Positions 1 to 64,000 of a stretch of 64,000 nt of DNA are shown here, in pieces. Under the pieces are notes generated by a model, which worked only from the letters and a program-made list of their open reading frames with translations, did no database searches and was not told the DNA's origin. Both the position numbers and the translations under genes were made by a program. Location of the stretch: NCBI GenBank assembly GCA_025057975.1, contig JANWUV010000016.1, forward strand, positions 1 through 64,000, read 5' to 3'. This stretch comes from Chloracidobacterium sp. GTDB taxonomy: Bacteria; Acidobacteriota; Blastocatellia; Chloracidobacteriales; Chloracidobacteriaceae. Every line of letters starts with the position of its first letter. Position 1 is the stretch's first letter.

Positions 1-105
1 CCGAATGGACTTTTCACGCACCGCCGCCCGATTGACGGCGTCCAGCGGCAACGCAACTTCAATCAACTTTTTGCGTGGTCTTGTGGGGGTCAGGTTGTCG
101 CTCAT
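1..105 (-). CDS. DUF1156-domain DNA methylase, N-terminal 35 codons only (runs off left edge)
   Basis: Reading leftwards from the ATG at 105, 35 codons stay open to the window edge. The peptide contains KKLIEVALPLDAVN followed by REKSIR, which I recognise as the N-terminal signature of DUF1156 proteins (COG1743, adenine-specific DNA methylases with a Zn-ribbon). In this family the next residues are normally a histidine/proline/tryptophan-rich stretch leading into the methylase fold, but these lie outside the window. Full-length members are about 900-1000 residues, so almost all of the gene is missing here. The family is often found beside DUF499 ATPases and helicases in anti-phage islands. 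A weak AAGAAAG ribosome-binding site precedes the start. The family call rests on this short motif only. Confidence 0.75.
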   Translation of the reverse strand, partial: MSDNLTPTRPRKKLIEVALPLDAVNRAAVREKSIR

Positions 106-166
106 CTGGTGACTTTCTTGGTTAGGGGAAATCCACGCGCTAGATATGGACGGCGCGTTCGGCGAG

Positions 167-391
167 TCACCGCTGGCGCAGGTCAAGGAGTTCGGGCGTC
201 CAGGCTTCCGGCGCGGTCTCGGCAATCTGTCGCGTCAGGGCATAGGCGCTCCGCCGATAGGCGTCAACTTTGACCGCATAAGCGGATGACGCGCGCTTCA
301 GCGTCAGACTGAAGGACTTTCGAGAATGATGGAGCGATACCTGCTCTGGGAGCAGCGTCAAGAAGTGTTTGGCGTGCGGGGGCCACCGCAC
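167..391 (-). CDS. small hypothetical protein or gene remnant, 74 aa
   Basis: This open frame has a GTG start inside the palindrome at 368-397 and ends 61 bases before the DUF1156 start. Its second half (about residues 35-74) has codon use like the neighbouring genes and a plausible protein composition, ending in WTPELLDLRQR. The first half is less convincing. I do not recognise a family. It could be a small gene co-transcribed with the DUF1156 gene, or the 3' remnant of a longer gene broken near the palindrome. No good ribosome-binding site is visible. Confidence 0.35.
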   Translation of the reverse strand: MRWPPHAKHFLTLLPEQVSLHHSRKSFSLTLKRASSAYAVKVDAYRRSAYALTRQIAETAPEAWTPELLDLRQR

Positions 392-397
392 GCCAAA
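368..397. repeat. 12-bp perfect palindrome downstream of the SPFH gene
   Basis: TTTGGCGTGCGG (368-379) and CCGCACGCCAAA (386-397) are exact inverted repeats around a six-base loop. It lies 40-70 bases after the SPFH stop and could end that leftward transcript, but no T-run follows on the minus strand. The right arm with four loop bases (382-397) recurs exactly at 37971-37986, and a shorter hairpin with the same TTTGGCGTG arm is at 37893-37915. A dispersed intergenic repeat is therefore as likely as a terminator. Confidence 0.6.
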
Positions 398-436
398 TCG
401 AGGGGCTGCGTCGCTACGTCGTCTTCAGGGAGCGCG

Positions 437-1507
<1,071 letters not shown>

Positions 1508-1563
1508 AGTCAACTCCTTCAGCGGGATGGGCGTTGGGGTTGCGTGAGAGACCTCGATTCACG

Positions 1564-2055
1564 TCAGTTAAGTTGCTTGACGGCTTTCCAGTCTGGGATG
1601 TGCTGAATTGGGCGTACGTATAGTTGATTGCCTTCAATCCGAATGACTTCACACTCGTCGCCGGTGGTTAGGGGTTCACCATTGACGGGCAACGCCGTCC
1701 ATACCGTGCCATCCAGTTCAAGTTCGGCTTCGCTGCGGGGGCCGCGGCTTTCTGTAATGACCACGCCCCGCTTACCAATCAGGCTGATGTCGTTAGACGG
1801 CAACGTGTCGGCAACAGGACGGTTGAGCCAGCGCAGAAAAATCCGCCGCGTACTCACCGTCAGGGCGGTTGAGACCACCATAAAGGTGAGGATTTGAACC
1901 GGAACGCCAAAACCTAGCGCCGCCGCCAGCGCCGCCGCGCCGGCCCCAACCGCAAACCAAAGAGCAATGAAGCTGATGGTGAAAACTTCCACCGCCGCAC
2001 ATGCAGCGGCAACAGTCAACCACACTATCCACAGATATCCGGCTATACCCTGCAT
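1564..2055 (-). CDS. NfeD-like membrane protein (short form)
   Basis: This 163-residue protein has two or three hydrophobic segments in its first 75 residues (WIVWLTVAAACAAVEVF and following). A soluble C-terminal OB-fold domain runs about 90-155, including the IGKRGVVIT motif typical of NfeD. The N-terminal ClpP-like protease domain of long NfeD proteins is absent. The short form pairs with an SPFH protein, here the next gene. The frame is open upstream to 2280, but that extension is arginine-rich and unlike NfeD, so the internal ATG at 2055 is preferred. Confidence 0.85.
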   Translation of the reverse strand: MQGIAGYLWIVWLTVAAACAAVEVFTISFIALWFAVGAGAAALAAALGFGVPVQILTFMVVSTALTVSTRRIFLRWLNRPVADTLPSNDISLIGKRGVVITESRGPRSEAELELDGTVWTALPVNGEPLTTGDECEVIRIEGNQLYVRPIQHIPDWKAVKQLN

Positions 2056-2304
2056 TGAAAATTTGGCCTCGCTTTTGCCGCAAGATACGTCGGCGCGACG
2101 GAAAAAGTTTTCCGAGATATGACTGAGGAAACCGCAACGGCGTCGTGACGCCAGTGTACCACGTTCGCGCCTTGGCAGGTCAGACCGCCTAGTCAAATCG
2201 AGGGCGCGAAGCCGGGACGTTTCCCTTGACGGGCCGGCTGATGGCGGCATAGAAACACACCTTTCAAACAAGTGTTTCAATCAAACGCTTGAAATGGTGA
2301 GCTT

Positions 2305-4170
2305 ATGAACATTCGTACGTATCGTCTGTCGGTGTGGGCGGCGCCGGTCGTCATTGGGTTGGCGGCGTCCCTCGTCTCGGCGCAGCAGGACACGCCTAAC
2401 AGGGATAGTGTGGCACGGCACGCTGTCGCCGGCGTCGTCCGGCTGGCCGACCAGTCCGGCGACTCGTCGTCCGCCGCGTCAGAGCAAGACTTGACCGAGC
2501 AAGCGCGCCGCCGAGTCGCTGTCGAGCCGCGCGTCGGCGTCCTGCCGGGGCTGAGTCGGCCGCTGGCGTTGCGCGACGCCGTCCTGATGGCGCTGCGCGC
2601 TAACCCCGACATCGAAATTCAGCGCGTCGTCGTTCAGCAGGCCGCCTTTGATGTCAACCGCGCCAAAGGCTTCTTTGACGCGACGCTGACGAACCAGTTC
2701 ACCTACGCGGCGCTGCGCAATCCGGCGTTCAACCCCTTTGCGGGTGCGGACGAAAACGGCGCAGTTGAGACCCGTCTAGCGCAAAACATCTTCGCTTTTA
2801 CCAAGCCGTTGATGACGGGCGGCCGGGCAGGCGCGGAGTTCACAACGGCCCGGCAGGATACGACAAACGTCTTCGCGGGCCTCAACCCGCTTTACACGTC
2901 GCAGCTGACCTTTACCTTTACCCAGCCGCTGTTGCGCAACTTCCGCACCGACGACGCACGAAGGCAAATTGAGCTTGCCAAAAAACGTCTTACGCTTTCC
3001 GATTCGCAGTTCCGTCAGCGCGTCATTGACATTGTGGCGCAGGTGCAGTCGGCCTACTGGGATTTGGTCTTTGCGCGGCGCGAGGTTGAAATCCGCGCCG
3101 AAGCGGTGGCGCTCGCCAATATCCAGCTTGAGCAAAATCGCCGTTTCGTCGAAGCGGGCACAGCCGCGCCGGTGGACGTCGTGGCGGTTGAAGCTCAACT
3201 TGAACAACGTCAGGAGGAGTTTTTACAATCGCTTGAAAATCTGACGCGCGTGGAAAACGCGCTCAAGGCGTTGATCCTAAACGAGCGCCAGTCGCCGCTG
3301 TGGGGGGAAGCCATTATCCCGACCGAACAGATCAACTTAGAACCGGTGGCACTGTCGTTGGACGACGCCGTGCGGGCGGCGCTTGCTAAACGTCCCGAAA
3401 TGGAGCAGTTCGACATCCAAAAAGCCGCCAACGAGATTGACATCCAGTTTTTCCGCGACCAGCTGCGTCCCCAAGTGGACTTCTTTGCTGCCTATGGCCT
3501 GCAAAGCGCCGCCGGTACACCCCTGCCGATTCGCGCCAATCCCTTCGGTGAGGGCTTCAACACCGCTGTTCTCAACCGCCTAAATACGCTGTCGGCTGGG
3601 GCGGGTCTGCCGCCCGTCGTCGTCCCGCCGCCAACGTTGCGCCTGCCGGGCTTTTTCATCGGCGGTTTCGGTCAAAACTTGGGAAACCTGTTTTCAAAAA
3701 ACTTTTATAACGTGCGCGTCGGGCTGAACTTCAGCTTTACGCCAGCGAACCGCGTCGCCCAGAGCGCGCTGGGACGGGCCAGAGCGCAGGAGCGGTTGCT
3801 TGACGCCCAGCGGCGGCGCGTCGAAGCCCAGATTGAAAGCGAGGTGCGCAACGCCCTGCAGGCTGTGCAAACGGCGCTCCGGCGTGTCCAAGCGGCGCGT
3901 GCTTCTCGCGCCGCCGCCGAAGCGCAATACGCCAGCGAGATGCGGCGGTATCAGGTGGGCGAATCCACCAACTTCCTTGTCCTTGATCGCCAAAACGCCC
4001 TGTCGGCGGCGCGCGGACGCGAGATTCGGGCGCTGACCGACTACAACAAAGCGGTGGTGGCGCTCCAGCGGGCCATGTCCACAACGCTAGACGTCAACAG
4101 CCTGACGATCAAGCCGTCGGACAGCGCTCACCCGAACGAGGGAGCCCCCGACGTGGAGCCGATGCCATGA
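2305..4170 (+). CDS. TolC-family outer-membrane efflux protein
   Basis: This 621-residue protein begins with a signal peptide ending near SLVSAQQ. It has the two OEP repeats of TolC-like channels: LRDAVLMALRANPDIEIQR begins the first (about residue 88) and LDDAVRAALAKRPEMEQ the second (about 352). The long alanine/arginine/glutamine-rich segments are the expected periplasmic coiled coils. It is longer than TolC (about 470) because of an N-terminal extension and a proline-rich insertion around 410-450. The stop overlaps the start of the MFS gene (ATGA), so the two are probably co-translated. No periplasmic adaptor gene is adjacent. Confidence 0.88.
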   Translation: MNIRTYRLSVWAAPVVIGLAASLVSAQQDTPNRDSVARHAVAGVVRLADQSGDSSSAASEQDLTEQARRRVAVEPRVGVLPGLSRPLALRDAVLMALRANPDIEIQRVVVQQAAFDVNRAKGFFDATLTNQFTYAALRNPAFNPFAGADENGAVETRLAQNIFAFTKPLMTGGRAGAEFTTARQDTTNVFAGLNPLYTSQLTFTFTQPLLRNFRTDDARRQIELAKKRLTLSDSQFRQRVIDIVAQVQSAYWDLVFARREVEIRAEAVALANIQLEQNRRFVEAGTAAPVDVVAVEAQLEQRQEEFLQSLENLTRVENALKALILNERQSPLWGEAIIPTEQINLEPVALSLDDAVRAALAKRPEMEQFDIQKAANEIDIQFFRDQLRPQVDFFAAYGLQSAAGTPLPIRANPFGEGFNTAVLNRLNTLSAGAGLPPVVVPPPTLRLPGFFIGGFGQNLGNLFSKNFYNVRVGLNFSFTPANRVAQSALGRARAQERLLDAQRRRVEAQIESEVRNALQAVQTALRRVQAARASRAAAEAQYASEMRRYQVGESTNFLVLDRQNALSAARGREIRALTDYNKAVVALQRAMSTTLDVNSLTIKPSDSAHPNEGAPDVEPMP

Positions 4171-5477
4171 CAGTCGAGACTATGCCGCGCCCAGCCTTGC
4201 TCCGGCAGTGGGCGGCTGACTGGTCGCCCCTGCGTCAATCCGCCTTCCGCATCTACTTTGGCGGCCAAGCCGTATCGCTGTTGGGGACGTGGATGCAGAT
4301 TACCGCTCAAGCGTGGGTGGTGTGGGAACTGAGCCGCTCAATGCAGGCGCAGGGCGTCGTCGCGTTGCTGGGTTCGCTACCGCTGGTGCTCTGTGCGCCG
4401 TGGGCTGGCGCGGCGGCCGACCGCTTTGATCGCCGGAAGCTGCTCATCATCACGCAGGTCGCTGCCATGCTGTTGGCTTTTGCACTGGCGCTGCTTGTCC
4501 AGACGGGCGTGGTGCGGCTCTGGCACGTTTACGTACTCTCGTTCCTGTTAGGCGTTGTGGCGGCGGTGGAAATGCCTGCGCAGCAGGCGTTCATTGGCGA
4601 CCTCGTTGGCATGGCCGAGATTCGTAAGGCGCTGGCGCTCAACGGTGTGATTGTGCAATTCGGCCGAACGTTCGGGCCGACGCTGGCCGGCTGGGCGATT
4701 GCGCGTATCGGCGTCGCAGAAGCCTTCTGGATGAATGGCGTCAGCTTTCTGGCCGTCATTGCCGGTTTGCTGGCGATTCGCGCTGCCGCCACCGAGCGCC
4801 TGCCGGACGCCGGCAGGCAGGTAGGCGGCTTCACTGAAGCCGTGCGGTACTTGAGTGGTCAGCCGCGCTTGCTGGACCTGCTGGCCTTTGTCACGCTGGC
4901 GTCGTTTTTTGTGCTGTCAAACCTGACGATTTACCCGGCCCTAGCCACGGTCGTCCTCGGCGGCGATTCGCGGACGCTGGGCTGGCTGCTCGGCGCATCG
5001 GGCGTCGGCGCGTTTATCGGCTCGCTGTTGGTGACGCATCTGAGTCGCGCCACGCCGCGCGTCGGGCTGGCGCTCGTGGGCTGCACGGTTTGGGCCGGCA
5101 CGATGATTCTTTGCAACTCGCTGAGTCGGACATTGCCCGCCGCCGTCGCCTGCATCGTGGCGACCGGACTGACCGTGCCGTTCATCTTCACCACAGCGAA
5201 CGGCTTGACGCAAATGCTCGCGCCAGCGCACATGCGCGGACGACTGCTGAGCATCTTGCTGATGGTCGGGTTTGGTCTTCAACCAATAGCTGCGATTGGG
5301 ATTGGGTGGATTGGCGACCGCTTCGGGCCGTCGCAGGCGCTGTTCGTCAACGGCTTCTGTCTGATCGCAGGCGGGGCGCTGATGATCACCCGACACGGGT
5401 TGCTGACTTGGCGACTCAGCCCCGCCGCCGAAGCGCCCGATTCCACCCGCCGAGAAGCATTCCCGACGCAATCGTAA
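4167..5477 (+). CDS. MFS exporter, EntS/MFS_3-like
   Basis: This 436-residue protein has about 12 hydrophobic segments. The loop DRFDRRKLL after the second or third helix is the conserved cytoplasmic A-motif of major facilitator transporters. The general pattern (FRIYFGGQAVSLLGTWMQ start, AFVNG/GDLVG motifs) resembles the MFS_3 group that contains enterobactin exporter EntS and related drug or siderophore exporters. Its start overlaps the stop of the TolC-like gene by four bases, which suggests the pair forms an export system across both membranes. The substrate cannot be read from sequence. Confidence 0.85.
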   Translation: MTVETMPRPALLRQWAADWSPLRQSAFRIYFGGQAVSLLGTWMQITAQAWVVWELSRSMQAQGVVALLGSLPLVLCAPWAGAAADRFDRRKLLIITQVAAMLLAFALALLVQTGVVRLWHVYVLSFLLGVVAAVEMPAQQAFIGDLVGMAEIRKALALNGVIVQFGRTFGPTLAGWAIARIGVAEAFWMNGVSFLAVIAGLLAIRAAATERLPDAGRQVGGFTEAVRYLSGQPRLLDLLAFVTLASFFVLSNLTIYPALATVVLGGDSRTLGWLLGASGVGAFIGSLLVTHLSRATPRVGLALVGCTVWAGTMILCNSLSRTLPAAVACIVATGLTVPFIFTTANGLTQMLAPAHMRGRLLSILLMVGFGLQPIAAIGIGWIGDRFGPSQALFVNGFCLIAGGALMITRHGLLTWRLSPAAEAPDSTRREAFPTQS

Positions 5478-5507
5478 GTCACTCAATGTGGAGAAAGCGA
5501 GGTTTGT

Positions 5508-5839
5508 ATGTCGCCATTAGCGCCGCAGATTGAAATCAGACAAGAGCTAATGAGCCGCCGGTCGCATGGCTCATCGGCGCTAATACGAAAGTCACCGAAG
5601 TGGTTCTCCCACACCTGTGCTACGGGTGGGATGCTGAGGAACTGGCCTACCAGTTTCCCCACCTGACGCGGGAGCAAATCCAAGCCGCCTTGGACTACTA
5701 CGCCACCCACAAAGCAGAACTGGATGCCCAAATTAGGTGGGAACTTGAATTTGCAGAAAAGCTCCGAGACAGATTGCTTGATTCTAAGCTTCAGCAAAAA
5801 CTGTCATTGCTTGCTACATTGCGTTCACCCATTTCATGA
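5508..5839 (+). pseudogene. DUF433 (VapB45-like) antitoxin-type gene split by a -1 frameshift
   Basis: An ATG at 5508 with GCGAGG five bases upstream encodes MSPLAPQIEIRQ, a typical start of DUF433 proteins. That frame then loses similarity. One base back, the second frame continues it: ANEPPVAWLIGANTKV, then WDAEELAYQFPHLTREQIQAAL (given here in parts), and a charged C-terminal tail to 5839. The break lies at about 5543-5546 and looks like one missing base after CAA. No slippery heptamer is evident. DUF433 proteins are helix-turn-helix-like antitoxins, usually next to a PIN-like DUF5615 toxin, but no toxin gene is adjacent here. The stop overlaps the tetR start (ATGA). Confidence 0.72.
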
Positions 5840-6657
5840 AGCTACGGACCCGAAGCCGAACTGAGCTTGCCCCGACTGAAACACAAGCGCCCACACCTGC
5901 GTTGGAGGCCCCGGTGCGGCGGCGGCGGCGCGCCGCTGAAGGGGATGCCGACGCCAAAACCCGCTTGCTGACCGTCGCCGAGCGGCTGTTCGCTGAACGC
6001 GGCTTCTCCTGTACGAGCATCCGCGACTTGGCGACTGAAGCCAACGTTAACATCGCCGCCGTCAACTACCATTTTCACAGCAAGGAAGAACTGTACCTGG
6101 AAACGCTGCGCTATGCGATGCGGCGCTCAAAAGACTTGACGCCGCGCTTCGTCCACATTCTGCGTACGGCGCAGCGCATCGGCACGCCCGAAGCCGCCCG
6201 GCGAGGCATTGCGCGATTCATTATGACGTTTATCACGCACCTGTACGGCCAGCCCGGCGAAACCGACTACTCGGTGGCGCTGATGTCGCACGAGATGGTG
6301 CACCCAACTGGCGCGCTCGACATCGTGGTGCGGGAGTTCATCCAGCCACGGTATGAAATTCTGACAGCGCTGATCCGCTTGGCGCGGCCGGACCTGAAGG
6401 ACGATACAGCGGTGGCGCTGCACGCCCTGAGCATCGCCGGCCAGTGTTTGCATATACACTTTTGCCGTCCCATTGCGCTCAAACTGGCGGGCGAGCGCCG
6501 TCTGACGCCGCGTTTGGTCAGACAAATCGCCCTGCACGTTGCAGAATTTTCCCTCAAGGGACTGTCGCCGACGGCGCTTCCGCTAAAGGGGCTTCTGGAC
6601 GCAGAAGCGGAAACAGAATCACGTCCCGAATCGAACGTTGGTTCGTCAGCAGCATAA
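5836..6657 (+). CDS. TetR-family transcriptional regulator
   Basis: This 273-residue protein has a basic N-terminal extension (about residues 1-38). The TetR helix-turn-helix follows (about 40-90), with [19 protein letters not shown] and the recognition segment [16 protein letters not shown]. An all-helical ligand-binding domain fills the rest and resembles the CerR/YbiH (DUF1956-like) subgroup. The gene is translationally coupled to the broken DUF433 gene. Its final 104 bases overlap the 3' end of lysS on the opposite strand. A natural hypothesis is that it controls the TolC/MFS export pair upstream, but no operator was identified. Confidence 0.88.
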
Positions 6658-8077
6658 CCAGTCGGTCAATCCCAACCCCTTCTCCGGCGGTCGGCGGCAT
6701 CCCATAGGCGAGCGCCCGAATGAAGTCTTCATCCAGCGGCATCGCTTCGTCGTCGCCGCCGGCCCGCGCCGCCAGTTGTTGCTCAAAGCGCCGTCGTTGT
6801 TCGTCAGGGTCGTTGAGTTCGGAAAAGGCGTTGGCGCACTCCATCCCGCCGATAAAGAGTTCAAAGCGGTCAACAAAGTTTGGGTCGTCGTCGGCATGCC
6901 GCGCCAGCGGACTGAGTTCGGTCGGAAAGCGTGTGATGAAGGTTGGTTGAATCAGGTTCGGTTCGGCGACGTGCTCGAAGAGTTCGCCCAGACGTTTGCC
7001 GTAGCCGATGTGCGGCGCGACCGGCAACTTGAGACGCTCAAGGGCGCGGTTGACGCCCGCCAAATCGTTCAACTCGGCGACGGTTGGGGGATTGTCGGCC
7101 GGCCAGTACGTTACGATGGCTTCCTGCATCGTCATCCGTCGCCACGGACGGGCGAAGGAAATGGTCGCTTCACCGTAAGTGATAGTCTCGGTTTCACAAG
7201 TTTGCGCGACAACTTCCGTGAAAAGCTCTTCAGTCAGCGTCATGAGGTCTTCGTACGTCGCGTAGGCCTCGTAGAATTCCAGCATGGTGAACTCCGGGTT
7301 GTGGCGCGTCGAAAGCCCTTCGTTGCGGAAGTTGCGGTTGATTTCATAGACCTTTTCAAAGCCGCCGACGATAAGCCGCTTGAGGTACAGCTCTGGCGCA
7401 ATGCGCGCGTAAAGCGGCATGTCGAGCGCGTTGTGGTGCGTCACAAACGGCCGCGCCGTTGCGCCCGACGCGATAGGGTGCAACATGGGCGTTTCGACTT
7501 CGAGGTAGCCGCGCGCGTCGAAGAATCGCCGCACGGCCTGGATGATTTTCGCCCGCTTGACGAACACCGCCCGTACGTCGCGGTTGGCAATCAGATCGGC
7601 GTAGCGCCGCCGGTAGCGCAACTCGATGTCGTGCAACCCGTAGTGCTTGTCTGGCGGCGGAATAATGGCTTTGGTCAGGAAGGTCAGTTGCTCGGTATGC
7701 ACCGACAGTTCGCCGGTTCTCGTGCGAAAGAGCCTACCGGCGACGCCGATGAAGTCGCCCAAATCCAACCGTTTGAAAAGCAGCCATTCGTTCTCTGGCA
7801 GGTCGTTTTTCCGTAGGTAGGCCTGAAGCGTCGCTGCGCCGTCGGTGAAGCGAATAAAAGCGGCCTTGCCCATGACATTGACCGCCTGAATGCGGCCGGC
7901 GACCCGAACAGTAACGGCGGCGGCGTCCAACGCATCGGCGGTATGCGCGCCGTAAATCGCCACAATGTCGGCGATGCTGTGCGTCCGGCGGTAGCCGGCC
8001 GGATAAGCCGGAAACCCAAGCGCCATAATGTCGGCTAAGTTCCGGCGGCGTTGCCGAGTGTATTCATTTTCTTCCAT
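6554..8077 (-). CDS. lysS: lysyl-tRNA synthetase, class II
   Basis: At 507 residues this is the normal length for LysS. An N-terminal OB-fold anticodon-binding domain (about 55-150) is followed by the class II catalytic core. Motif 2 is visible as [20 protein letters not shown] and motif 3 as GIDRLVML near the C-terminus. The enzyme charges tRNA-Lys with lysine in the cytoplasm. The C-terminal 35 codons lie antisense to the end of the tetR gene. The start ATG at 8077 opens [20 protein letters not shown], a usual LysS beginning, though no strong ribosome-binding site precedes it. Confidence 0.95.
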
Positions 8078-8105
8078 GACGTTCTGAGGCAGGTCGGGAA
8101 TGAAG

Positions 8106-8822
8106 TCACATCCCGACGACTTTCATGCGGCGCAGGATGCGCGCCAGTTCGATACGTCCGCGATTGATGCGCGACTTGACCGTGCCTTCGGGAATCTGGA
8201 GCTTTTCAACGATTTCCTGATAAGTCATTTCCTCGATGTCGCGCATGATGACGCACTGGCGCAAGTCGGGGGAAAGTTTTTCAATCGCCTGCATGATTTG
8301 TAAAGACTGCTCCTTACGCTCGATGGTGCGCTGTGGGTGGTCAGTGCGGCTGTGCAGGCGGTGGACATGCGCCTCAATGTCTTCACTGCTTTCCACCGGC
8401 TGCCGTTGACGGCGGCGATAGTCGTCGATGATAAGGTTGCGCGCTAAGCGAAATATCCAGTTGGGCAGATCGCCCACGTCAGGATTGTACTGGTCAAGCG
8501 AGCGATAGATTTTGAGGAACACTTCCTGAGTCAGGTCTTCAGCTTGTTCGTGGCGTCCGACAAACTTGTAGGCTAGATGATAAATCCGGCGAGAGTACTG
8601 CCGGACGAGGCATTCCCAAGCGGCGGCGTCACCGGCGCGGCAGCGAGCAACAAGCGCAATATCGGCGGAACGGTCACGGGGAGAAGCGCCCGGCGGCGCG
8701 GCGTCAGCTTCAAGCGCCGCGAGAACCTCGCGCTGGTCGGCTGGCAAATCGCTGAGGTCGTCGGGACTGTCCGCGGCGGGGTCAGGCGGTGCGACCAGCG
8801 GCGTGCTCTCCGGCAAAGACAT
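8106..8822 (-). CDS. ECF-type RNA polymerase sigma factor
   Basis: This 238-residue protein has an acidic, proline-rich N-terminal segment (about residues 1-55). Sigma-70 region 2 (about 65-135) includes [22 protein letters not shown] and [17 protein letters not shown]. Region 4 (about 165-220) includes [22 protein letters not shown] and [13 protein letters not shown]. The frame is open to 8930, but the ATG at 8822 gives the more natural product. It lies 160 bases downstream of the Oar-like receptor, separated by a terminator, and 28 bases upstream of lysS. No anti-sigma gene is adjacent, so its control is unknown. Confidence 0.88.
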
Positions 8823-8931
8823 CGGACAAACCCATGCAAAGCCGAATCGAGGGGTGTTGACAGGCGGGAACTTACGCTTTTTGGCGACGCAAGTCAAAAG
8901 TCGGCCGGACTCTGGCGGAGCAAGCAACAAA

Positions 8932-8956
8932 GGCGATGGGCGGATCGCCCATCGCC
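8932..8956 (-). terminator. Rho-independent terminator after the Oar-like receptor gene
   Basis: GGCGATGGGC and GCCCATCGCC form a perfect ten-base stem with a five-base loop. On the minus strand the stem is followed by TTTGTTGCTT. It sits 27 bases past the receptor stop codon and separates that transcript from the sigma factor gene. Confidence 0.75.
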
Positions 8957-8982
8957 GTTATAGCCCCAGCGTTTACCGTGGT

Positions 8983-11900
8983 TTAGAAGGTGTAGCGCAG
9001 CGCGAACTGCATCACACGGGGCGGCCCTTGTGTCGCCGTAAAGCGCCCAAAGCCGGGTCCCGGCTGGCTTGTGGTCGAATCCTGCGGAATCTGGAAGTTG
9101 ACCGTCTGCGCGCCGGTCAGACACGCCGTGTTAGTGGCGTTGAAGACTTCCCACCGGAACAGCAGTGTTTGCTTTTCACTCCACGGCATGCGGAAGTACT
9201 TGCCTAACCCAAAATCCAGTGACACGAAGCCGGGATCGCGTAGGATGTTCCGCCCGCCGGTTTCACCTGCACGGGGATTGCGGAACGACTGCGACGCCGC
9301 CACTGGATCGCGGAACAGGTTCGGCCGCCCGTCCGCGCCGTTGCGCGTCGGCGAGGACGAAATCGGACGAATAGGAACGCCGTTGCTCTGGACATTCCAG
9401 TTTGTCGCCCATCGCCGCCCATCAAACGGGGCGTCCACCGGCAGGCCCGAATTCCACCGGAAAATCGTCGTCAACTGCCAGCCGCCAATAAAGGCATCCG
9501 CCCAGCGCGGAATGTCGGAAGCATAGGTGCGTCCGCGTCCCACAGGGATGTCCCAGATGGCGTTGAAGTTGATGATGTGGCGTGTGTCAAAATCTGAAAA
9601 TGACCGGTTGTCGCGCGGCCGAATTGGATTGAGGATAAACGCGCTGCCGAACTGCCCGAACCGCTGGAGACCCGACGCTGTGTCCAGCGACTTGGACAGC
9701 GTATAGTTGAAGTCCCACGTCAGTTGATCCTTGTAGCGTTGCCGAACCGAAAGCGTAAAGCCGTGGTAATCCGACGTGGCAATGCTGCCCCACGCTGAGA
9801 GTGTCCCGTACTGCGGTTGGAAGAAGATCGGCGCGCCGGGCCGGCCGTCGGTGCGGAAGAAGAAGTTGGCGTAATCCAACGCCAACTGGAGCGTTGTCCA
9901 GTCACTACCGGCGATGCCGTCAATGACGCCGATGCCGGGAATGGGAATGCGCGCAATGGAAGCGTAAACCGCCTGCGTCGGCGTCATCCCGCGAAAAGCG
10001 TCCTCGTCGCCGACAAAGAAATCGCCCAGCGCCCCAATGAGGTCAACTCCACGGAAGAGATTTGTGAAGTAGGCGAGGTTCGGGACAGCCGACAGCGGCG
10101 CGTTCCGGTCGCGTAGGTCAGCGAGGATACCGGCCACGGTGTACCAGTCTTGGCCTGACTGCGGATCGCGCAAGTTGTTGAGCGCCACAATGTCGCGTGT
10201 CGCCAGCAAGTTCCGCCCGATGCGACCGATGTAAGACGCTTCAACGTAGAGGCCGGCCGGCAGCTTGCGCCCAATCGTTACGTTGAAGACGTGGTTGTAG
10301 GGCGCGCGCACCGTCGCGTCAAGCGACTGCTCAATGGCTTGAATCCGGCGGAACGAAGCCGGCTGCTGCCGTGGAAACGTCAACTGTCCCGGGATCGTGA
10401 TGAGCGGCAAGCCGCGCACCTGCTGGCCGACACCGGTGATAAGCGGCGCAGGGCGTGTCGTGACGTTGAATGAGTTGGCCGGCGTCAACGACTGTGACGA
10501 AAAACCGAGCGTGTTGTTGTTGTCAAACTGGAAGGCGATCTGCGTACCGTAGTAGTCGTTGACCAAACCATAGCCGCCGCGCAGGATGGTGTCGCCTTCC
10601 CTACCCAGAAGCCGCTTCCAGAAACCGCCTTCGGCGCGGGGCGACCACGCAACGGCGAACCGGGGCTGCCAGTTGTTCCAGTCAGTTTCATAGTTGCCGG
10701 GCTTGCCGTTGGCGGGACCGGCCAAATCCACCACGATGGGTTCGTTGAACGGAACGCCAGTTTCCATCCCGCGCAGGCGTCCCTGAAAGTACTCGCCGAG
10801 CGGAATGGTCGTGCGCGCCTGAAGACCGTTCTGCTCATAGACCGGACGGCTAACGCTGTAGCGAATCCCGTACGTGAAGGTGAGGTTCGGCCGGATACGC
10901 CACGTATCCTGAAAGTAGCCTTCGTATTCTTCGGTCGCCACATCGCGTCGAATCGGTACGCCGCTGTTGAGCAATGAGCCGTCGCGGGTGAAGTTGAAAT
11001 TGGCTGAGTACTGCGACGCACGCCCGATGAGCGCCGACATGGCGACCTGCACAGGGCTGCGGAAGCCGGGGCTGATTGGAAAACCAGCCGCGATAATCGG
11101 GTTGGACAGCACCGCGCCGCTTTGCTGGTAGAACGAGAAGTTGGCCACAATGCTGTCGAACGACCTCGCCGAGTTGAGCACCTTGTTGCGAATGATGCGG
11201 ACATTGCCGCCGAACTGGAACGAGTGACCGCCTTTGATGAGCGTAAAGTCGTTTACGAAGTTGTACACCGGGGACACCCGCGACAACGACCGCGAAAAGG
11301 CGAAGGGCTGAAATACGTCGCGCAGGTTGAGGGAGTTCTGGTTGGAGTCACCGCCCAAGGTGAAGGCGTTGCGCGTGATGCCGAACCGGAAAACGTTGAT
11401 TTTGTTGCTGGAAATCGTCCACGTGTGGCTTACCGCCAGCCCTGTCGGATGCTCCCAAGCGGTCGGCGTCGGCGTATCGGGGAACTGCTGCGGCGCACGG
11501 GCGCTGTTGTCATATTGGTAGTTGAGCCGCGCCGACAGGACGTGCTTGTTCTGGCGGTCCACGTTCCAATCCAGCCGGGCAATACTGGTGTTTTGCCGGA
11601 CCGGTAGCGGCGCGTTGAAGGTGAACCCACCGGTGTTGAGGCCGTCGCCCACCTGGTCGTTGTTGACCGGATACCGCTGCGCCGCCTGCGCCATGAGTTG
11701 CAACGTGATGGGATTGAGACCGACCGCCGGGAAGATGGCTTCCAACTGCGGGCGCGTCAGCGTCGTGACGCCGCCGCTCGGATTGATGAAGCGCAGCGTT
11801 CCCTGACCCATGGTGGGACGTGGGACGAGCCGCGTGACCGGCGTCCCTTGCGCCAGCCGTAACCCTTCATAGGTGAAGAAGAAGAAAAAGCGATCCTTGA

Positions 11901-12777
11901 CGACCGGGCCGCCAATCGCGCCGCCGAACTGGTTGCGGATGAGCTGCGGCCGCGGCGTGCCGGCCAAGTTGTTGAAAAAGTCGTTGGCCGAGGTGACGGT
12001 GTTGCGGTGGAAGTGAAACAGCGTGCCGTGGTACTCGTTTGTCCCGCTCTTGGTGACGAGCGAAATCTGCGCGCCGGATGACCGACCCTGATTGGCGTCG
12101 GCGTTGACGGTGGTGACGCGAAACTCGCTGACCGAGTCGGGCGTCACGCGCAGCACGGGCGTAAAGGCAAAGCCGTTGACTTGGTCGTTGACATCCACGC
12201 CGTCGAGCGTGATGTTGGCCTGGTCGCTGCGGCCACCCGCAACGTAGCCATCCGCCGTCACGCCCGGTTGCAGACTCAACAACGCCGCGACGTTGCGCCC
12301 TTCCAGCGGCAGTTGCTTGATTTGCTGCTCGACGAAGTTGTTGCCGAGGCTGGCGTTTTGTGTGTTGATGACGGCTTCCAGCGAATTGGCGGAAACCGTG
12401 ACGACCTCATCCGCGCCGCCGACTTCGAGCGCCACGGAAACGTCCGTGGTTTTGTCCACAAGGCCTTGAATGTTCTCGACGACTTTCTTTTTGAAACCGT
12501 TGGCTTCAATGGTCAGGTTGTAGCGTCCGGTCGTCAGGTTGCTGAAGCTATAAGCGCCGTTGTTGTCGGTGGACTGGCTGCGGGACGTACCACGGTCAAC
12601 ATCGGTAAGTGTAACGGTCGCGCCGGCGATGACGCGCCCTTGTTCGTCTTTGATCGTACCGGCAATGCCAGTTGTCCCTGATTGCGCCCAGCTGGGGATG
12701 AAACTCCCAGCCAAAAGCGCCAGCAGCAGGGCGAGCCGCGGCAGCCAAGAAAGAGCGTAGTGATGTCGTGTCGACAT
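8983..12777 (-). CDS. TonB-dependent receptor, Oar-like, with carboxypeptidase-regulatory domain
   Basis: This 1264-residue outer-membrane protein has a signal peptide ending near FIPSWAQ (about residue 31). A carboxypeptidase-regulatory/Ig-like domain follows (about 35-115; GIAGTIKDEQGRVIAGATVTL). Next is a plug domain (about 120-260; LDGVDVNDQVNGF, DSVSEFRV, GAQISLVTKSGTNEYHG), then a very long beta-barrel ending in the aromatic QFALRYTF. The layout matches Oar-like receptors, which are expanded in Acidobacteriota and may take up oligosaccharides, peptides or chelates. The start at 12777 is preferred because a GAGAGGAG site lies about ten bases upstream and the signal peptide begins there. 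The frame extends to 13059 without signal-like sequence. The leader holds a strong hairpin. Confidence 0.92.
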   Translation of the reverse strand: MSTRHHYALSWLPRLALLLALLAGSFIPSWAQSGTTGIAGTIKDEQGRVIAGATVTLTDVDRGTSRSQSTDNNGAYSFSNLTTGRYNLTIEANGFKKKVVENIQGLVDKTTDVSVALEVGGADEVVTVSANSLEAVINTQNASLGNNFVEQQIKQLPLEGRNVAALLSLQPGVTADGYVAGGRSDQANITLDGVDVNDQVNGFAFTPVLRVTPDSVSEFRVTTVNADANQGRSSGAQISLVTKSGTNEYHGTLFHFHRNTVTSANDFFNNLAGTPRPQLIRNQFGGAIGGPVVKDRFFFFFTYEGLRLAQGTPVTRLVPRPTMGQGTLRFINPSGGVTTLTRPQLEAIFPAVGLNPITLQLMAQAAQRYPVNNDQVGDGLNTGGFTFNAPLPVRQNTSIARLDWNVDRQNKHVLSARLNYQYDNSARAPQQFPDTPTPTAWEHPTGLAVSHTWTISSNKINVFRFGITRNAFTLGGDSNQNSLNLRDVFQPFAFSRSLSRVSPVYNFVNDFTLIKGGHSFQFGGNVRIIRNKVLNSARSFDSIVANFSFYQQSGAVLSNPIIAAGFPISPGFRSPVQVAMSALIGRASQYSANFNFTRDGSLLNSGVPIRRDVATEEYEGYFQDTWRIRPNLTFTYGIRYSVSRPVYEQNGLQARTTIPLGEYFQGRLRGMETGVPFNEPIVVDLAGPANGKPGNYETDWNNWQPRFAVAWSPRAEGGFWKRLLGREGDTILRGGYGLVNDYYGTQIAFQFDNNNTLGFSSQSLTPANSFNVTTRPAPLITGVGQQVRGLPLITIPGQLTFPRQQPASFRRIQAIEQSLDATVRAPYNHVFNVTIGRKLPAGLYVEASYIGRIGRNLLATRDIVALNNLRDPQSGQDWYTVAGILADLRDRNAPLSAVPNLAYFTNLFRGVDLIGALGDFFVGDEDAFRGMTPTQAVYASIARIPIPGIGVIDGIAGSDWTTLQLALDYANFFFRTDGRPGAPIFFQPQYGTLSAWGSIATSDYHGFTLSVRQRYKDQLTWDFNYTLSKSLDTASGLQRFGQFGSAFILNPIRPRDNRSFSDFDTRHIINFNAIWDIPVGRGRTYASDIPRWADAFIGGWQLTTIFRWNSGLPVDAPFDGRRWATNWNVQSNGVPIRPISSSPTRNGADGRPNLFRDPVAASQSFRNPRAGETGGRNILRDPGFVSLDFGLGKYFRMPWSEKQTLLFRWEVFNATNTACLTGAQTVNFQIPQDSTTSQPGPGFGRFTATQGPPRVMQFALRYTF

Positions 12778-12821
12778 GCCTAGAGGACTCCTCTCTGTAG
12801 TGTGAAGCGGGTTGAGGTAAT

Positions 12822-12864
12822 CAGCCGCAAAAGGGTGAAAAAAACGCCACCCTTTTGCAGGCTG
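12822..12864 (-). promoter_or_regulatory. Long hairpin in the leader of the Oar-like receptor gene
   Basis: The arms at 12822-12837 and 12848-12864 pair over 16 base pairs with a single bulged base (core GCAAAAGGGTG / CACCCTTTTGC). The ten-base loop reads GCGTTTTTTT in the transcript. It lies 45-87 bases upstream of the receptor ATG, between any promoter and the ribosome-binding site. It could be an attenuator, an mRNA stabiliser or a protein-binding site. It is unlikely to be a normal terminator for the rightward PASTA gene, which starts on the far side and reads away. Confidence 0.6.
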
Positions 12865-12969
12865 ACGACGTATCCAAAACTTGTGTGATTGTTTGGTTTG
12901 TAACACACGCTTCACGTGCTGGAAAGGTGGGGTTTGTTTTTCCCTGAAGCTGAGCTGCTCCTGACGCCG

Positions 12970-13374
12970 ATGAACAAACCAATGACCGTTGCCGCTGTTC
13001 CCACGCCGGTGGTAGAGTCGCCGGCTATGACGAGCGCAGTCAGCGGCGACCGACCACAACGCGCGACTGGGTCTTGGCTGAAACGCGCCCTGTGGCGGCT
13101 CACGTTTATATCCTTGCTCGTCGTAGCTTTCATTGCAGGCGGCGTCGCCACCTGTTACTTCACACGCGGCGAGCGCGTCGTCGTCCCAAACGTTGTCGGC
13201 AAAACCGAGCGAGAGGCGAGGGAGTTGTTGGAGAAAAGCGGTCTACGGGTAGTGGTGATTGATGTTCCGAATGCACCAGAGCCAGTCGGTACGGTTACAC
13301 GCCAGAATCCCAGGGCGGGCAGCATCGTGCGTAAGCCCTTTCCGGTGAAAATCAACGTCAGTCGCGCGCAGTAG
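12970..13374 (+). CDS. single-PASTA-domain membrane protein
   Basis: This protein of about 134 residues has a short cytoplasmic N-terminus, one membrane segment (about residues 45-65, LTFISLLVVAFIAGGVATCYF) and one PASTA domain (about 70-134; VVVPNVVGKTEREARELLEKSGL, QNPRAGSIVRKPFPV). PASTA domains bind peptidoglycan or beta-lactams in PknB-type kinases and penicillin-binding proteins, but no kinase or transpeptidase domain is present. The start is uncertain: the ATG at 12970 is chosen, while a GTG at 12916 would add 18 residues. Transcribed away from the receptor gene; rpe follows after 56 bases. Confidence 0.8.
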   Translation: MNKPMTVAAVPTPVVESPAMTSAVSGDRPQRATGSWLKRALWRLTFISLLVVAFIAGGVATCYFTRGERVVVPNVVGKTEREARELLEKSGLRVVVIDVPNAPEPVGTVTRQNPRAGSIVRKPFPVKINVSRAQ

Positions 13375-13430
13375 TCAGCTGGTGGGCGGCGGCCAAACTG
13401 TCCGGTGCGCCCCGCCAAGCAGGAGATGGT

Positions 13431-14129
13431 ATGAACGAAATCAAAATTGCACCTTCCATCCTATCCGCCGACTTTGCCCGTTTGGGCGAAGAGGTGGCGC
13501 GCATCGAAGCGGCTGGCGCAGACATGATCCACGTAGATGTCATGGATGGGCACTATGTCCCTAATCTAACGATTGGCCCGCCGGTTGTCGCTGCGCTGCG
13601 CAAAGTCACCCGCCTGCCGCTTGACGTGCACCTGATGATGACCAACCCGGATGCCTTCCTCAAAGACTTTCGAGACGCCGGAGCGGACGCCATCTCGGTT
13701 CATGTGGAGGTTGTCCACCATCTGCACCGAACGCTTGACGCCATTCGGTCACTGGGCGCACGGCCGGGCGTCGTCCTCAATCCGGGAACATCATTGACGT
13801 TGCTGGATGAAATCCTGCCGTTTGCTGACTTTGTTTTAGTCATGACAGTCAATCCGGGGTTCGGCGGACAACGCTTCATCGAGGCCGGCCTGTCCAAAGT
13901 CGCGCGTCTCCGGCGCATGATCGAAGAACGCGGGCTCCGGACGGTGATAGAAGTAGACGGCGGCGTCGGCCTGCATAACGTGCGCGCGCTAGTTGAACAC
14001 GGCGCGCAGTGGCTTGTAGCCGGCTCGGCGGTCTTTGGCGCGCCCGATCCAGGTCTAGCGGTCAAACAACTACGCGCAGCGGCGCTGGGCGCAGGTCATG
14101 CCGCCCCGGTCGGCGGCGTCAACACCTGA
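13431..14129 (+). CDS. rpe: ribulose-phosphate 3-epimerase
   Basis: This 232-residue TIM-barrel enzyme interconverts ribulose 5-phosphate and xylulose 5-phosphate in the pentose phosphate and Calvin pathways. Family signatures are present: IAPSILSADFARLGEE at the N-terminus, metal-binding HVDVMDGHYVPNLTIGP, HLMMTNPD, MTVNPGFGGQRF and the phosphate-binding EVDGGV near residue 178. Its length is normal. GGAGATGGT immediately precedes the ATG. It probably shares a transcript with the PASTA gene upstream and the BamD-like gene downstream. Confidence 0.95.
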   Translation: MNEIKIAPSILSADFARLGEEVARIEAAGADMIHVDVMDGHYVPNLTIGPPVVAALRKVTRLPLDVHLMMTNPDAFLKDFRDAGADAISVHVEVVHHLHRTLDAIRSLGARPGVVLNPGTSLTLLDEILPFADFVLVMTVNPGFGGQRFIEAGLSKVARLRRMIEERGLRTVIEVDGGVGLHNVRALVEHGAQWLVAGSAVFGAPDPGLAVKQLRAAALGAGHAAPVGGVNT

Positions 14130-14191
14130 GGCGCTCATTCGCCAGCACAAAGGCGAGTTTAGATTTTTTCCACTTGTGGAGGGTTTGAAAG

Positions 14192-15394
14192 TTGCTGAAG
14201 TCAGGGTTTCTGGAGCAAACGTCGAAGCGTGGTTGGGCCCTGCTTGTACTAACGGCGTTCATCGCCGCTTCGCTTGCCTGCGGAAGCCCAAAGAAAAAAG
14301 TGACCACTGAAGAAATCCGCGAGGGCCGCGACCGCGAACTCTACGCCGAGGGGTTGCGGGCAATGCGCAAGCGACGTTATGAGGAAGGCCGTTTGTTGTT
14401 GAGTACGCTGATTGGCAGCTACGACAGTAGTCCCTTGTTGCCTTTGGCGAAGCTGCTCATTGCCGATTCGTTCTATCGTGAAGGGAGCGCGTCCAGTCTC
14501 GCCCAAGCGGATGTCGAATACCGCGAGTGGTTACAGTTTTTCCCACAGCATCCCCTAGCCGACGACGTACTGCTCAAAATCGCTCAGATTCACGTCCGCC
14601 AGATCGGCCCGGCCAACTTGGACAACACTGAAGCGCGCCGCGCCGAGCGCGAACTGATGCGGCTGGCGCGTGAGTACCCGCAATCGAAACTCCAACCGCA
14701 GGTGCAGGAATACCTCAAGTTCACCCGCGAACAACTTGGCATGCACAGCCTTGGCGTGGCGCGGCTCTACTTCAAACAGCAGAAGTACGTCGCCGTCAAA
14801 GGACGATGTGAAAGTATCATTCGGAACTACCCGGACTTCACCTACATGGATGAAGCCTTGTTCCTGCATGGCGTGGCGCTGACGCAACTGGAGGACACGC
14901 CTGAAGCAGCGAAGTCATTCGCCCGCATTGTTCGTGAGTACCCCAACAGCGAGTGGCGCGACAAGGCGGCCGAGTATTTGGAACGCTTTGGCGTTGAAGT
15001 GCCGGCCCCGGCCGAAGGCGCGGAAGTCAAGCAAGTTATCCGTAAAAGCTTCATCAAGCGCAAGTTTGAGGAAATTTTTGGCCCCTCCGCCAGCGTGTCG
15101 AAGGAAGGCGTCATCCTGAAAAAGGACGACACGATTGATCCTGAAGTTGAGGAGTTGCTGGTTAGCTTGGGTGTCCGCACTGATGTCGTTACGCCGGAGT
15201 CCACCATTACAGGGCAAGGCAAGCAGATGCAGACCTATGGGCAGCGCGCCGCCGCGTCACAGAACGAAGCCACCCGTATGGCGGCGACCCAGACCAAGAG
15301 TGAACCGACGCCCAAACCGGCCGCCGAACCAACGCCCAAGGTTGTTGAACCTAACAAGAAGAACAAGAAATCGAAGGCTCAGCCGCCCCGATAA
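14192..15394 (+). CDS. BamD/YfiO-like outer-membrane assembly lipoprotein
   Basis: The 400-residue product starts at a TTG with GGAGGG eight bases upstream. The N-terminal hydrophobic stretch ends in the lipobox SLAC (residues 27-30), giving lipidation at Cys30. Residues about 45-280 contain tetratricopeptide-like helical repeats of the YfiO family (YEEGRLLLSTLIGSY, ADVEYREWLQFFPQHPLADD, AAKSFARIVREYPNSEWRDKA). These match BamD, which works with BamA to insert outer-membrane beta-barrels. The C-terminal 120 residues (AEGAEVKQV onward, then a lysine/proline-rich tail) are longer than in E. coli BamD (about 245 residues) and unrecognised. Confidence 0.85.
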   Translation: MLKSGFLEQTSKRGWALLVLTAFIAASLACGSPKKKVTTEEIREGRDRELYAEGLRAMRKRRYEEGRLLLSTLIGSYDSSPLLPLAKLLIADSFYREGSASSLAQADVEYREWLQFFPQHPLADDVLLKIAQIHVRQIGPANLDNTEARRAERELMRLAREYPQSKLQPQVQEYLKFTREQLGMHSLGVARLYFKQQKYVAVKGRCESIIRNYPDFTYMDEALFLHGVALTQLEDTPEAAKSFARIVREYPNSEWRDKAAEYLERFGVEVPAPAEGAEVKQVIRKSFIKRKFEEIFGPSASVSKEGVILKKDDTIDPEVEELLVSLGVRTDVVTPESTITGQGKQMQTYGQRAAASQNEATRMAATQTKSEPTPKPAAEPTPKVVEPNKKNKKSKAQPPR

Positions 15395-15479
15395 GTTTCA
15401 CCCCAAGCCCCACCTTAGGACACAGTGAGCGCCTGTGCGACTTCCGCTACGGCGCTTGCGCGTGCTCGGCGTCCGTCTG

Positions 15480-18347
15480 ATGAAACATCTTGCCGCGCTG
15501 CTTTGTCTTTTGCTCCTCATGCCGTTGCCGCCCTCGTTCGCCCAGATTCCGGCGCCGCCGCCGACGGCCGCCGTGAGCTTTGATTTTCAGCAGTTTGGTC
15601 CCTACTCGCCCAATTTCGTTTCCCCTTGGACAACCTTCGGGTACGAAATCGGCGACTTTCACACCAACTACGCCAATTTCGAGCGTATCCTGCGCGAGTA
15701 TGCCGCCAAGTCAGACCGGCTGCGCGTTTTTGAACGTGGGCGTACGCCCGAACACCGGACGCTGTACACGCTCGTCGTCAGTTCCCCGAAAAACATCGCG
15801 CGGCTGGACGCCATCAGGGCCGACGCCGCCAGACTCGCCGACCCGCGCCGTCTGTCGGACGCCGAAGCTGAACAACTTATCTCAAACATGCCGATTATTG
15901 TCTGGCTTGCCTACAGCATTCACGGGAACGAATCGGCCGGCTTCGAGGCGATGCTTGAAGTTCTCTATGACCTTGTGGCGAGTCAGAATCCAACCATCAC
16001 CGAACTGCTTGAGCAAGCGGTTGTCGTTATCAATCCGTGCCAGAACCCCGATGGCCATGAGCGGTTCGTGACTTGGTACAACGCCGTCGGCATTGGTCGT
16101 CCCGAACCCTTTGCTATCGAGCACCGCGAGCCGTGGAGCATTTACGGCCGCCTGAACCACTACCTGTTCGATCTCAATCGGGACCTGGTTATTGCGTCGC
16201 AGATTGAGTCGCAATCGGCGATGCAGGCGTTTCTGGAGTGGCATCCGCAGGTCTGCGCCGACCACCATGGGCAGACAGTCAACTACTTCTTTCCACCGGC
16301 GGCCCTCCCCATCAATCCTAACATCAACCGTGGGCAAGCCGATAAGTGGCTGGACATCTTTGGGCGGGGCAACGCGGCGGCGTTTGACCGCTACGGCTGG
16401 CAGTACTACGTGCGAGATGTGTTTGACCTGTTTTATCCGGGCTACTGGGATAGCTGGTCGTCGCTCAACGGGGCGACCGGTATGACGTACGAAACCGACG
16501 GCGGCGGTTGGAAGGGACTCAACTGGCGACGGGATGATGAAACGATTCTCACCTTGCGCGACGGCATTGCGCGGCATGTGGTGGCATCGTTCGCCACCCT
16601 TCAGACGGCGGTCGCCCACCGCGTTGAACGGCTGCGCGACTACCGCGCCTTCTTTGTTCAGTCCATCGCCGAAGGACGGCAGGGGCCGTTGCAATGCATT
16701 CTGTTTCCACCGGAAGGGGACGCAACGCGCCGGCATCGGCTGGTGCAGACGTTGCTCCACCACGGCGTCGAAGTGCAGACCGCGACGGCGGCGTTCACGC
16801 TCAAAGCCGTCCATGACTACTTCGGCGGCGTCCAGCCCGTACGCGAGTTTCCGGCGGGAACATTAGTGGTCAATCTTGATCAACCGCGCGGACGCATCGC
16901 CAAGGCGCTGCTTGAGCCGGACACCAAACAGGACAAGGCGTTTATCGAACGCCAACTGGAGAAGGTCAGACGGAATGCGACGCGCGGAGCCAACGCACCA
17001 AAGGAAGAAACCGAGTTTTACGACATTACAGCTTGGTCGTTGCCGCTAGCGTTGGATGTCCCGGCCTACTGGGCTGGCGCGCGTCCGACGGTCGCCATGA
17101 CGCCGCTGCACTCAGTCGTGACGACGCCGCCACCGCCACCGTCATCAGCTAGAACAGCGTATGTCTTTGCCTATGAGTCAGACGCGGCGGCCAAGCTCGC
17201 CCTCCGCCTGTTACAGGAAGGGTATCGTCTAGCGACTGCCGTTCGACCGCTGCGCGCCGGCGACCGAGCTTATCCGCGCGGTTCCTTCATCCTGCGTGTC
17301 GAGCGCAATCCCGACACGCTTCACGGTCGGTTGTCGGCGCTGGCCGCCGAATGCGGCGTCGAAGTGCAATCAGTCAATTCGGCGTACACCAACGACGGCA
17401 TCACCGGCGTCGGCTCTGAAGGGGTGTACACATTACGGCCGCCCCGCATCGCCGTCATCGCGCAGGAGGGTGTTAGTCAGACTTCCTACGGCGCACTGTG
17501 GTTTACGCTGACCAACGATATCGGGATTGAGTTCACCCCCATCACGGTGGAAACCTTTCTGGAGTTGCGACTAAACGAATTCAACGTCCTGATTTTGCCC
17601 GACGGCTCGCCAAGCGCATATCGGCGGGCGTTTGGCAAGGAAGGTATTGAGCGGCTCAAGCTCTGGTGTCGGGAGGGCGGAACGCTGATCTGCATAGGCG
17701 GCGCAGCCGCCTTCGCTGCTCACAAAGACGTTGACTTGACCGGCGCACGCCTGCTCGAAGAGGACACTGAAGAGGAGAAAAAGCGCGAGCCGGATTCATC
17801 GGCGGACGATAAGAAGTTGCCCCAAGCTGAGACAGCGGCTACCTCCGGCGAACCCTCCCGCTACCGGGAATCAGGCAGCAGAAAGGCCAAGCCGAAAGAC
17901 AGTAAGCCGGAAGACGACAAACCTGCTTCACTGTCGGCGTCCGACGGGCGACCGCCAACTGATGCGGCTGTCGCTAAAGCGCCGCTCCCGCTGCCGGGCG
18001 CTATTTTTCGGGCGACGGTCAACCGGGAGCATTTCCTCACCTTTGGCCACGAGCAAACCGCTATGCCCGTTTTGGTCAGTGAGCGGTTTTTCCGCCCGTC
18101 GCCGACCGGTACGAACGTTCTGACCATCGAAGACCCAAAACCGCTGTCCGGTTTCGTATGGGAGGGGAATACAGAACGCTTTCTCCGCCGGACGGCGGTG
18201 GTCATTGAGGAACAGCTTGGCTCAGGTCACGTCGTATTGTTCGCCGACGACCCGCACTACCGGGCGATTTGGCACGCCCAGCGGCGTATTTTTCTCAACG
18301 GGTTGATTTTTGGCCCGACGATTACGTTCAGCACCGGCCTGCGATAG
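15480..18347 (+). CDS. secreted M14-family zinc carboxypeptidase, large
   Basis: This 955-residue protein has a signal peptide (MKHLAALLCLLLL...SFAQ). The M14 domain follows, with the zinc-binding HGNES motif at about residue 148 and an NPDGHERF segment at about 190-197. A histidine-rich DHHGQ lies near 261-265 and a TYETDGGG segment, which may carry the catalytic Glu, near 350. The second half contains a GATase-like/ThuA-like region (about 640-730; NVLILPDGSP, GGTLICIGGAA) interrupted by a highly charged, low-complexity insertion (about 740-810). The family acts outside the cell on peptides. ATG at 15480 is preferred over the upstream in-frame start at 15435, which lacks a signal peptide context. 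Confidence 0.85.
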   Translation: MKHLAALLCLLLLMPLPPSFAQIPAPPPTAAVSFDFQQFGPYSPNFVSPWTTFGYEIGDFHTNYANFERILREYAAKSDRLRVFERGRTPEHRTLYTLVVSSPKNIARLDAIRADAARLADPRRLSDAEAEQLISNMPIIVWLAYSIHGNESAGFEAMLEVLYDLVASQNPTITELLEQAVVVINPCQNPDGHERFVTWYNAVGIGRPEPFAIEHREPWSIYGRLNHYLFDLNRDLVIASQIESQSAMQAFLEWHPQVCADHHGQTVNYFFPPAALPINPNINRGQADKWLDIFGRGNAAAFDRYGWQYYVRDVFDLFYPGYWDSWSSLNGATGMTYETDGGGWKGLNWRRDDETILTLRDGIARHVVASFATLQTAVAHRVERLRDYRAFFVQSIAEGRQGPLQCILFPPEGDATRRHRLVQTLLHHGVEVQTATAAFTLKAVHDYFGGVQPVREFPAGTLVVNLDQPRGRIAKALLEPDTKQDKAFIERQLEKVRRNATRGANAPKEETEFYDITAWSLPLALDVPAYWAGARPTVAMTPLHSVVTTPPPPPSSARTAYVFAYESDAAAKLALRLLQEGYRLATAVRPLRAGDRAYPRGSFILRVERNPDTLHGRLSALAAECGVEVQSVNSAYTNDGITGVGSEGVYTLRPPRIAVIAQEGVSQTSYGALWFTLTNDIGIEFTPITVETFLELRLNEFNVLILPDGSPSAYRRAFGKEGIERLKLWCREGGTLICIGGAAAFAAHKDVDLTGARLLEEDTEEEKKREPDSSADDKKLPQAETAATSGEPSRYRESGSRKAKPKDSKPEDDKPASLSASDGRPPTDAAVAKAPLPLPGAIFRATVNREHFLTFGHEQTAMPVLVSERFFRPSPTGTNVLTIEDPKPLSGFVWEGNTERFLRRTAVVIEEQLGSGHVVLFADDPHYRAIWHAQRRIFLNGLIFGPTITFSTGLR

Positions 18348-18379
18348 TCGAAGACTTACACGAAATCGTGTGCTCGCCA

Positions 18380-18420
18380 CGCCGCCGCCGGTGCCAAATC
18401 GGCTGGCGGCGCGTTGTTTT
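18380..18420 (+). terminator. probable Rho-independent terminator after the M14 peptidase gene
   Basis: GCCGCCGCC (18381-18389) pairs with GGCTGGCGGC (18401-18410) with one bulged base, and GCGTTGTTTT follows. It starts 33 bases after the peptidase stop codon. Confidence 0.5.
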
Positions 18421-18545
18421 CGATTCCAGGTCTTTGAAAAAGGGCAGTTTGGCGTTTCGGAATGATTTTCCAGGAACTTTGGCACGCGCTTTGTGTTCAC
18501 AGGCCAGCGGCGATTGCCAACGCCACAATAGGAGGCTTCTCAAAG

Positions 18546-19286
18546 ATGCGCCGCATAACTACGGAAGACGCTCTATTTTCAATCGAATTTACACAACCAA
18601 CCACAGCAACGCCTGTTTCCACTGATTTTGATGACGCGCCGCATTTCTCCGGTGAATTTGGTCTTGAACCGGGTGTGCCCGGGTTGGATGAAGGCTGCGT
18701 GGAGGACGCCGAGCTTGAAGACGCCGCGAGCGACGACTTACCGCCCCCAACGGCGGAAGCCGAACCGCCGGCCAACGTCGCCGCCGATACGTTTGAGGCG
18801 TTGTACCGCCAGTATTACCGGCGAGTGTACGCTGTGTGTCTGCGGATGACGGGCAACCCCGACGACGCCGAAGACTTGACGCACGACGTCTTCATCCAAG
18901 TACTGCGTAAGCTCAGTAGCTTCCGGGGCGAAGCCGCCTTCACGACGTGGCTGCACCGGATCGCCGTCAATCAGGTGCTGATGCACTTCCGTAAGAAGTC
19001 AAATCGCGTCGAAAGCGTGACGGAAGAAGGCGATATGCCGGAAGACGTAACGCCGGTGATGATTCGGCAGTCGCAGACGCCGCTGGTCGACCGGCTGGCG
19101 CTGCTGTCGGCGGTGAAAAAGCTGCCGCGCGGCTACCGAACGGTGTTCATCCTCCACGACCTGAAAGGCTACGAACACGAGGAAATCGGCGGACTGCTCG
19201 GCATCAGCGCCGGTACGTCGAAGTCACAACTCCACAAAGCGCGCGCCCGTATGCAGGAGCTTCTCACCGGCGCACGCGCGGCCTAA
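18546..19286 (+). CDS. ECF-type RNA polymerase sigma factor
   Basis: The ATG at 18546 is preceded by AGGAGG ten bases upstream; the frame is open to 18462. The 246-residue product has a long acidic N-terminus (about residues 1-80). Sigma region 2 (about 85-150) includes YRQYYRRVYAVCLRMTG, DDAEDLTHDVFIQVL and FTTWLHRIAVNQVLMHFRKK. Region 4 (about 190-240) includes LPRGYRTVFILHDLKGYEHEEI and SAGTSKSQLHKARARM. It differs clearly from the sigma factor at 8106-8822. The stop overlaps the convergent glycosyltransferase gene by four bases. No anti-sigma factor is adjacent. Confidence 0.9.
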   Translation: MRRITTEDALFSIEFTQPTTATPVSTDFDDAPHFSGEFGLEPGVPGLDEGCVEDAELEDAASDDLPPPTAEAEPPANVAADTFEALYRQYYRRVYAVCLRMTGNPDDAEDLTHDVFIQVLRKLSSFRGEAAFTTWLHRIAVNQVLMHFRKKSNRVESVTEEGDMPEDVTPVMIRQSQTPLVDRLALLSAVKKLPRGYRTVFILHDLKGYEHEEIGGLLGISAGTSKSQLHKARARMQELLTGARAA

Positions 19287-21172
19287 CGCCGCAAACGAAA
19301 CAGGGCTAAGCGCCCATCCTGCCGAACGAGCGTTGCATACCGCTGAAGATAGGCTAGGAAGCGCGCTCGTTCGGCTTCGTTTTCAAAGGGCATCGTCTGC
19401 GGATCAAGCACGATGTCCAGCGCCATCAACAGCCAGTCCACTTCGAGCTGCGCGATGAACTGCGCCAGTTCGTCCGATGTGCGCGATGCGTGCACAAGCC
19501 GCCCCAGCGTGTACCCCTCGAAGGCGTAGTCGGTGACGAAGGGCCGGTCGAGGTAGTAGGTTCGCGCGCCGGTGTTGACCAGCCAGACGCGCGACTGCGG
19601 CGGCGTGCAGTCGGCCAAAAAGCGAAACATCCTGTATTCCGGCAACTTAGCGCGAAGGTAGTCCTCCGCGGGGATGCGGCCGAGTCCGGCGGTGACGGCT
19701 TGGCTTTCGACCGCCAGTTCGCCTGTACGCAGCGTGTTGGCGGCAATGAACAGCCCGACGCTCAACAGCCCGACGGCGCGCAATCGCCGAGTCCAACTAA
19801 GCCATTCAATGGCGAACCACACGACGACGACAGCGGCCGGGGCGAGCGCCGGCAACAGAAAACGAATCTGCTGCGACGAAAACGCCCACAGCCAGAAAAA
19901 GAGAACGACAAACCCCGCCAAACTCCGCAGCCGCGCGTCCATTCGGGGCCACAGCAGGAGCGCCGGAACAAAGACGAAGTACGCCGCGCCAATCTCACCG
20001 TCGTACCGCCGAATGTCATCGGTTTGCGCCAACCAACAGACGCGCCAAGGAAGCGTCATATAATCTAGCCAGTCCTTTACTTCGCTCCCATAGCCCTGCA
20101 AGAACAACAGGTGTAGCCGCGCACGGTCGGCGTCCCAGCCGTCGCTCCGCGTCGGAAAGAGCGTATAGAGCATCGGAAAAACTGGGTTGTGCGTCAGCCA
20201 AAGGCTGCGGACATACCACGGCGCGGCGACCGCCAACATCGGCAGGAAGAACAAGGCGAGCGTTTGCACGACGCGCCACAGGGAAGGCGAAGCGTGTCTG
20301 GTCGCCAACAGTCCCAACACGACCGGCGTCAGCGCAAGCGCCAACGGGAAGGCAAGGTACTTGACGCTCGCCGCGCCGCCAAGAAAGACGCTGGCCGCGA
20401 CAAGCGACTGGGACCGTCCCGTCGCTTGCCACATCAGCAGCCGCCGCACCGACTGCGCGACGTAAAACGCTAGGGCCAAGTCCACGTAGGGCCAGCCGGC
20501 TTCAAGCCACACCATCGGCGTTGCGGCGACGACCGCCGCCGCCAGCCAACAGCTTGTCGTCGAGAGGCCGCAGTCGCCAGCCAGACGATGGACGGCGACG
20601 CACAGTAGCCAGCCGAACCCGTTGTGAATGAGCGCCGCCGTCCGGTCGCTCCCGACGCTCATCCCGCAGGCATACAGCGCCTCAACCAACTGCGGGAAGT
20701 AGGCGAAAATGTTGTGCGGCAGCTCGCTGAAGCGCCCGGCCGCCAAGTAGGTCTTCTGGACGGCGAGGTGATACACCAAGGCGTCCTTAGCGACCGGCGG
20801 GGCTAGCGCCGCCAACGCTGCCCCGCCGAGACTCAGCGCTATGACGCCCTGCGCAGTGCGCGCCGCCCAGTCGGTCAGCTTTCCGAGTGTCCGGAGTCGC
20901 CGACCGACGGCTGCCCACCAAGCGCGGTCAAGCAGCCCCAACAAGCCCACGCCAAGCAGCAGGAAGGCGAAAGGGCGGCCGTAACCGCCAAAAGTTTGCG
21001 CGCCGAACGCCAGCCACGCTGCGCCGACGCCGCCCAACGCGATGTCGTCCAGCATGCCGCGGTCGGCCTCCAAATAGAGGAGGTTTCCCATCAGCTTGCC
21101 GCCGAAGCGCAGGCCCGAAAACAAGAGGCCGACGACGGCGAGATCGAGAACGACCTGAACCGGCGGGTTCAT
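19283..21172 (-). CDS. polytopic membrane glycosyltransferase, GT-C/GT39-like
   Basis: This 629-residue protein has about 12 hydrophobic segments and a soluble C-terminal region (about residues 510-629). The motifs KDALVYHLAVQKTYL (loop 1) and HNIFAYFPQLVEALYACG are typical of dolichyl/polyprenyl-phosphate sugar transferases of the GT39/GT83 type, with an acidic residue in the first periplasmic loop. Such enzymes move sugars from a lipid carrier onto lipids, glycans or proteins outside the inner membrane. The start overlaps the end of tatD by four bases, so guaA, tatD and this gene form one leftward operon. The acceptor is unknown. Confidence 0.8.
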   Translation of the reverse strand: MNPPVQVVLDLAVVGLLFSGLRFGGKLMGNLLYLEADRGMLDDIALGGVGAAWLAFGAQTFGGYGRPFAFLLLGVGLLGLLDRAWWAAVGRRLRTLGKLTDWAARTAQGVIALSLGGAALAALAPPVAKDALVYHLAVQKTYLAAGRFSELPHNIFAYFPQLVEALYACGMSVGSDRTAALIHNGFGWLLCVAVHRLAGDCGLSTTSCWLAAAVVAATPMVWLEAGWPYVDLALAFYVAQSVRRLLMWQATGRSQSLVAASVFLGGAASVKYLAFPLALALTPVVLGLLATRHASPSLWRVVQTLALFFLPMLAVAAPWYVRSLWLTHNPVFPMLYTLFPTRSDGWDADRARLHLLFLQGYGSEVKDWLDYMTLPWRVCWLAQTDDIRRYDGEIGAAYFVFVPALLLWPRMDARLRSLAGFVVLFFWLWAFSSQQIRFLLPALAPAAVVVVWFAIEWLSWTRRLRAVGLLSVGLFIAANTLRTGELAVESQAVTAGLGRIPAEDYLRAKLPEYRMFRFLADCTPPQSRVWLVNTGARTYYLDRPFVTDYAFEGYTLGRLVHASRTSDELAQFIAQLEVDWLLMALDIVLDPQTMPFENEAERARFLAYLQRYATLVRQDGRLALFRLRR

Positions 21173-21984
21173 GCCGTAGCGCGCGTGACAGCGGGCGCAA
21201 CGGCGCTTTCAAGACGAAAGAGCCGACGGAAGTTGGCCGTGGTCAGCCGGCCGATGTCGGCGATGTCCATTTCATGCAGTTGCGCCAAGCAGCGGGCGAC
21301 TTCAAGCACGCGCGCCGGTTCGTTCCGTTTGCCGCGATACGGCTCCGGCGACAAAAACGGGCAGTCGGTTTCAATCAGCAAGCGGTCAAGCGGAACGGCG
21401 CGGGCGATGTCGCGCAGTTCGTGGTTCTTCTTGAAGGTCAGATTGCCCGAAAAGGAGATGTGAAAGCCCAGCTCGACGCCGGTTTCCATCAGCTTCCACG
21501 AGCCGCTGAAGCAGTGAAAAATACCGGGACGCTCCACCCCGACCCAGTGATCGCGCAGCATCGCCGCCATGTCTTCGTCCGCGTCGCGGATGTGCAGAAT
21601 GATCGGCAAGTCGCGCTCGCGGGCGAGCGTCATTTGCCGCGCAAAAACACGACGCTGCACGTCGCGCGGCGAGCGGTCGTAGTAGTAGTCCAGTCCGATT
21701 TCACCCCACGCGACAACCTTTGGATGCGCCATAAGGTCAAGCAGCTTCGCTTCGAGCGGCGGGTCGTAGGCGGCGGCGTCATGCGGATGAATCCCGACCG
21801 CGCCGTACACGTCCGGTTCGCTTTTGACGATGCGCATGCCGATGTCAAGCGAGCCGCGCCCAATGTCGCCGCCGCAAATTTCAAGCATTAGTTCGACGCC
21901 CGCCGCCCGTGCGCGACTGAGAACTTCGGCGCGGTCGTCGTCATAGCTGTAGAAGTCAATGTGACAGTGTGAATCCACGAACAT
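21169..21984 (-). CDS. TatD-family metal-dependent deoxyribonuclease
   Basis: This 271-residue amidohydrolase-fold protein has the TatD metal ligands in order: DSHCHIDFYSYDDD at the N-terminus, GEIGLDYYYDRSP (about residue 95), IILHIRDADED (about 130), FHCFSGSW (about 155) and ETDCPFLSPEPYRGKRNEP (about 205). TatD enzymes are 3'-5' exonucleases linked to DNA repair and DNA fragment turnover. It begins nine bases after the guaA stop. Length is normal. Confidence 0.92.
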   Translation of the reverse strand: MFVDSHCHIDFYSYDDDRAEVLSRARAAGVELMLEICGGDIGRGSLDIGMRIVKSEPDVYGAVGIHPHDAAAYDPPLEAKLLDLMAHPKVVAWGEIGLDYYYDRSPRDVQRRVFARQMTLARERDLPIILHIRDADEDMAAMLRDHWVGVERPGIFHCFSGSWKLMETGVELGFHISFSGNLTFKKNHELRDIARAVPLDRLLIETDCPFLSPEPYRGKRNEPARVLEVARCLAQLHEMDIADIGRLTTANFRRLFRLESAVAPAVTRATA

Positions 21985-21993
21985 GACTGCTGA

Positions 21994-23532
21994 CTACTCC
22001 CACTCGATGGTCGCCGGAGGCTTGGAGGAAATATCGTACGTTACGCGATTGACGCCGCGCACCTCGGCGATGATGCGGCTGCTGATGCGGTGCAGGACAT
22101 CGTAGGGCAGCCGTACCCAGTCAGCCGTCATGCCGTCCTGACTTGTCACGGCGCGGACGGCGCAGACGTGCTCATACGTCCGCTCGTCGCCCATGACGCC
22201 GACGCTCCGCACGGGCAAGAGCACGGCAAACGCCTGCCAGATGTCGTCGTAGAGGCCAGCCGCGCGAATTTCTTCAACCACAATGGCGTCGGCGCGTTGC
22301 AGCAGCGCGACGCGCTCCGGCGTGACTTCGCCGACGATGCGCACCGCCAAGCCCGGTCCCGGAAACGGATGCCGTCGGAGCAGGGCTTCCGGGAGGCCTA
22401 GTTGACGGCCCACCGCTCGCACTTCGTCCTTGAACAGCTCACGCAACGGCTCGACCAACTTCAGATGCAGCGTCTCCGGCAAGCCGCCAACGTTGTGGTG
22501 GCTTTTGATGACCGCCGACGGCCCTTTGACCGACACCGACTCAATTACGTCCGGGTAGAGTGTTCCCTGGACCAAAAACTCCACTTGGCCGAGCTTGGCG
22601 GCTTCCTCCTGAAAAACCTCAACAAAAACGCGCCCGATGATCTTGCGCTTGGCTTCGGGGTCTTCAACGCCGGCCAGCGCCGTCAAAAACCGTTCACCGG
22701 CGGCGACGCCCCTGACGTTCAGATGGAGCGTGTCGCGGAACATCGCCAGCACCTCGTCGAACTCGCCCAGCCGCAGCAGGCCGTTGTCCACAAAGAGGCA
22801 GGTCAGCCGGTCGCCGACGGCTTCGGCAACCAGAGCGGCGGCGACGGCTGAATCCACACCGCCGGAAAGTCCGCAAACGGCGCGGCCGTCGCCGATGCGC
22901 GCTCGGATGTCGGCCACCGCCGCCTCAATGAAGCCCTGCATATTCCAGTCGGCGCGCATACCCGCGATGTTGATGAAGAAGTTGCGGAGGATGTCGCGTC
23001 CGAGCGGCGTGTGGGCGACTTCCGGGTGAAATTGCAAGCCGTAGAGGCCACGAGCGGAGTCTTCAAGCGCCCCCAGCGCGTCGTCGGTCTGCGCCGTCAC
23101 GGTGAAGCCGGGCGGCGGCGTCACCACGTGGTCGCCGTGACTCATCCAGACATCGAAGACTTCCGGCAAGCCTTCAAACAGGCGACTTGGCGCAGTTCGC
23201 CGGACGCGCGCCGCGCCGAATTCGCGTCGGCTGGATGGCGCGACCGTTCCGCCAAAGTGCGCCGCGATGGTTTGCAGCCCATAGCAAATACCGAGCACGG
23301 GCACGCCAAGCGCGAATACGGCGGCGTCGCACCGGGGAGCGTCGGGGGCGTACACCGACGCTGGTCCGCCGGACAACACCAGCGCACGCGGCGACCGGGA
23401 ACGAATCTCGGCCGGCGACGTATGACACGGAACAATCTCACAATAGACGCCAAGTTCGCGGGTGCGGCGGGCAATAAGTTGGGTGTACTGCGAGCCGAAG
23501 TCAAGAATGAGAGCGAGTTCGGAGTGCGTCAC
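21994..23532 (-). CDS. guaA: GMP synthase (glutamine-hydrolysing)
   Basis: This 512-residue enzyme makes GMP from XMP, ATP and glutamine. The N-terminal class I glutamine amidotransferase has the nucleophile motif GICYGLQ and [10 protein letters not shown]. The ATP-pyrophosphatase domain has the P-loop LSGGVDSAV at about 221-229. The C-terminal dimerisation domain ends in the canonical PPATIEWE. The GTG at 23532 is preferred because GuaA proteins start just before the [14 protein letters not shown] motif. An ATG at 23604 would add 24 residues unlike the family. First gene of the guaA-tatD-glycosyltransferase operon. Confidence 0.95.
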
Positions 23533-23699
23533 GAAACCTTCACGCTGAATCACGGAAATCGGAAACCGGCAGGCATTCAAACACGTTATATCGCCGAACG
23601 CCAAAACGACATGCTATCGTTGCGTACAGCCTTGTGGGGTCTCCGGGTAGTTCACAAGCAAAGTCCATTGTCGGAAAAACGGCTGTGTTGGGAGGGACT

Positions 23700-24530
23700 A
23701 TGACACGCTGGATAGCCGTAACCGTGGTCGTCTTGGGCGTCTTTCTATGCTCAAGCGTCGCTCTCGCCGCCGATTGCTTCGTGCTGGTGTTGCGGGACGG
23801 AAAACGCTTGGAGGTGCGGTCCGAGTACCGTATTGTCAATGAGGTCGCCGTTTTTACCACCGCCGACGGCCGACGAATTTCCATTGCCCTCGCCAACATT
23901 GACATCGCTGCGACGGAACGTGTCAACGGTCAGCGGGACGGTGAGTTTCGGGCAAAGGCCGCTCCGCCGCGCGTGATCGGGGCGGAGGAGCGCGCCGCTG
24001 CGCCGGTCGCTTCCGCTGTCCCTACGCCGCAGAAATCATCGCCCGCGCCGGCGCGCAAGGCAGGGCGCATTTTGACCAACGCCGACTTCGGCGGCGGCCT
24101 GCGCCAAGTCTCAACGCGCCCGATGTCGGGCGTGTTGGTGGCCAGTCCAGCGGAAAAAACCGCCGAGTCCGTCGCCTCTGTTCCGGCGTCTGCCAATAAC
24201 AATGATGAGGCGTACTGGCGCGGTCGCGCGCGGGCTATTCTGATGGAAGTCTATACCCAGCAGGAAATCATTCGCTCGCTCAACAGTCAGGCGCAGACGT
24301 TGCAGCGCAAGATTGAGGCCCAAGGGACAACCTTCCTGCTGGGGTGGGACGCCTCCGGCAACCGCGTCCTGCTACCGCAGGAGGTGCTGACCGCCGAGAA
24401 ACAGGAATTGATGCAGGTGCGCGAGCGCATTCGTGACGCGCAGGCACGGCTGACCGGGCTGTACGTGCAATACACGGTGTTGCAGGAAGAGGCCCGCCGT
24501 GCAGGCGTCCCGCCTGGCTGGTTGCGCTAG
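23700..24530 (+). CDS. secreted hypothetical protein with C-terminal coiled coil
   Basis: The ATG at 23700 has GGGAGGGA just upstream. The 276-residue product has a signal peptide ending VALAADC. A small beta-rich domain follows (about residues 25-65; CFVLVLRDGKRLEVRSEYRI, ADGRRISIALANID) that resembles the DUF-type domain often seen in acidobacterial secreted proteins. Then comes a proline/alanine linker (about 80-165) and a helical, probably coiled-coil C-terminus (about 170-270). I do not recognise a named family. It lies 50 bases upstream of the VWA gene on the same strand and may be co-transcribed. Confidence 0.75.
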   Translation: MTRWIAVTVVVLGVFLCSSVALAADCFVLVLRDGKRLEVRSEYRIVNEVAVFTTADGRRISIALANIDIAATERVNGQRDGEFRAKAAPPRVIGAEERAAAPVASAVPTPQKSSPAPARKAGRILTNADFGGGLRQVSTRPMSGVLVASPAEKTAESVASVPASANNNDEAYWRGRARAILMEVYTQQEIIRSLNSQAQTLQRKIEAQGTTFLLGWDASGNRVLLPQEVLTAEKQELMQVRERIRDAQARLTGLYVQYTVLQEEARRAGVPPGWLR

Positions 24531-24580
24531 CGACGCGACCAGTGAAGCGCTCTTCGGGATGTGATGTTCAGGGGGGACTT

Positions 24581-26572
24581 ATGACAGCTGGCAGCATGTG
24601 GCGTCTCCTCGCCTTGCTTGTAGCGCTGACCTTACCGCCACCGTCAGCGACGGCCCAGCGTGCGCCGACAGGACGGCTCAAGGTGTTTGAGCGGAGTTTT
24701 GAAGCCGGCATGGGGCGCACCATTCAGGTGGAAAACACTTTGGGGACGACTAAGGTTGAGGTGTGGGGTGAGGACCTCGTTCACATCATGGCGACGCGCA
24801 CCGACGGGCGCTGGGTGGATGAACAAGACATCAAAATTACGGCGACGCCGTCACGGGTAACGGTGCGCTGTATGCCGACGATGGGCGGCATCAACCTCAA
24901 GCTCTACATCCCAGCGGAGTCGCATGTCCGACTCTCGGCGCAGGCCGGAAGTATTGAACTGATCGGCCCTGTCGCCAGCGCCACAGCCGAAACCGACACC
25001 GGTGACATCGCGGTTGAGCTGCCACGCTGGTTCGACGCCGATGTTGAACTGTATTCCGCCAGCGGTACGGCGACCAGTCATCTCAGCCTAACCAGCTACG
25101 ACGAAAAAAGCCGCCGCGCCGTCAAAGGGCGGCTGGGGCGCGGTGGTCGGGCCGTCATCGTCCGGTCGGGGAGTGGTCACATTGACCTCAAGTCGCTGCG
25201 GTCAAGCGTCCCTATTGCCGAGCCGGTCGCAACACCGCCGACAGTGGCGAGCGCTGACGAGATCCCACCTCAGCCGACCCGCTTCCCTCCGCCGGATGAT
25301 CGCCCGACCGATCGGCCGATGACGCCGATTTTCGGCGGCGGCGCGCAATCGCAGGATGACCTCAGCGCCACGTACGGCGGGAGCAGCGGCGTTGGACGCC
25401 GCCAACAACGCCTTGGCGATGAGCTCACTATGTCGGGCGGCATTGGGGTGCGGATCATTCCACCGCCGGGAACACGCAGCGCGCCGACGCCGCCGGGCGC
25501 TTCGCCAGCCCAGCCATCAAACAACCGTGACTGGCCACGGGACACCACCAGTCGTGACGACGGACGCTTCTCCGCAGCGGATGAAGCGCTGGCTAACCTG
25601 CCGCGTCGTGATCCACTCCGCACTACGCCGGACGGCCGCCCAACGCTCCGTCGGCGGGCGGTAGACCTCCCGCCGGACGACGCCCCCGACGCTGCGGACG
25701 CCGACACCATTCGGATTGACGCCCGCTTGGTCAACCTCAATGTCATCGCCACCACGCAGGATGGACGGGCTGTCACGAACCTGACGGCGGAAGACTTTAC
25801 TATTTTCGACGAAGACACCCGGCAGGAAATCGCCTACTTCAAACCGACCAACACGCCCTTCAACTTGGTGCTGTTGTTGGACCTAAGTGGGAGTACGCGC
25901 GAAAAGATTGACGCCATCCGCAAAAGCGCATGGCGCTTTGTCGAACTGGCCGGCCCGCAGGATCGCATCGCCATTGTGACGTTCACCCGCAGCGTCCATG
26001 TGCTCTGTCGTCCGACAAACGACCGCACCCTGCTCAAGCAGCGCATTGCCGAGATGCGCGCCACGGACGGCGGGACAGCATACTACGAAGCGATGTGGTT
26101 TACGCTCACGGAAGTTCTTGCGCCGTTTCAGGATGAACGCAACGCAGTCGTCGTTATGACTGACGGTGTAGACAACAGCATCAGCGCAGCATATCCGGCC
26201 CCCTCCCGCGTGTCATTCCGGCAAATGCTTGAGGCGATCTTGGAGTCCGGGACGCTTGTCTATCCGATTTACCTTGATACCGAAGAGGAAAACTACCGCA
26301 ATCACTGGGGCGAAACAGCGGAAGTTTACGCCTTGGCGCGGACACAACTCCAGCAAGTGGCGGACGCCTCTGGCGCGACGCTGTACATGGCGTCGCGGGT
26401 TGAAGACTTAGCCGGGGTGTACCAAAAGATCATTGCGGAATTGCGTACGGTGTACAGTTTGGCGTACTACCCCTCCAATGCGGAACACAACAACCGGTGG
26501 CGGCGGGTGAAGGTCGTCGCTCGGCGTCCGGGTGTGATGATTCGGACGCGACGCGGCTACTACGACCGATGA
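24581..26572 (+). CDS. secreted DUF4097-like / acidobacterial von Willebrand factor A protein
   Basis: Preceded by AGGGGGGACTT, this 663-residue protein has a signal peptide ending PPSATAQ. A beta-helical adhesin-like region follows (about residues 40-195; QVENTLGTTKVEVWGEDLVHI, SVRLSAQAG-type repeats) resembling DUF4097. Next is a long proline/arginine-rich disordered linker (about 200-370), then a C-terminal region of the acidobacterial VWFA-related type (about 375-663). That region contains RLVNLNVIATTQDGRAV, the metal-site motif DLSGST, VVMTDGVDN and a C-terminal RRGYYDR. VWA domains bind ligands through a divalent metal. A cell-surface or periplasmic adhesive role is an inference. Confidence 0.85.
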   Translation: MTAGSMWRLLALLVALTLPPPSATAQRAPTGRLKVFERSFEAGMGRTIQVENTLGTTKVEVWGEDLVHIMATRTDGRWVDEQDIKITATPSRVTVRCMPTMGGINLKLYIPAESHVRLSAQAGSIELIGPVASATAETDTGDIAVELPRWFDADVELYSASGTATSHLSLTSYDEKSRRAVKGRLGRGGRAVIVRSGSGHIDLKSLRSSVPIAEPVATPPTVASADEIPPQPTRFPPPDDRPTDRPMTPIFGGGAQSQDDLSATYGGSSGVGRRQQRLGDELTMSGGIGVRIIPPPGTRSAPTPPGASPAQPSNNRDWPRDTTSRDDGRFSAADEALANLPRRDPLRTTPDGRPTLRRRAVDLPPDDAPDAADADTIRIDARLVNLNVIATTQDGRAVTNLTAEDFTIFDEDTRQEIAYFKPTNTPFNLVLLLDLSGSTREKIDAIRKSAWRFVELAGPQDRIAIVTFTRSVHVLCRPTNDRTLLKQRIAEMRATDGGTAYYEAMWFTLTEVLAPFQDERNAVVVMTDGVDNSISAAYPAPSRVSFRQMLEAILESGTLVYPIYLDTEEENYRNHWGETAEVYALARTQLQQVADASGATLYMASRVEDLAGVYQKIIAELRTVYSLAYYPSNAEHNNRWRRVKVVARRPGVMIRTRRGYYDR

Positions 26573-26680
26573 AGCCAAGCGAAAGCTTCCCTTCCGTGTG
26601 TTATGCCTGCGGCGCGCACGTCCGGGTGAATGGTCAGCGGCGAAGCCAAGGGTTGGTCGGGTGACGGGTTGATTACGGGT

Positions 26681-27718
26681 ATGAAAGGCAGACTTAGAAC
26701 GGCCACAATCTGGCTTGGCGTCCTGCTCAGTATTGTTTTCGCTGGACTCGCCTTTTACGGCATTGACTGGCGCAAGACCGGCTTGGCGCTGCGCGCTGTC
26801 CAGTGGCCCTACTTGGGCGTCGCCTTTGTACTGATGTGGGCGGGCTTTGCTTGGCGAACTGTCCGCTGGAAACGCCTGCTGGATGTCGGCCGGCCGCCGA
26901 ATGACGCGATTCACTTCGGGGATTGTTTTTCTGTGATGACTGTCGGCTACATGGCCAACAACATCCTGCCGGCGCGGATTGGGGAAGTCGCACGGGCGTA
27001 TTTGGTGGGGCGGAAAACACGTACAACCAAGAGTTTCGCCTTGGGTACGATCGTCACCGAGCGGCTGGCCGACGTGCTGATGCTGTTGTTGCTGATTTCG
27101 TTCACGCTCCTGACTTTGAAACTCCCGCCGGAGAGTAAAATCATCGCCACCAGTGTGGCATGGCTAGGTTTTGGGTGCGCGGCTGGGTTGGTCGCCGCCA
27201 TTGTCCTGCGCCCGACCGTGGTGCGATTGGTTGAACGCAGCCTCACCGGCATCGGCTTCAGCCGGTACGCGGCGCGACTAGCGGACATCGCCGACCGGTT
27301 TCTGCGGGGCGTCAGTTGCGGCGGCTCGTTGCGCACCTTGGCGTGGGTGTGGGTGGATTCGTTCGGCATCTGGCTGGCGAGCCTTTATATGACGTGGTTC
27401 GTGGCGTTGGCCTGCAATGTGCACGTCAACGTCACCCAGGCGCTGTACGTGATGTGCTATGTCAACTTAGGGGCGATGCTGCCGTCGGCGCCGGGCTACG
27501 TGGGCACCTATCAGTGGTTTTGTACGCACAGTTTGGGCGCATTCGGCGTCGAAAAAGAAACTGCCCTGGCGTTTTCCTTTGTCTCGCATGTGGTGTGGTA
27601 CGTTCCGCTCACCCTGCTCGGTCTGTTGCTCTTTCTCCGTGAGCGCCTGAGTTGGGGGCAGTTGACAGAAAGCGAAGTGGTTGGCGCTGAAACATTGGAT
27701 GAATCGCTTCCGGCTTGA
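26681..27718 (+). CDS. flippase-like / lysylphosphatidylglycerol-synthase-type membrane protein (UPF0104)
   Basis: This 345-residue polytopic protein has about eight hydrophobic segments. The motifs WPYLGVAFVLMWAGFAWRTVRWKRLL, GYMANNILPARIGEVARAYLV and APGYVGTYQWFCTHSL are those of the LPG_synthase_TM/UPF0104 (YbhN) family. Members are the flippase-like membrane half of MprF or stand-alone proteins implicated in lipid translocation or glycosylation. The catalytic aminoacyltransferase half is absent. ATG at 26681 is chosen over an upstream in-frame GTG at 26630. Confidence 0.85.
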   Translation: MKGRLRTATIWLGVLLSIVFAGLAFYGIDWRKTGLALRAVQWPYLGVAFVLMWAGFAWRTVRWKRLLDVGRPPNDAIHFGDCFSVMTVGYMANNILPARIGEVARAYLVGRKTRTTKSFALGTIVTERLADVLMLLLLISFTLLTLKLPPESKIIATSVAWLGFGCAAGLVAAIVLRPTVVRLVERSLTGIGFSRYAARLADIADRFLRGVSCGGSLRTLAWVWVDSFGIWLASLYMTWFVALACNVHVNVTQALYVMCYVNLGAMLPSAPGYVGTYQWFCTHSLGAFGVEKETALAFSFVSHVVWYVPLTLLGLLLFLRERLSWGQLTESEVVGAETLDESLPA

Positions 27719-27839
27719 CAGGCCGTGAAGCGCCACTTACGTTGCCATTCAACGCGCCTGACACCGGACGAATGCTTGCTCCGGGAGCTGAACGGCGGGC
27801 GATCCCTTCCAACATCGTAACTTTGAGTGTGAACGAGCC

Positions 27840-28103
27840 GTGATTAAGCTTGACATCGTTAATCGTGTCGCCGGAGCGACCGGCATCGCCAAATCCAAGG
27901 CGGAAGTCGCGGTGGAAGCTTTGTTCGATGGCCTTAAGCGGGCGCTTGAGCGCGGTGAACGCATTGAACTCCGTGGCTTCGGAGTGTTCGTCGTCAAACC
28001 GCGCAAACGCGGTATCGGGCGAAACCCACGCACCGGCGAGGTCACCGACATTCCACCCGGCAAGACCATTCGTTTCAAACCGGGCAAAGAACTAGCGCAC
28101 TAA
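27840..28103 (+). CDS. HU/IHF-family DNA-binding protein
   Basis: This 87-residue protein starts at GTG. It has the full HU fold: IVNRVAGATGIAKSKAEVAVEALFDGLKRAL (helices), then IELRGFGVFVVKPRKRGIGRNPRTGEV, whose GRNPRTGE is the DNA-bending arm. It acts in nucleoid compaction. Either HU or IHF-like subunit is possible; the sequence is closest in feel to HU-type integration host factor proteins of non-enteric bacteria. Confidence 0.92.
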   Translation: MIKLDIVNRVAGATGIAKSKAEVAVEALFDGLKRALERGERIELRGFGVFVVKPRKRGIGRNPRTGEVTDIPPGKTIRFKPGKELAH

Positions 28104-28134
28104 CGGGTTATCGGCTGGGTGGAAGTGACGCAAC

Positions 28135-28875
28135 ATGGGCAACACGTATGTTTTCGGGGATATTCACGGTCGTGCGCGGCAGTTGCATGAGATTCTGCAG
28201 GCGGTTGACTACGATGAGCGCCGCGACCGCCTGATCTTTGTCGGCGATCTGATTGATCGCGGCGAGGATTCGCCGCAGGTGGTTGAGTACGTTCTCCAGC
28301 TTCGGCGGCGCAATCCGAATGTGGTGTGCATACGCGGCAACCATGAGCAAATGCTGTTAGATTTGCTCGATTACGGTGATCCGCTCTGGCTGATTCCTGA
28401 AAACGGCGGTATCCAGACGCTTCAGCAATACGGCTTTGATATTGATGAAAACACCTCATCATTGGCGATTGGCATCCCCGAAGCGCATGTCGAGTTTTTG
28501 CGGAGTTTGCCCTTCTTTTACGAAGACGACCGCGCGTTGTACGTCCACGCCGGGATCGCGCCCGGCAGACATCCGGCGGAGTGTGACCCGGAAGTGCTGA
28601 TGTGGACGCGCGATCTCAACTTTTTCACGCTGTACGATGGCAAGCCCTGCTTTTTTGGGCATACGCCGGCGCGGCTGCTGCCAGCGGAAGGCGTCCGGCG
28701 TCCGGGCGAAATCTATGTGTTCGGCAGCGCCATTGGCCTCGACACCGGCTGCACTGAAGAGGACTGTTTGAGTTGTTTGCATGTGGAGTCGCAGGTCGTC
28801 TATCAGAAATACCCGACCCAGCCGGTCTCGGTTTACGAGATTGACATTCCCTGCCTGACGACCGCTGCGGCTTAG
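28135..28875 (+). CDS. PPP-type serine/threonine protein phosphatase
   Basis: This 246-residue metallophosphoesterase has the three PPP signatures: GDIHGRARQLHEIL (residues 8-21), GDLIDRGEDSPQVVEY (about 38-53) and RGNHEQML (about 69-76), with later metal ligands VHAGIAPGR (about 139) and FGHTPAR (about 177). These enzymes dephosphorylate Ser/Thr residues or cleave dinucleoside tetraphosphates (ApaH/PrpE-like). The start is 31 bases after the HU gene, and an FHA protein follows 63 bases downstream, which suggests a phosphosignalling role. Confidence 0.88.
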   Translation: MGNTYVFGDIHGRARQLHEILQAVDYDERRDRLIFVGDLIDRGEDSPQVVEYVLQLRRRNPNVVCIRGNHEQMLLDLLDYGDPLWLIPENGGIQTLQQYGFDIDENTSSLAIGIPEAHVEFLRSLPFFYEDDRALYVHAGIAPGRHPAECDPEVLMWTRDLNFFTLYDGKPCFFGHTPARLLPAEGVRRPGEIYVFGSAIGLDTGCTEEDCLSCLHVESQVVYQKYPTQPVSVYEIDIPCLTTAAA

Positions 28876-28938
28876 CTCTGGTATGGTGCTGCACGCCGCG
28901 CCGTGCTGCGTTGTTTCTCTGTTGAAATGGTGGCCCCG

Positions 28939-29940
28939 ATGAACAGCGACACTCGCCGGAGCTTGCTTGAGCTTGAACGCTTTCTGACCGAGGCCGTGCG
29001 CGCCAACCCCATTCTGACCCTGGACGACGTGCGGCCGAATCTGCTGGTGCGCCAGATTCTGGATCAACTCTCGCTCAAACGCTTTATCTGGGTTGGAAAT
29101 CAGACGTTTGTACCCAACCGGATGGTGTTTACCCTACCCAACGCACGTCCGGCCAAGCTTGAAGAGCTGGAAGTGCTTTTTAACTCCGTTGTGTTTACCA
29201 AAATGGTGTACGACTACATCACCGGTTCGGGATTCCGATTGCTAGAACCATTGGTGGTGGAGATTCGTCCCACCGTTGGCGGAGTCGGCGGACCGACGTA
29301 CTGCTCAGTCAGCTTCGAGTGGGCGTCGCCAGCTGAGCCGACCGAAGGATTGAACGTGAAAGTGGACGAGCAAGCCGGTCGGATTGTCGAGGTCAAAGGG
29401 TTCAAGCCGCAGATTCCACGGTTGGCGCGTCTGACAGCCCTCAATGGTGAGGTGTACCGTTCGCCCTTTATCGTCACCAAGCGGACGACCTTCCTGGGAC
29501 GCCTGCGGACAGTCATGGACCTGAAGTCAGGTGAGGTGTTGCGTCGCAACGATTTCGTGTACGCCCGTCATGATCACGCCAACTCACCGAACAAGAGCGT
29601 TTCCCGACAGCATGCTTCGATTGTGTTTGACAACGGCGACTTCCACCTGTTTGACACCGGAAGCGCCAATGGAACAGCCGTCGAGCGCGCTGGCCAATCC
29701 ATTGAAACGCCGTTTGGTGATACGACCGGCATCAAGCTGGAGGACGGCGATATCATCCGTTTAGGAACTGCCTTGGTGCGCTTTGAGCTAGACCCGCCAG
29801 CAGCCGAGTTGCTGGATACAGTGTCTGTTGAGTCTGACGCCGTCCCTGAGGACCTGAATCCAACGACTGGCAATGCAACCGTGCGGATTCAGCGTAGTGA
29901 GATTCTGTTCGAGACCAGCAAGGTTCTCGATTCCGAGTGA
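28939..29940 (+). CDS. FHA-domain protein with FhaA-type N-terminal domain
   Basis: This protein of about 333 residues has an N-terminal region (about 1-150) resembling DUF3662/FhaA: a helical start, then QTFVPNRMVFTLPNARPAKL and LEPLVVEIRPTVGG. The C-terminal FHA domain (about 195-285) has FLGRLRTVMDL, SVSRQHASIVFDNGDFHLFD and SANGT, the phosphothreonine-binding residues of the fold. A short acidic tail ends ATVRIQRSEILFETSKVLDSE. FhaA-like proteins are kinase partners in Actinobacteria; no kinase is encoded nearby. ATG at 28939 is chosen; an upstream start at 28903 lacks support. Confidence 0.85.
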   Translation: MNSDTRRSLLELERFLTEAVRANPILTLDDVRPNLLVRQILDQLSLKRFIWVGNQTFVPNRMVFTLPNARPAKLEELEVLFNSVVFTKMVYDYITGSGFRLLEPLVVEIRPTVGGVGGPTYCSVSFEWASPAEPTEGLNVKVDEQAGRIVEVKGFKPQIPRLARLTALNGEVYRSPFIVTKRTTFLGRLRTVMDLKSGEVLRRNDFVYARHDHANSPNKSVSRQHASIVFDNGDFHLFDTGSANGTAVERAGQSIETPFGDTTGIKLEDGDIIRLGTALVRFELDPPAAELLDTVSVESDAVPEDLNPTTGNATVRIQRSEILFETSKVLDSE

Positions 29941-29972
29941 GATGCGGCAACACATGCTTTCAGGAGGTATGT

Positions 29973-30296
29973 ATGATCCGACCCGGCGCTTGTGTTGTAG
30001 TCGGTTTGCACAGCCCGCGGGAAAAGCTGTGGGGGATTTTGACTAGCATAGACCCCTCCGGTGTGCACCTACGAGGTCTTGACATCAACGCTTTTGATGA
30101 CTGGTTAAGTGCCATCAGCAATGGTGAAAACAATATCGGGCTGACGCATAGCTTTTTTCCCATGTGGCGCGTTGAACGCATCCTTCTTGATGAATCGCTG
30201 GGTGAGATTCATTCCATGGGACAGCTTTTCGCCAAGCGAATCGGCATGAGTGTGACCGACTACCTTGGGGTTGGGAGCGAGGAATCTATCAGCTAG
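29973..30296 (+). CDS. conserved acidobacterial hypothetical protein, 107 aa
   Basis: The ATG at 29973 has a strong AGGAGG seven bases upstream. The protein contains VVVGLHSPREKLWGIL, GVHLRGLDINAFDDWL, and FFPMWRVERILLDESLGEIHSM. The combination of LHSPREK-W, a GLD-FDD core and FFPM-RVER-LDE is a pattern I associate with small acidobacterial proteins of unknown function. No signal peptide, membrane segment or catalytic motif is visible. It starts 33 bases after the FHA gene and probably shares its transcript. Confidence 0.78.
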   Translation: MIRPGACVVVGLHSPREKLWGILTSIDPSGVHLRGLDINAFDDWLSAISNGENNIGLTHSFFPMWRVERILLDESLGEIHSMGQLFAKRIGMSVTDYLGVGSEESIS

Positions 30297-30472
30297 CGAT
30301 TCCTTAGCTCAGGCGTCGCCGAACAGCGACGACCAATCCCAAGCGTGGAGCTTCTCGATAAGCAGGGCACAGGGCAAGGCGGAAAGCACTGCTGGCGGCA
30401 GGCGTGGTGGTTTGAGGGGCCTGTCACCTGTGCTGTGGCGTATTCGGCGGTCGGCTCACCTAAGCAGTCCCC

Positions 30473-31048
30473 ATGGAAGACGCGACGGCGGTTTTCTGGA
30501 AATCATTTGTCAAACACCCCCGGCAGACCGGCGCGATTGTGCCGAGTTCTCGCCAACTGGCGCAGGCGATGCTGGCGCGGACGGATTTGAGTCGCGCGCG
30601 TTTTGTAATTGAACTAGGGCCGGGTACGGGCGCATTTACCGAGGCGATTGTGGCGGCTCTACCGCCCGGCGCCGATTTTCTCGCCATCGAACGTAACCCA
30701 GAACTCGTAGCCTTTCTGCGGCGTCGGCTGCCGCACACGACGGTTATCTGCGACAACGCCGTCCACCTACGGCGATACACAGCGACGCGCGCCGTTCCCC
30801 CAGCGGCTGTGTTCTGCGGACTGCCGCTGTCATGGTTGGCGTCGGACGAGCGCAACGCCATTCTCGACGCCGTGGCTGATGTTTTACCGCCGGGCGGCGT
30901 GTTCACGTTGTTTCAGTACATTCATGCTGCATGGACGCCGCCCGGACGCCGGGTGTATCGTGAACTCGCCCGCCGCTTCCAGCGCATTGAGCGCCGTCCA
31001 ACATGGTGGAATCTGCCCCCTGCCTACGTGATGTATTGCTTCCGGTGA
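30473..31048 (+). CDS. SAM-dependent methyltransferase, PmtA/KsgA-like
   Basis: This 191-residue class I methyltransferase has motif I FVIELGPGTGAFTEAI (about residues 45-60), an acidic residue at the end of beta-2 (IERNP), and PAAVFCGLPLSWL, the NLP-type motif seen in phospholipid N-methyltransferases and rRNA adenine dimethylases. The N-terminal FWKSFVKHPRQTGAIVPSSRQLA is typical of the phosphatidylethanolamine N-methyltransferase (PmtA) group. A phospholipid head-group substrate is plausible but not proved. It probably shares a transcript with the next gene (78 bases). Confidence 0.82.
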   Translation: MEDATAVFWKSFVKHPRQTGAIVPSSRQLAQAMLARTDLSRARFVIELGPGTGAFTEAIVAALPPGADFLAIERNPELVAFLRRRLPHTTVICDNAVHLRRYTATRAVPPAAVFCGLPLSWLASDERNAILDAVADVLPPGGVFTLFQYIHAAWTPPGRRVYRELARRFQRIERRPTWWNLPPAYVMYCFR

Positions 31049-31126
31049 CGCCGCCGCGCGTTGGATGATAAAGTCGAACGCGCCAGACAGGAAAATGTCG
31101 CCAGCTCATCGGGGAGAATCATCTCT

Positions 31127-31945
31127 ATGTCCAAGCGCCCACTTGTGACGCTGCTGACCGACTTTGGAACGAACGACCACTTTGTGGCCGCCATGAAAGG
31201 CGTCATTCTCGACATTCACCGCGAGGTGGACATCGTGGACATCTCACACGACATTCCGCCGCACGATGTTTTCGCCGGGGCGTTTGTCCTCTACAACGCG
31301 ATGTCCTACTTCCCGCGCTTTACGACGCACGTTGCCGTTGTTGACCCGACAGTCGGCTCAGCTCGCCGGCCGATTCTAGTTATGACCGACAACTACAACT
31401 TTATCGGCCCGGACAACGGCTTGTTTAGCTATGTCTATCAGACGGAAACCGTCAATCGCGTCATTCACATTACGGCTGACTATTACTTCCGCCAGCCGGT
31501 CTGCCCGACCTTTCATGGACGCGATATTTTCGCCCCGATTGCTGGTTACTTGGCGAAAGGCGTTGACGCTCGCAAGATGGGCGAACCGATTACGGATTAT
31601 GTGCGGTTTGACGTACCACGTCCCGACGTTTCCGACCCCAAGCGGCTACGTGGCGCAATTCTGCATATTGACCGCTTTGGTAACTGCTTTACGAACTTTA
31701 CGAAGGAACACATTTCGTTGGCGGCGCTGCGGGCGGGAGGCAAGTTTGTGGTGATTCATCCGCAGGACCCAGCGAAGAGCCGAGAAATCGTCAAGTTTGT
31801 TACGCACTACGCCGAAGCGCAGCCGAATGAACTGTTCGCGCTGTTTTCAAGTACCGGCCACCTCGAAATTGCCGCGTTGAAAGTACCGGCGGCGCGCGTC
31901 TTAGAAGCGCGGCGCGGTATGGAAGTGCAGTTCATTGTGCCGTAG
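31127..31945 (+). CDS. SAM hydrolase / chlorinase-fluorinase superfamily protein (DUF62)
   Basis: This 272-residue protein has the DUF62 signatures TLLTDFGTNDHFVAAMKGV (N-terminus), DISHDIPPHDVFAGAFVL, VVDPTVGSARRP, and the C-terminal domain with HIDRFGNCFTNF. Non-halogenating members are SAM hydroxide adenosyltransferases that hydrolyse S-adenosylmethionine to adenosine and methionine. I cannot see a halogenase-specific loop. ATG at 31127 is preferred (GGGGAGAATC upstream). Confidence 0.88.
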   Translation: MSKRPLVTLLTDFGTNDHFVAAMKGVILDIHREVDIVDISHDIPPHDVFAGAFVLYNAMSYFPRFTTHVAVVDPTVGSARRPILVMTDNYNFIGPDNGLFSYVYQTETVNRVIHITADYYFRQPVCPTFHGRDIFAPIAGYLAKGVDARKMGEPITDYVRFDVPRPDVSDPKRLRGAILHIDRFGNCFTNFTKEHISLAALRAGGKFVVIHPQDPAKSREIVKFVTHYAEAQPNELFALFSSTGHLEIAALKVPAARVLEARRGMEVQFIVP

Positions 31946-32331
31946 CTGAAGCGCGTCAAACGATGCGCCTCAAAGACCCCAGCCAACCAGAGTCATCCTG
32001 CTCACCAGCAGCCGACACAGGACATCACCGACTGGAAATCGCGCTTCTGGGTTCATCAAAGGCGCGGCAAAGCTACAGGGGCAAAGTCGCCGTTGACTGG
32101 CGCTGCGACTGGTACACAAATAAAGCTGAAATTTCAGCGCATTCCTGACACCCAACCGTCAGGCAACTTGCACACGCCTACCATTTTGAGTCTGTGAGGC
32201 CGGTGGTTTGACGGGCCAACAAGCGTTCCGCCAAGGGTGGGTAAGGAGTCATTGTTATGATCGCCGAAGTTGGGGAAAACTCTTGACCCTTTCACATAAC
32301 CTGCCCCAAGTAGTTAGTTTAGGGAGGTGGT
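31946..32331. other. 386-base intergenic region before the YgfZ gene
   Basis: No convincing long gene is present. A nine-codon ORF with a ribosome-binding site lies at 32257-32286, and an AGGGAGG ribosome-binding site precedes the YgfZ start at 32332. Short frames at 31963-32155 on both strands look non-coding. Confidence 0.5.
32257..32286 (+). CDS. possible nine-residue leader peptide upstream of ygfZ
   Basis: AAGGAG eight bases upstream of an ATG starts MIAEVGENS, followed by TGA. It ends 45 bases before the YgfZ start. The spacing and clear ribosome-binding site are suggestive, but the peptide has no obvious regulatory amino-acid run, and this may be chance. Confidence 0.35.
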   Translation: MIAEVGENS

Positions 32332-33471
32332 ATGGCGCACCCGCTTGAAGCACACCAAAAAGCCATTGGCGCGGCTCTACGTTCTGAAGGCGACCGGCTT
32401 GTTCCGGCCCAGTATGGGGAACTTGCGGCGGAATATGCGGCGCTTGTCAACAATGTCGGCGTCGTTGACCTCAGTGCGCACGGACGCTTTGCCGTCGGCG
32501 GCAAAGATCGGGTGACATTTCTAAATGGTTGGGTGAGCCAGCATGTCAAGCCGCTCACGCCGGGAACAGGCGTGGCGGCGTTGTTCCTAACGGCGCAGGG
32601 CAAGGTTATTGCTAATGTCACGCTCGATTGCCTGACGGACGAGTTCTGGCTGACGACGGATTTGGCGGCTGCGCCGGCTATCCAGAAGAAGCTTGCGCCG
32701 CTGGCGCGCGCCGGCGATTTTCGCCTTACGGATTTGCGTGACGCCTACGCCGTGATCGGCCTTATCGGCCCGGCGTCAACCCGCGTCATTAAGCAGTTGA
32801 CCGGGGCCGACCCGGATGCTTGGCGGAAGACGTTGACGGTTGAGAAGGTCGGGGGTGGTACGGAAGAACTACCGGTCTTTGCGCATGAGCGTCTTTGCAT
32901 TGGTGAGACGGCGGCGCTGGTAGTGCGGCGTCCACGCTATGGACTGCCAGCTTTTGAGCTGTTCGCGCCGCAGGAGGCGGCGGTCGCTGTCTGGAAAACG
33001 CTGACGGCGGCCGGCGCAACGCCGGTAGGTTGGGATGCGTTGGACATTTGCCGCATCGAGGGCGGCGTCGGCCGCTTTGGTCAGGACTTTGACGAAACAA
33101 CCTTGGCGTTGGAGGCCGGGCTGGGCTACGCCGTTAGCTACACCAAGGGTTGCTATGTTGGGCAGGAAACCGTGGCGAAAATTCACTGGCGCGGTCACGA
33201 CCAAACAGCACGGCGGCTTGTATCGCTCGTGTGTGAAGGCGACGATTTTGATGGGCGGCCCATTCCGGCGCATGGAACACCTATTCTGGCCGACGGGAAG
33301 GAAGTCGGGCTGATCACCAGCGCCGCCCGCCATCCGGTGACAAACGCGGTCATCGCGCTTGGGTATGTCCGCTCGACGGCCCTTGCCAATCGCCGGCTGC
33401 TCACGGTGGCCGGGCGTCCCACGCAGGTTCGGGAAGCAGGTGAACCACAATCGAAGGGAGACGGACAGTGA
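32332..33471 (+). CDS. ygfZ: YgfZ/GcvT-family folate-binding protein
   Basis: This 379-residue protein has the GcvT fold. The YgfZ signature KGCYVGQE is visible at about residue 266 in SYTKGCYVGQETVAKI. The upstream LNGWVSQHVKPL and LTAQGKVIANVTLDCL motifs match the folate-binding domain. YgfZ helps assembly or repair of iron-sulfur enzymes in a folate-dependent way and is not a glycine-cleavage aminomethyltransferase. A strong GGGAGG precedes the ATG. The stop overlaps the GTG start of the next gene. Confidence 0.88.
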   Translation: MAHPLEAHQKAIGAALRSEGDRLVPAQYGELAAEYAALVNNVGVVDLSAHGRFAVGGKDRVTFLNGWVSQHVKPLTPGTGVAALFLTAQGKVIANVTLDCLTDEFWLTTDLAAAPAIQKKLAPLARAGDFRLTDLRDAYAVIGLIGPASTRVIKQLTGADPDAWRKTLTVEKVGGGTEELPVFAHERLCIGETAALVVRRPRYGLPAFELFAPQEAAVAVWKTLTAAGATPVGWDALDICRIEGGVGRFGQDFDETTLALEAGLGYAVSYTKGCYVGQETVAKIHWRGHDQTARRLVSLVCEGDDFDGRPIPAHGTPILADGKEVGLITSAARHPVTNAVIALGYVRSTALANRRLLTVAGRPTQVREAGEPQSKGDGQ

Positions 33472-33794
33472 CGCAACCGCCAAATCCGACGCCACTGGCG
33501 GGGCCGCCAAGCACGTCTTCCGAAGCAGCGCTAGACTGGGCGACGGCCGAAGACGCCTATCACTTGATCAACGGCCTTGTCGCGCAGGTGACGGCCGCCA
33601 ACGACTTGATTGCGTTGCTGGCAACTCTGCTCGGCGAAAGCCAGCTCAAGCAGGTCGTGGAAACGCCGCAGTGGGCGCAGTACCAGTCCGCCCGCCGCCG
33701 GATGGAGCGCATCCAGGCTGACCTCGAAAAATTTTCCGCCACCATGCAGCGGCTGGCGGCCGACCGCCCCGACGTTGCCTCAGACGAAGGATGA
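33468..33794 (+). CDS. hypothetical protein, 108 aa
   Basis: A GTG start overlaps the ygfZ stop codon (GTGA), so the gene is probably translationally coupled to it. The product is mostly alpha-helical, with two amphipathic stretches (about residues 28-60 and 65-100) and no membrane segment. I do not recognise a family. It ends ten bases before the convergent mqnE stop. Confidence 0.7.
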   Translation: MTQPPNPTPLAGPPSTSSEAALDWATAEDAYHLINGLVAQVTAANDLIALLATLLGESQLKQVVETPQWAQYQSARRRMERIQADLEKFSATMQRLAADRPDVASDEG

Positions 33795-33804
33795 CGCCGC
33801 TATC

Positions 33805-34914
33805 TTAGACGGCGGCAGCGACGGCCTCGCGGACGACTGGACGATACAGCGTATCGCGTTCGACGGGCTCCAGCCCGGCGTCCCGAATCAGCGACACCAC
33901 TTCTTCACGAGTCGCCTGGCAGCGGCTACGTCCGTCGGCCGAGTAGGTTGCCACGAGCGGCCCGCCACCCGACACTGTACCATCCAAGTCATCCGCACCG
34001 AAGTGCAGCGCGAGTTGGGCGGTTTGCCGTCCGAGCATAACCCAGTACGCCTTGATATGGTCGAAGTTGTCCAACATCAAGCGTGAAACGGCGATGGTTT
34101 TGAGGCTGTCCACTGCCGTTGGGCCCGGCAAATGAGCAAGCGCCGTGTTTTCAGGGTAAAACGCCAATGGGATAAAGCACTGGAAGCCGCCGGTTTCGTC
34201 CTGCAAGTCACGTAGCCGGAGCATGTGGTCAACCCGGTCGGCGTAGCTTTCAATGTGGCCGTAGAGCATTGTCGCGTTTGAACGAATGCCCTTGCGATGA
34301 ACGGCCCGCGCCATATCAAGCCACCGCTGACTATCACACTTGTGGCGGCAAATTTGAGCGCGGATGTGTTCAGCGAAGATTTCGGCGCCGCCGCCAGGAC
34401 AGGAGTCCAAACCGGCTTCCCGCAGACGATCAATCACTTCGTCGTCCGAAAGCCGTGTGATGCGCTTGAAATGGTCAAGCTCGACCATCGTGAAGGCTTT
34501 CAGATGCAGGTCAGGGTAAGCGCTCTTCAAACCGCGCAGCAGGTCAAGGTAATAGTCGAACTTCAGCGTCGGATGCAGCCCCCCGACAATGTGAACTTCC
34601 GTAATACCGGCCTCATAGTAAGGGCGCACTTCCGCCACGGCTTGCTCAACGGTGTAGGTGTACGCCCCCTCGTCGCCCGGCTTGCGATAAAACGAGCAAA
34701 AGGCGCAGTCCCAGTAGCACACATTGGTCGGGTTCAGGTGGTGGTTGACGTTGTAGTACACCACTCGCCCATGCCGTGCGCGCCGAACGGTGTTAGCCAA
34801 GTGTCCCAGAAACGCCACATCTTGGCTTTCAAAGAGGGCCACCCCGTCGTCAAATGACAGTCGCTCGCCGGCTTGCACCTTTTCGGCAATGCGGGAAAGA
34901 ACGTCGGTTGACAT
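33805..34914 (-). CDS. mqnE: aminofutalosine synthase (radical SAM)
   Basis: This 369-residue radical SAM enzyme has the iron-sulfur motif NPTNVCYWDCAFCSFYRKPG (CX3CX2C) near residue 70. The stretches ATMLYGHIES and ETGGFQCFIPLAFYPENT are typical of MqnE, the second enzyme of the futalosine pathway to menaquinone; related CofH and MqnC are possible but fit less well. The frame is open to 34971, but ATG at 34914 gives the usual N-terminus. Other futalosine genes are not in this window. Confidence 0.85.
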   Translation of the reverse strand: MSTDVLSRIAEKVQAGERLSFDDGVALFESQDVAFLGHLANTVRRARHGRVVYYNVNHHLNPTNVCYWDCAFCSFYRKPGDEGAYTYTVEQAVAEVRPYYEAGITEVHIVGGLHPTLKFDYYLDLLRGLKSAYPDLHLKAFTMVELDHFKRITRLSDDEVIDRLREAGLDSCPGGGAEIFAEHIRAQICRHKCDSQRWLDMARAVHRKGIRSNATMLYGHIESYADRVDHMLRLRDLQDETGGFQCFIPLAFYPENTALAHLPGPTAVDSLKTIAVSRLMLDNFDHIKAYWVMLGRQTAQLALHFGADDLDGTVSGGGPLVATYSADGRSRCQATREEVVSLIRDAGLEPVERDTLYRPVVREAVAAAV

Positions 34915-35122
34915 AAAGGCAGATTCTAAAATGTGAGGAATACACCAGACGGGGGTATGGCACTGCAGCATCCTAACGGAGGTGCAACTTGCAGAGCAAC
35001 GCAGAACGGCGGGCGCGTTGACGGTTTGAAAAAGCCTGTGCTACCGTCGTCGCTGCCTCTTCTGGCATTGGCGGTATTAACGGCTTGTTCCTTTCAGTTA
35101 CCTCGCTGAAATACTGAGACTT

Positions 35123-36154
35123 ATGCTTACCGGCTTCAACACCGACATCACGTACGACGGTGTCGTGTACCACGTTCAGACCGAAGACAAGGGGCCGGCT
35201 AACCCACTTATTCTGTCGCTTGTTTATGTCGGCGGGCAGGTTCTTGCCGCCAAACGTACCTACTACACGAAGGATTTGGAAGAAGGCGCGACGCCCGCCG
35301 ATCTACAAAAGAAGCTAGAAAAACAGCACAAGGCGATTCTGGCATTGATTGCCCGTGGGCGTATTAACGAACTCATCGCCAAACGCGAGACCGGCGCTAA
35401 TGTTGCGCCTCGGCCGCTACCGCCGCCACCGCCGGTGCCGCCGGTGATTGCAGCGCCGGCTTCGGTTACGGAATCGCTGTCGCCACTGCTGGCAAGTTCA
35501 GTTTCTGAAGGCGCACCGGCGCGTCCCCTGCCCGCCAGTCTGCCGCCGCCGCCGCCACCACCGCCGCCGATTCCAGGCGTGGCGCGCGTGACATCGGCGC
35601 TGGATAGTGTTTTGCCTTCCAGCCCTGAGGTACCGCGTTCCACGCCCCCCACAGTCCCACCCCCACTCTCACCGTCATCGGCAAGGCCAGCCGTCACAAC
35701 GGTGCTGGATAATCTGCTCTCCTCGCTGAGTCAACCACCGGCATCTGTCGCCCCGCCCTCAGCCTCAACGACCGGCGGTACGCCCAAAGCCTCGATTGAC
35801 CTCAACAGCATGGTTAATCAGTACGTCGCCCGTAACCTACAATCCGAGAAACCGGTTATTACGCTGCTAGGTAATCCGGAGTTTTATGCTGGGGAAACGG
35901 TGGTGATCCAAGCGCACGTCACGCGCGGAGTCGGTGGTCAGCCTATTCCTAATGCGCCGGTGATCGCCAAAGTGTTTGGGACGCACGACCGTCCATACCG
36001 CAGTTCAGCTTCAACAGACGCTTCCGGCGTCGCCGTCCTGACGTTGACGTTGCCCAACTTCCATGCCGGTACTGCGGCGGTGGTGATCAGCGTGATGACC
36101 GACGCCGGTGAAGCTGAAGTCAAGCACCTCATCCGACGCCGCAAAATCGGTTAG
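35123..36154 (+). CDS. conserved protein with GFNTDI-HVQTED N-terminal domain and proline-rich linker
   Basis: Of 343 residues, the N-terminal domain (about 1-80) begins MLTGFNTDITYDGVVYHVQTEDKG and NPLILSLVYVGGQVLAAKRTYY, a pattern widespread in acidobacteria, myxobacteria and cyanobacteria but without a known function. Residues about 92-225 are an extremely proline- and serine-rich linker with two poly-Pro runs. The C-terminal domain (about 240-340; PVITLLGNPEFYAGETVVIQ, NAPVIAKVFG, GVAVLTLTLPNFHAGTAAVVI) is an Ig-like/carboxypeptidase-regulatory fold. No signal peptide is visible. Confidence 0.75.
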   Translation: MLTGFNTDITYDGVVYHVQTEDKGPANPLILSLVYVGGQVLAAKRTYYTKDLEEGATPADLQKKLEKQHKAILALIARGRINELIAKRETGANVAPRPLPPPPPVPPVIAAPASVTESLSPLLASSVSEGAPARPLPASLPPPPPPPPPIPGVARVTSALDSVLPSSPEVPRSTPPTVPPPLSPSSARPAVTTVLDNLLSSLSQPPASVAPPSASTTGGTPKASIDLNSMVNQYVARNLQSEKPVITLLGNPEFYAGETVVIQAHVTRGVGGQPIPNAPVIAKVFGTHDRPYRSSASTDASGVAVLTLTLPNFHAGTAAVVISVMTDAGEAEVKHLIRRRKIG

Positions 36155-36220
36155 CGGTCCTTTGTGTTCAGCCTACTTTTTCCCTAAAGCAGTTTTTCCA
36201 CGGTGGTTTGTTTTCCACAT

Positions 36221-37717
36221 ATGGCTCTGCCTACGACGTTTGGAGAACTCAAAAACAGTGTCTGGGGTGACCCTGCGCGCCAACGGCGTTCTGTCAAGGA
36301 CGAAATGCGTGAGAACCTCATCGCCAAACTTGAACGCGGCGAGAAGGTTTTTCCGGGTATCATCGGCTATGAAGATTCAGTTGAACCATACCTCATCAAT
36401 GCTATTTTGTCCCGCCATAACTTGATTCTATTGGGCCGGCGTGGACAAGCCAAAAGCCGCATTTTGCGGTCGTTGACAAGTCTGTTGGATGAGGTGATAC
36501 CGGTCATTGCCGGCTCGGAGATCAATGACAACCCGTTTGCGCCCGTCAGTGCATATGGGCGGCGGGTGATGGCCGAACAGGGCGACGCCGCCCCGATTGC
36601 TTGGCGAAAGCGGGAAGAACGTTATGTCGAAAAGTTGGCGACGCCCGATGTCACCATTGCTGACATCATTGGCGACATTGATCCCATCAAGGCGGCCAAG
36701 AGCGGCAATCTCCTCAGCGATGAAAGCACGATACACTTTGGGCTTTTACCGCGCGCCAATCGCGGCATTTTTGCCATCAATGAACTACCTGATTTAGCTG
36801 GCAAGATTCAGGTTGGGTTGTTCAATATCATGCAGGAAGGCGACGTACAGATTAAGGGCTTTCCGGTGCGCCTCAAGCTTGACGTGGCGCTGGTGTTTTC
36901 GGCGAACCCTGAAGACTATACGGCGCGCGGCAAGATTATTACGCCGCTCAAAGACCGGATTGGCTCGGAGATTCTCACGCACTACCCGCAGAGCATTGAG
37001 GAAGGCGTGCAAATCACTGCGCAGGAAGCATGGACAAACCGTCCCTCCCGCGCGCCGATCCACATTCCGAAGTTCATTCGGGAAGTTGTTGAAACCATCG
37101 CCTTTGTCGCCCGTGAAGACCAACGCATTGATCGGCGCTCCGGTGTCAGTCAGCGGTTGCCGATTTCGTTGCTGGAAAACGTCGTTAGCAGCGCTGAACA
37201 TCGCGCCCTACGCCATCATGAAACCGTTATCGTGCCACGGATCGCCGACATTTACGCCGCACTGCCAGCAATTACCGGCAAAATTGAGCTGGAGTACGAA
37301 GGCGAACAGCTCGGCGCGGAACGGATCGCGCGTGAACTCATCCGTACTGCTTGTGGGCGTGTTTACGACAACTACCTTGCTACTGCGGATACCGGGCGCA
37401 TCATTGAGTGGTTTAACCAGGGGCGCACGCTCAAGATTTCTGAAATGGAATCGTCCACAGTGGTTTTGGAGAAAATGCGTGCCGTTCGGACGCTCATTGA
37501 GGTTGCTGAGATGGGCGGTTATGCCGAGGGGCGTACGCCGGCGCATTTGGTGGCGGCTGCGGAACTTGTCCTTGAGGGTCTGCATGCGCAACGGAAGGTC
37601 AGCCGTTCGGAAGAGCGGGGTTACGGCAAGGCGGCTCCAGCCGACCGGCGTCGCGGCCGGCGCGAAGACGATGGGGATGATTACGGCAATTGGGGCGGCT
37701 TCGGCAGTCTCAACTAG
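36221..37717 (+). CDS. AAA+ ATPase, magnesium chelatase BchI-like
   Basis: This 498-residue protein starts MALPTTFGELK. The Walker A is GRRGQAKSR (about residue 70) and the Walker B region GIFAINELPDL (about 180) has Asn-Glu instead of Asp-Glu, a feature of this subfamily. SANPEDYTARGKI is sensor 1. The C-terminus (about 350-470) is helical, followed by an arginine/glycine-rich tail. The family is related to the BchI subunit of magnesium chelatase and to MoxR, and usually pairs with a VWA protein acting as a molecular chaperone. No VWA gene follows here. Confidence 0.82.
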   Translation: MALPTTFGELKNSVWGDPARQRRSVKDEMRENLIAKLERGEKVFPGIIGYEDSVEPYLINAILSRHNLILLGRRGQAKSRILRSLTSLLDEVIPVIAGSEINDNPFAPVSAYGRRVMAEQGDAAPIAWRKREERYVEKLATPDVTIADIIGDIDPIKAAKSGNLLSDESTIHFGLLPRANRGIFAINELPDLAGKIQVGLFNIMQEGDVQIKGFPVRLKLDVALVFSANPEDYTARGKIITPLKDRIGSEILTHYPQSIEEGVQITAQEAWTNRPSRAPIHIPKFIREVVETIAFVAREDQRIDRRSGVSQRLPISLLENVVSSAEHRALRHHETVIVPRIADIYAALPAITGKIELEYEGEQLGAERIARELIRTACGRVYDNYLATADTGRIIEWFNQGRTLKISEMESSTVVLEKMRAVRTLIEVAEMGGYAEGRTPAHLVAAAELVLEGLHAQRKVSRSEERGYGKAAPADRRRGRREDDGDDYGNWGGFGSLN

Positions 37718-37892
37718 CCACTTTGCCAAGAAAACGCAGCCGTTAGTCCTCGATTTGGCATGCGGGTGTCGTTCCGCCGCTTTGTGGCGGCGCAGCGTTC
37801 CGCGCCGGACGGCTTCCGAGCTTGTCTTGCTGCGCGGAACTGCCCTGCCTGAAGGCGTGACAGTGAACTAGCCATAGCAGAGCTTCTCAAGC

Positions 37893-37915
37893 TTTGGCGT
37901 GAAGTACACGCCAAA
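37893..37915. repeat. palindrome sharing an arm with the repeat at 368-397
   Basis: TTTGGCGTG (37893-37901) and CACGCCAAA (37907-37915) form a perfect nine-base stem with a five-base loop. It lies about 175 bases after the AAA+ gene. Confidence 0.5.
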
Positions 37916-37970
37916 CAACAGTCGCTTTCTCAAACAAGTTGGCGCGTTGTTGCGGTTTGCGGCGCGTTAA

Positions 37971-37986
37971 GCCACCGCACGCCAAA
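37971..37986. repeat. 16-base exact copy of 382-397
   Basis: GCCACCGCACGCCAAA at 37971-37986 repeats 382-397 exactly and ends eight bases from the 3' end of the convergent SUMF1-domain gene. Together with the hairpin at 37893-37915 it suggests a dispersed intergenic repeat family. Confidence 0.6.
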
Positions 37987-37993
37987 AAGTGCG

Positions 37994-38791
37994 CTAGCGA
38001 CCAAGCGGACTGGCGACGACACGAAAGCCGATGTTGCCGTCGCGTCCTTGGGGTGACTCGCGGTAGCCACTACGCGGGCCGCACCGTTCCGGCGGGCTGT
38101 CATATGCGCCGCCGCGTACGACGCCTTCGGCGCACCACTCCCAAACGTTGCCGCTCATATCGTAAAGCCCAAGGCTGTTGGGTTGTTTGCGGCCGACAGG
38201 TTGTGGGCGGCCGCCGGAGTTGCGCGCATACCAGCTCTGCGCATCAAGGTTGAACGTCCCGTCTCCAAGCGCGGCGGCCTCCCATTCACCAGAGGTCGGT
38301 AGTCGGTAGCTGAGTGAGCGACCGTGTTCCAGTTGATTGAGTTCCCGAAGAAACACGGCGACATCGTCCAAGGAGACTTTGTTCACCGGCAGATCGTTTC
38401 CTTTGGGGAAACTTGGATTGCTCCCCATAACCGCCTGCCATTGCTCCTGCGTCACTTCATACCGGCTGAAATACACCACCTTGGACCCAATACGGACTGG
38501 GATCATTTCCATGCCGACCAAATTGACAAAGGGTTGCAGCAGGGCAGGTTGTGGCGGCGGCGCAGGTTGGCGTGACACGCGCGGCGCAGCTCGTGGACGA
38601 GGTTTCGGGCGCGGCGTCGGCTGCGAGCGCGGTTGTGTCGGCTCTTTCTTGAAGGGGTTGTCTCCTTGCGCGACGCCACTCACGGGCGTCAGCCAAACCA
38701 GTAGCGCCGCCAATGCCACGACCGCTGCACTGGAAACCGCGCCCCCCGGACGCCGACCCGTGCGCGCCATCAAATAAACAAACCTTGTCAT
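37994..38791 (-). CDS. secreted SUMF1/formylglycine-generating-enzyme-domain protein
   Basis: This 265-residue protein (258 if it starts at ATG 38770) has a signal peptide ending SGVAQ and a proline/arginine-rich linker (about 45-85). A SUMF1-type domain (about 90-262) includes FSRYEVTQEQWQAVMGSNPSFP, LPTSGEWEAAALGDG, LGLYDMSGNVWEWCAEG and NIGFRVV. The active-site region reads GGAYDSPPERCGPRSGY: compared with true formylglycine-generating enzymes, the first of the two catalytic cysteines appears replaced by serine. It is therefore more likely a structural or ligand-binding member. Confidence 0.85.
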   Translation of the reverse strand: MTRFVYLMARTGRRPGGAVSSAAVVALAALLVWLTPVSGVAQGDNPFKKEPTQPRSQPTPRPKPRPRAAPRVSRQPAPPPQPALLQPFVNLVGMEMIPVRIGSKVVYFSRYEVTQEQWQAVMGSNPSFPKGNDLPVNKVSLDDVAVFLRELNQLEHGRSLSYRLPTSGEWEAAALGDGTFNLDAQSWYARNSGGRPQPVGRKQPNSLGLYDMSGNVWEWCAEGVVRGGAYDSPPERCGPRSGYRESPQGRDGNIGFRVVASPLGR

Positions 38792-39145
38792 TGCCCCTTA
38801 CACGACAGCAAAGCTATGGCGACGATGGAAGTGGTGGTTTTGGTCGCGCCGTCATACCCACCGGACAGCCGACTTCGGGCAAGACGTGCGCCGAGAACCG
38901 CGCCCGCCTTCTACCACAAAACAAATTGTTTTTTGGCCATCGGGTCACTCCTTGCCTGCCTCGTCACGGAAGACACTGGGCGGCAACAGCTGTTTGAGCA
39001 AACGTCGGAACAGATTTGGCAAACGCCTGCTTGTCTCTCCCTAGGAAGGGCCGCACCCCTAGCACCCCTAGCACGCTCACATTGTCGCACTGACTTCACC
39101 GAAGCCGTCTATGGTCACGAGCGTCGTGAGGTCTGTCGTCCTGAG
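38792..39145. other. 354-base region with no recognised gene
   Basis: Only low-quality frames are present. Near 39054-39074 the string CACCCCTAG is repeated in tandem. No terminator or clear promoter was identified. Confidence 0.4.
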
Positions 39146-40177
39146 TTATTTAGAACGGCCGTCGCGTCTCACCTGCTGGTCTACCGACGCCGGCGCAGTT
39201 GCAGTCCGTTCTAAACCGTAACCGTCCCCGCCGTGGTCGTCGCCGAAGCCGTGGCGCTCACGAATGATGTACAGCGGTCGCCCCTTGACTTCTTCGTAAA
39301 TCTTCCCCACGTACTCCCCAACAATCCCCAAACTCAACAACTGCACGCCGCCAATTAGCAAAACGGTGATGAGCGTTGAGGTCCAACCGGGCACTGTCCA
39401 GTGCAGAATAAAAAACACATAGAGCGCATAGGCGATGTACAGCGCTGCAAAACCCGCCATACCAAAGCCTAGCAGCATTGCCGCGCGCAGCGGCCACACT
39501 GAAAACGACACCAAACCGTGAAGGGCAAAGCGCGCCATCCGTCCTAACGAGTACTTGCTTTCACCAGCGAAACGCGCCGGTGCGTCAAACTCAACAGCCG
39601 CTGTTCGGAAGCCAAGCCAACTCACCAAACCGCGATTGAAGCGGTGCGTTTCACGTAGAGCGCAGAAACTGTCCACGGCGGCGCGGTTCAGGAGGCGAAA
39701 GTCGGCCGCGCCCGGAATGATTGGCGTCCCTGACGCCCATCGCAACAGCCGATAAAACAGCCGACTCGTTAGGCGCTTGAACCATGTGGCGTCGGCGGTT
39801 TCGCGGCGAATGGTATGGACAATCTCCGCGCCCTCTTCCCAAGCACGAATCAGCGTCGGAATCAGCTCCGGCGGGTGCTGTAAGTCGCTGTCGAGCGTCA
39901 CGACAGCGTCGCCCCGTGCGGCGTCTAATCCGGCCAGCAACGCCGCTTGATGACCGAAGTTGCGCGAAAACGTCAACGTCTTAACACGCGCATCCTGCGC
40001 CCGCAGTTCGGCGAGGACATGCGGCGTTGCATCCGTCGAGCCGTCGTCCACGTAGATGATTTCCACGGCGTAAGGGAGCATCTCCAAGACGGCGGTGAGC
40101 GCCGCATGGAAAGCCCGCAAGCCGGCGGCTTCGTTGAAGCAGGGCGCAACGATGGAAATCAGACGGCGTTCGGACAT
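39146..40177 (-). CDS. GT2-family glycosyltransferase, DPM1/GtrB-like
   Basis: This 343-residue protein has the GT2 catalytic motifs ISIVAPCFNEAAGL (N-terminus), YVDDGSTDATP and DSDLQHPPELIP, followed by two C-terminal membrane segments (about residues 235-300). The layout matches polyprenyl-phosphate glucosyl/mannosyl transferases, which charge undecaprenyl phosphate with a sugar for use by GT-C enzymes outside the membrane. It starts 16 bases after the TMTC-like gene, so the two probably act together. Confidence 0.88.
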   Translation of the reverse strand: MSERRLISIVAPCFNEAAGLRAFHAALTAVLEMLPYAVEIIYVDDGSTDATPHVLAELRAQDARVKTLTFSRNFGHQAALLAGLDAARGDAVVTLDSDLQHPPELIPTLIRAWEEGAEIVHTIRRETADATWFKRLTSRLFYRLLRWASGTPIIPGAADFRLLNRAAVDSFCALRETHRFNRGLVSWLGFRTAAVEFDAPARFAGESKYSLGRMARFALHGLVSFSVWPLRAAMLLGFGMAGFAALYIAYALYVFFILHWTVPGWTSTLITVLLIGGVQLLSLGIVGEYVGKIYEEVKGRPLYIIRERHGFGDDHGGDGYGLERTATAPASVDQQVRRDGRSK

Positions 40178-40193
40178 CAGATGACGCCAACCG

Positions 40194-41987
40194 TTAGGGA
40201 CAGTTCCGAGTCAGTTCAGCCCACCGCTGCACGACATCGGTGCGGTCGGGCGCAAGACGCTGCGCCTGCGCGTAGGCGGCGTCCGCTTCCGGGCAGAGCC
40301 GCAACGCACGCCGCGCTTCAGCTAGCATGAACCAGATCTGGGCGTCGTCAGGCGCTAGCTTGGCGGCGCGTTCCAAGTAGGCACGTCCCGCCTGCGTCCG
40401 TCCGACCGCCAGCAGCGCGTAGCCATAATCGTAACAGGCCCCAGCGTGGTTGACGCTTTCCTGATCGTGCGTCAGCCACGGTTCCAACACCGCAACCGCC
40501 CGCTCGAACCGTCCGGCCCGGCAGTAGGCGTTGCCTAACGCGCGCGCCAGCCGTCCTTCGTGGGGAGCAAGCGCATAGGCGCGTTCCAGCGCTGAAATGC
40601 CGTCGTCAAGGCGTCCGCGCCTAAGTAAGGCGTCGGAGAGGTTGCCCAGCGCGAAGACGTTGTTCGGGTGAAAGGCGAGGATGCGACCATAAAGCGTCAG
40701 ATCGTTCCGCCAGTAAGGCACATACTGCGCCGTCAGCCAAGCGTAGCTAAGGCCCAAAACCATTGTGACGGTTCCGGCGACCGCCGCCTGCATTGCGCGC
40801 GACGCCAGCCGGCTCGTCAGTGTCGCCAGTCCCCAGCCGACCAACAAAGCGAACCCCAGCGTGGGAAGAAACAAATAGCGGTCGTGAAGAAACTCCTGTG
40901 GGCGAAAGTGGCGTAGGTTGAGCGTCGGAAGCAACGGCAGCCAGACCCAGATGAAGCATGTCAGCGCCAATGGCCAGCGTCGCAAGCGCCATCCGGCTAG
41001 GGCCGCCAAGAACGTAAGTCCGGCCAACGGCAGCCAGAACACCGAATCGGTCGGGCTGACGACGTAGGTGAGTTCGTATTCGAGCCGCAGACCAACCGGC
41101 CACACCAGCAGGCGAAGGTATGTCCACAGCACCAGCGGCGCCGTCAGCGCTACCGTCGTCCACGACAGGTATGGCGTCCCCTCGAACACGCCCGGCAGGG
41201 CCAGCCGCCGTGCGGCGAAGTAGGCTGCAACGACCAGCGCGTGCAGCCACAGCGAGCGACCAGCAGCGACTATCCGCGCCAGCAACGAGCCGTCGCGCCC
41301 GGCAAGATGGAGACAAAACACCATCGGCCACCAGAAAACGGCGAACTCCTTGGTCAGCAAAGCGCCCGCCAGCGCCAGCGCCGACAACCCGTTACGCCAG
41401 TCCCTCGCCGCCGGCGGGCCATCCAGCGGCGTAGCCGGACCAAAACCCTGCTCCGGCCGCCACCCCGTCGCCTGCAAATGCCACGCCAGCGCCGCCGTAA
41501 AAAACACCATCAAGAGGGCGTCGGGAAACGACGCAATCCAAGCTACGGATTCCACATGCGTCGGGTGCAAGGCGAACACAACGGTTGCCGTCACCTGTGC
41601 GAAACCTGCGCCAAGCAGGCGTCCGGCCGCCCACCAGACGCCCCCCACCGCCGCGAGATACAGCAGCACCGAAGTTGTATGCCAGCCGCGCGGGTCTTCG
41701 CCGAACAGCGCATAGTTGGCCGTCATCCAGACCACATACAACGGGCGGTAAGAGTTTGTCTGCGGGTAACCCGGCTGGCCGCTCCAGACATGATCGGTGA
41801 AAGCGCGACCGATGAAGGCCCACGAACGAATGTGGAGGTTTTCCTCAATCTGCAGATGGTCGTCGAAAACCCGTTCGTAGCTCAGCGTCGGCGCATAGAG
41901 GAGAACAACGGCCAGCCAAACGCCCGCCAGCCACCATGACCGGCGGCGCGGGTCGGTCGCCTTGAGCCAAAAGTCAGACGGCGGCAT
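40194..41987 (-). CDS. TMTC-like TPR membrane protein (GT-C fold)
   Basis: This 597-residue protein has about ten hydrophobic segments (about 20-410) and C-terminal tetratricopeptide repeats (about 440-590; NNVFALGNLSDALLRRGRLDDGISALERAYALAP, AKLAPDDAQIWFMLAEARRALRLCP). The motifs FDDHLQIEENLHI, NSYRPLYVVWMTANYALFG and HPTHVESVAWIAS match TMTC-type O-mannosyltransferases and bacterial relatives, with Asp-Asp in the first periplasmic loop. ATG at 41987 is chosen over upstream in-frame starts. A second, similar protein lies at 61227-62984. Confidence 0.82.
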   Translation of the reverse strand: MPPSDFWLKATDPRRRSWWLAGVWLAVVLLYAPTLSYERVFDDHLQIEENLHIRSWAFIGRAFTDHVWSGQPGYPQTNSYRPLYVVWMTANYALFGEDPRGWHTTSVLLYLAAVGGVWWAAGRLLGAGFAQVTATVVFALHPTHVESVAWIASFPDALLMVFFTAALAWHLQATGWRPEQGFGPATPLDGPPAARDWRNGLSALALAGALLTKEFAVFWWPMVFCLHLAGRDGSLLARIVAAGRSLWLHALVVAAYFAARRLALPGVFEGTPYLSWTTVALTAPLVLWTYLRLLVWPVGLRLEYELTYVVSPTDSVFWLPLAGLTFLAALAGWRLRRWPLALTCFIWVWLPLLPTLNLRHFRPQEFLHDRYLFLPTLGFALLVGWGLATLTSRLASRAMQAAVAGTVTMVLGLSYAWLTAQYVPYWRNDLTLYGRILAFHPNNVFALGNLSDALLRRGRLDDGISALERAYALAPHEGRLARALGNAYCRAGRFERAVAVLEPWLTHDQESVNHAGACYDYGYALLAVGRTQAGRAYLERAAKLAPDDAQIWFMLAEARRALRLCPEADAAYAQAQRLAPDRTDVVQRWAELTRNCP

Positions 41988-42169
41988 ACACAGTGCAGGG
42001 CGTCTTCTGTACGGCGTGGACCAACGGAATTGCGCAGCTTGCGCCCGCAAGACTATACTATTGGCTTGTTCATTGTCGCCCAAGGCGGACGCTGTGGCTC
42101 ATCCCAGTTAACTCAACTCATGAACGCCGCCGTCGGCCCGGGACTCAACTCCGACTTCGAGGGGTACGC

Positions 42170-43561
42170 TTGAAATTCGAAATCACCCACCTTTCGTCCG
42201 TCAAAAAAGAGCTTCGCATTGAGCTTCCAGCCGAGCGCGTTACCCGCAGCTTCAATCGGTTCTCCAATGAAATTGCCCGCAAGGTTCAGCTCCCCGGCTT
42301 TCGTCCGGGCAAAGCGCCGCTAGCGCTTGTGCGCCGCTATTACCAGCGGGACATCTACGAACGAGTTCTGAGGCACTTGAGCTTGGAAGCCATCAACGAA
42401 GCCATCACCGCCGCCCAGTTGCAGGTTGTAGGAGAGCCGGTGGTGCGGGACCTGCGTCTGGACGATCAGTCGCCCTTTGTGCTTAGGCTTGAAGTTGATG
42501 TGTTCCCGGAGTTTACCGTCGGGCCGCTGGAGGGACTGGAAGGGGTCAAGACAATCACGCCGGTAACGGATGCAGATGTTGACCGGATGCTGGACAATCT
42601 CCGGGCGGCTACGGCGAAACTGGAGGAAGTTACGGACGGCAGCCCTGCGCAGCCGAATGACCTAGTCCTGGTCGCGTTAGAGGGCTTCGTCCTGGAAGAC
42701 GGAGCGACTGCGCCGGATGAGGGACGTCCGCCGACCATTCCACGGCGCTTAGAAAGCGTGGAAATCGGCGGTGAAAATACCCGACGAGAGTTTGACGAAG
42801 CCGTACGCGGCAAGGTCGTGGGCGATCGGGTAGAAGTAGAGATTCAGTATCCGGCGGAGGGGGCTCCGAAGGTCGCTTTGCCTCGTCTGCCTGTCGTGGA
42901 CCTATCCGGCAAGCGCGTCCGGTTTCGGCTCACGGTTGAGAAAATCCTCCGGCGTGTTCTACCGCCGCTAGATGACGCTTGGGCGCAGGAAAAAGCTGGC
43001 TTGGATCTGGCGAGCTTGCGGAGGCGGGTTCGGGCGGACCTAGAAGCTAGCTTGGAGAAGCGTGCGACCGAGAGCCTTGACAATCAGTTGGTTGACCAAC
43101 TGATTGCCCGCACCGGCGTGGAAGCGCCGGAGTCGCTGGTGGAGGAACAGCTCAGTGCACGCCTTCGGGATTGGGTGCGCCATCTCGAAAGTCAGGGCAA
43201 CAGCCTCCCAGCGGATAGTGAACTCCAAAAGCTAAAGGAAGCTCTGCGTCCTCGCGTTGAAACCGATGTCAAGCGAGTTCTCATCCTAGAGCAAGTCGCT
43301 CGCGAAGCTGGCGTGAAGGTGACGGAAGAGGACCTGTCACGCGCTATCGCCGACATTGCGGCTCGCGCCAACTTGTCTCCGGAAACGGTGCGTGCCCGCT
43401 TGACAAGAGAAGACAACCTCAATACGCTTCGTTTGCAACTGCGAACTCAAAAAGCCTTGGATTTGATTCGCAATGCGGCGCGCGTCGAAATCAAAACGGC
43501 TGCGCCGTCCGACATGCCGACGCCGGAAAAATTGGTTTCATTCCCGCCTAAAAACCAATAG
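42170..43561 (+). CDS. tig: trigger factor chaperone
   Basis: This 463-residue ribosome-associated chaperone starts at TTG with GAGGGG upstream. The N-terminal ribosome-binding domain has KFEITHLSSVKKELRIELPAE and the tail-anchoring signature GFRPGKAP near residue 45. A degenerate FKBP-like domain (about 160-240) and a helical C-terminal domain (about 245-430) follow. The upstream frame to 41993 is arginine-rich and unlike trigger factor. First gene of tig-clpP-clpX-lon-engB. Confidence 0.93.
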   Translation: MKFEITHLSSVKKELRIELPAERVTRSFNRFSNEIARKVQLPGFRPGKAPLALVRRYYQRDIYERVLRHLSLEAINEAITAAQLQVVGEPVVRDLRLDDQSPFVLRLEVDVFPEFTVGPLEGLEGVKTITPVTDADVDRMLDNLRAATAKLEEVTDGSPAQPNDLVLVALEGFVLEDGATAPDEGRPPTIPRRLESVEIGGENTRREFDEAVRGKVVGDRVEVEIQYPAEGAPKVALPRLPVVDLSGKRVRFRLTVEKILRRVLPPLDDAWAQEKAGLDLASLRRRVRADLEASLEKRATESLDNQLVDQLIARTGVEAPESLVEEQLSARLRDWVRHLESQGNSLPADSELQKLKEALRPRVETDVKRVLILEQVAREAGVKVTEEDLSRAIADIAARANLSPETVRARLTREDNLNTLRLQLRTQKALDLIRNAARVEIKTAAPSDMPTPEKLVSFPPKNQ

Positions 43562-43634
43562 ATAGGCGTTGGTCGCTGTGCGCCGGCACCGCACACGGCC
43601 CATCTCAAAGGCTTCAAGGTAACGACTAACGGCC

Positions 43635-44234
<600 letters not shown>

Positions 44235-44280
44235 GTCCAGTCGCGCCAGCCGAGCCGCCGCGACGTTCCCAACTGCGTCC

Positions 44281-45528
44281 GTGGAGAGACACGTGAGAGG
44301 ACGAGACGATATACTGCGCTGCTCTTTCTGTGGGAAGAGCCAGAATGAGGTCAAGAAACTCATTGCCGGCCCGACGGTTTACATCTGCAATGAGTGTATT
44401 GACATTTGCAACGAAATCATCAATGACGATGCGCGGCAGGAGGCCGTCACCCAGCGTCCCTACCTGCCGCGCCCGATTGAGGTCAAAGCCTTCCTCGACG
44501 ACTACGTCATCGGGCAGGACGAAACCAAGAAAAAACTCGCCGTGGCGGTCTACCAACACTACAAGCGCATTGAAATGATGCGCAACCGGACCGCGGGCGA
44601 TGTGGAAATCTCCAAAAGCAACATCCTGCTAATCGGGCCCACTGGGACAGGGAAAACCCTGCTGGCGCAGACCTTAGCGCGCATCCTCAACGTTCCCTTC
44701 GCGATTGTAGACGCTACGACGCTCACCGAAGCCGGTTATGTCGGCGAGGATGTGGAAAACATCATCCTCAAGCTGATTCAAGCGGCGAACGGTGACATCG
44801 AACGCGCGCAGCAGGGGATTATCTACATAGACGAGGTTGATAAAATCTGCCGTAAGGACGACAGTCCCTCGATTACCCGCGATGTGTCCGGCGAGGGTGT
44901 TCAGCAGGCGCTCCTGAAAATTCTGGAGGGCACTATCGCCAACGTCCCGCCGCAGGGCGGGCGCAAGCATCCCCACCAAGAGTTTTATCAGGTGGACACC
45001 ACCAACGTCCTGTTCATTTGCGGCGGCGCGTTCTGCGGCCTGGAGCGCATCATTGAACGGCGCATTGGGAAAAAGGCGCTAGGGTTCAACGCCAAAATTG
45101 ACCGCCGCCCGGCTGCTAAAACGGACGGTATCTACAGTCAGGTTCAGCCGGAGGACCTCATCAAGTACGGCCTCATTCCCGAATTTGTCGGGCGACTGCC
45201 CGTCATTGGGACGCTCCACGAACTGGACGAAGACGCCCTTGTGGACATCCTGACCAAGCCGAAAAACGCCATCATCAAGCAGTACCAGCGCCAGTTTGAA
45301 TGGGACAACATCCGGTTGCGCTTCACAGACGAGGCCTTGCGGGCGATTGCGCGCATGGCGCATCAACGCAAGGTGGGCGCACGCGGGCTGCGGATGATTC
45401 TGGAAGAGTTGATGTTGGACGCGATGTATTTTCTGCCCAGCCAGAAGCGCATTCGTGAGTTTACCGTGACCCATGAAATGGTTGAAGACCGGCGTGTTCA
45501 CCTACCGCTGCCGGAAAAGGCCGCGTAA
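44281..45528 (+). CDS. clpX: ATP-dependent Clp protease ATP-binding subunit ClpX
   Basis: This 415-residue AAA+ unfoldase has the N-terminal zinc-binding domain [17 protein letters not shown]...YICNECID (four Cys). It also has Walker [18 protein letters not shown], Walker [12 protein letters not shown], the pore motif GYVGEDVEN and sensor-2 [12 protein letters not shown]. It unfolds tagged substrates and feeds them to ClpP. The start is a GTG at 44281; a second GTG at 44293 is also possible. Confidence 0.96.
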
Positions 45529-45592
45529 CGCGACTGGGCGCTGCGCTGGCGACGCGCTCTGGCTTTGAAACTGCATAAAAAGAGTTCTTTTC

Positions 45593-48052
45593 ATGGACGA
45601 GTTCCACGACAGCTTGCCCGACAACGTGGCGCGCTTCCCCACGGTTCCCGTACGCGACGTGGTGGTGTTTCCTCACACGGCGATTCGCTTCAAGATCGGA
45701 CGCAAGCCCTCGGTCATTGCCCTCAACACCGCCCTGCAGCGCGACCGGTTGATTTTTCTCGTCACCCAGCACGACCCAACGCTGGAAGAGCCAACGCCGG
45801 AGCAGGTCCACCGCGTCGGCACGCTGGCGCGAATTACACATCATCTTCAGCTGGCGGACGGCAATATTAGGGTGCAGCTTGAGGGCCTAGAGCGCGGCCG
45901 CGCGCTGCGCTTTGAAGAGGACCAAGGCTGTTGGATGGCGCTTGTCCAGCGCCTGCCGACTGACCGAGAGCAAAGCCCTCGCATCACGGCGCTGGTTGGC
46001 AAGCTCACTAGTCTGATTGACCAGTACGTGCGCCAAAGCCCGGACAACCCTGAAAACCTGCACGCCGACCTGCGGATCGAAGAGCCAGCCCGCCTAGCGG
46101 ACAACGTGGCCAGCCATTTGAAAATCTCCGTCGAAGAGAAGCAGAAGGTCCTAGAGACTGTCCCGCTGGCCGACCGCCTGCTGTTGCTGGTAGACATTTT
46201 CGACATCGAGTTGGAGAAGCTCCAGATGGATCGCGTCATTCAGGGGCGCGTCAAGAAACAAATGGAGCGGTCGCACCGGGAGTATTACCTGAGCGAAAAA
46301 CTCAAGGCCATCCACAAAGAGCTGGGACGCAAGGACGAACGCTCGGAGTTTGAAGAACTCAAGCGGCGTGTCGAAGCGGCGCGGCTTCCACCAGACGCCC
46401 ACGAGAAGGCGATGAGCGAACTGCGTCGGCTTGAACAGATGCCGCTGATGTCGGCCGAAGCCGCCGTATCGCGCAACTACCTTGAATGGCTCCTTAGCGT
46501 CCCATGGCACGAACGTTCTGAGGAAAACTGCGACCTCCAAGCGGCGCAGCGCATTCTCGACGCCGATCACTACGGGCTGGAAAAAATCAAAGACCGCATT
46601 CTGGAGTTCTTGGCCGTCCGGCAGCTTGTCAAGCAACCGCCGAGTTCGATTCTGTGCTTCGTCGGCCCGCCAGGCGTCGGTAAAACCAGTCTAGGCAAGT
46701 CCATTGCCCAGGCAACTGGGCGCAAGTTCGTCCGCCTCAGCTTGGGCGGCGTACGGGACGACGCCGAAATTCGTGGCCACCGACGTACATACATCGGTTC
46801 GATGCCGGGCCAGATTATCCAGATGATGAGAAAGGCCGGTACGATCAATCCCCTGATGCTGCTGGACGAAGTGGACAAGCTGGCCTCGGATTATCGCGGC
46901 GATCCGGCGGCCGCGCTGCTAGAAGTGCTTGACCCGGAACAAAACAACGCTTTCCGTGATCATTACCTCGACGTGGAATACGATTTGTCGCAGGTGATGT
47001 TTATTGCGACGGCCAACGTGCTGCATACGATTCCACCGGCCCTACGCGACCGATTGGAAATCATTCGTCTGTCGGGCTACACCGAGCGGGAAAAACTCGA
47101 AATTGCGCGCCGACACCTGATTCCTAAGCAGCGCGGCAAGCATGGACTATCGGAAACGCAGGTAGTGTTTACGGATGACGCGCTGGTTTCCATCATTCAG
47201 AACTACACGCGCGAAGCAGGGATGCGGAACATGGAGCGCGACATTGCGGCGATTTGCCGCAAAGTCGCCCGGAAGGTCCTGCTAACGCCGGAAGCCGACC
47301 GCGCCGACTATCAGGCGACGATCACGGCGGAGGCGCTGACGGAATATCTTGGGCCGCCGCGTTATCAGCCAACGCGGCTCAAGGAGCGGAGCGAAGTCGG
47401 CATGGCGACCGGACTGGCGTGGACGGAGACTGGCGGCGAAACGCTCTTTGTGGAGACCACCCTGCTGCCAGGGCGCGGCCAAATCATCCTGACCGGCAAA
47501 CTCGGCGATGTGATGCAGGAGTCGGCGCGGGCGGCGATGACGTATGTGCGGTCGCGCGCCGCCGAGTTGGGGATTGCGCCGGATTTCCACCGGCGGCAGG
47601 ACGTACACATCCATGTCCCCGAAGGCGCCATTCCGAAAGATGGCCCATCGGCTGGCATTACGATGGCGACAGCGCTGGTGTCAGCGTTGACGGGCATTCC
47701 CGTTCGGCAGGATGTAGCGATGACCGGCGAAATCACCCTGCGCGGCAAGGTGCTGCCGGTTGGTGGCCTCAAGGAAAAGCTCTTGGCCGCGCTGCGGCTG
47801 GGGATTCGGGTCGTCCTTATACCGAAGGACAACGAAAAGGACATGGCTGACATCCCGGCCGAGGTGCAGGAAGCGCTGGAAATTCACTTCGTAGAACGGA
47901 TGGAGCAGGTTCTGCCGTTGGCGCTGGTTGAGTCGCCTAACGTGCGACTGGTGGATGACAAAACCCTGCCCGACAAAACTCTGACGGATGATCTGACGCC
48001 AATTTGGAATCGAGAGGTGACCGATCATCTGTCATCTGTGCCGGTGGAATGA
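45593..48052 (+). CDS. lon: ATP-dependent protease La (Lon)
   Basis: This 819-residue protein has the LON substrate-binding domain (about 10-205), a coiled-coil region (about 210-310), and an AAA+ domain with Walker A CFVGPPGVGKTSLGKSIA and LLDEVDKLASDYRGDP. The C-terminal protease domain has the catalytic Ser in PKDGPSAGIT (about residue 685), followed by the Lys dyad in GGLKEKLLAALR. Lon degrades misfolded and regulatory proteins. Its stop overlaps the engB start (ATGA). Confidence 0.96.
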   Translation: MDEFHDSLPDNVARFPTVPVRDVVVFPHTAIRFKIGRKPSVIALNTALQRDRLIFLVTQHDPTLEEPTPEQVHRVGTLARITHHLQLADGNIRVQLEGLERGRALRFEEDQGCWMALVQRLPTDREQSPRITALVGKLTSLIDQYVRQSPDNPENLHADLRIEEPARLADNVASHLKISVEEKQKVLETVPLADRLLLLVDIFDIELEKLQMDRVIQGRVKKQMERSHREYYLSEKLKAIHKELGRKDERSEFEELKRRVEAARLPPDAHEKAMSELRRLEQMPLMSAEAAVSRNYLEWLLSVPWHERSEENCDLQAAQRILDADHYGLEKIKDRILEFLAVRQLVKQPPSSILCFVGPPGVGKTSLGKSIAQATGRKFVRLSLGGVRDDAEIRGHRRTYIGSMPGQIIQMMRKAGTINPLMLLDEVDKLASDYRGDPAAALLEVLDPEQNNAFRDHYLDVEYDLSQVMFIATANVLHTIPPALRDRLEIIRLSGYTEREKLEIARRHLIPKQRGKHGLSETQVVFTDDALVSIIQNYTREAGMRNMERDIAAICRKVARKVLLTPEADRADYQATITAEALTEYLGPPRYQPTRLKERSEVGMATGLAWTETGGETLFVETTLLPGRGQIILTGKLGDVMQESARAAMTYVRSRAAELGIAPDFHRRQDVHIHVPEGAIPKDGPSAGITMATALVSALTGIPVRQDVAMTGEITLRGKVLPVGGLKEKLLAALRLGIRVVLIPKDNEKDMADIPAEVQEALEIHFVERMEQVLPLALVESPNVRLVDDKTLPDKTLTDDLTPIWNREVTDHLSSVPVE

Positions 48053-48648
48053 AAGTCGTTGCGGCGACATTCTTGAAGAGCGCGACGACAGCGGCGCACT
48101 ATCCGCCGCCGATACTACCGGAAGTGGCTTTTTTGGGGCGGTCAAATGTCGGCAAATCAAGCCTGATCAACTCTTTGTTAGGAGTTCATGGGCTGGCCCG
48201 AACAAGCAATACGCCCGGACGAACCCAGTGCATCAACTTTTTTGACATCAACCATGAACTGCGCTTCGTAGATCTGCCCGGTTACGGCTATGCGCGTGTG
48301 CCGCAGGCCGTGCGTAAGCGGTGGCGACCGATGATTGAGCACTACCTGCATCACCGATCGGCCTTGGTCCTGTGCATCCTGATTGTGGATGCCCGGCTTG
48401 AACCGCAGCCGCTAGACCAAGTGATGTACGAGTGGCTGACGGCTATGCAGCGTCGTTTTTGTATTGTCGCTACCAAGGCCGACAAGCTGGCACGGTCACG
48501 ACTAACGACACAGTTGAATGTCTTACGCGCTGCTTACGGCGATCAGGTCTTGGCTTATTCATCGCTGACTCGTGTTGGTAGCGATCAGGTCTGGGCGGCA
48601 ATTCGAGCGGCGGCGGCTGACTGGAAGACGCAGCGCAAACCAGTCTGA
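48049..48648 (+). CDS. engB: ribosome-biogenesis GTPase YsxC/EngB
   Basis: This 199-residue GTPase has G1 FLGRSNVGKSSLINSLLG, G2 SNTPGRTQ, G3 FVDLPGYGYARVP and G4 VATKADKL. It acts in assembly of the large ribosomal subunit. ATG at 48049 overlaps the lon stop, so it is translationally coupled; an upstream in-frame start at 48004 lies inside lon. Confidence 0.93.
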   Translation: MKVVAATFLKSATTAAHYPPPILPEVAFLGRSNVGKSSLINSLLGVHGLARTSNTPGRTQCINFFDINHELRFVDLPGYGYARVPQAVRKRWRPMIEHYLHHRSALVLCILIVDARLEPQPLDQVMYEWLTAMQRRFCIVATKADKLARSRLTTQLNVLRAAYGDQVLAYSSLTRVGSDQVWAAIRAAAADWKTQRKPV

Positions 48649-48764
48649 GGCCAGTCAGCCTCAAAACACGCCGCCCAGCGCGCCAAATCTCGAAGACCGT
48701 TTCAGATGCGCTTCGAACGCATCCAAAGCGCCTCACTTAGGGTATCGAAAATTCACTTCGGTTT

Positions 48765-50099
<1,335 letters not shown>

Positions 50100-50129
50100 C
50101 CGTCGCTTTGGCGGGCAACCGCGACTCCG

Positions 50130-51551
50130 ATGAACATCCTCTTTGTGGTTTCCGAACTTGCCCCATACTCGAAGACGGGCGGGTTGGCCGACGTTGGCGC
50201 CGCATTGCCTAGGGCGCTGGCGGCGACCGGTCTGACAGTGCGGACAGTGACGCCGCGCTACGGTTTTATGACGGCTGGCGAGTATGTCGGCGAACTGCGC
50301 GTGCCGTTTGGATTTCAGACACAAACGGCGTATGTCTTCCGCGAAGTGCGTCAGGGCGTTGAAATCTTTTTTATTGACGCGCCAGCTTATTTTCATCGTG
50401 GGCGGAAGCTGTACGGCGAGCCGGACGACGCGACGCGCTTTGCTTTCTTTAGTCGGGCGGTCATTGAGTTGGCGCGGTGGTTCGGCGCACCGCCAGATGT
50501 CATTCACGGTAACGACTGGATGACAGGGCTGATTCCGGTCTATCTCCGAACGGTGTTGCGCAGCGACCCGTTTTTCGCCCGGACAGCGACCGTCACCACC
50601 ATCCACAACCTTGCCTTTCAAGGCTATTTCGACCTCAACGATCTGGCTTACTATGGGCTGCCCACCGACCTACGCAATGGGCTTGATGGTCTGGAGTTCT
50701 GGGGCGCGGGTAGCATGCTCAAGGGGGCGATTCTAGCTTCGGACGCCCTGACAACCGTCAGCGAGCGGTATGCACAGGAAATCCAGACGCCCGAATATGG
50801 CTTTCGGATGGACGGCCTGCTGCGGATGCGGCGGCACGATTTGGTCGGCATTCTCAACGGTGTGGACTACGACGAGTGGAATCCGGCGACCGACCCGTAC
50901 TTAGCGGCGCACTACACGCCGTCTGATATGAGCGGTAAGCGCATCTGCAAGGCGGACTTGCTTAAGCGATTCGGGATGCCGGTCGAACTCGACCGCCCGG
51001 CGATTGTGATTGTGTCGCGCCTAAGCGATCAGAAAGGGTTAGATTTAGTGCGGGCCGTCGCCTGGCGTATTCTGCACACTGGAGCTTATTTCCTGTTGCT
51101 GGGCGCGGGCGACCCGCGTTACGAGGTGTTTTTCCAGCACCTGCGCGACGCCGCGCCACGTCGCATCGCCGTTTACTTCGGTTTCAACGAACCGCTGGCG
51201 CACCAGATGGAAGCGGGAGGGGATATGTTTCTGATGCCGTCGGCGTATGAGCCATGCGGGTTGAATCAGATTTATAGTCTCAAGTACGGCACGGTGCCGA
51301 TTGTGCGCGCGACGGGCGGGTTGGACGACACGATTCAGGACTTCGACCGTGTGACCGGTACGGGAAATGGGTTGAAATTCCGCGCCTACAACGCGAATCG
51401 GCTGATGGAGAAAATCTACGAAGGCTTGCTGCTGTATCGGCAGCCGGAAGTGTGGCGCGTGCTTCAGCAAAACGGCATGCGGGCGGATTTTTCATGGGCG
51501 CGGGCGGCGTGGAAGTACCGTGCCGTGTATGAGCGTGTTCGTGTGGCGTAG
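50130..51551 (+). CDS. glgA: glycogen synthase (ADP-glucose, GT5)
   Basis: This 473-residue GT5 enzyme begins MNILFVVSELAPYSKTGGLADV, whose KTGGLADV is the ADP-glucose-binding signature. It also has HGNDWMTGLIPVYLR, TIHNLAFQGYFDL and the C-terminal MPSAYEPCGLNQIYSLKYGTVP. It elongates alpha-1,4-glucan chains for glycogen. Length is normal. It starts 30 bases after rho and no other glycogen gene is adjacent. Confidence 0.94.
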   Translation: MNILFVVSELAPYSKTGGLADVGAALPRALAATGLTVRTVTPRYGFMTAGEYVGELRVPFGFQTQTAYVFREVRQGVEIFFIDAPAYFHRGRKLYGEPDDATRFAFFSRAVIELARWFGAPPDVIHGNDWMTGLIPVYLRTVLRSDPFFARTATVTTIHNLAFQGYFDLNDLAYYGLPTDLRNGLDGLEFWGAGSMLKGAILASDALTTVSERYAQEIQTPEYGFRMDGLLRMRRHDLVGILNGVDYDEWNPATDPYLAAHYTPSDMSGKRICKADLLKRFGMPVELDRPAIVIVSRLSDQKGLDLVRAVAWRILHTGAYFLLLGAGDPRYEVFFQHLRDAAPRRIAVYFGFNEPLAHQMEAGGDMFLMPSAYEPCGLNQIYSLKYGTVPIVRATGGLDDTIQDFDRVTGTGNGLKFRAYNANRLMEKIYEGLLLYRQPEVWRVLQQNGMRADFSWARAAWKYRAVYERVRVA

Positions 51552-51608
51552 TCGCCGCCGAGGAAAGTGGTCGGAAGTCGCGCCGCGCACGGCCCCAAGG
51601 ATGCCGCT

Positions 51609-52721
51609 GTGATCAAGTACATTGGCTCGAAGCGAACCCTGATTCCGGTCATCCTTGAAGTCATCCGGCGGATCGGCAACGTTCGCTCCGTCATTGACCT
51701 GTTTTCGGGTACGGCGCGCGTCGGGCACGCGCTCAAGGCCGAAGGGTATCGCGTTTTCGCCAACGACTACCTGACGTATGCCGCAACGTTGGCGCGGTGC
51801 TACGTGCAGGCCGACGCCGAGGATGTTCTCGCCGACGCACGTAAGCTGATTGGGGAGCTGAATCGGCTGAAGGGATCGCCCGGTTACTTCACGGAGACGT
51901 TTTGCGTCAAGTCGCGCTTCTTTCAGCCCAAGAACGGCGAACGCATTGACGCCATTCGGGAGGCGATCGCCGCGAAGGGGCTGCCGCCGGAACTGGAAGC
52001 GGTCCTCCTGGTTTCGCTGATGGAAGCGGCGGACCGAGTGGACTCAACGACGGGACTGCAAATGGCGTATCTGAAGGACTGGGCGCCGCGCGCTTACAAC
52101 GATCTCGAACTACGTGTACCGGAGGTCTTGCCGCGCGCCCGTTACGGCAAGGGACAGGCGACCTGTCTGGACGCGCTCGTCGCCGCCCGGCGACTTGAAG
52201 CGGATGTCGCGTACTTAGACCCGCCGTACAATCAGCATTCATATCTCGGCAACTACCATATCTGGGAAACGCTGGTGCGGTGGGATAAACCAGAGGTCTA
52301 TGGTGTGGCGTGCAAGCGGAAGGATGTCCGCGAGCGGTCGTCGGCGTTCAACTCGCGTCCCCGGTTTGCCTCCGTCATGCGGGAACTGTTGAGCGCTGTT
52401 CGCGCACCGGTGATTATTGTGTCGTTCAACAACGAGGGCTATCTGTCGCGCGCCGAGATGGAAGCGATGTTGGCGGCGCTGTGGGACGGCGCAGGCGAGG
52501 TGGTGACGATTGAACGAGATTTCAAGCGGTACGTCGGCGCGCAGATTGGGATTTACAACCCGCAGGGCGAACGGGTCGGGGAAGTGAGCCACTTGCACAA
52601 CAAGGAATTTATCTACGTTGCTTCCCATCGCCCTATCGCCGGGGCACTGCGTGAACTGACGCGAACCGGCTTTAGTGCGTCCCGGACGGTCAGCCAGAAG
52701 CAGTTGGCGTTGTTTGGGTGA
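51609..52721 (+). CDS. solitary D12-class (Dam-like) N6-adenine DNA methylase
   Basis: This 370-residue methyltransferase (start GTG 51609) has the SAM-binding motif VIDLFSGTARVGHALKAEGY near residue 28 and VFANDYLTY. The catalytic motif IV reads DPPYNQHSYLGNYHIWE near residue 205 (DPPY). It belongs to the D12/alpha class of adenine-N6 methylases. No restriction endonuclease is adjacent, so it is either an orphan regulatory methylase or half of a split system. Target sequence cannot be read from sequence. It is 57 bases downstream of glgA and convergent with gpsA. Confidence 0.88.
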   Translation: MIKYIGSKRTLIPVILEVIRRIGNVRSVIDLFSGTARVGHALKAEGYRVFANDYLTYAATLARCYVQADAEDVLADARKLIGELNRLKGSPGYFTETFCVKSRFFQPKNGERIDAIREAIAAKGLPPELEAVLLVSLMEAADRVDSTTGLQMAYLKDWAPRAYNDLELRVPEVLPRARYGKGQATCLDALVAARRLEADVAYLDPPYNQHSYLGNYHIWETLVRWDKPEVYGVACKRKDVRERSSAFNSRPRFASVMRELLSAVRAPVIIVSFNNEGYLSRAEMEAMLAALWDGAGEVVTIERDFKRYVGAQIGIYNPQGERVGEVSHLHNKEFIYVASHRPIAGALRELTRTGFSASRTVSQKQLALFG

Positions 52722-52747
52722 TCGGTGCTCCGGTCGGGCGGCGGCTT

Positions 52748-53776
52748 TTAGTATTCACGGCGGAGCGGCCGTCCCATGATTTCTGCCATGGCGTCCTGCA
52801 CGCTGCGTCCCTCGTAGAGCACTTGGTACATGCCGCGCGTTATCGGCATGTCCACGCCGTGCTTTTGCGCCAGCGCGTGAATCGCCTTCGTGGTTTTGAC
52901 GCCTTCCGCGACGTTGGTCATCCCGGCTAGAATGTCGTCCAATCGGCGGCCTTTGCCGAGTTCGACGCCGACGTAGCGGTTGCGCGAGAGCGTCCCCGTC
53001 GCCGTGAGGAACAGATCGCCGACGCCGGCAAGCCCTGACATGGTTTCAAGGCGCGCGCCAAGCGTCACCGCCAAGCGCGTGATCTCCGCCAAACCGCGCG
53101 TAATCAGCGTCACGACCGTGTTGTGGCCGAAACCCAACCCGGCCACGACGCCGGCGGCGATGGCGATGACATTTTTCGCCGCGCCGGCGATCTCGACGCC
53201 GGTGATGTCTTGGTTGTAGTAAAGCCGAAACGTAGGAATGCTCAGCGCGCTCTGCACATACTCGCCCCAGCGCGGCGCAAAGGCCGCGACGACCGTCGCC
53301 GTCGGGTCGCCTCTGGCGACTTCGTAGGCGAAGTTCGGTCCGGAAAGCGCCACGTAGCGCGGTTCAAACAGGTCATGCCAGACATCAAAGGCGACTTCCG
53401 ACATGCGCATCAGCGTATCAGTTTCGATGCCCTTCGTCGCGCTGACAAACACCATGGTCGGCGCAATGTAAGGGCGCATCGCCGTCAGGGTCGCACGCAT
53501 CACATGCGATGGAACAACAAGCAGGACGATCTGCGCGCCGTCCAGCGCCTCCGCCAAATCAGCCGTCGGCGTCAGATTGTCAGGAAACCGGAAGCCGGGC
53601 AGGTACTGCCGGTTTTCACGCTCGGCCGCCAGCGCCGCCAGATGCGCTGGACGATGCCCCCACAGCATCACCCGACGCGGCGGACGGTCACCCCCGGAAC
53701 CAGCGGCGGCGACCAGCGCCAACGCCGTTCCCCAACTTCCCGCGCCAATGACGGCGATACGTTGTGCGGGCGTCAT
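52748..53776 (-). CDS. gpsA: glycerol-3-phosphate dehydrogenase [NAD(P)+]
   Basis: This 342-residue enzyme reduces dihydroxyacetone phosphate to sn-glycerol 3-phosphate, the backbone for phospholipids. It has the Rossmann motif IAVIGAGSWGTALALVAA. ALSGPNFAYEVARGDPT and the catalytic-lysine region AGAAKNVIAIAAGVVAGLGFG are also present, with HNTVVTLITRGLAEITRL. ATG at 53776 is chosen; a 63-residue upstream extension (to 53965) is low-complexity and unlike the family. Confidence 0.94.
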   Translation of the reverse strand: MTPAQRIAVIGAGSWGTALALVAAAGSGGDRPPRRVMLWGHRPAHLAALAAERENRQYLPGFRFPDNLTPTADLAEALDGAQIVLLVVPSHVMRATLTAMRPYIAPTMVFVSATKGIETDTLMRMSEVAFDVWHDLFEPRYVALSGPNFAYEVARGDPTATVVAAFAPRWGEYVQSALSIPTFRLYYNQDITGVEIAGAAKNVIAIAAGVVAGLGFGHNTVVTLITRGLAEITRLAVTLGARLETMSGLAGVGDLFLTATGTLSRNRYVGVELGKGRRLDDILAGMTNVAEGVKTTKAIHALAQKHGVDMPITRGMYQVLYEGRSVQDAMAEIMGRPLRREY

Positions 53777-54168
53777 AAACCAACAACCCTCATCGTCGGA
53801 TTCACTGCCGCTTCCAGTGCAGATACCTCGGCCAGAACAAACGCCGTGGTTTGCGCGTCCATCGCCTCTTGGTGCTTGCGTGGGGCTTTTGCGTGCCGTC
53901 TCGGAAAACGACGCCGTACAGAGCGCTCCAGAGAAGCCGCCGAGCCAGCGATAACTTGGTTGCAAGAGGCACGCCCGTATCAGTCGCCTGAACGTCGGAT
54001 AGGCTTCGACAAAAAGCGCCCGCCGTGCGGAACTATCCTACACGGCGGGCAATGTCGTCAAAGGTGTTGTTGGCCGGGACGTGAAAGCATGTCCAGAATG
54101 AGACTTTCCCTTTCGGCGCAAAAGCCCTAATGTCTTCGCTTACCAGCTCATCAAGGTTTTAGGGGAGG
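53777..54168. other. 392-base divergent intergenic region gpsA / potB-like
   Basis: No gene is supported. It contains the terminator-like hairpin at 54018-54050 that points towards gpsA, and an AGGGGAGG ribosome-binding site at 54161-54168 for the potB-like gene. Confidence 0.5.
54018..54050 (-). terminator. Rho-independent-type terminator of unknown partner
   Basis: GCCCGCCGTG (54018-54027) and CACGGCGGGC (54041-54050) form a perfect ten-base stem with a 13-base loop, and on the minus strand it is followed by GCTTTTTGTC. No minus-strand gene ends just upstream of it. It could terminate antisense transcription through the potB-like gene, arising from 55375/55661, or be an attenuator in the gpsA leader. 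Confidence 0.6.
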
Positions 54169-55026
54169 TTGTCGTACCCAACGGTGCAACGCTTTGTCTG
54201 GCGGGCTGGGCTACTGGCTCCGGCGACCATCTGGTTGTTCGTTCTCAGCTTGCTCCCGCTTGTGATCGTAGGGCGCTTAGCCTTTGCAAGTCGGACGACC
54301 TACGGGGCTGTCACTTGGACGTGGACGTTAGCCAACTTTCGGCAGGCGCTCGAACCGATTTACCTCGCCATTTACTGGCGTTCGCTCTGGATGGCTGCCG
54401 TAGTTACGCTGGTCTGTGTCCTCTTGAGCTACCCCGTGGCATTGTTTATGACCTTTCAGGCGCGCCCACAGTGGAAGACGTTGTTGCTCATCCTGACAGT
54501 TGTGCCGCTTTGGACAAACTTGGTCGTGCGCACCTTTGCTTGGACGCACCTACTGCGCACTGAAGGCGTCATCAACACGGCGCTGCTTGAGTTAGGGGTG
54601 ATCCGCGAACCGCTGCCGTTGCTCTACAACAACTTGGCTGTATTCATCGGGCTGGTCGCGGGTGAACTGCCGTTTATGATCATCCCGCTGGTCACCAGCC
54701 TCGACCGGCTTGACCGACGGCTGCTTGACGCCGCCGCCGATCTGGGCGCAACGCCGTGGATTGCTTTCTGGAAGGTCATCTTCCCATTGACGCGGCCCGG
54801 TCTCGTCGCCGGATGCGCGCTCGTTTTCATCCCAAGTCTGGGTAACTTTGTCGTCGCCGATCTGCTCGGCGGCGCCAAGAGCATTCTGCTCGGCAACGTC
54901 ATCTGGAACCAGTTCTTTCAACGCAACCAGCCGTTTGGTTCAGCCGTGACGCTGCTTCTGATTGGGGCCGTGGGCATTGTCGCCCTGTTGGCGACGCAAC
55001 TGCGTACAGAACGCGCTACGTCGTGA
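54169..55026 (+). CDS. orphan spermidine/putrescine-type ABC permease (PotB-like)
   Basis: This polytopic protein of about 280 residues has six hydrophobic segments and the permease EAA loop (AADLGATPWIAFWKVIFPLTRPG) typical of the binding-protein-dependent ABC permease family, closest to PotB of polyamine importers. No ATPase (potA), second permease (potC) or binding protein (potD) gene is in the window, so it is an orphan or part of a dispersed system. The start is ambiguous: the TTG at 54169 abuts the AGGGGAGG site, and the GTG at 54184 is 15 bases away. Confidence 0.82.
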   Translation: MSYPTVQRFVWRAGLLAPATIWLFVLSLLPLVIVGRLAFASRTTYGAVTWTWTLANFRQALEPIYLAIYWRSLWMAAVVTLVCVLLSYPVALFMTFQARPQWKTLLLILTVVPLWTNLVVRTFAWTHLLRTEGVINTALLELGVIREPLPLLYNNLAVFIGLVAGELPFMIIPLVTSLDRLDRRLLDAAADLGATPWIAFWKVIFPLTRPGLVAGCALVFIPSLGNFVVADLLGGAKSILLGNVIWNQFFQRNQPFGSAVTLLLIGAVGIVALLATQLRTERATS

Positions 55027-55375
55027 ATGTCACGGTCACGCCGCGCGCCGCCAGCGCCCGCTGAACGCCAACCCGGAGCTGGTTGAGTAGCTCAGGCGGG
55101 AACGCCGTTGGGCTTTCGCCGGTCTGCGCCATCGTGGCGAACGCCTCGGCAAGTCGCGCCGGACTGCCGGTTGAAAAAGCGCGCCGTAACGATTGATAAC
55201 CGGCTACGGCTTGAGCCTGGGACTCGTACGCCCGCAGCGGCTCAATGTCGCAACCCGTCGGGAGAAACCAAAGCTGAAACTTGCCGGTTTGCGGGTGTTG
55301 GACGACACCCCCAACAAACGCCCGCTGGTGTGAACACGCCAAAGCAGCGCTTGTGATTCGATCCAAGTTGTTCAT
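55016..55375 (-). CDS. hypothetical protein, 119 aa
   Basis: The ATG at 55375 has AAAGGAT seven bases upstream. The protein has a helical start, a beta-rich centre (GGVVQHPQTGKFQLWFLPTG) and a helical C-terminus ending GVTVTFTT. I do not recognise a family. Its last 11 bases overlap the end of the convergent potB-like gene. It lies 68 bases downstream of a second small gene (55443-55661) with a similar ribosome-binding site, so the two are probably an operon. Confidence 0.7.
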   Translation of the reverse strand: MNNLDRITSAALACSHQRAFVGGVVQHPQTGKFQLWFLPTGCDIEPLRAYESQAQAVAGYQSLRRAFSTGSPARLAEAFATMAQTGESPTAFPPELLNQLRVGVQRALAARGVTVTFTT

Positions 55376-55442
55376 ACGAAATCCTTTCCATGCGTCTCCG
55401 TCCGTCGGATGCGCGATCCGGCCGAACGGCATTTCCATAGAT

Positions 55443-55661
55443 TCACGCAGTGAGAACCGACCGGCCGGCTGGGTGAACATCGCCGCGCACCGTTCGGGCG
55501 GGCGCATCCGAGTGTGACGACTTGTGGCGCGGGAGGGCGGCGTACAAGCGACGCACAAACTCATTCGGGGGCAGAGTTTGTCGTTGGTGCCGCGTTTCGA
55601 TGCGGACATCGCCCCAATCGGTGAGGTAAACACGCACTCCTAGGGCGGCAAGGGAAGGCAT
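55443..55661 (-). CDS. small hypothetical protein, 72 aa
   Basis: The ATG at 55661 is preceded by AAAAAGGATC. The first 48 residues (VRVYLTDWGDVRIETR, PPNEFVRRLYAALPRHK) look protein-like; the tail is less convincing. No family recognised. A Fur-like palindrome lies 29 bases upstream of the start, in the probable promoter. Confidence 0.55.
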   Translation of the reverse strand: MPSLAALGVRVYLTDWGDVRIETRHQRQTLPPNEFVRRLYAALPRHKSSHSDAPARTVRGDVHPAGRSVLTA

Positions 55662-55689
55662 GGCGCAGTGATCCTTTTTGTTCTAAGAA

Positions 55690-55708
55690 ATTGAAAACGA
55701 CTTTCAAT
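55690..55708. promoter_or_regulatory. Fur-like 19-bp palindrome
   Basis: ATTGAAA (55690-55696) and TTTCAAT (55702-55708) are a perfect seven-base inverted repeat separated by five bases. Size and A/T-rich character resemble Fur-family operators (TGAAAA-N-TTTTCA type). Its position just upstream of the small gene at 55661 fits an operator. Identity of the regulator is inference. Confidence 0.45.
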
Positions 55709-55800
55709 ATAAGAGTACACTGCCACGCTGCTGCTCGTCAACTAGAACGTTGCCGCAGGGTTCGCAACCGCTTCCACGACGTAGCCGGTTGGACGGATAT

Positions 55801-55823
55801 TCACGTTTATCGTGATTTTTTTT
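55801..55823 (+). terminator. weak rightward terminator-like hairpin with T8
   Basis: TCACG (55801-55805) and CGTGA (55811-55815) pair around TTTAT and are followed by eight T residues. The stem is short. No rightward gene ends just before it, so it may end a short RNA or be chance. Confidence 0.35.
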
Positions 55824-56396
55824 GGTGAAGCGTAGGGTTTTTTGCTGCGGCTCGTGTCTGGTAAGGTTGGCTGCATTCATCAAGGGCACGGCTTAGCCCG
55901 GCCGGTGCAACGGCGTTTGACCGTCCCATCCGCCCATATCAGTTTCGCGGATTCCTCCCGCATCACGGATGCCTCATTAACCGTTTGCTTTTTTCGGCAG
56001 CTTGTCTGTTTGTTCATCTTCGTTGGGTTGTAGGTGCAGCTAAGCCGCTGTCAACGTGCTGCACCACCGATACGCCGGTTCGGGTGTAGGCCGGACGCGA
56101 AGCGCCCGCGTTGAGTATGTGAAGTTCTTGGCTGACCCAGCGCGCAGCTTGACGATTGACCACGTGGTGGCTTCGGAGATGGCGGCGCAGTTCATTCGGT
56201 CGCTGTGCCGGACGGCTAACTTCGGCTTCACGCGCGCCGCGCACTAGCTGCGGTATTGGTCAATGGCTTCTAACCTGCCGCTCCTGCGACTTTAGTGGAA
56301 AAGCCGGGAAGTCTTCGGATACGATACCCGACATTGCGCTGCCCCGAAGCGCAAACAACCACCTGGAATGAGGAAGGTTTGATCGAAAACTCCCCA

Positions 56397-57926
56397 ATGG
56401 CTCTCCCAACCGCTCCGCGTATCAAAAAAGCCAGCGTCCACATCAGCCAGAACGAAAACCTTGTGTTTGAAAACTCACGTCCGGGCAGCCGAGCCTACCA
56501 TTTGCCGCCGAACGATGTCCCCGATACGCCTGTCACTGACCTCATTCCGCTGCGCCTTCTTCGGCAGGATGATCTGCGCGACATGCCAGAACTGACAGAG
56601 CCGGAAGTCGTCCGCCATTACACGCGACTTTCAACATGGAACTATGGCACGGACACCGGGATGTTTCCGCTTGGCTCGTGTACGATGAAGTACAACCCCA
56701 AGATCAACGAGTGGGCGGCGCGGCTGCCGGGGTTTGCGCAAACGCATCCACTGGCTCCAGAGGCGACGGTGCGCGGCAACCTGCTGCTGATGAAGCAACT
56801 GGAAGAGGCCCTCTGTGAAATCACTGGTCTTGCTGCTGTGTCACTGCAGCCGACCGCCGGCGCGCACGGCGAGCTGACCGGCATGATGATGATTCGGGCG
56901 GCGCTGACGGCGCGTGGCGACGCCCGCCGGTATGTCCTCATTCCTGACGCCGCCCATGGGACAAACCCGGCCAGCGCCGTCATGTGCGGCTACAAGGTCA
57001 TCACGCTCATTTCCAAGAAAAACGGTCTGCTCGACCTTGCCGCCCTTGACAAGGCGATGACGGATGAAGTCGCTGGGCTGATGATCACCAACCCGAACAC
57101 ATTAGGGCTGTTTGAAGAGGATATTGCAAAGGCTTGTGACCTCATTCACGCGCGCGGCGGGTTTGTTTACATGGACGGCGCGAACATGAACGCCCTCGTC
57201 GGTGTGGCCCGTCCGGGCGATATGGGCGTGGATGTCATGCATTTGAACCTGCACAAGACTTTCTCAACGCCTCATGGCGGCGGTGGCCCAGGCTGCGGCC
57301 CCGTGGCGGTCACCAAAGAACTGGAACCGTATCTGCCCTACCCGACGTTGCGGCGCGTGGACGAGCAAACGGTGGTGTTTGACTATGACCGCCCCCATTC
57401 GATTGGGCGCGTCAAAGCCTACTACGGCAACTTTGGGATGATGGTACGCGCGCTGGCCTACATTCGCGCGCTGGGCGCGGAAGGGTTGCGCGCGGCGACG
57501 GAAACGGCTGTCCTCAACGCCAACTACATCAAGCACCATCTTCAGGCGGATTACGAAGTGCCGTTTGAGGGCCCTGTCCTGCACGAAGTGGTCTTCAACG
57601 ATCGGCGGCAGCAAGCTTTTGGCGTTCGCAACGGGGACATTGCTAAGCGCCTGATTGATTACGGCTTCCATCCACCGACGATGTCATTCCCACTCGTTGC
57701 GCCGGGCGCAATTATGGTCGAGCCGACGGAAAGTGAAAGTCGCGCCGAGCTAGACTTGTTCATCGCAGCGATGCGCGCCATTGCGCGGGAATGCGAAGAA
57801 ACGCCAGAAGTCGTTAAAACCGCACCTCACTGTGCGCGGTTGCGCCGATTGGATGAAACGGCGGCGGCGCGCCATCCGGTGCTGCGTTGGCGGCCTTCCC
57901 AAACGGCCAAAGCGGCCAGTGCTTGA
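56397..57926 (+). CDS. gcvPB: glycine dehydrogenase (decarboxylating) subunit 2
   Basis: This protein of about 509 residues is the PLP-carrying half of the two-subunit P-protein of the glycine cleavage system. The pyridoxal-phosphate lysine lies in MHLNLHKTFSTPHGGGGPGCGP near residue 285. HYTRLSTWNYGTDTGMFPLGSCTMKYNP near residue 80 is typical of GcvPB. The start is uncertain: ATG 56397 is chosen; an in-frame TTG at 56379 lies just after a GAGGAAGG site. Subunit 1, GcvT and GcvH are not in the window. Confidence 0.92.
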   Translation: MALPTAPRIKKASVHISQNENLVFENSRPGSRAYHLPPNDVPDTPVTDLIPLRLLRQDDLRDMPELTEPEVVRHYTRLSTWNYGTDTGMFPLGSCTMKYNPKINEWAARLPGFAQTHPLAPEATVRGNLLLMKQLEEALCEITGLAAVSLQPTAGAHGELTGMMMIRAALTARGDARRYVLIPDAAHGTNPASAVMCGYKVITLISKKNGLLDLAALDKAMTDEVAGLMITNPNTLGLFEEDIAKACDLIHARGGFVYMDGANMNALVGVARPGDMGVDVMHLNLHKTFSTPHGGGGPGCGPVAVTKELEPYLPYPTLRRVDEQTVVFDYDRPHSIGRVKAYYGNFGMMVRALAYIRALGAEGLRAATETAVLNANYIKHHLQADYEVPFEGPVLHEVVFNDRRQQAFGVRNGDIAKRLIDYGFHPPTMSFPLVAPGAIMVEPTESESRAELDLFIAAMRAIARECEETPEVVKTAPHCARLRRLDETAAARHPVLRWRPSQTAKAASA

Positions 57927-57932
57927 AGATTT

Positions 57933-58658
57933 GTGGAATCGCAAGGCTCGTCGTCGGCGTTTGCGCCTGTGGATTGGTGGCTGGTCGTGGATACAGCTTC
58001 GCCGCGCGCGAGTTTAGCGCTCGTACGCGGCTGTGACCTATGCGCTCAGTGGGGTGTTCGCAGTCAACAGCCCAGCGCCCATCTAGTCGTCGCCGACATC
58101 GCCTACCTGCTAGAACGGGTGGGCGTCCAGCCCAAAGAACTGTCAGCCGTTGGCGCGTTGGTTGGTCCTGGCAGCTTCACGGGAATTCGTGTCGGGCTGG
58201 CAGCCGTCAAAGGCTTAGCGCAACCAGGTAACCTACCGATTGTTACGGCAACGACGCTCGAAGTCGCCGCCAGCGCCGTAACGGTTCACGAGCCAACCGC
58301 TGTACTCGTTGTGCAAGTCTCTCACCGGCGGGATGTCCACGGTCAGGGGTTCGTCGTCGCGCCGGGGAAGTTCCCACAGGCGTTTACTGAGGCGTTGACC
58401 GGGAATGTTGAACAGGTTCTAACGTTGCTGGCGGCGCAAGCGCCTACCGCTCGGCCCGGCGTCATCACAGGCGACGGTCTAACCTTGTTGGACGATGAAC
58501 GGCTTAGCGTAATAGCCAGCGATTGGTTGCGTCATGCGCCGCCGCTGTGGACGGCGCCGGTCGCCATACCGCTGCTGGCAGCGCGACTCGCAGCCGGAAC
58601 AACCGTTTCAGCCGCCGACTTGACAGCCTTTTATGTCCGGGCGGCCCTAGCGTCATAG
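57933..58658 (+). CDS. tsaB: tRNA threonylcarbamoyladenosine biosynthesis protein TsaB
   Basis: This 241-residue ASKHA-fold protein starts at GTG six bases after gcvPB. It has VVDTASPRASLAL at the N-terminus and the TsaB signature GALVGPGSFTGIRVGLAAVKGLA near residue 83. TsaB binds TsaD and TsaE to make the t6A modification of ANN-decoding tRNAs. Length is normal. The tight spacing to gcvPB suggests co-transcription. Confidence 0.9.
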   Translation: MESQGSSSAFAPVDWWLVVDTASPRASLALVRGCDLCAQWGVRSQQPSAHLVVADIAYLLERVGVQPKELSAVGALVGPGSFTGIRVGLAAVKGLAQPGNLPIVTATTLEVAASAVTVHEPTAVLVVQVSHRRDVHGQGFVVAPGKFPQAFTEALTGNVEQVLTLLAAQAPTARPGVITGDGLTLLDDERLSVIASDWLRHAPPLWTAPVAIPLLAARLAAGTTVSAADLTAFYVRAALAS

Positions 58659-58786
58659 CTGTTTTTTGATCAACTTTCGTGCGGCCCTACGAAGGCAGCC
58701 ACCTCTCCGCCGCAAGCCGTAAACTTCGGCGTAAGGCTCTGCTCTTGCCTCACGTTGGGGAACCTCGCCTCTCGGCGAAAAAGCGG

Positions 58787-59608
58787 CTAAAATGCTGTGG
58801 CTGGTATGCCCAGCGCCCGCACCTGTTCCGCAATGGCTTCAAGTTCCGCGTGGGAAACCTTTTCCAGCGTCGGTTCGGCGGTCGTACGGTCAAGGCTGTA
58901 CAAATGCACTTCCGTCGGACGAATCCGCGCCACGTGCCGAAGCCATGCCTCAATTTCTTCCGGCGTAGTGTTGTCAATCGCCATACCGCCCGACTGGCCG
59001 CGAAAAAACATACTCTGCAGCATTTTGGGTGCGTCGAAGGCGCAGATGTCGTCTACAATCCGCGCCAAGGTCAATTTCCCAAAGGGACGGTCAACCCGCT
59101 GAAACAGCATCTCCGTGCCAGCGTCGAGCTTGAACTGCCGAATGTCGGCGCGCATCAACCCGGCGCGGACGTCGGGGTGCCGCAGACGGGTCGCGTTGGT
59201 CAACACGGCGATTTTGGCCTGTGGCGCATAGGCGTCACGCAGAGCGCAGGCGGCTTCAATAATTTGACGAAAGTGAGGATGCAGCGTCGGTTCGCCGTTG
59301 CCAGCAAAGGTGACGGCGGCGAGGCGAACGCCCTGCGCCCGACACGCCGCCAACTTGGTCTCAAGCTCAGTGACCAGCGTCTCGACGCTCGGCATACGCC
59401 CGGTTGGACGGTCGGAAACCGTCCAACCGCATTCACAATACGGACAGTCGAAATTACAAACCTTGGTTTCAACCGGTAGTGGGTTGACGCCTAAACTCAA
59501 CCCCAGCCGCCGCGACGGTACCGGGCCGTACACATACGTCAGGTGCAGTTGCGTCGCCGGGTCAATGTCGTGCGCCAAGTCTTTTCCCTTTGCGACCGAT
59601 TGGATCAT
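58787..59608 (-). CDS. radical SAM protein, COG0731 (Fe-S oxidoreductase)
   Basis: This 273-residue protein begins YVYGPVPSRRLGLSLGVNPLP (about residue 28), then has the radical SAM cluster motif KVCNFDCPYCECG (CX3CX2C). That pair is typical of COG0731 proteins, which are small radical SAM enzymes of largely unknown function. Later FAGNGEPTLHPHF and SMFFRGQSGG are conserved. It starts 18 bases after the small gene at 59627-59947, so the two probably share a transcript. Confidence 0.85.
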   Translation of the reverse strand: MIQSVAKGKDLAHDIDPATQLHLTYVYGPVPSRRLGLSLGVNPLPVETKVCNFDCPYCECGWTVSDRPTGRMPSVETLVTELETKLAACRAQGVRLAAVTFAGNGEPTLHPHFRQIIEAACALRDAYAPQAKIAVLTNATRLRHPDVRAGLMRADIRQFKLDAGTEMLFQRVDRPFGKLTLARIVDDICAFDAPKMLQSMFFRGQSGGMAIDNTTPEEIEAWLRHVARIRPTEVHLYSLDRTTAEPTLEKVSHAELEAIAEQVRALGIPATAF

Positions 59609-59626
59609 TGCAGCTACAGCACGGCG

Positions 59627-59947
59627 TCAGGCCGTCATAGCGTAGTCGCCTTCGCGTCCCATTGTGATGACCTCCTCCGGCGACAGCCACCGCCCTGGCG
59701 TCAGATCCGCCTTCGGTGCGAACTCGTCAACCAGCCAGAACTTCAGCTCCGGCGTCTGACGCTTCAGGCGCTCAATGACCGCCGTATCCAGCGGTTGCGG
59801 ACGATACACCATCAACGCACCCACCCGACGGTGGACACGCCGCGCCGCCGCCGCATCCCGAAAGACCGGCAAGCAGCGAACGCCTTCGATTTCGGTCGTC
59901 AACCATTCGCCGTTGGCGCGCTGCATAGCGTACATCGGTTCGTTCAT
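59627..59947 (-). CDS. hypothetical protein, 106 aa
   Basis: The ATG at 59947 has a strong GAGGAGGG eight bases upstream; six residues of upstream in-frame sequence are rejected. The protein has an N-terminal beta-type stretch (MYAMQRANGEWLTTEIEGVRCLPVF), a RVHRRVGALMVYRPQPL centre, and a C-terminal FWLVDEFAPKADLTPGRWLSPEEVI. I do not recognise a family. It is the first gene of a probable operon with the radical SAM gene. Confidence 0.78.
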   Translation of the reverse strand: MNEPMYAMQRANGEWLTTEIEGVRCLPVFRDAAAARRVHRRVGALMVYRPQPLDTAVIERLKRQTPELKFWLVDEFAPKADLTPGRWLSPEEVITMGREGDYAMTA

Positions 59948-60147
59948 CACCAAAACCCTCCTCAACTCGGCATCCTTAGAAACGATTTGCAGTCCTTCAA
60001 CCTAAGGTTACGTGAACAACTTGTTCAAAGTTGCCTTGTCGAGCCATCATCGTGAGCCGGAGGGCGGCCGTAGAATGTGGCCGGGCAAACAGTTTTCCGG
60101 GGATTCGGAAACTTGCGCCCCGCAGGAGAGCGATTAGGAAGGCGTAC

Positions 60148-61242
60148 ATGAACATCTGTAGTGTCGTCGGCGCGCGCCCCAACTTCGTCAAACTGGCGCC
60201 CATCGCCTGTGAACTGGCGCGGCATCCGGACGTAAGGCACTGCATTATCCATACCGGACAACACTACGACGCTGCCCTGACGGACGCCTTCTTTGACGAC
60301 TTACGCCTGCCGCCCCCGGATTATGCGCTGGGCGTTGGATCGGGGACGCATACGGAACAAACTGCACGAGCAATGCTGGCGCTAGAGCCAGTCTTCCGCA
60401 AGGAAAGACCGGACTGGGTGGTGGTGGTGGGAGATGTCAATACGACGTTGGCGGCGACGCTGACGGCGGTCAAATGCGGGTTGCGCGTCGCGCACGTCGA
60501 GGCTGGTCTGCGCAGTTTTGACCGCACCATGCCGGAAGAAATCAATCGGCGTCTCGTGGACGCCGTGGCCGATCTACTGTTGACGCCTAGCGCCGACGCG
60601 GACGACAACCTTCTGCGGGAGGGCGTCGCGCCGGAGCGGATTCGGCGTGTCGGCAACGTTATGGTGGACAGCCTGCTGGCAGCGTTGCCCCGTGCGGCGG
60701 CGTCCCCGATCCTCCGTGAGCTTGGACTGTCGCCGGGCGCATACGCCGTCGTCACCCTGCACCGTCCTTCCAACGTAGATGACCCAGAGACGCTACGCCG
60801 GTTAATGGACGCTCTTGCGCGGTTGGCCGAACGGCTGCCGGTTGTCTTTCCAGTTCATCCGCGAACGCAAGCCCGACTGGAAGCGCTTGCCTTGCCGGAA
60901 GTTGCCGCGCTGCGCCGGCTGCCGCCCCTTGGTTACTTAGATTTTCTGCAACTGTGGCGGCATGCGCGGCTGGTTTTGACTGACTCTGGCGGTTTGCAGG
61001 AAGAAACAACGGCGTTGGGTGTCCCTTGTCTTACCTTGCGCACGACGACGGAGCGCCCTATCACCGTTTGGGAAGGGACAAATCGCGTGGTTGGAACCAA
61101 CCCCGATACCGTCATCGCCGCCGCCGAAACTTGCCTTGCGTCACCTTATCCCACTGAACCGCGGCGTCCAGCGCTCTGGGACGGCCGGGCGGCTAAACGC
61201 ATTGTGGCGGCGCTCCTCGATAAGGTTCAGGAGCCTGCCTGA
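60148..61242 (+). CDS. wecB: UDP-N-acetylglucosamine 2-epimerase (non-hydrolysing)
   Basis: This 364-residue enzyme interconverts UDP-GlcNAc and UDP-ManNAc for surface polysaccharides. It has CSVVGARPNFVKLAPI (N-terminus), HTGQHYDAALTDAFFDDL, HVEAGLRSFDRTMPEEINR and LTDSGGLQEETTALGVPCL, all family signatures. ATG at 60148 follows AGGAAGG; an upstream in-frame start lacks support. Its last 16 bases overlap the convergent TMTC-like gene. Confidence 0.93.
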   Translation: MNICSVVGARPNFVKLAPIACELARHPDVRHCIIHTGQHYDAALTDAFFDDLRLPPPDYALGVGSGTHTEQTARAMLALEPVFRKERPDWVVVVGDVNTTLAATLTAVKCGLRVAHVEAGLRSFDRTMPEEINRRLVDAVADLLLTPSADADDNLLREGVAPERIRRVGNVMVDSLLAALPRAAASPILRELGLSPGAYAVVTLHRPSNVDDPETLRRLMDALARLAERLPVVFPVHPRTQARLEALALPEVAALRRLPPLGYLDFLQLWRHARLVLTDSGGLQEETTALGVPCLTLRTTTERPITVWEGTNRVVGTNPDTVIAAAETCLASPYPTEPRRPALWDGRAAKRIVAALLDKVQEPA

Positions 61243-62984
61243 AGGCGAAGCGCCTCCTCAAGCCGTTGCTGGTAGGCGACGTTGTTTGGGAATCGCTCAA
61301 CCAACCGCTCAAACAACCGAACGGCCTCGTCATGGCGCTTAAGTTGCAAAAAAGTCGCACCCACGGTGAGTAAAACGTTGGCGTCATCCGCGCCGTAGCG
61401 GAGCGCCAACTCGACTTCCTGCTCAGCCAAGGTCGCTGCACCGCTTGCAGCCAGCGCACGCGCGTATAACGCATGGGCGACGCCCCAGTCGCGGGAAGGC
61501 ACAGGACAGTTAGGGGGCTTGCGCGCAAGAAGCCGCTCCAACCGCGCTCCGGCCGCCGCCCACTGCTGTTCTTCAATGTCAAACTGAGCCAGTTGCAACT
61601 GCGGCACGATGGAGCGCGGGTCAAGCTGCAGAGCGGTTTCATATAACTTCCGTGCCAGCGGCCGATTTGTGTCAATGAAGAAGTTCGCCGTGTTGATGTA
61701 CCCAAGCGGATGACCAGGATCGGTTTCAATGAAACGCCGGAAGAGTGTGAAGTTGTTTCGCCAGTCCAAGTTGCGGCGCGTTGCGCCGTAGGCGTAGCCG
61801 CCGACCATCACGCCAAGCCAAACCACGACCATAATGCGATACACACCGCTAGGACGACGCCACAGACGCCACGCACCATATCCGACGGCGATAGCATAGC
61901 CAGCCGAGGGCGCATACAGCCATCGCTCAGCGACCAGCGTCCCCAGTGGGATCGGGATGTTGCTCACCAGCGCCAGCGTGATGAACCACAGCCCAACCGC
62001 GAAGGCGACCAGCGGTGCGCGTCGCCACGTTGCCAGCCCAAGCGCCGCCAACACCGTCACCGCGACTGCGCCCAGCGTTGCACGCCAAGTCCAAACTGGC
62101 TCGATATTGACATTCAGACCGTCGTACCAAGGCTTGAGTGGATACCCAATGACCACCAAGCGATACCATTCGACGCTGACGCCTGCCATGGCGACGATGC
62201 GTTGCCCCAACGTGTAGCCATCCAGCGGTATGTCGCCGACGCCCGACGTTTGTGCGAAACCTTCTCCAGCCAGTGCACGAAGTTGGAAGTAGACGACAAG
62301 TGGGAGAACAAACACCCCAAACGGTACAGTCAGGTGAAACCATGCCGCCGGCGTCGTTAGACGCCGCCGCCGTCGGAGGACTTCCGCCAGCCACAGCGCC
62401 GCCGGCAGGACAATAAAGTTTTCCTTGGAAAGCAACGCCCCCAGATAGGCCGCCGCCGCCGCGACGCGCCACCACCCGACGGCTGTTCGGGTGACGGCGG
62501 CGCGACGCCAACTCCACCACATCAGACCGCCGAAGAAGAAGCCAAGGAGTTCCGCCCGTCCAACAATTCCAGCGACGGCTTCAGTATGAACCGGATGAAC
62601 GGCAAAGATCATCGCTGCAACACCCGCCACCCACGGTGACGTATGGTACAGGCGCAATAAATGAAATAGCAGCCACGTGTTGAGGACATGCAGGATGACG
62701 TTGACGACATGGTAGCCGGCCGGCTGTTCGCCCCAGACCGTGTACTCAACCGCAAAGGTCGTCATTGTCAGCGGGCGGTAGTTGCCGACGCCGCTGAATA
62801 AGTGGCTCCAGTAACCTTGCGTAAAAAGCTTCGGAATCCGTCGCCAATCGGTAATCGCCGGGTTGTGGAGAATAACGCCTAAGTCATCGAAGGTGAAGCC
62901 GTGCTGGAATGTGTTGGCATACACACCAAGCGCTAGAACAACCAAACTAACCTCAATCCAGCGTGAAACAGGCGGTTTATTCAT
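61227..62984 (-). CDS. TMTC-like TPR membrane protein (GT-C fold), second copy
   Basis: This 585-residue protein has about ten hydrophobic segments (about residues 10-400) and C-terminal tetratricopeptide repeats (about 420-580; HPLGYINTANFFIDTNRPLARKLYETALQLDP, HDEAVRLFERLVERFPNN). The motifs GFTFDDLGVILHNPAI, GNYRPLTMTTFAVEYTVWG and HPVHTEAVAGIVGRAEL match the same positions in the 40194-41987 protein. Overall identity is only moderate, so the two are old paralogues rather than a recent duplication. ATG at 62984 is chosen. Confidence 0.82.
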   Translation of the reverse strand: MNKPPVSRWIEVSLVVLALGVYANTFQHGFTFDDLGVILHNPAITDWRRIPKLFTQGYWSHLFSGVGNYRPLTMTTFAVEYTVWGEQPAGYHVVNVILHVLNTWLLFHLLRLYHTSPWVAGVAAMIFAVHPVHTEAVAGIVGRAELLGFFFGGLMWWSWRRAAVTRTAVGWWRVAAAAAYLGALLSKENFIVLPAALWLAEVLRRRRRLTTPAAWFHLTVPFGVFVLPLVVYFQLRALAGEGFAQTSGVGDIPLDGYTLGQRIVAMAGVSVEWYRLVVIGYPLKPWYDGLNVNIEPVWTWRATLGAVAVTVLAALGLATWRRAPLVAFAVGLWFITLALVSNIPIPLGTLVAERWLYAPSAGYAIAVGYGAWRLWRRPSGVYRIMVVVWLGVMVGGYAYGATRRNLDWRNNFTLFRRFIETDPGHPLGYINTANFFIDTNRPLARKLYETALQLDPRSIVPQLQLAQFDIEEQQWAAAGARLERLLARKPPNCPVPSRDWGVAHALYARALAASGAATLAEQEVELALRYGADDANVLLTVGATFLQLKRHDEAVRLFERLVERFPNNVAYQQRLEEALRLQAGS

Positions 62985-63146
62985 CGGTTGCGCGTCACCT
63001 ACCAACCGCCAGCTTCTGAACCAAGCAGAATGGCGCGACGCAAAGCGCGATACAGATAGAGCAGCGTTGGCTATCGTGACGACCTCAAAACGCCAGGGAC
63101 CATCCTGTACACTGTTGCGAGGATATTTTGACGCCGGTCAAAAAAC

Positions 63147-63186
63147 AAGCTCCGGTGGATGAACACTCATCGTCCCACCGGAGCTT
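63147..63186 (-). terminator. strong Rho-independent terminator
   Basis: AAGCTCCGGTGG (63147-63158) and CCACCGGAGCTT (63175-63186) form a perfect 12-base stem with a 16-base loop, followed on the minus strand by GTTTTTTGACC. It ends the transcript of the gene at 63232-63492, 45 bases past its stop. Confidence 0.85.
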
Positions 63187-63231
63187 CGGTACGTAACCAG
63201 CTTCACTGAGAGGCATGGTGACGCAATTTGG

Positions 63232-63492
63232 TTATGTCTCCTCCTTTGGCTCGCGACCGAGATTACTGTTCAGCTGACGAGCTAAAGTTTCGCGCAATTC
63301 GTCAGCGGCGCGTGACAGAAGCCGTGCAGCAACGGCGCTGGCCGAGGTCGCCTGCCCCAGCATCACGTAGGTTTCCAGCACTGCCATGGTCTGACGACTA
63401 ACCGGAATGGTGAGATGCTGCGACACTCTCCCACGACGCTTTTTCGTTTCACCCTGAGACGAAGCTTGCTTTGTGTTCGGCATATTGCTCAT
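63232..63492 (-). CDS. small ribbon-helix-helix-like protein
   Basis: This 86-residue protein has a basic N-terminus (KKRRGRVSQH) followed by HLTIPVSRQTMAVLETYVMLGQATSASAVAARLLSRAADEL. The short beta-strand plus two helices resembles MetJ/Arc-type ribbon-helix-helix DNA-binding proteins such as partition or antitoxin repressors. A C-terminal acidic tail follows. No toxin or partition ATPase is adjacent. The start could also be the third-codon ATG. Confidence 0.6.
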   Translation of the reverse strand: MSNMPNTKQASSQGETKKRRGRVSQHLTIPVSRQTMAVLETYVMLGQATSASAVAARLLSRAADELRETLARQLNSNLGREPKEET

Positions 63493-63613
63493 GTTCCCCT
63501 TTTCCCAAGCAGTTTCGTAATAACTTCAAGTGGCGAGAGTCCCTTGAATGTCTCACCGTTACTTATAGACGAAACCGTCCAAAAAAGGGAAATACTTTTT
63601 ACCCGAATCGGTG

Positions 63614-64000
63614 TTAGTCAGTAGCCGACAGCATGGTTTCCGGTGCAATAGCTGTCAGATTTGCTAGGTTTCGCGCCGAATCAATCGCCGCCGCCAGTTT
63701 TTCCGTTGTGCTTCGGTTTCCCTGAAGCAATATCGTTTGAATCAAACCATCCGGGTTTCTGATCAGCATGCCAAGGTAGTAGCGCTTTTTTTGAACCAAG
63801 TAAGCCAGTGGGCCAAGAATGGCCGCCCGAAAACCCGTTAACTGACGTTCCGTATAGCTTCGAACCGCTTCGACTTCGGCGTACGTCGCTGCAACCTCCG
63901 ATTGCCAACCTTGATGATACAGGCTGGCCATCACAAACCCATGTTCATACAATTGAACGGCTGTGTAAGCGCGCTCGGATTCATTGGGGTCTGCGACATT
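63614..64000 (-). CDS. hypothetical protein, C-terminal part (runs off right edge)
   Basis: The frame is open from the right edge at 64000 to a TAA at 63614-63616, giving at least 128 residues. An internal TTG at 63952 could start, but the upstream sequence (PNESERAYTAVQLYEHGF) looks equally protein-like. The C-terminal half contains ILGPLAYLVQKKRYYLGMLIRNPDG and AAAIDSARNLANLTAIAPE. I do not recognise a family. It is 121 bases upstream of the ribbon-helix-helix-like gene on the same strand. Confidence 0.65.
   Translation of the reverse strand, partial: NVADPNESERAYTAVQLYEHGFVMASLYHQGWQSEVAATYAEVEAVRSYTERQLTGFRAAILGPLAYLVQKKRYYLGMLIRNPDGLIQTILLQGNRSTTEKLAAAIDSARNLANLTAIAPETMLSATD

Follow-up and report, generated by a model that had tools for sequence, protein, structure and literature searches.

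The 64,000-nucleotide stretch of Chloracidobacterium sp. DNA analysed here (the window; G000:C16:1-64000) opens inside an hmaB methylase gene of the Hma (helicase-methylase-ATPase) defence system, and sequence comparison leads us to propose, at somewhat less than an even chance, that this piece is the 5' end of a second hmaB in a genome with an Hma operon, the extra copy serving as a spare or silent cassette for specificity. Base 1 of the window is the end of contig C16 (77,694 bases), so that this contig offers no further sequence to the left, and the features at this edge are as follows.

Positions 1 to 77, unstranded: a 77-base word identical to G000:C1:976-1052, the site of the other hmaB copy; C16 begins exactly with this word.
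Positions 1 to 105, minus strand: the 5' end of hmaB (DUF1156 methylase), 35 codons, running off the contig (translation; PADLOC HmaB, E 4.1e-9; Pfam DUF1156, 14.6 bits; contig end).
Positions 106 to 436, minus strand: the spacer from the stop of the SPFH gene to the start of hmaB, with a 30-base inverted repeat at 368-397 (a self-match on the other strand).
Positions 437 to 1513, minus strand: an SPFH/Band 7 gene upstream of the window's hmaB, where hmaA would be expected (Pfam Band_7, E 1.7e-34).

The window piece has its own start codon and leader, and its minus-strand translation over positions 1-105 is MSDNLTPTRPRKKLIEVALPLDAVNRAAVREKSIR. Residues 7-35 align with the first positions of the PADLOC HmaB models (E 4.1e-9 and 7.2e-9), and the Pfam DUF1156 match is weak (14.6 bits against a cut-off of 24, E 0.038) because only 18 profile positions are present in the 35 residues; the copy of this N-terminus on contig C1 scores above the cut-off. 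A tblastn search of the piece against plasmids returned 60 records at E up to 10, the best 20 of which show 54-80% identity (best E 2e-5), 18 of these 20 matches lying under a gene annotated as DUF1156. Given the HmaB-model matches, the DUF1156-annotated plasmid matches and the high-scoring second copy on C1, the piece is, as judged from sequence, no chance open reading frame but the start of a genuine gene or a relic of one. The first-pass annotation had read a DUF1156 signature in these 35 codons and assigned the gene to a methylase family of phage defence; both statements hold, the second at family level, with the gene now placed as HmaB of the Hma system. Its expectation of an undescribed defence locus has to be given up, the system being described as Hma (PMC8565338) and, under the name of a DUF499-centred Type-1 BREX-related (BR) system, in PMC12839542.

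Directly upstream of the window's hmaB there is no hmaA; SPFH and NfeD genes stand there instead. The ten nearest larger genes encode these two proteins, an outer-membrane efflux protein, an MFS transporter, a TetR regulator, a class II tRNA synthetase, a large outer-membrane barrel protein, a ribulose-phosphate epimerase, a YfiO-like protein and an M14 peptidase, and none of the ten has a PADLOC defence match. Flanking genes that were all housekeeping had been named in the first-pass annotation as grounds for abandoning a defence locus; the visible side does consist of ordinary genes, and the defence partners lie on other contigs. In five of six genus relatives (G001, G002, G004, G005 and G006, not G003) the gene behind the SPFH gene is another, conserved one, which we take by eye to be amidase-like, and hmaB therefore does not stand at an old place in G000. 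Within window positions 1-700 a scan for sigma-70-like promoters gave no promoter-like site, and a terminator scan gave one terminator-like match on the plus strand, a count near chance expectation.

Further hmaB pieces lie on three other contigs of the same genome. Contig C1 holds the first 356 hmaB residues, open at the contig end (DUF1156 102.2 bits, HmaB 563.5 bits), with hmaA directly upstream (1076 and 1068), which encodes a 1209-residue SNF2 helicase with a NOV_C domain (HmaA, 1621 bits). Contig C17 holds the last hmaB residues, followed directly by hmaC, whose product is a DUF499 ATPase bearing a HEPN_Swt1 domain at its N-terminus (HmaC, 1145 bits), so that profile matches on C1 and C17 place HmaA, HmaB and HmaC all in G000. 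The first-pass annotation had noted that a DUF499 ATPase and helicases often accompany this family in other genomes and that most of the system, if present, would lie outside the window; the genome does hold both partners, on C1 and C17. Contig C3 carries a second hmaB 3' part spanning about 900 bases. Its open reading frame has 386 codons, about 255 of them matching HmaB, and the HmaB match then passes into another frame, a break that may be a sequencing error; this 3' part is followed by a YhgA-like remnant (Transposase_31; L058:12480-12686) and then a convergent TonB-receptor gene. On contig C10 of the same genome we also observed DISARM-like genes (DrmE_C, DrmA and DrmB) followed by a transposase-like gene (L060:1333-12658; G000:C10:161333-172658) and, after the latter at the contig end, a second HEPN-DUF499 ATPase.

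The way in which these contigs break points to a duplicated gene. C16 and C1 have a word of exactly 77 bases in common, as do C17 and C3, and in each pair one contig starts with the word and its partner runs through it. Two equal overlaps of 77 bases would be expected if a de Bruijn assembler had been run at k=77 and had stopped at a repeat. The two shared words at the breaks therefore give two hmaB starts and two hmaB ends, and the single k-mer-like break length suggests two similar hmaB genes in G000. Since G001 and G005 match window positions 2-72 at only 76%, the two G000 copies are close to each other. Outside the words they differ: their 5' leaders are unlike, and by eye five positions disagree within roughly 60 bases upstream of the stop. 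No visible G000 contig contains residues about 545-846 of either copy (as numbered in the G006 protein), and hence G000 shows no difference in the presumed target-recognition domain (TRD). Contigs C47-C86, the 40 smallest (501-640 bases), read N throughout. A TRD difference would fit as the cause of the breaks, since the shortest contig is 501 bases and anything smaller may have been discarded.

The pairing of starts with ends was weighed against gene order in other genomes. We fetched 80 hmaB loci from named genomes; in 32 the flank was too short to judge, and in 45 of the other 48 the order is hmaA-hmaB-hmaC, the remaining three comprising one without hmaA nearby and two without both neighbours. 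This order favours C1-C17 as the operon and leaves C16-C3 as the lone copy, and we infer that hmaA, hmaB and hmaC work as one operon on C1-C17, and that C16-C3 is an additional hmaB on its own, its frame broken close to the 3' end. Synteny was tried as a guide for joining the contigs and left the matter undecided, the four hmaB flanks falling in rearranged or unconserved surroundings in G001, G002, G003, G005 and G006.

What a second hmaB could offer is suggested by the variability of the protein. About 95 residues between the AEAVG.YL and DPPYYDN motifs form the longest hypervariable stretch of HmaB in 65 sequences, with mean entropies of 1.84-2.37 bits in the three 30-residue windows across it; the other high-entropy stretches in the same 65 sequences are 421-450 (2.09), 481-510 (1.62) and the last 8 residues (2.58), the rest reaching at most 1.35. 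An insert of HmaB is described as the TRD in PMC12839542, and the segment before the DPPY motif is probably this TRD, within that insert. The DPPY motif is present in whole HmaB relatives, the methylase core lying beyond the 35 codons visible in the window, and it fits the amino (N6) methylase of PMC12839542, while HmaB is called an m5C methylase in PMC8565338. Within the window's own genus, G001 and G005 have hmaB DNA that is 93% and 86% identical on the two flanks of about 300 non-aligning bases, across which protein identity falls to 38-39%; segment replacement therefore occurs in this genus too. From this and from the paired copies of another Acidobacteriota genus described below, hmaB appears to diversify its specificity via recombination. 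The hmaB genes of G005 (L027:10070-13681) and G001 (L028:9637-13257) also have some 200 extra residues in frame immediately ahead of the presumed TRD; this insert matches Y1_Tnp (IS200-like; Pfam run on the G005 protein only), and short direct repeats occur at several places within both genes.

The clearest view of paired hmaB genes came from another Acidobacteriota genus, g86. An HmaB-model search of 396 Acidobacteriota genomes gave a match in 87, other DUF1156 families included. Of 21 g86 genomes searched, 11 have a match at E 1e-20 or better. With matches at 40% identity or less taken as other DUF1156 families (G402, L227, among them), hmaB at no less than 63% identity is found in five of the 21 (G138, G146, G398, G406 and G408), and all five have two copies (L212:5666-14468 in G146, L220-L222 in G408, L223 in G406, and L208-L211 with L224 in G138 and G398). 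The copies are seen inverted in three of the five, and a tyrosine recombinase pair accompanies them in four (G146, G406, G408 and G398). The two G146 copies point towards each other and enclose two tyrosine recombinase genes, of which the second is fused to a nucleotidyltransferase domain, as well as a HepT-like gene; the copies are 74% identical overall, differ at 3 of 100 bases before the variable segment and have 77 exact bases in common after it. A 5,846-base contig of G408 holds both hmaB 5' halves facing each other together with the same two recombinases (93% identical), its two ends being identical over 99 bases; the two 3'-half contigs begin with another identical 99 bases that overlap the first by 17, giving a perfect inverted repeat of 181 bases. 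We did not accept this break as proof that both orientations occur, as the perfect 181-base repeat alone explains it. In G406 an incomplete inverted hmaB copy has the recombinase pair on its outer side, and in G398 the pair is on the 5'-half contig. The two 3'-half contigs of G138 stop at one and the same point in hmaB, as do those of G398, with 44 and 26 bases in common; the stretch between the G138 hmaB ends is not visible, and the mutual orientation of the copies is not seen in either genome.

Some of the segment types carried by these pairs occur at opposite positions in different genomes. Ten hmaB copies in the five g86 genomes hold six types, four of which occur twice at 86-96% identity; all other segment pairs are 27-46% identical, against 67-88% in all pairs over the 250 residues from the DPPY motif on. 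Of these four, two belong to the copy adjoining hmaC-hmaA in one genome and to the far copy in another (G138/G398 and G408/G138), and two are found on one side only. In the far copies of G146, G406 and G408 the match breaks off at residues 807-815, as it might in silent cassettes; truncation is not universal, as the match extends to residues 990 and 964 in those of G138 and G398. The G146 recombinases gave no tblastn match in the window, C1:1-12000, C3:262001-275646 or C17:1-14000, and no relatives of the two g86 recombinases were found in the loci of G001, G005 and G006. None of the 80 named loci, which are the best of 558 confirmed matches and not a random draw, has a second long hmaB within its flank, and nearby pairs are therefore uncommon outside g86.

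These observations can be assembled into a mechanism. G000 has two hmaB starts, on C1 behind hmaA and on C16 behind the SPFH gene, and two ends, on C17 before hmaC and on C3 before the YhgA-like remnant. As judged from the relatives, hmaB copies would exchange the hypervariable segment before DPPY through near-identical flanking blocks, and a swapped segment would change the DNA site that the expressed HmaB marks as self; with a second hmaB carrying another TRD at hand, one crossover or conversion could change the mark. Where inverted copies accompany a recombinase pair, the repeat and the swapped types suggest that inversion would link the 5' half of each copy to the 3' half of the other. The broken 3' end of the C3 copy may be likened to the early-stopping far copies of G146, G406 and G408, and by analogy the window copy could act as a TRD donor. 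We advance only tentatively the broader proposal that Hma has its own specificity switch, in which a duplicated hmaB swaps its TRD through inversion with a dedicated pair of tyrosine recombinases in some lineages and, elsewhere, through homologous exchange with a copy that is dispersed and partly broken, the window's hmaB being a donor of this dispersed kind.

Against this explanation, short hmaB 5' relics elsewhere show that a gene start may stand alone, without the rest of the gene. In 70 of the 80 named loci we could locate an hmaA end ahead of hmaB (itself a relic in a few, such as L129, L166 and L192), with a gap of 3 to 6,550 bases that exceeds 1,000 bases in 50 of the 70. A scan with 60-residue pieces of each locus's own hma proteins (75 HmaB, 67 HmaA and 56 HmaC; 84 loci) found extra hma fragments in 8 of the 84, from the junction-facing gene ends, the one piece from further inside a gene being the continuation of the L192 relic. 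These and a further relic are listed here.

L129:4995-5355 and 7117-7260: hmaB start relics (two starts), one relic start being followed at once by an hmaA end.
L130:7002-7152 (two starts), L135:7083-7219, L141:6174-6256 and L192:2688-2916: hmaB start relics.
L148:12859-12906: hmaB end relic.
L166:6781-6894: hmaA end relic.
L184:13805-13870: hmaC start relic.
L219:4747-4836: relic of an hma gene end beside embedded cargo.

Compared as DNA with the whole gene, the main hmaB relics show 72-97% identity across 83-156 bases. A fixed insertion site as the cause of the 5' relics was set aside, since they end variously, about 82 to 158 bases from the start codon. The relic start plus hmaA end in L129 would be expected if a circular or tandem unit of hmaA end, cargo and hmaB start had been taken up by one crossover. 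The cargo includes Schlafen AlbA_2/HATPase, DUF4062/HATPase, HEC-01B-, AbiLi- and TmtA-like proteins. Embedding within Hma (Hma-embedded candidates, HEC) is already known from PMC12111858, PMC11411939 and PMC12988326, and we claim no novelty for the gene-end relics beside cargo. Lone pieces were also observed: hmaB starts at L200:3458-3553 (G193) and at L201:10146-10205 and L202:9744-9803 (G397), with no whole hmaB found in these genomes, and an hmaB end at L203:9259-9504 (G349), with no whole hmaB listed there.

The window piece could accordingly be nothing but a short remnant of an hmaB 5' end, left behind when an embedded cargo module was inserted or transferred, with unrelated DNA beyond it, a reading that we regard as unlikely. 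Relics beside cargo in L129, L130, L135, L141 and L192 and in G152, where one lies directly behind hmaA, make it conceivable, as do the hmaB-start fragments without a whole hmaB in G193 and, twice, in G397, and the relics come from the same codon block as the window piece. It leaves aside, however, the second hmaB 3' end of about 900 bases on C3, and the relics between hma genes differ by 3.5-28% from the full gene, whereas the 77 bases here are identical. Of comparably low probability is an ordinary second methylase, with two whole and independent hmaB genes (or with C1-C3 and C16-C17 as the true joins), both expressed and without exchange. The window copy's own start, its leader unlike that of C1, and the two Hma loci of G276, where whole hmaA and hmaB stand on C44 and again on C54 (hmaB cut there), would be in keeping with this, but the exact 77-base words within otherwise differing ends would suggest ongoing exchange or a recent copy, and the C3 end has a frame break. 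Least probable is a mixture or assembly fault that brought the second start and end in from another strain or species in the sample: the contamination estimate is 2.1% and many related assemblies are metagenome bins, but C1, C3, C16 and C17 all have long stretches like the same genus relatives (for G003, 71-86% on C16, C3 and C17 and 74-79% on C1), and at a completeness of 99.91% there is no sign of a whole second genome.

The preferred reading, a spare second hmaB beside an operon, can be set against known systems. Hma is widespread, with 26 phyla in a 2021 survey (PMC8565338), and HmaB is proposed to mark self DNA while HmaA and HmaC act on unmarked DNA, a discrimination of self from foreign that is largely proposed rather than tested (PMC12839542). 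G000 resembles Hma/Type-1 BR in having a DUF1156-start HmaB, an SNF2 HmaA and a DUF499 HmaC with an N-terminal HEPN domain; it differs in that the window's hmaB has no adjoining hmaA and appears to be an extra copy. The nearest known parallel is BREX pglX with a site-specific integrase (PMC7513527), where two methylase copies and a recombinase recall the g86 loci, although g86 has HmaB/DUF1156 and a DUF499 system, and no recombinase is seen at the window copy. In Type I hsdS inversion of Streptococcus pneumoniae (PMC4948785), recognition segments are likewise swapped between an expressed and another copy via inverted repeats, whereas in HmaB the presumed TRD lies within the methylase itself. 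The HEC (PMC12111858, PMC11411939, PMC12988326) are similar in that many fetched loci have cargo between hma genes; unlike them, the window copy has no cargo in view, and hma gene-end relics are noted beside cargo in the fetched loci. An hmaB pair with recombinases, or TRD exchange in Hma, was not found in the open-access literature without preprints, a narrow basis, and the available text of PMC12839542 mentions no recombinase, inversion, phase variation or shuffling, "phase-variable" appearing once, in a reference title.

If HmaB does swap its specificity domain by recombination, a lineage could change its methylation mark and outpace phages that carry the old one, and its epigenome would change along with the HmaB mark. 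The inverted hmaB pairs with recombinases can be put to the test directly, and the segment that is swapped indicates which residues may choose the target. For the reading of genomes, contig ends that fall inside hmaB may serve as a flag for hmaB pairs.
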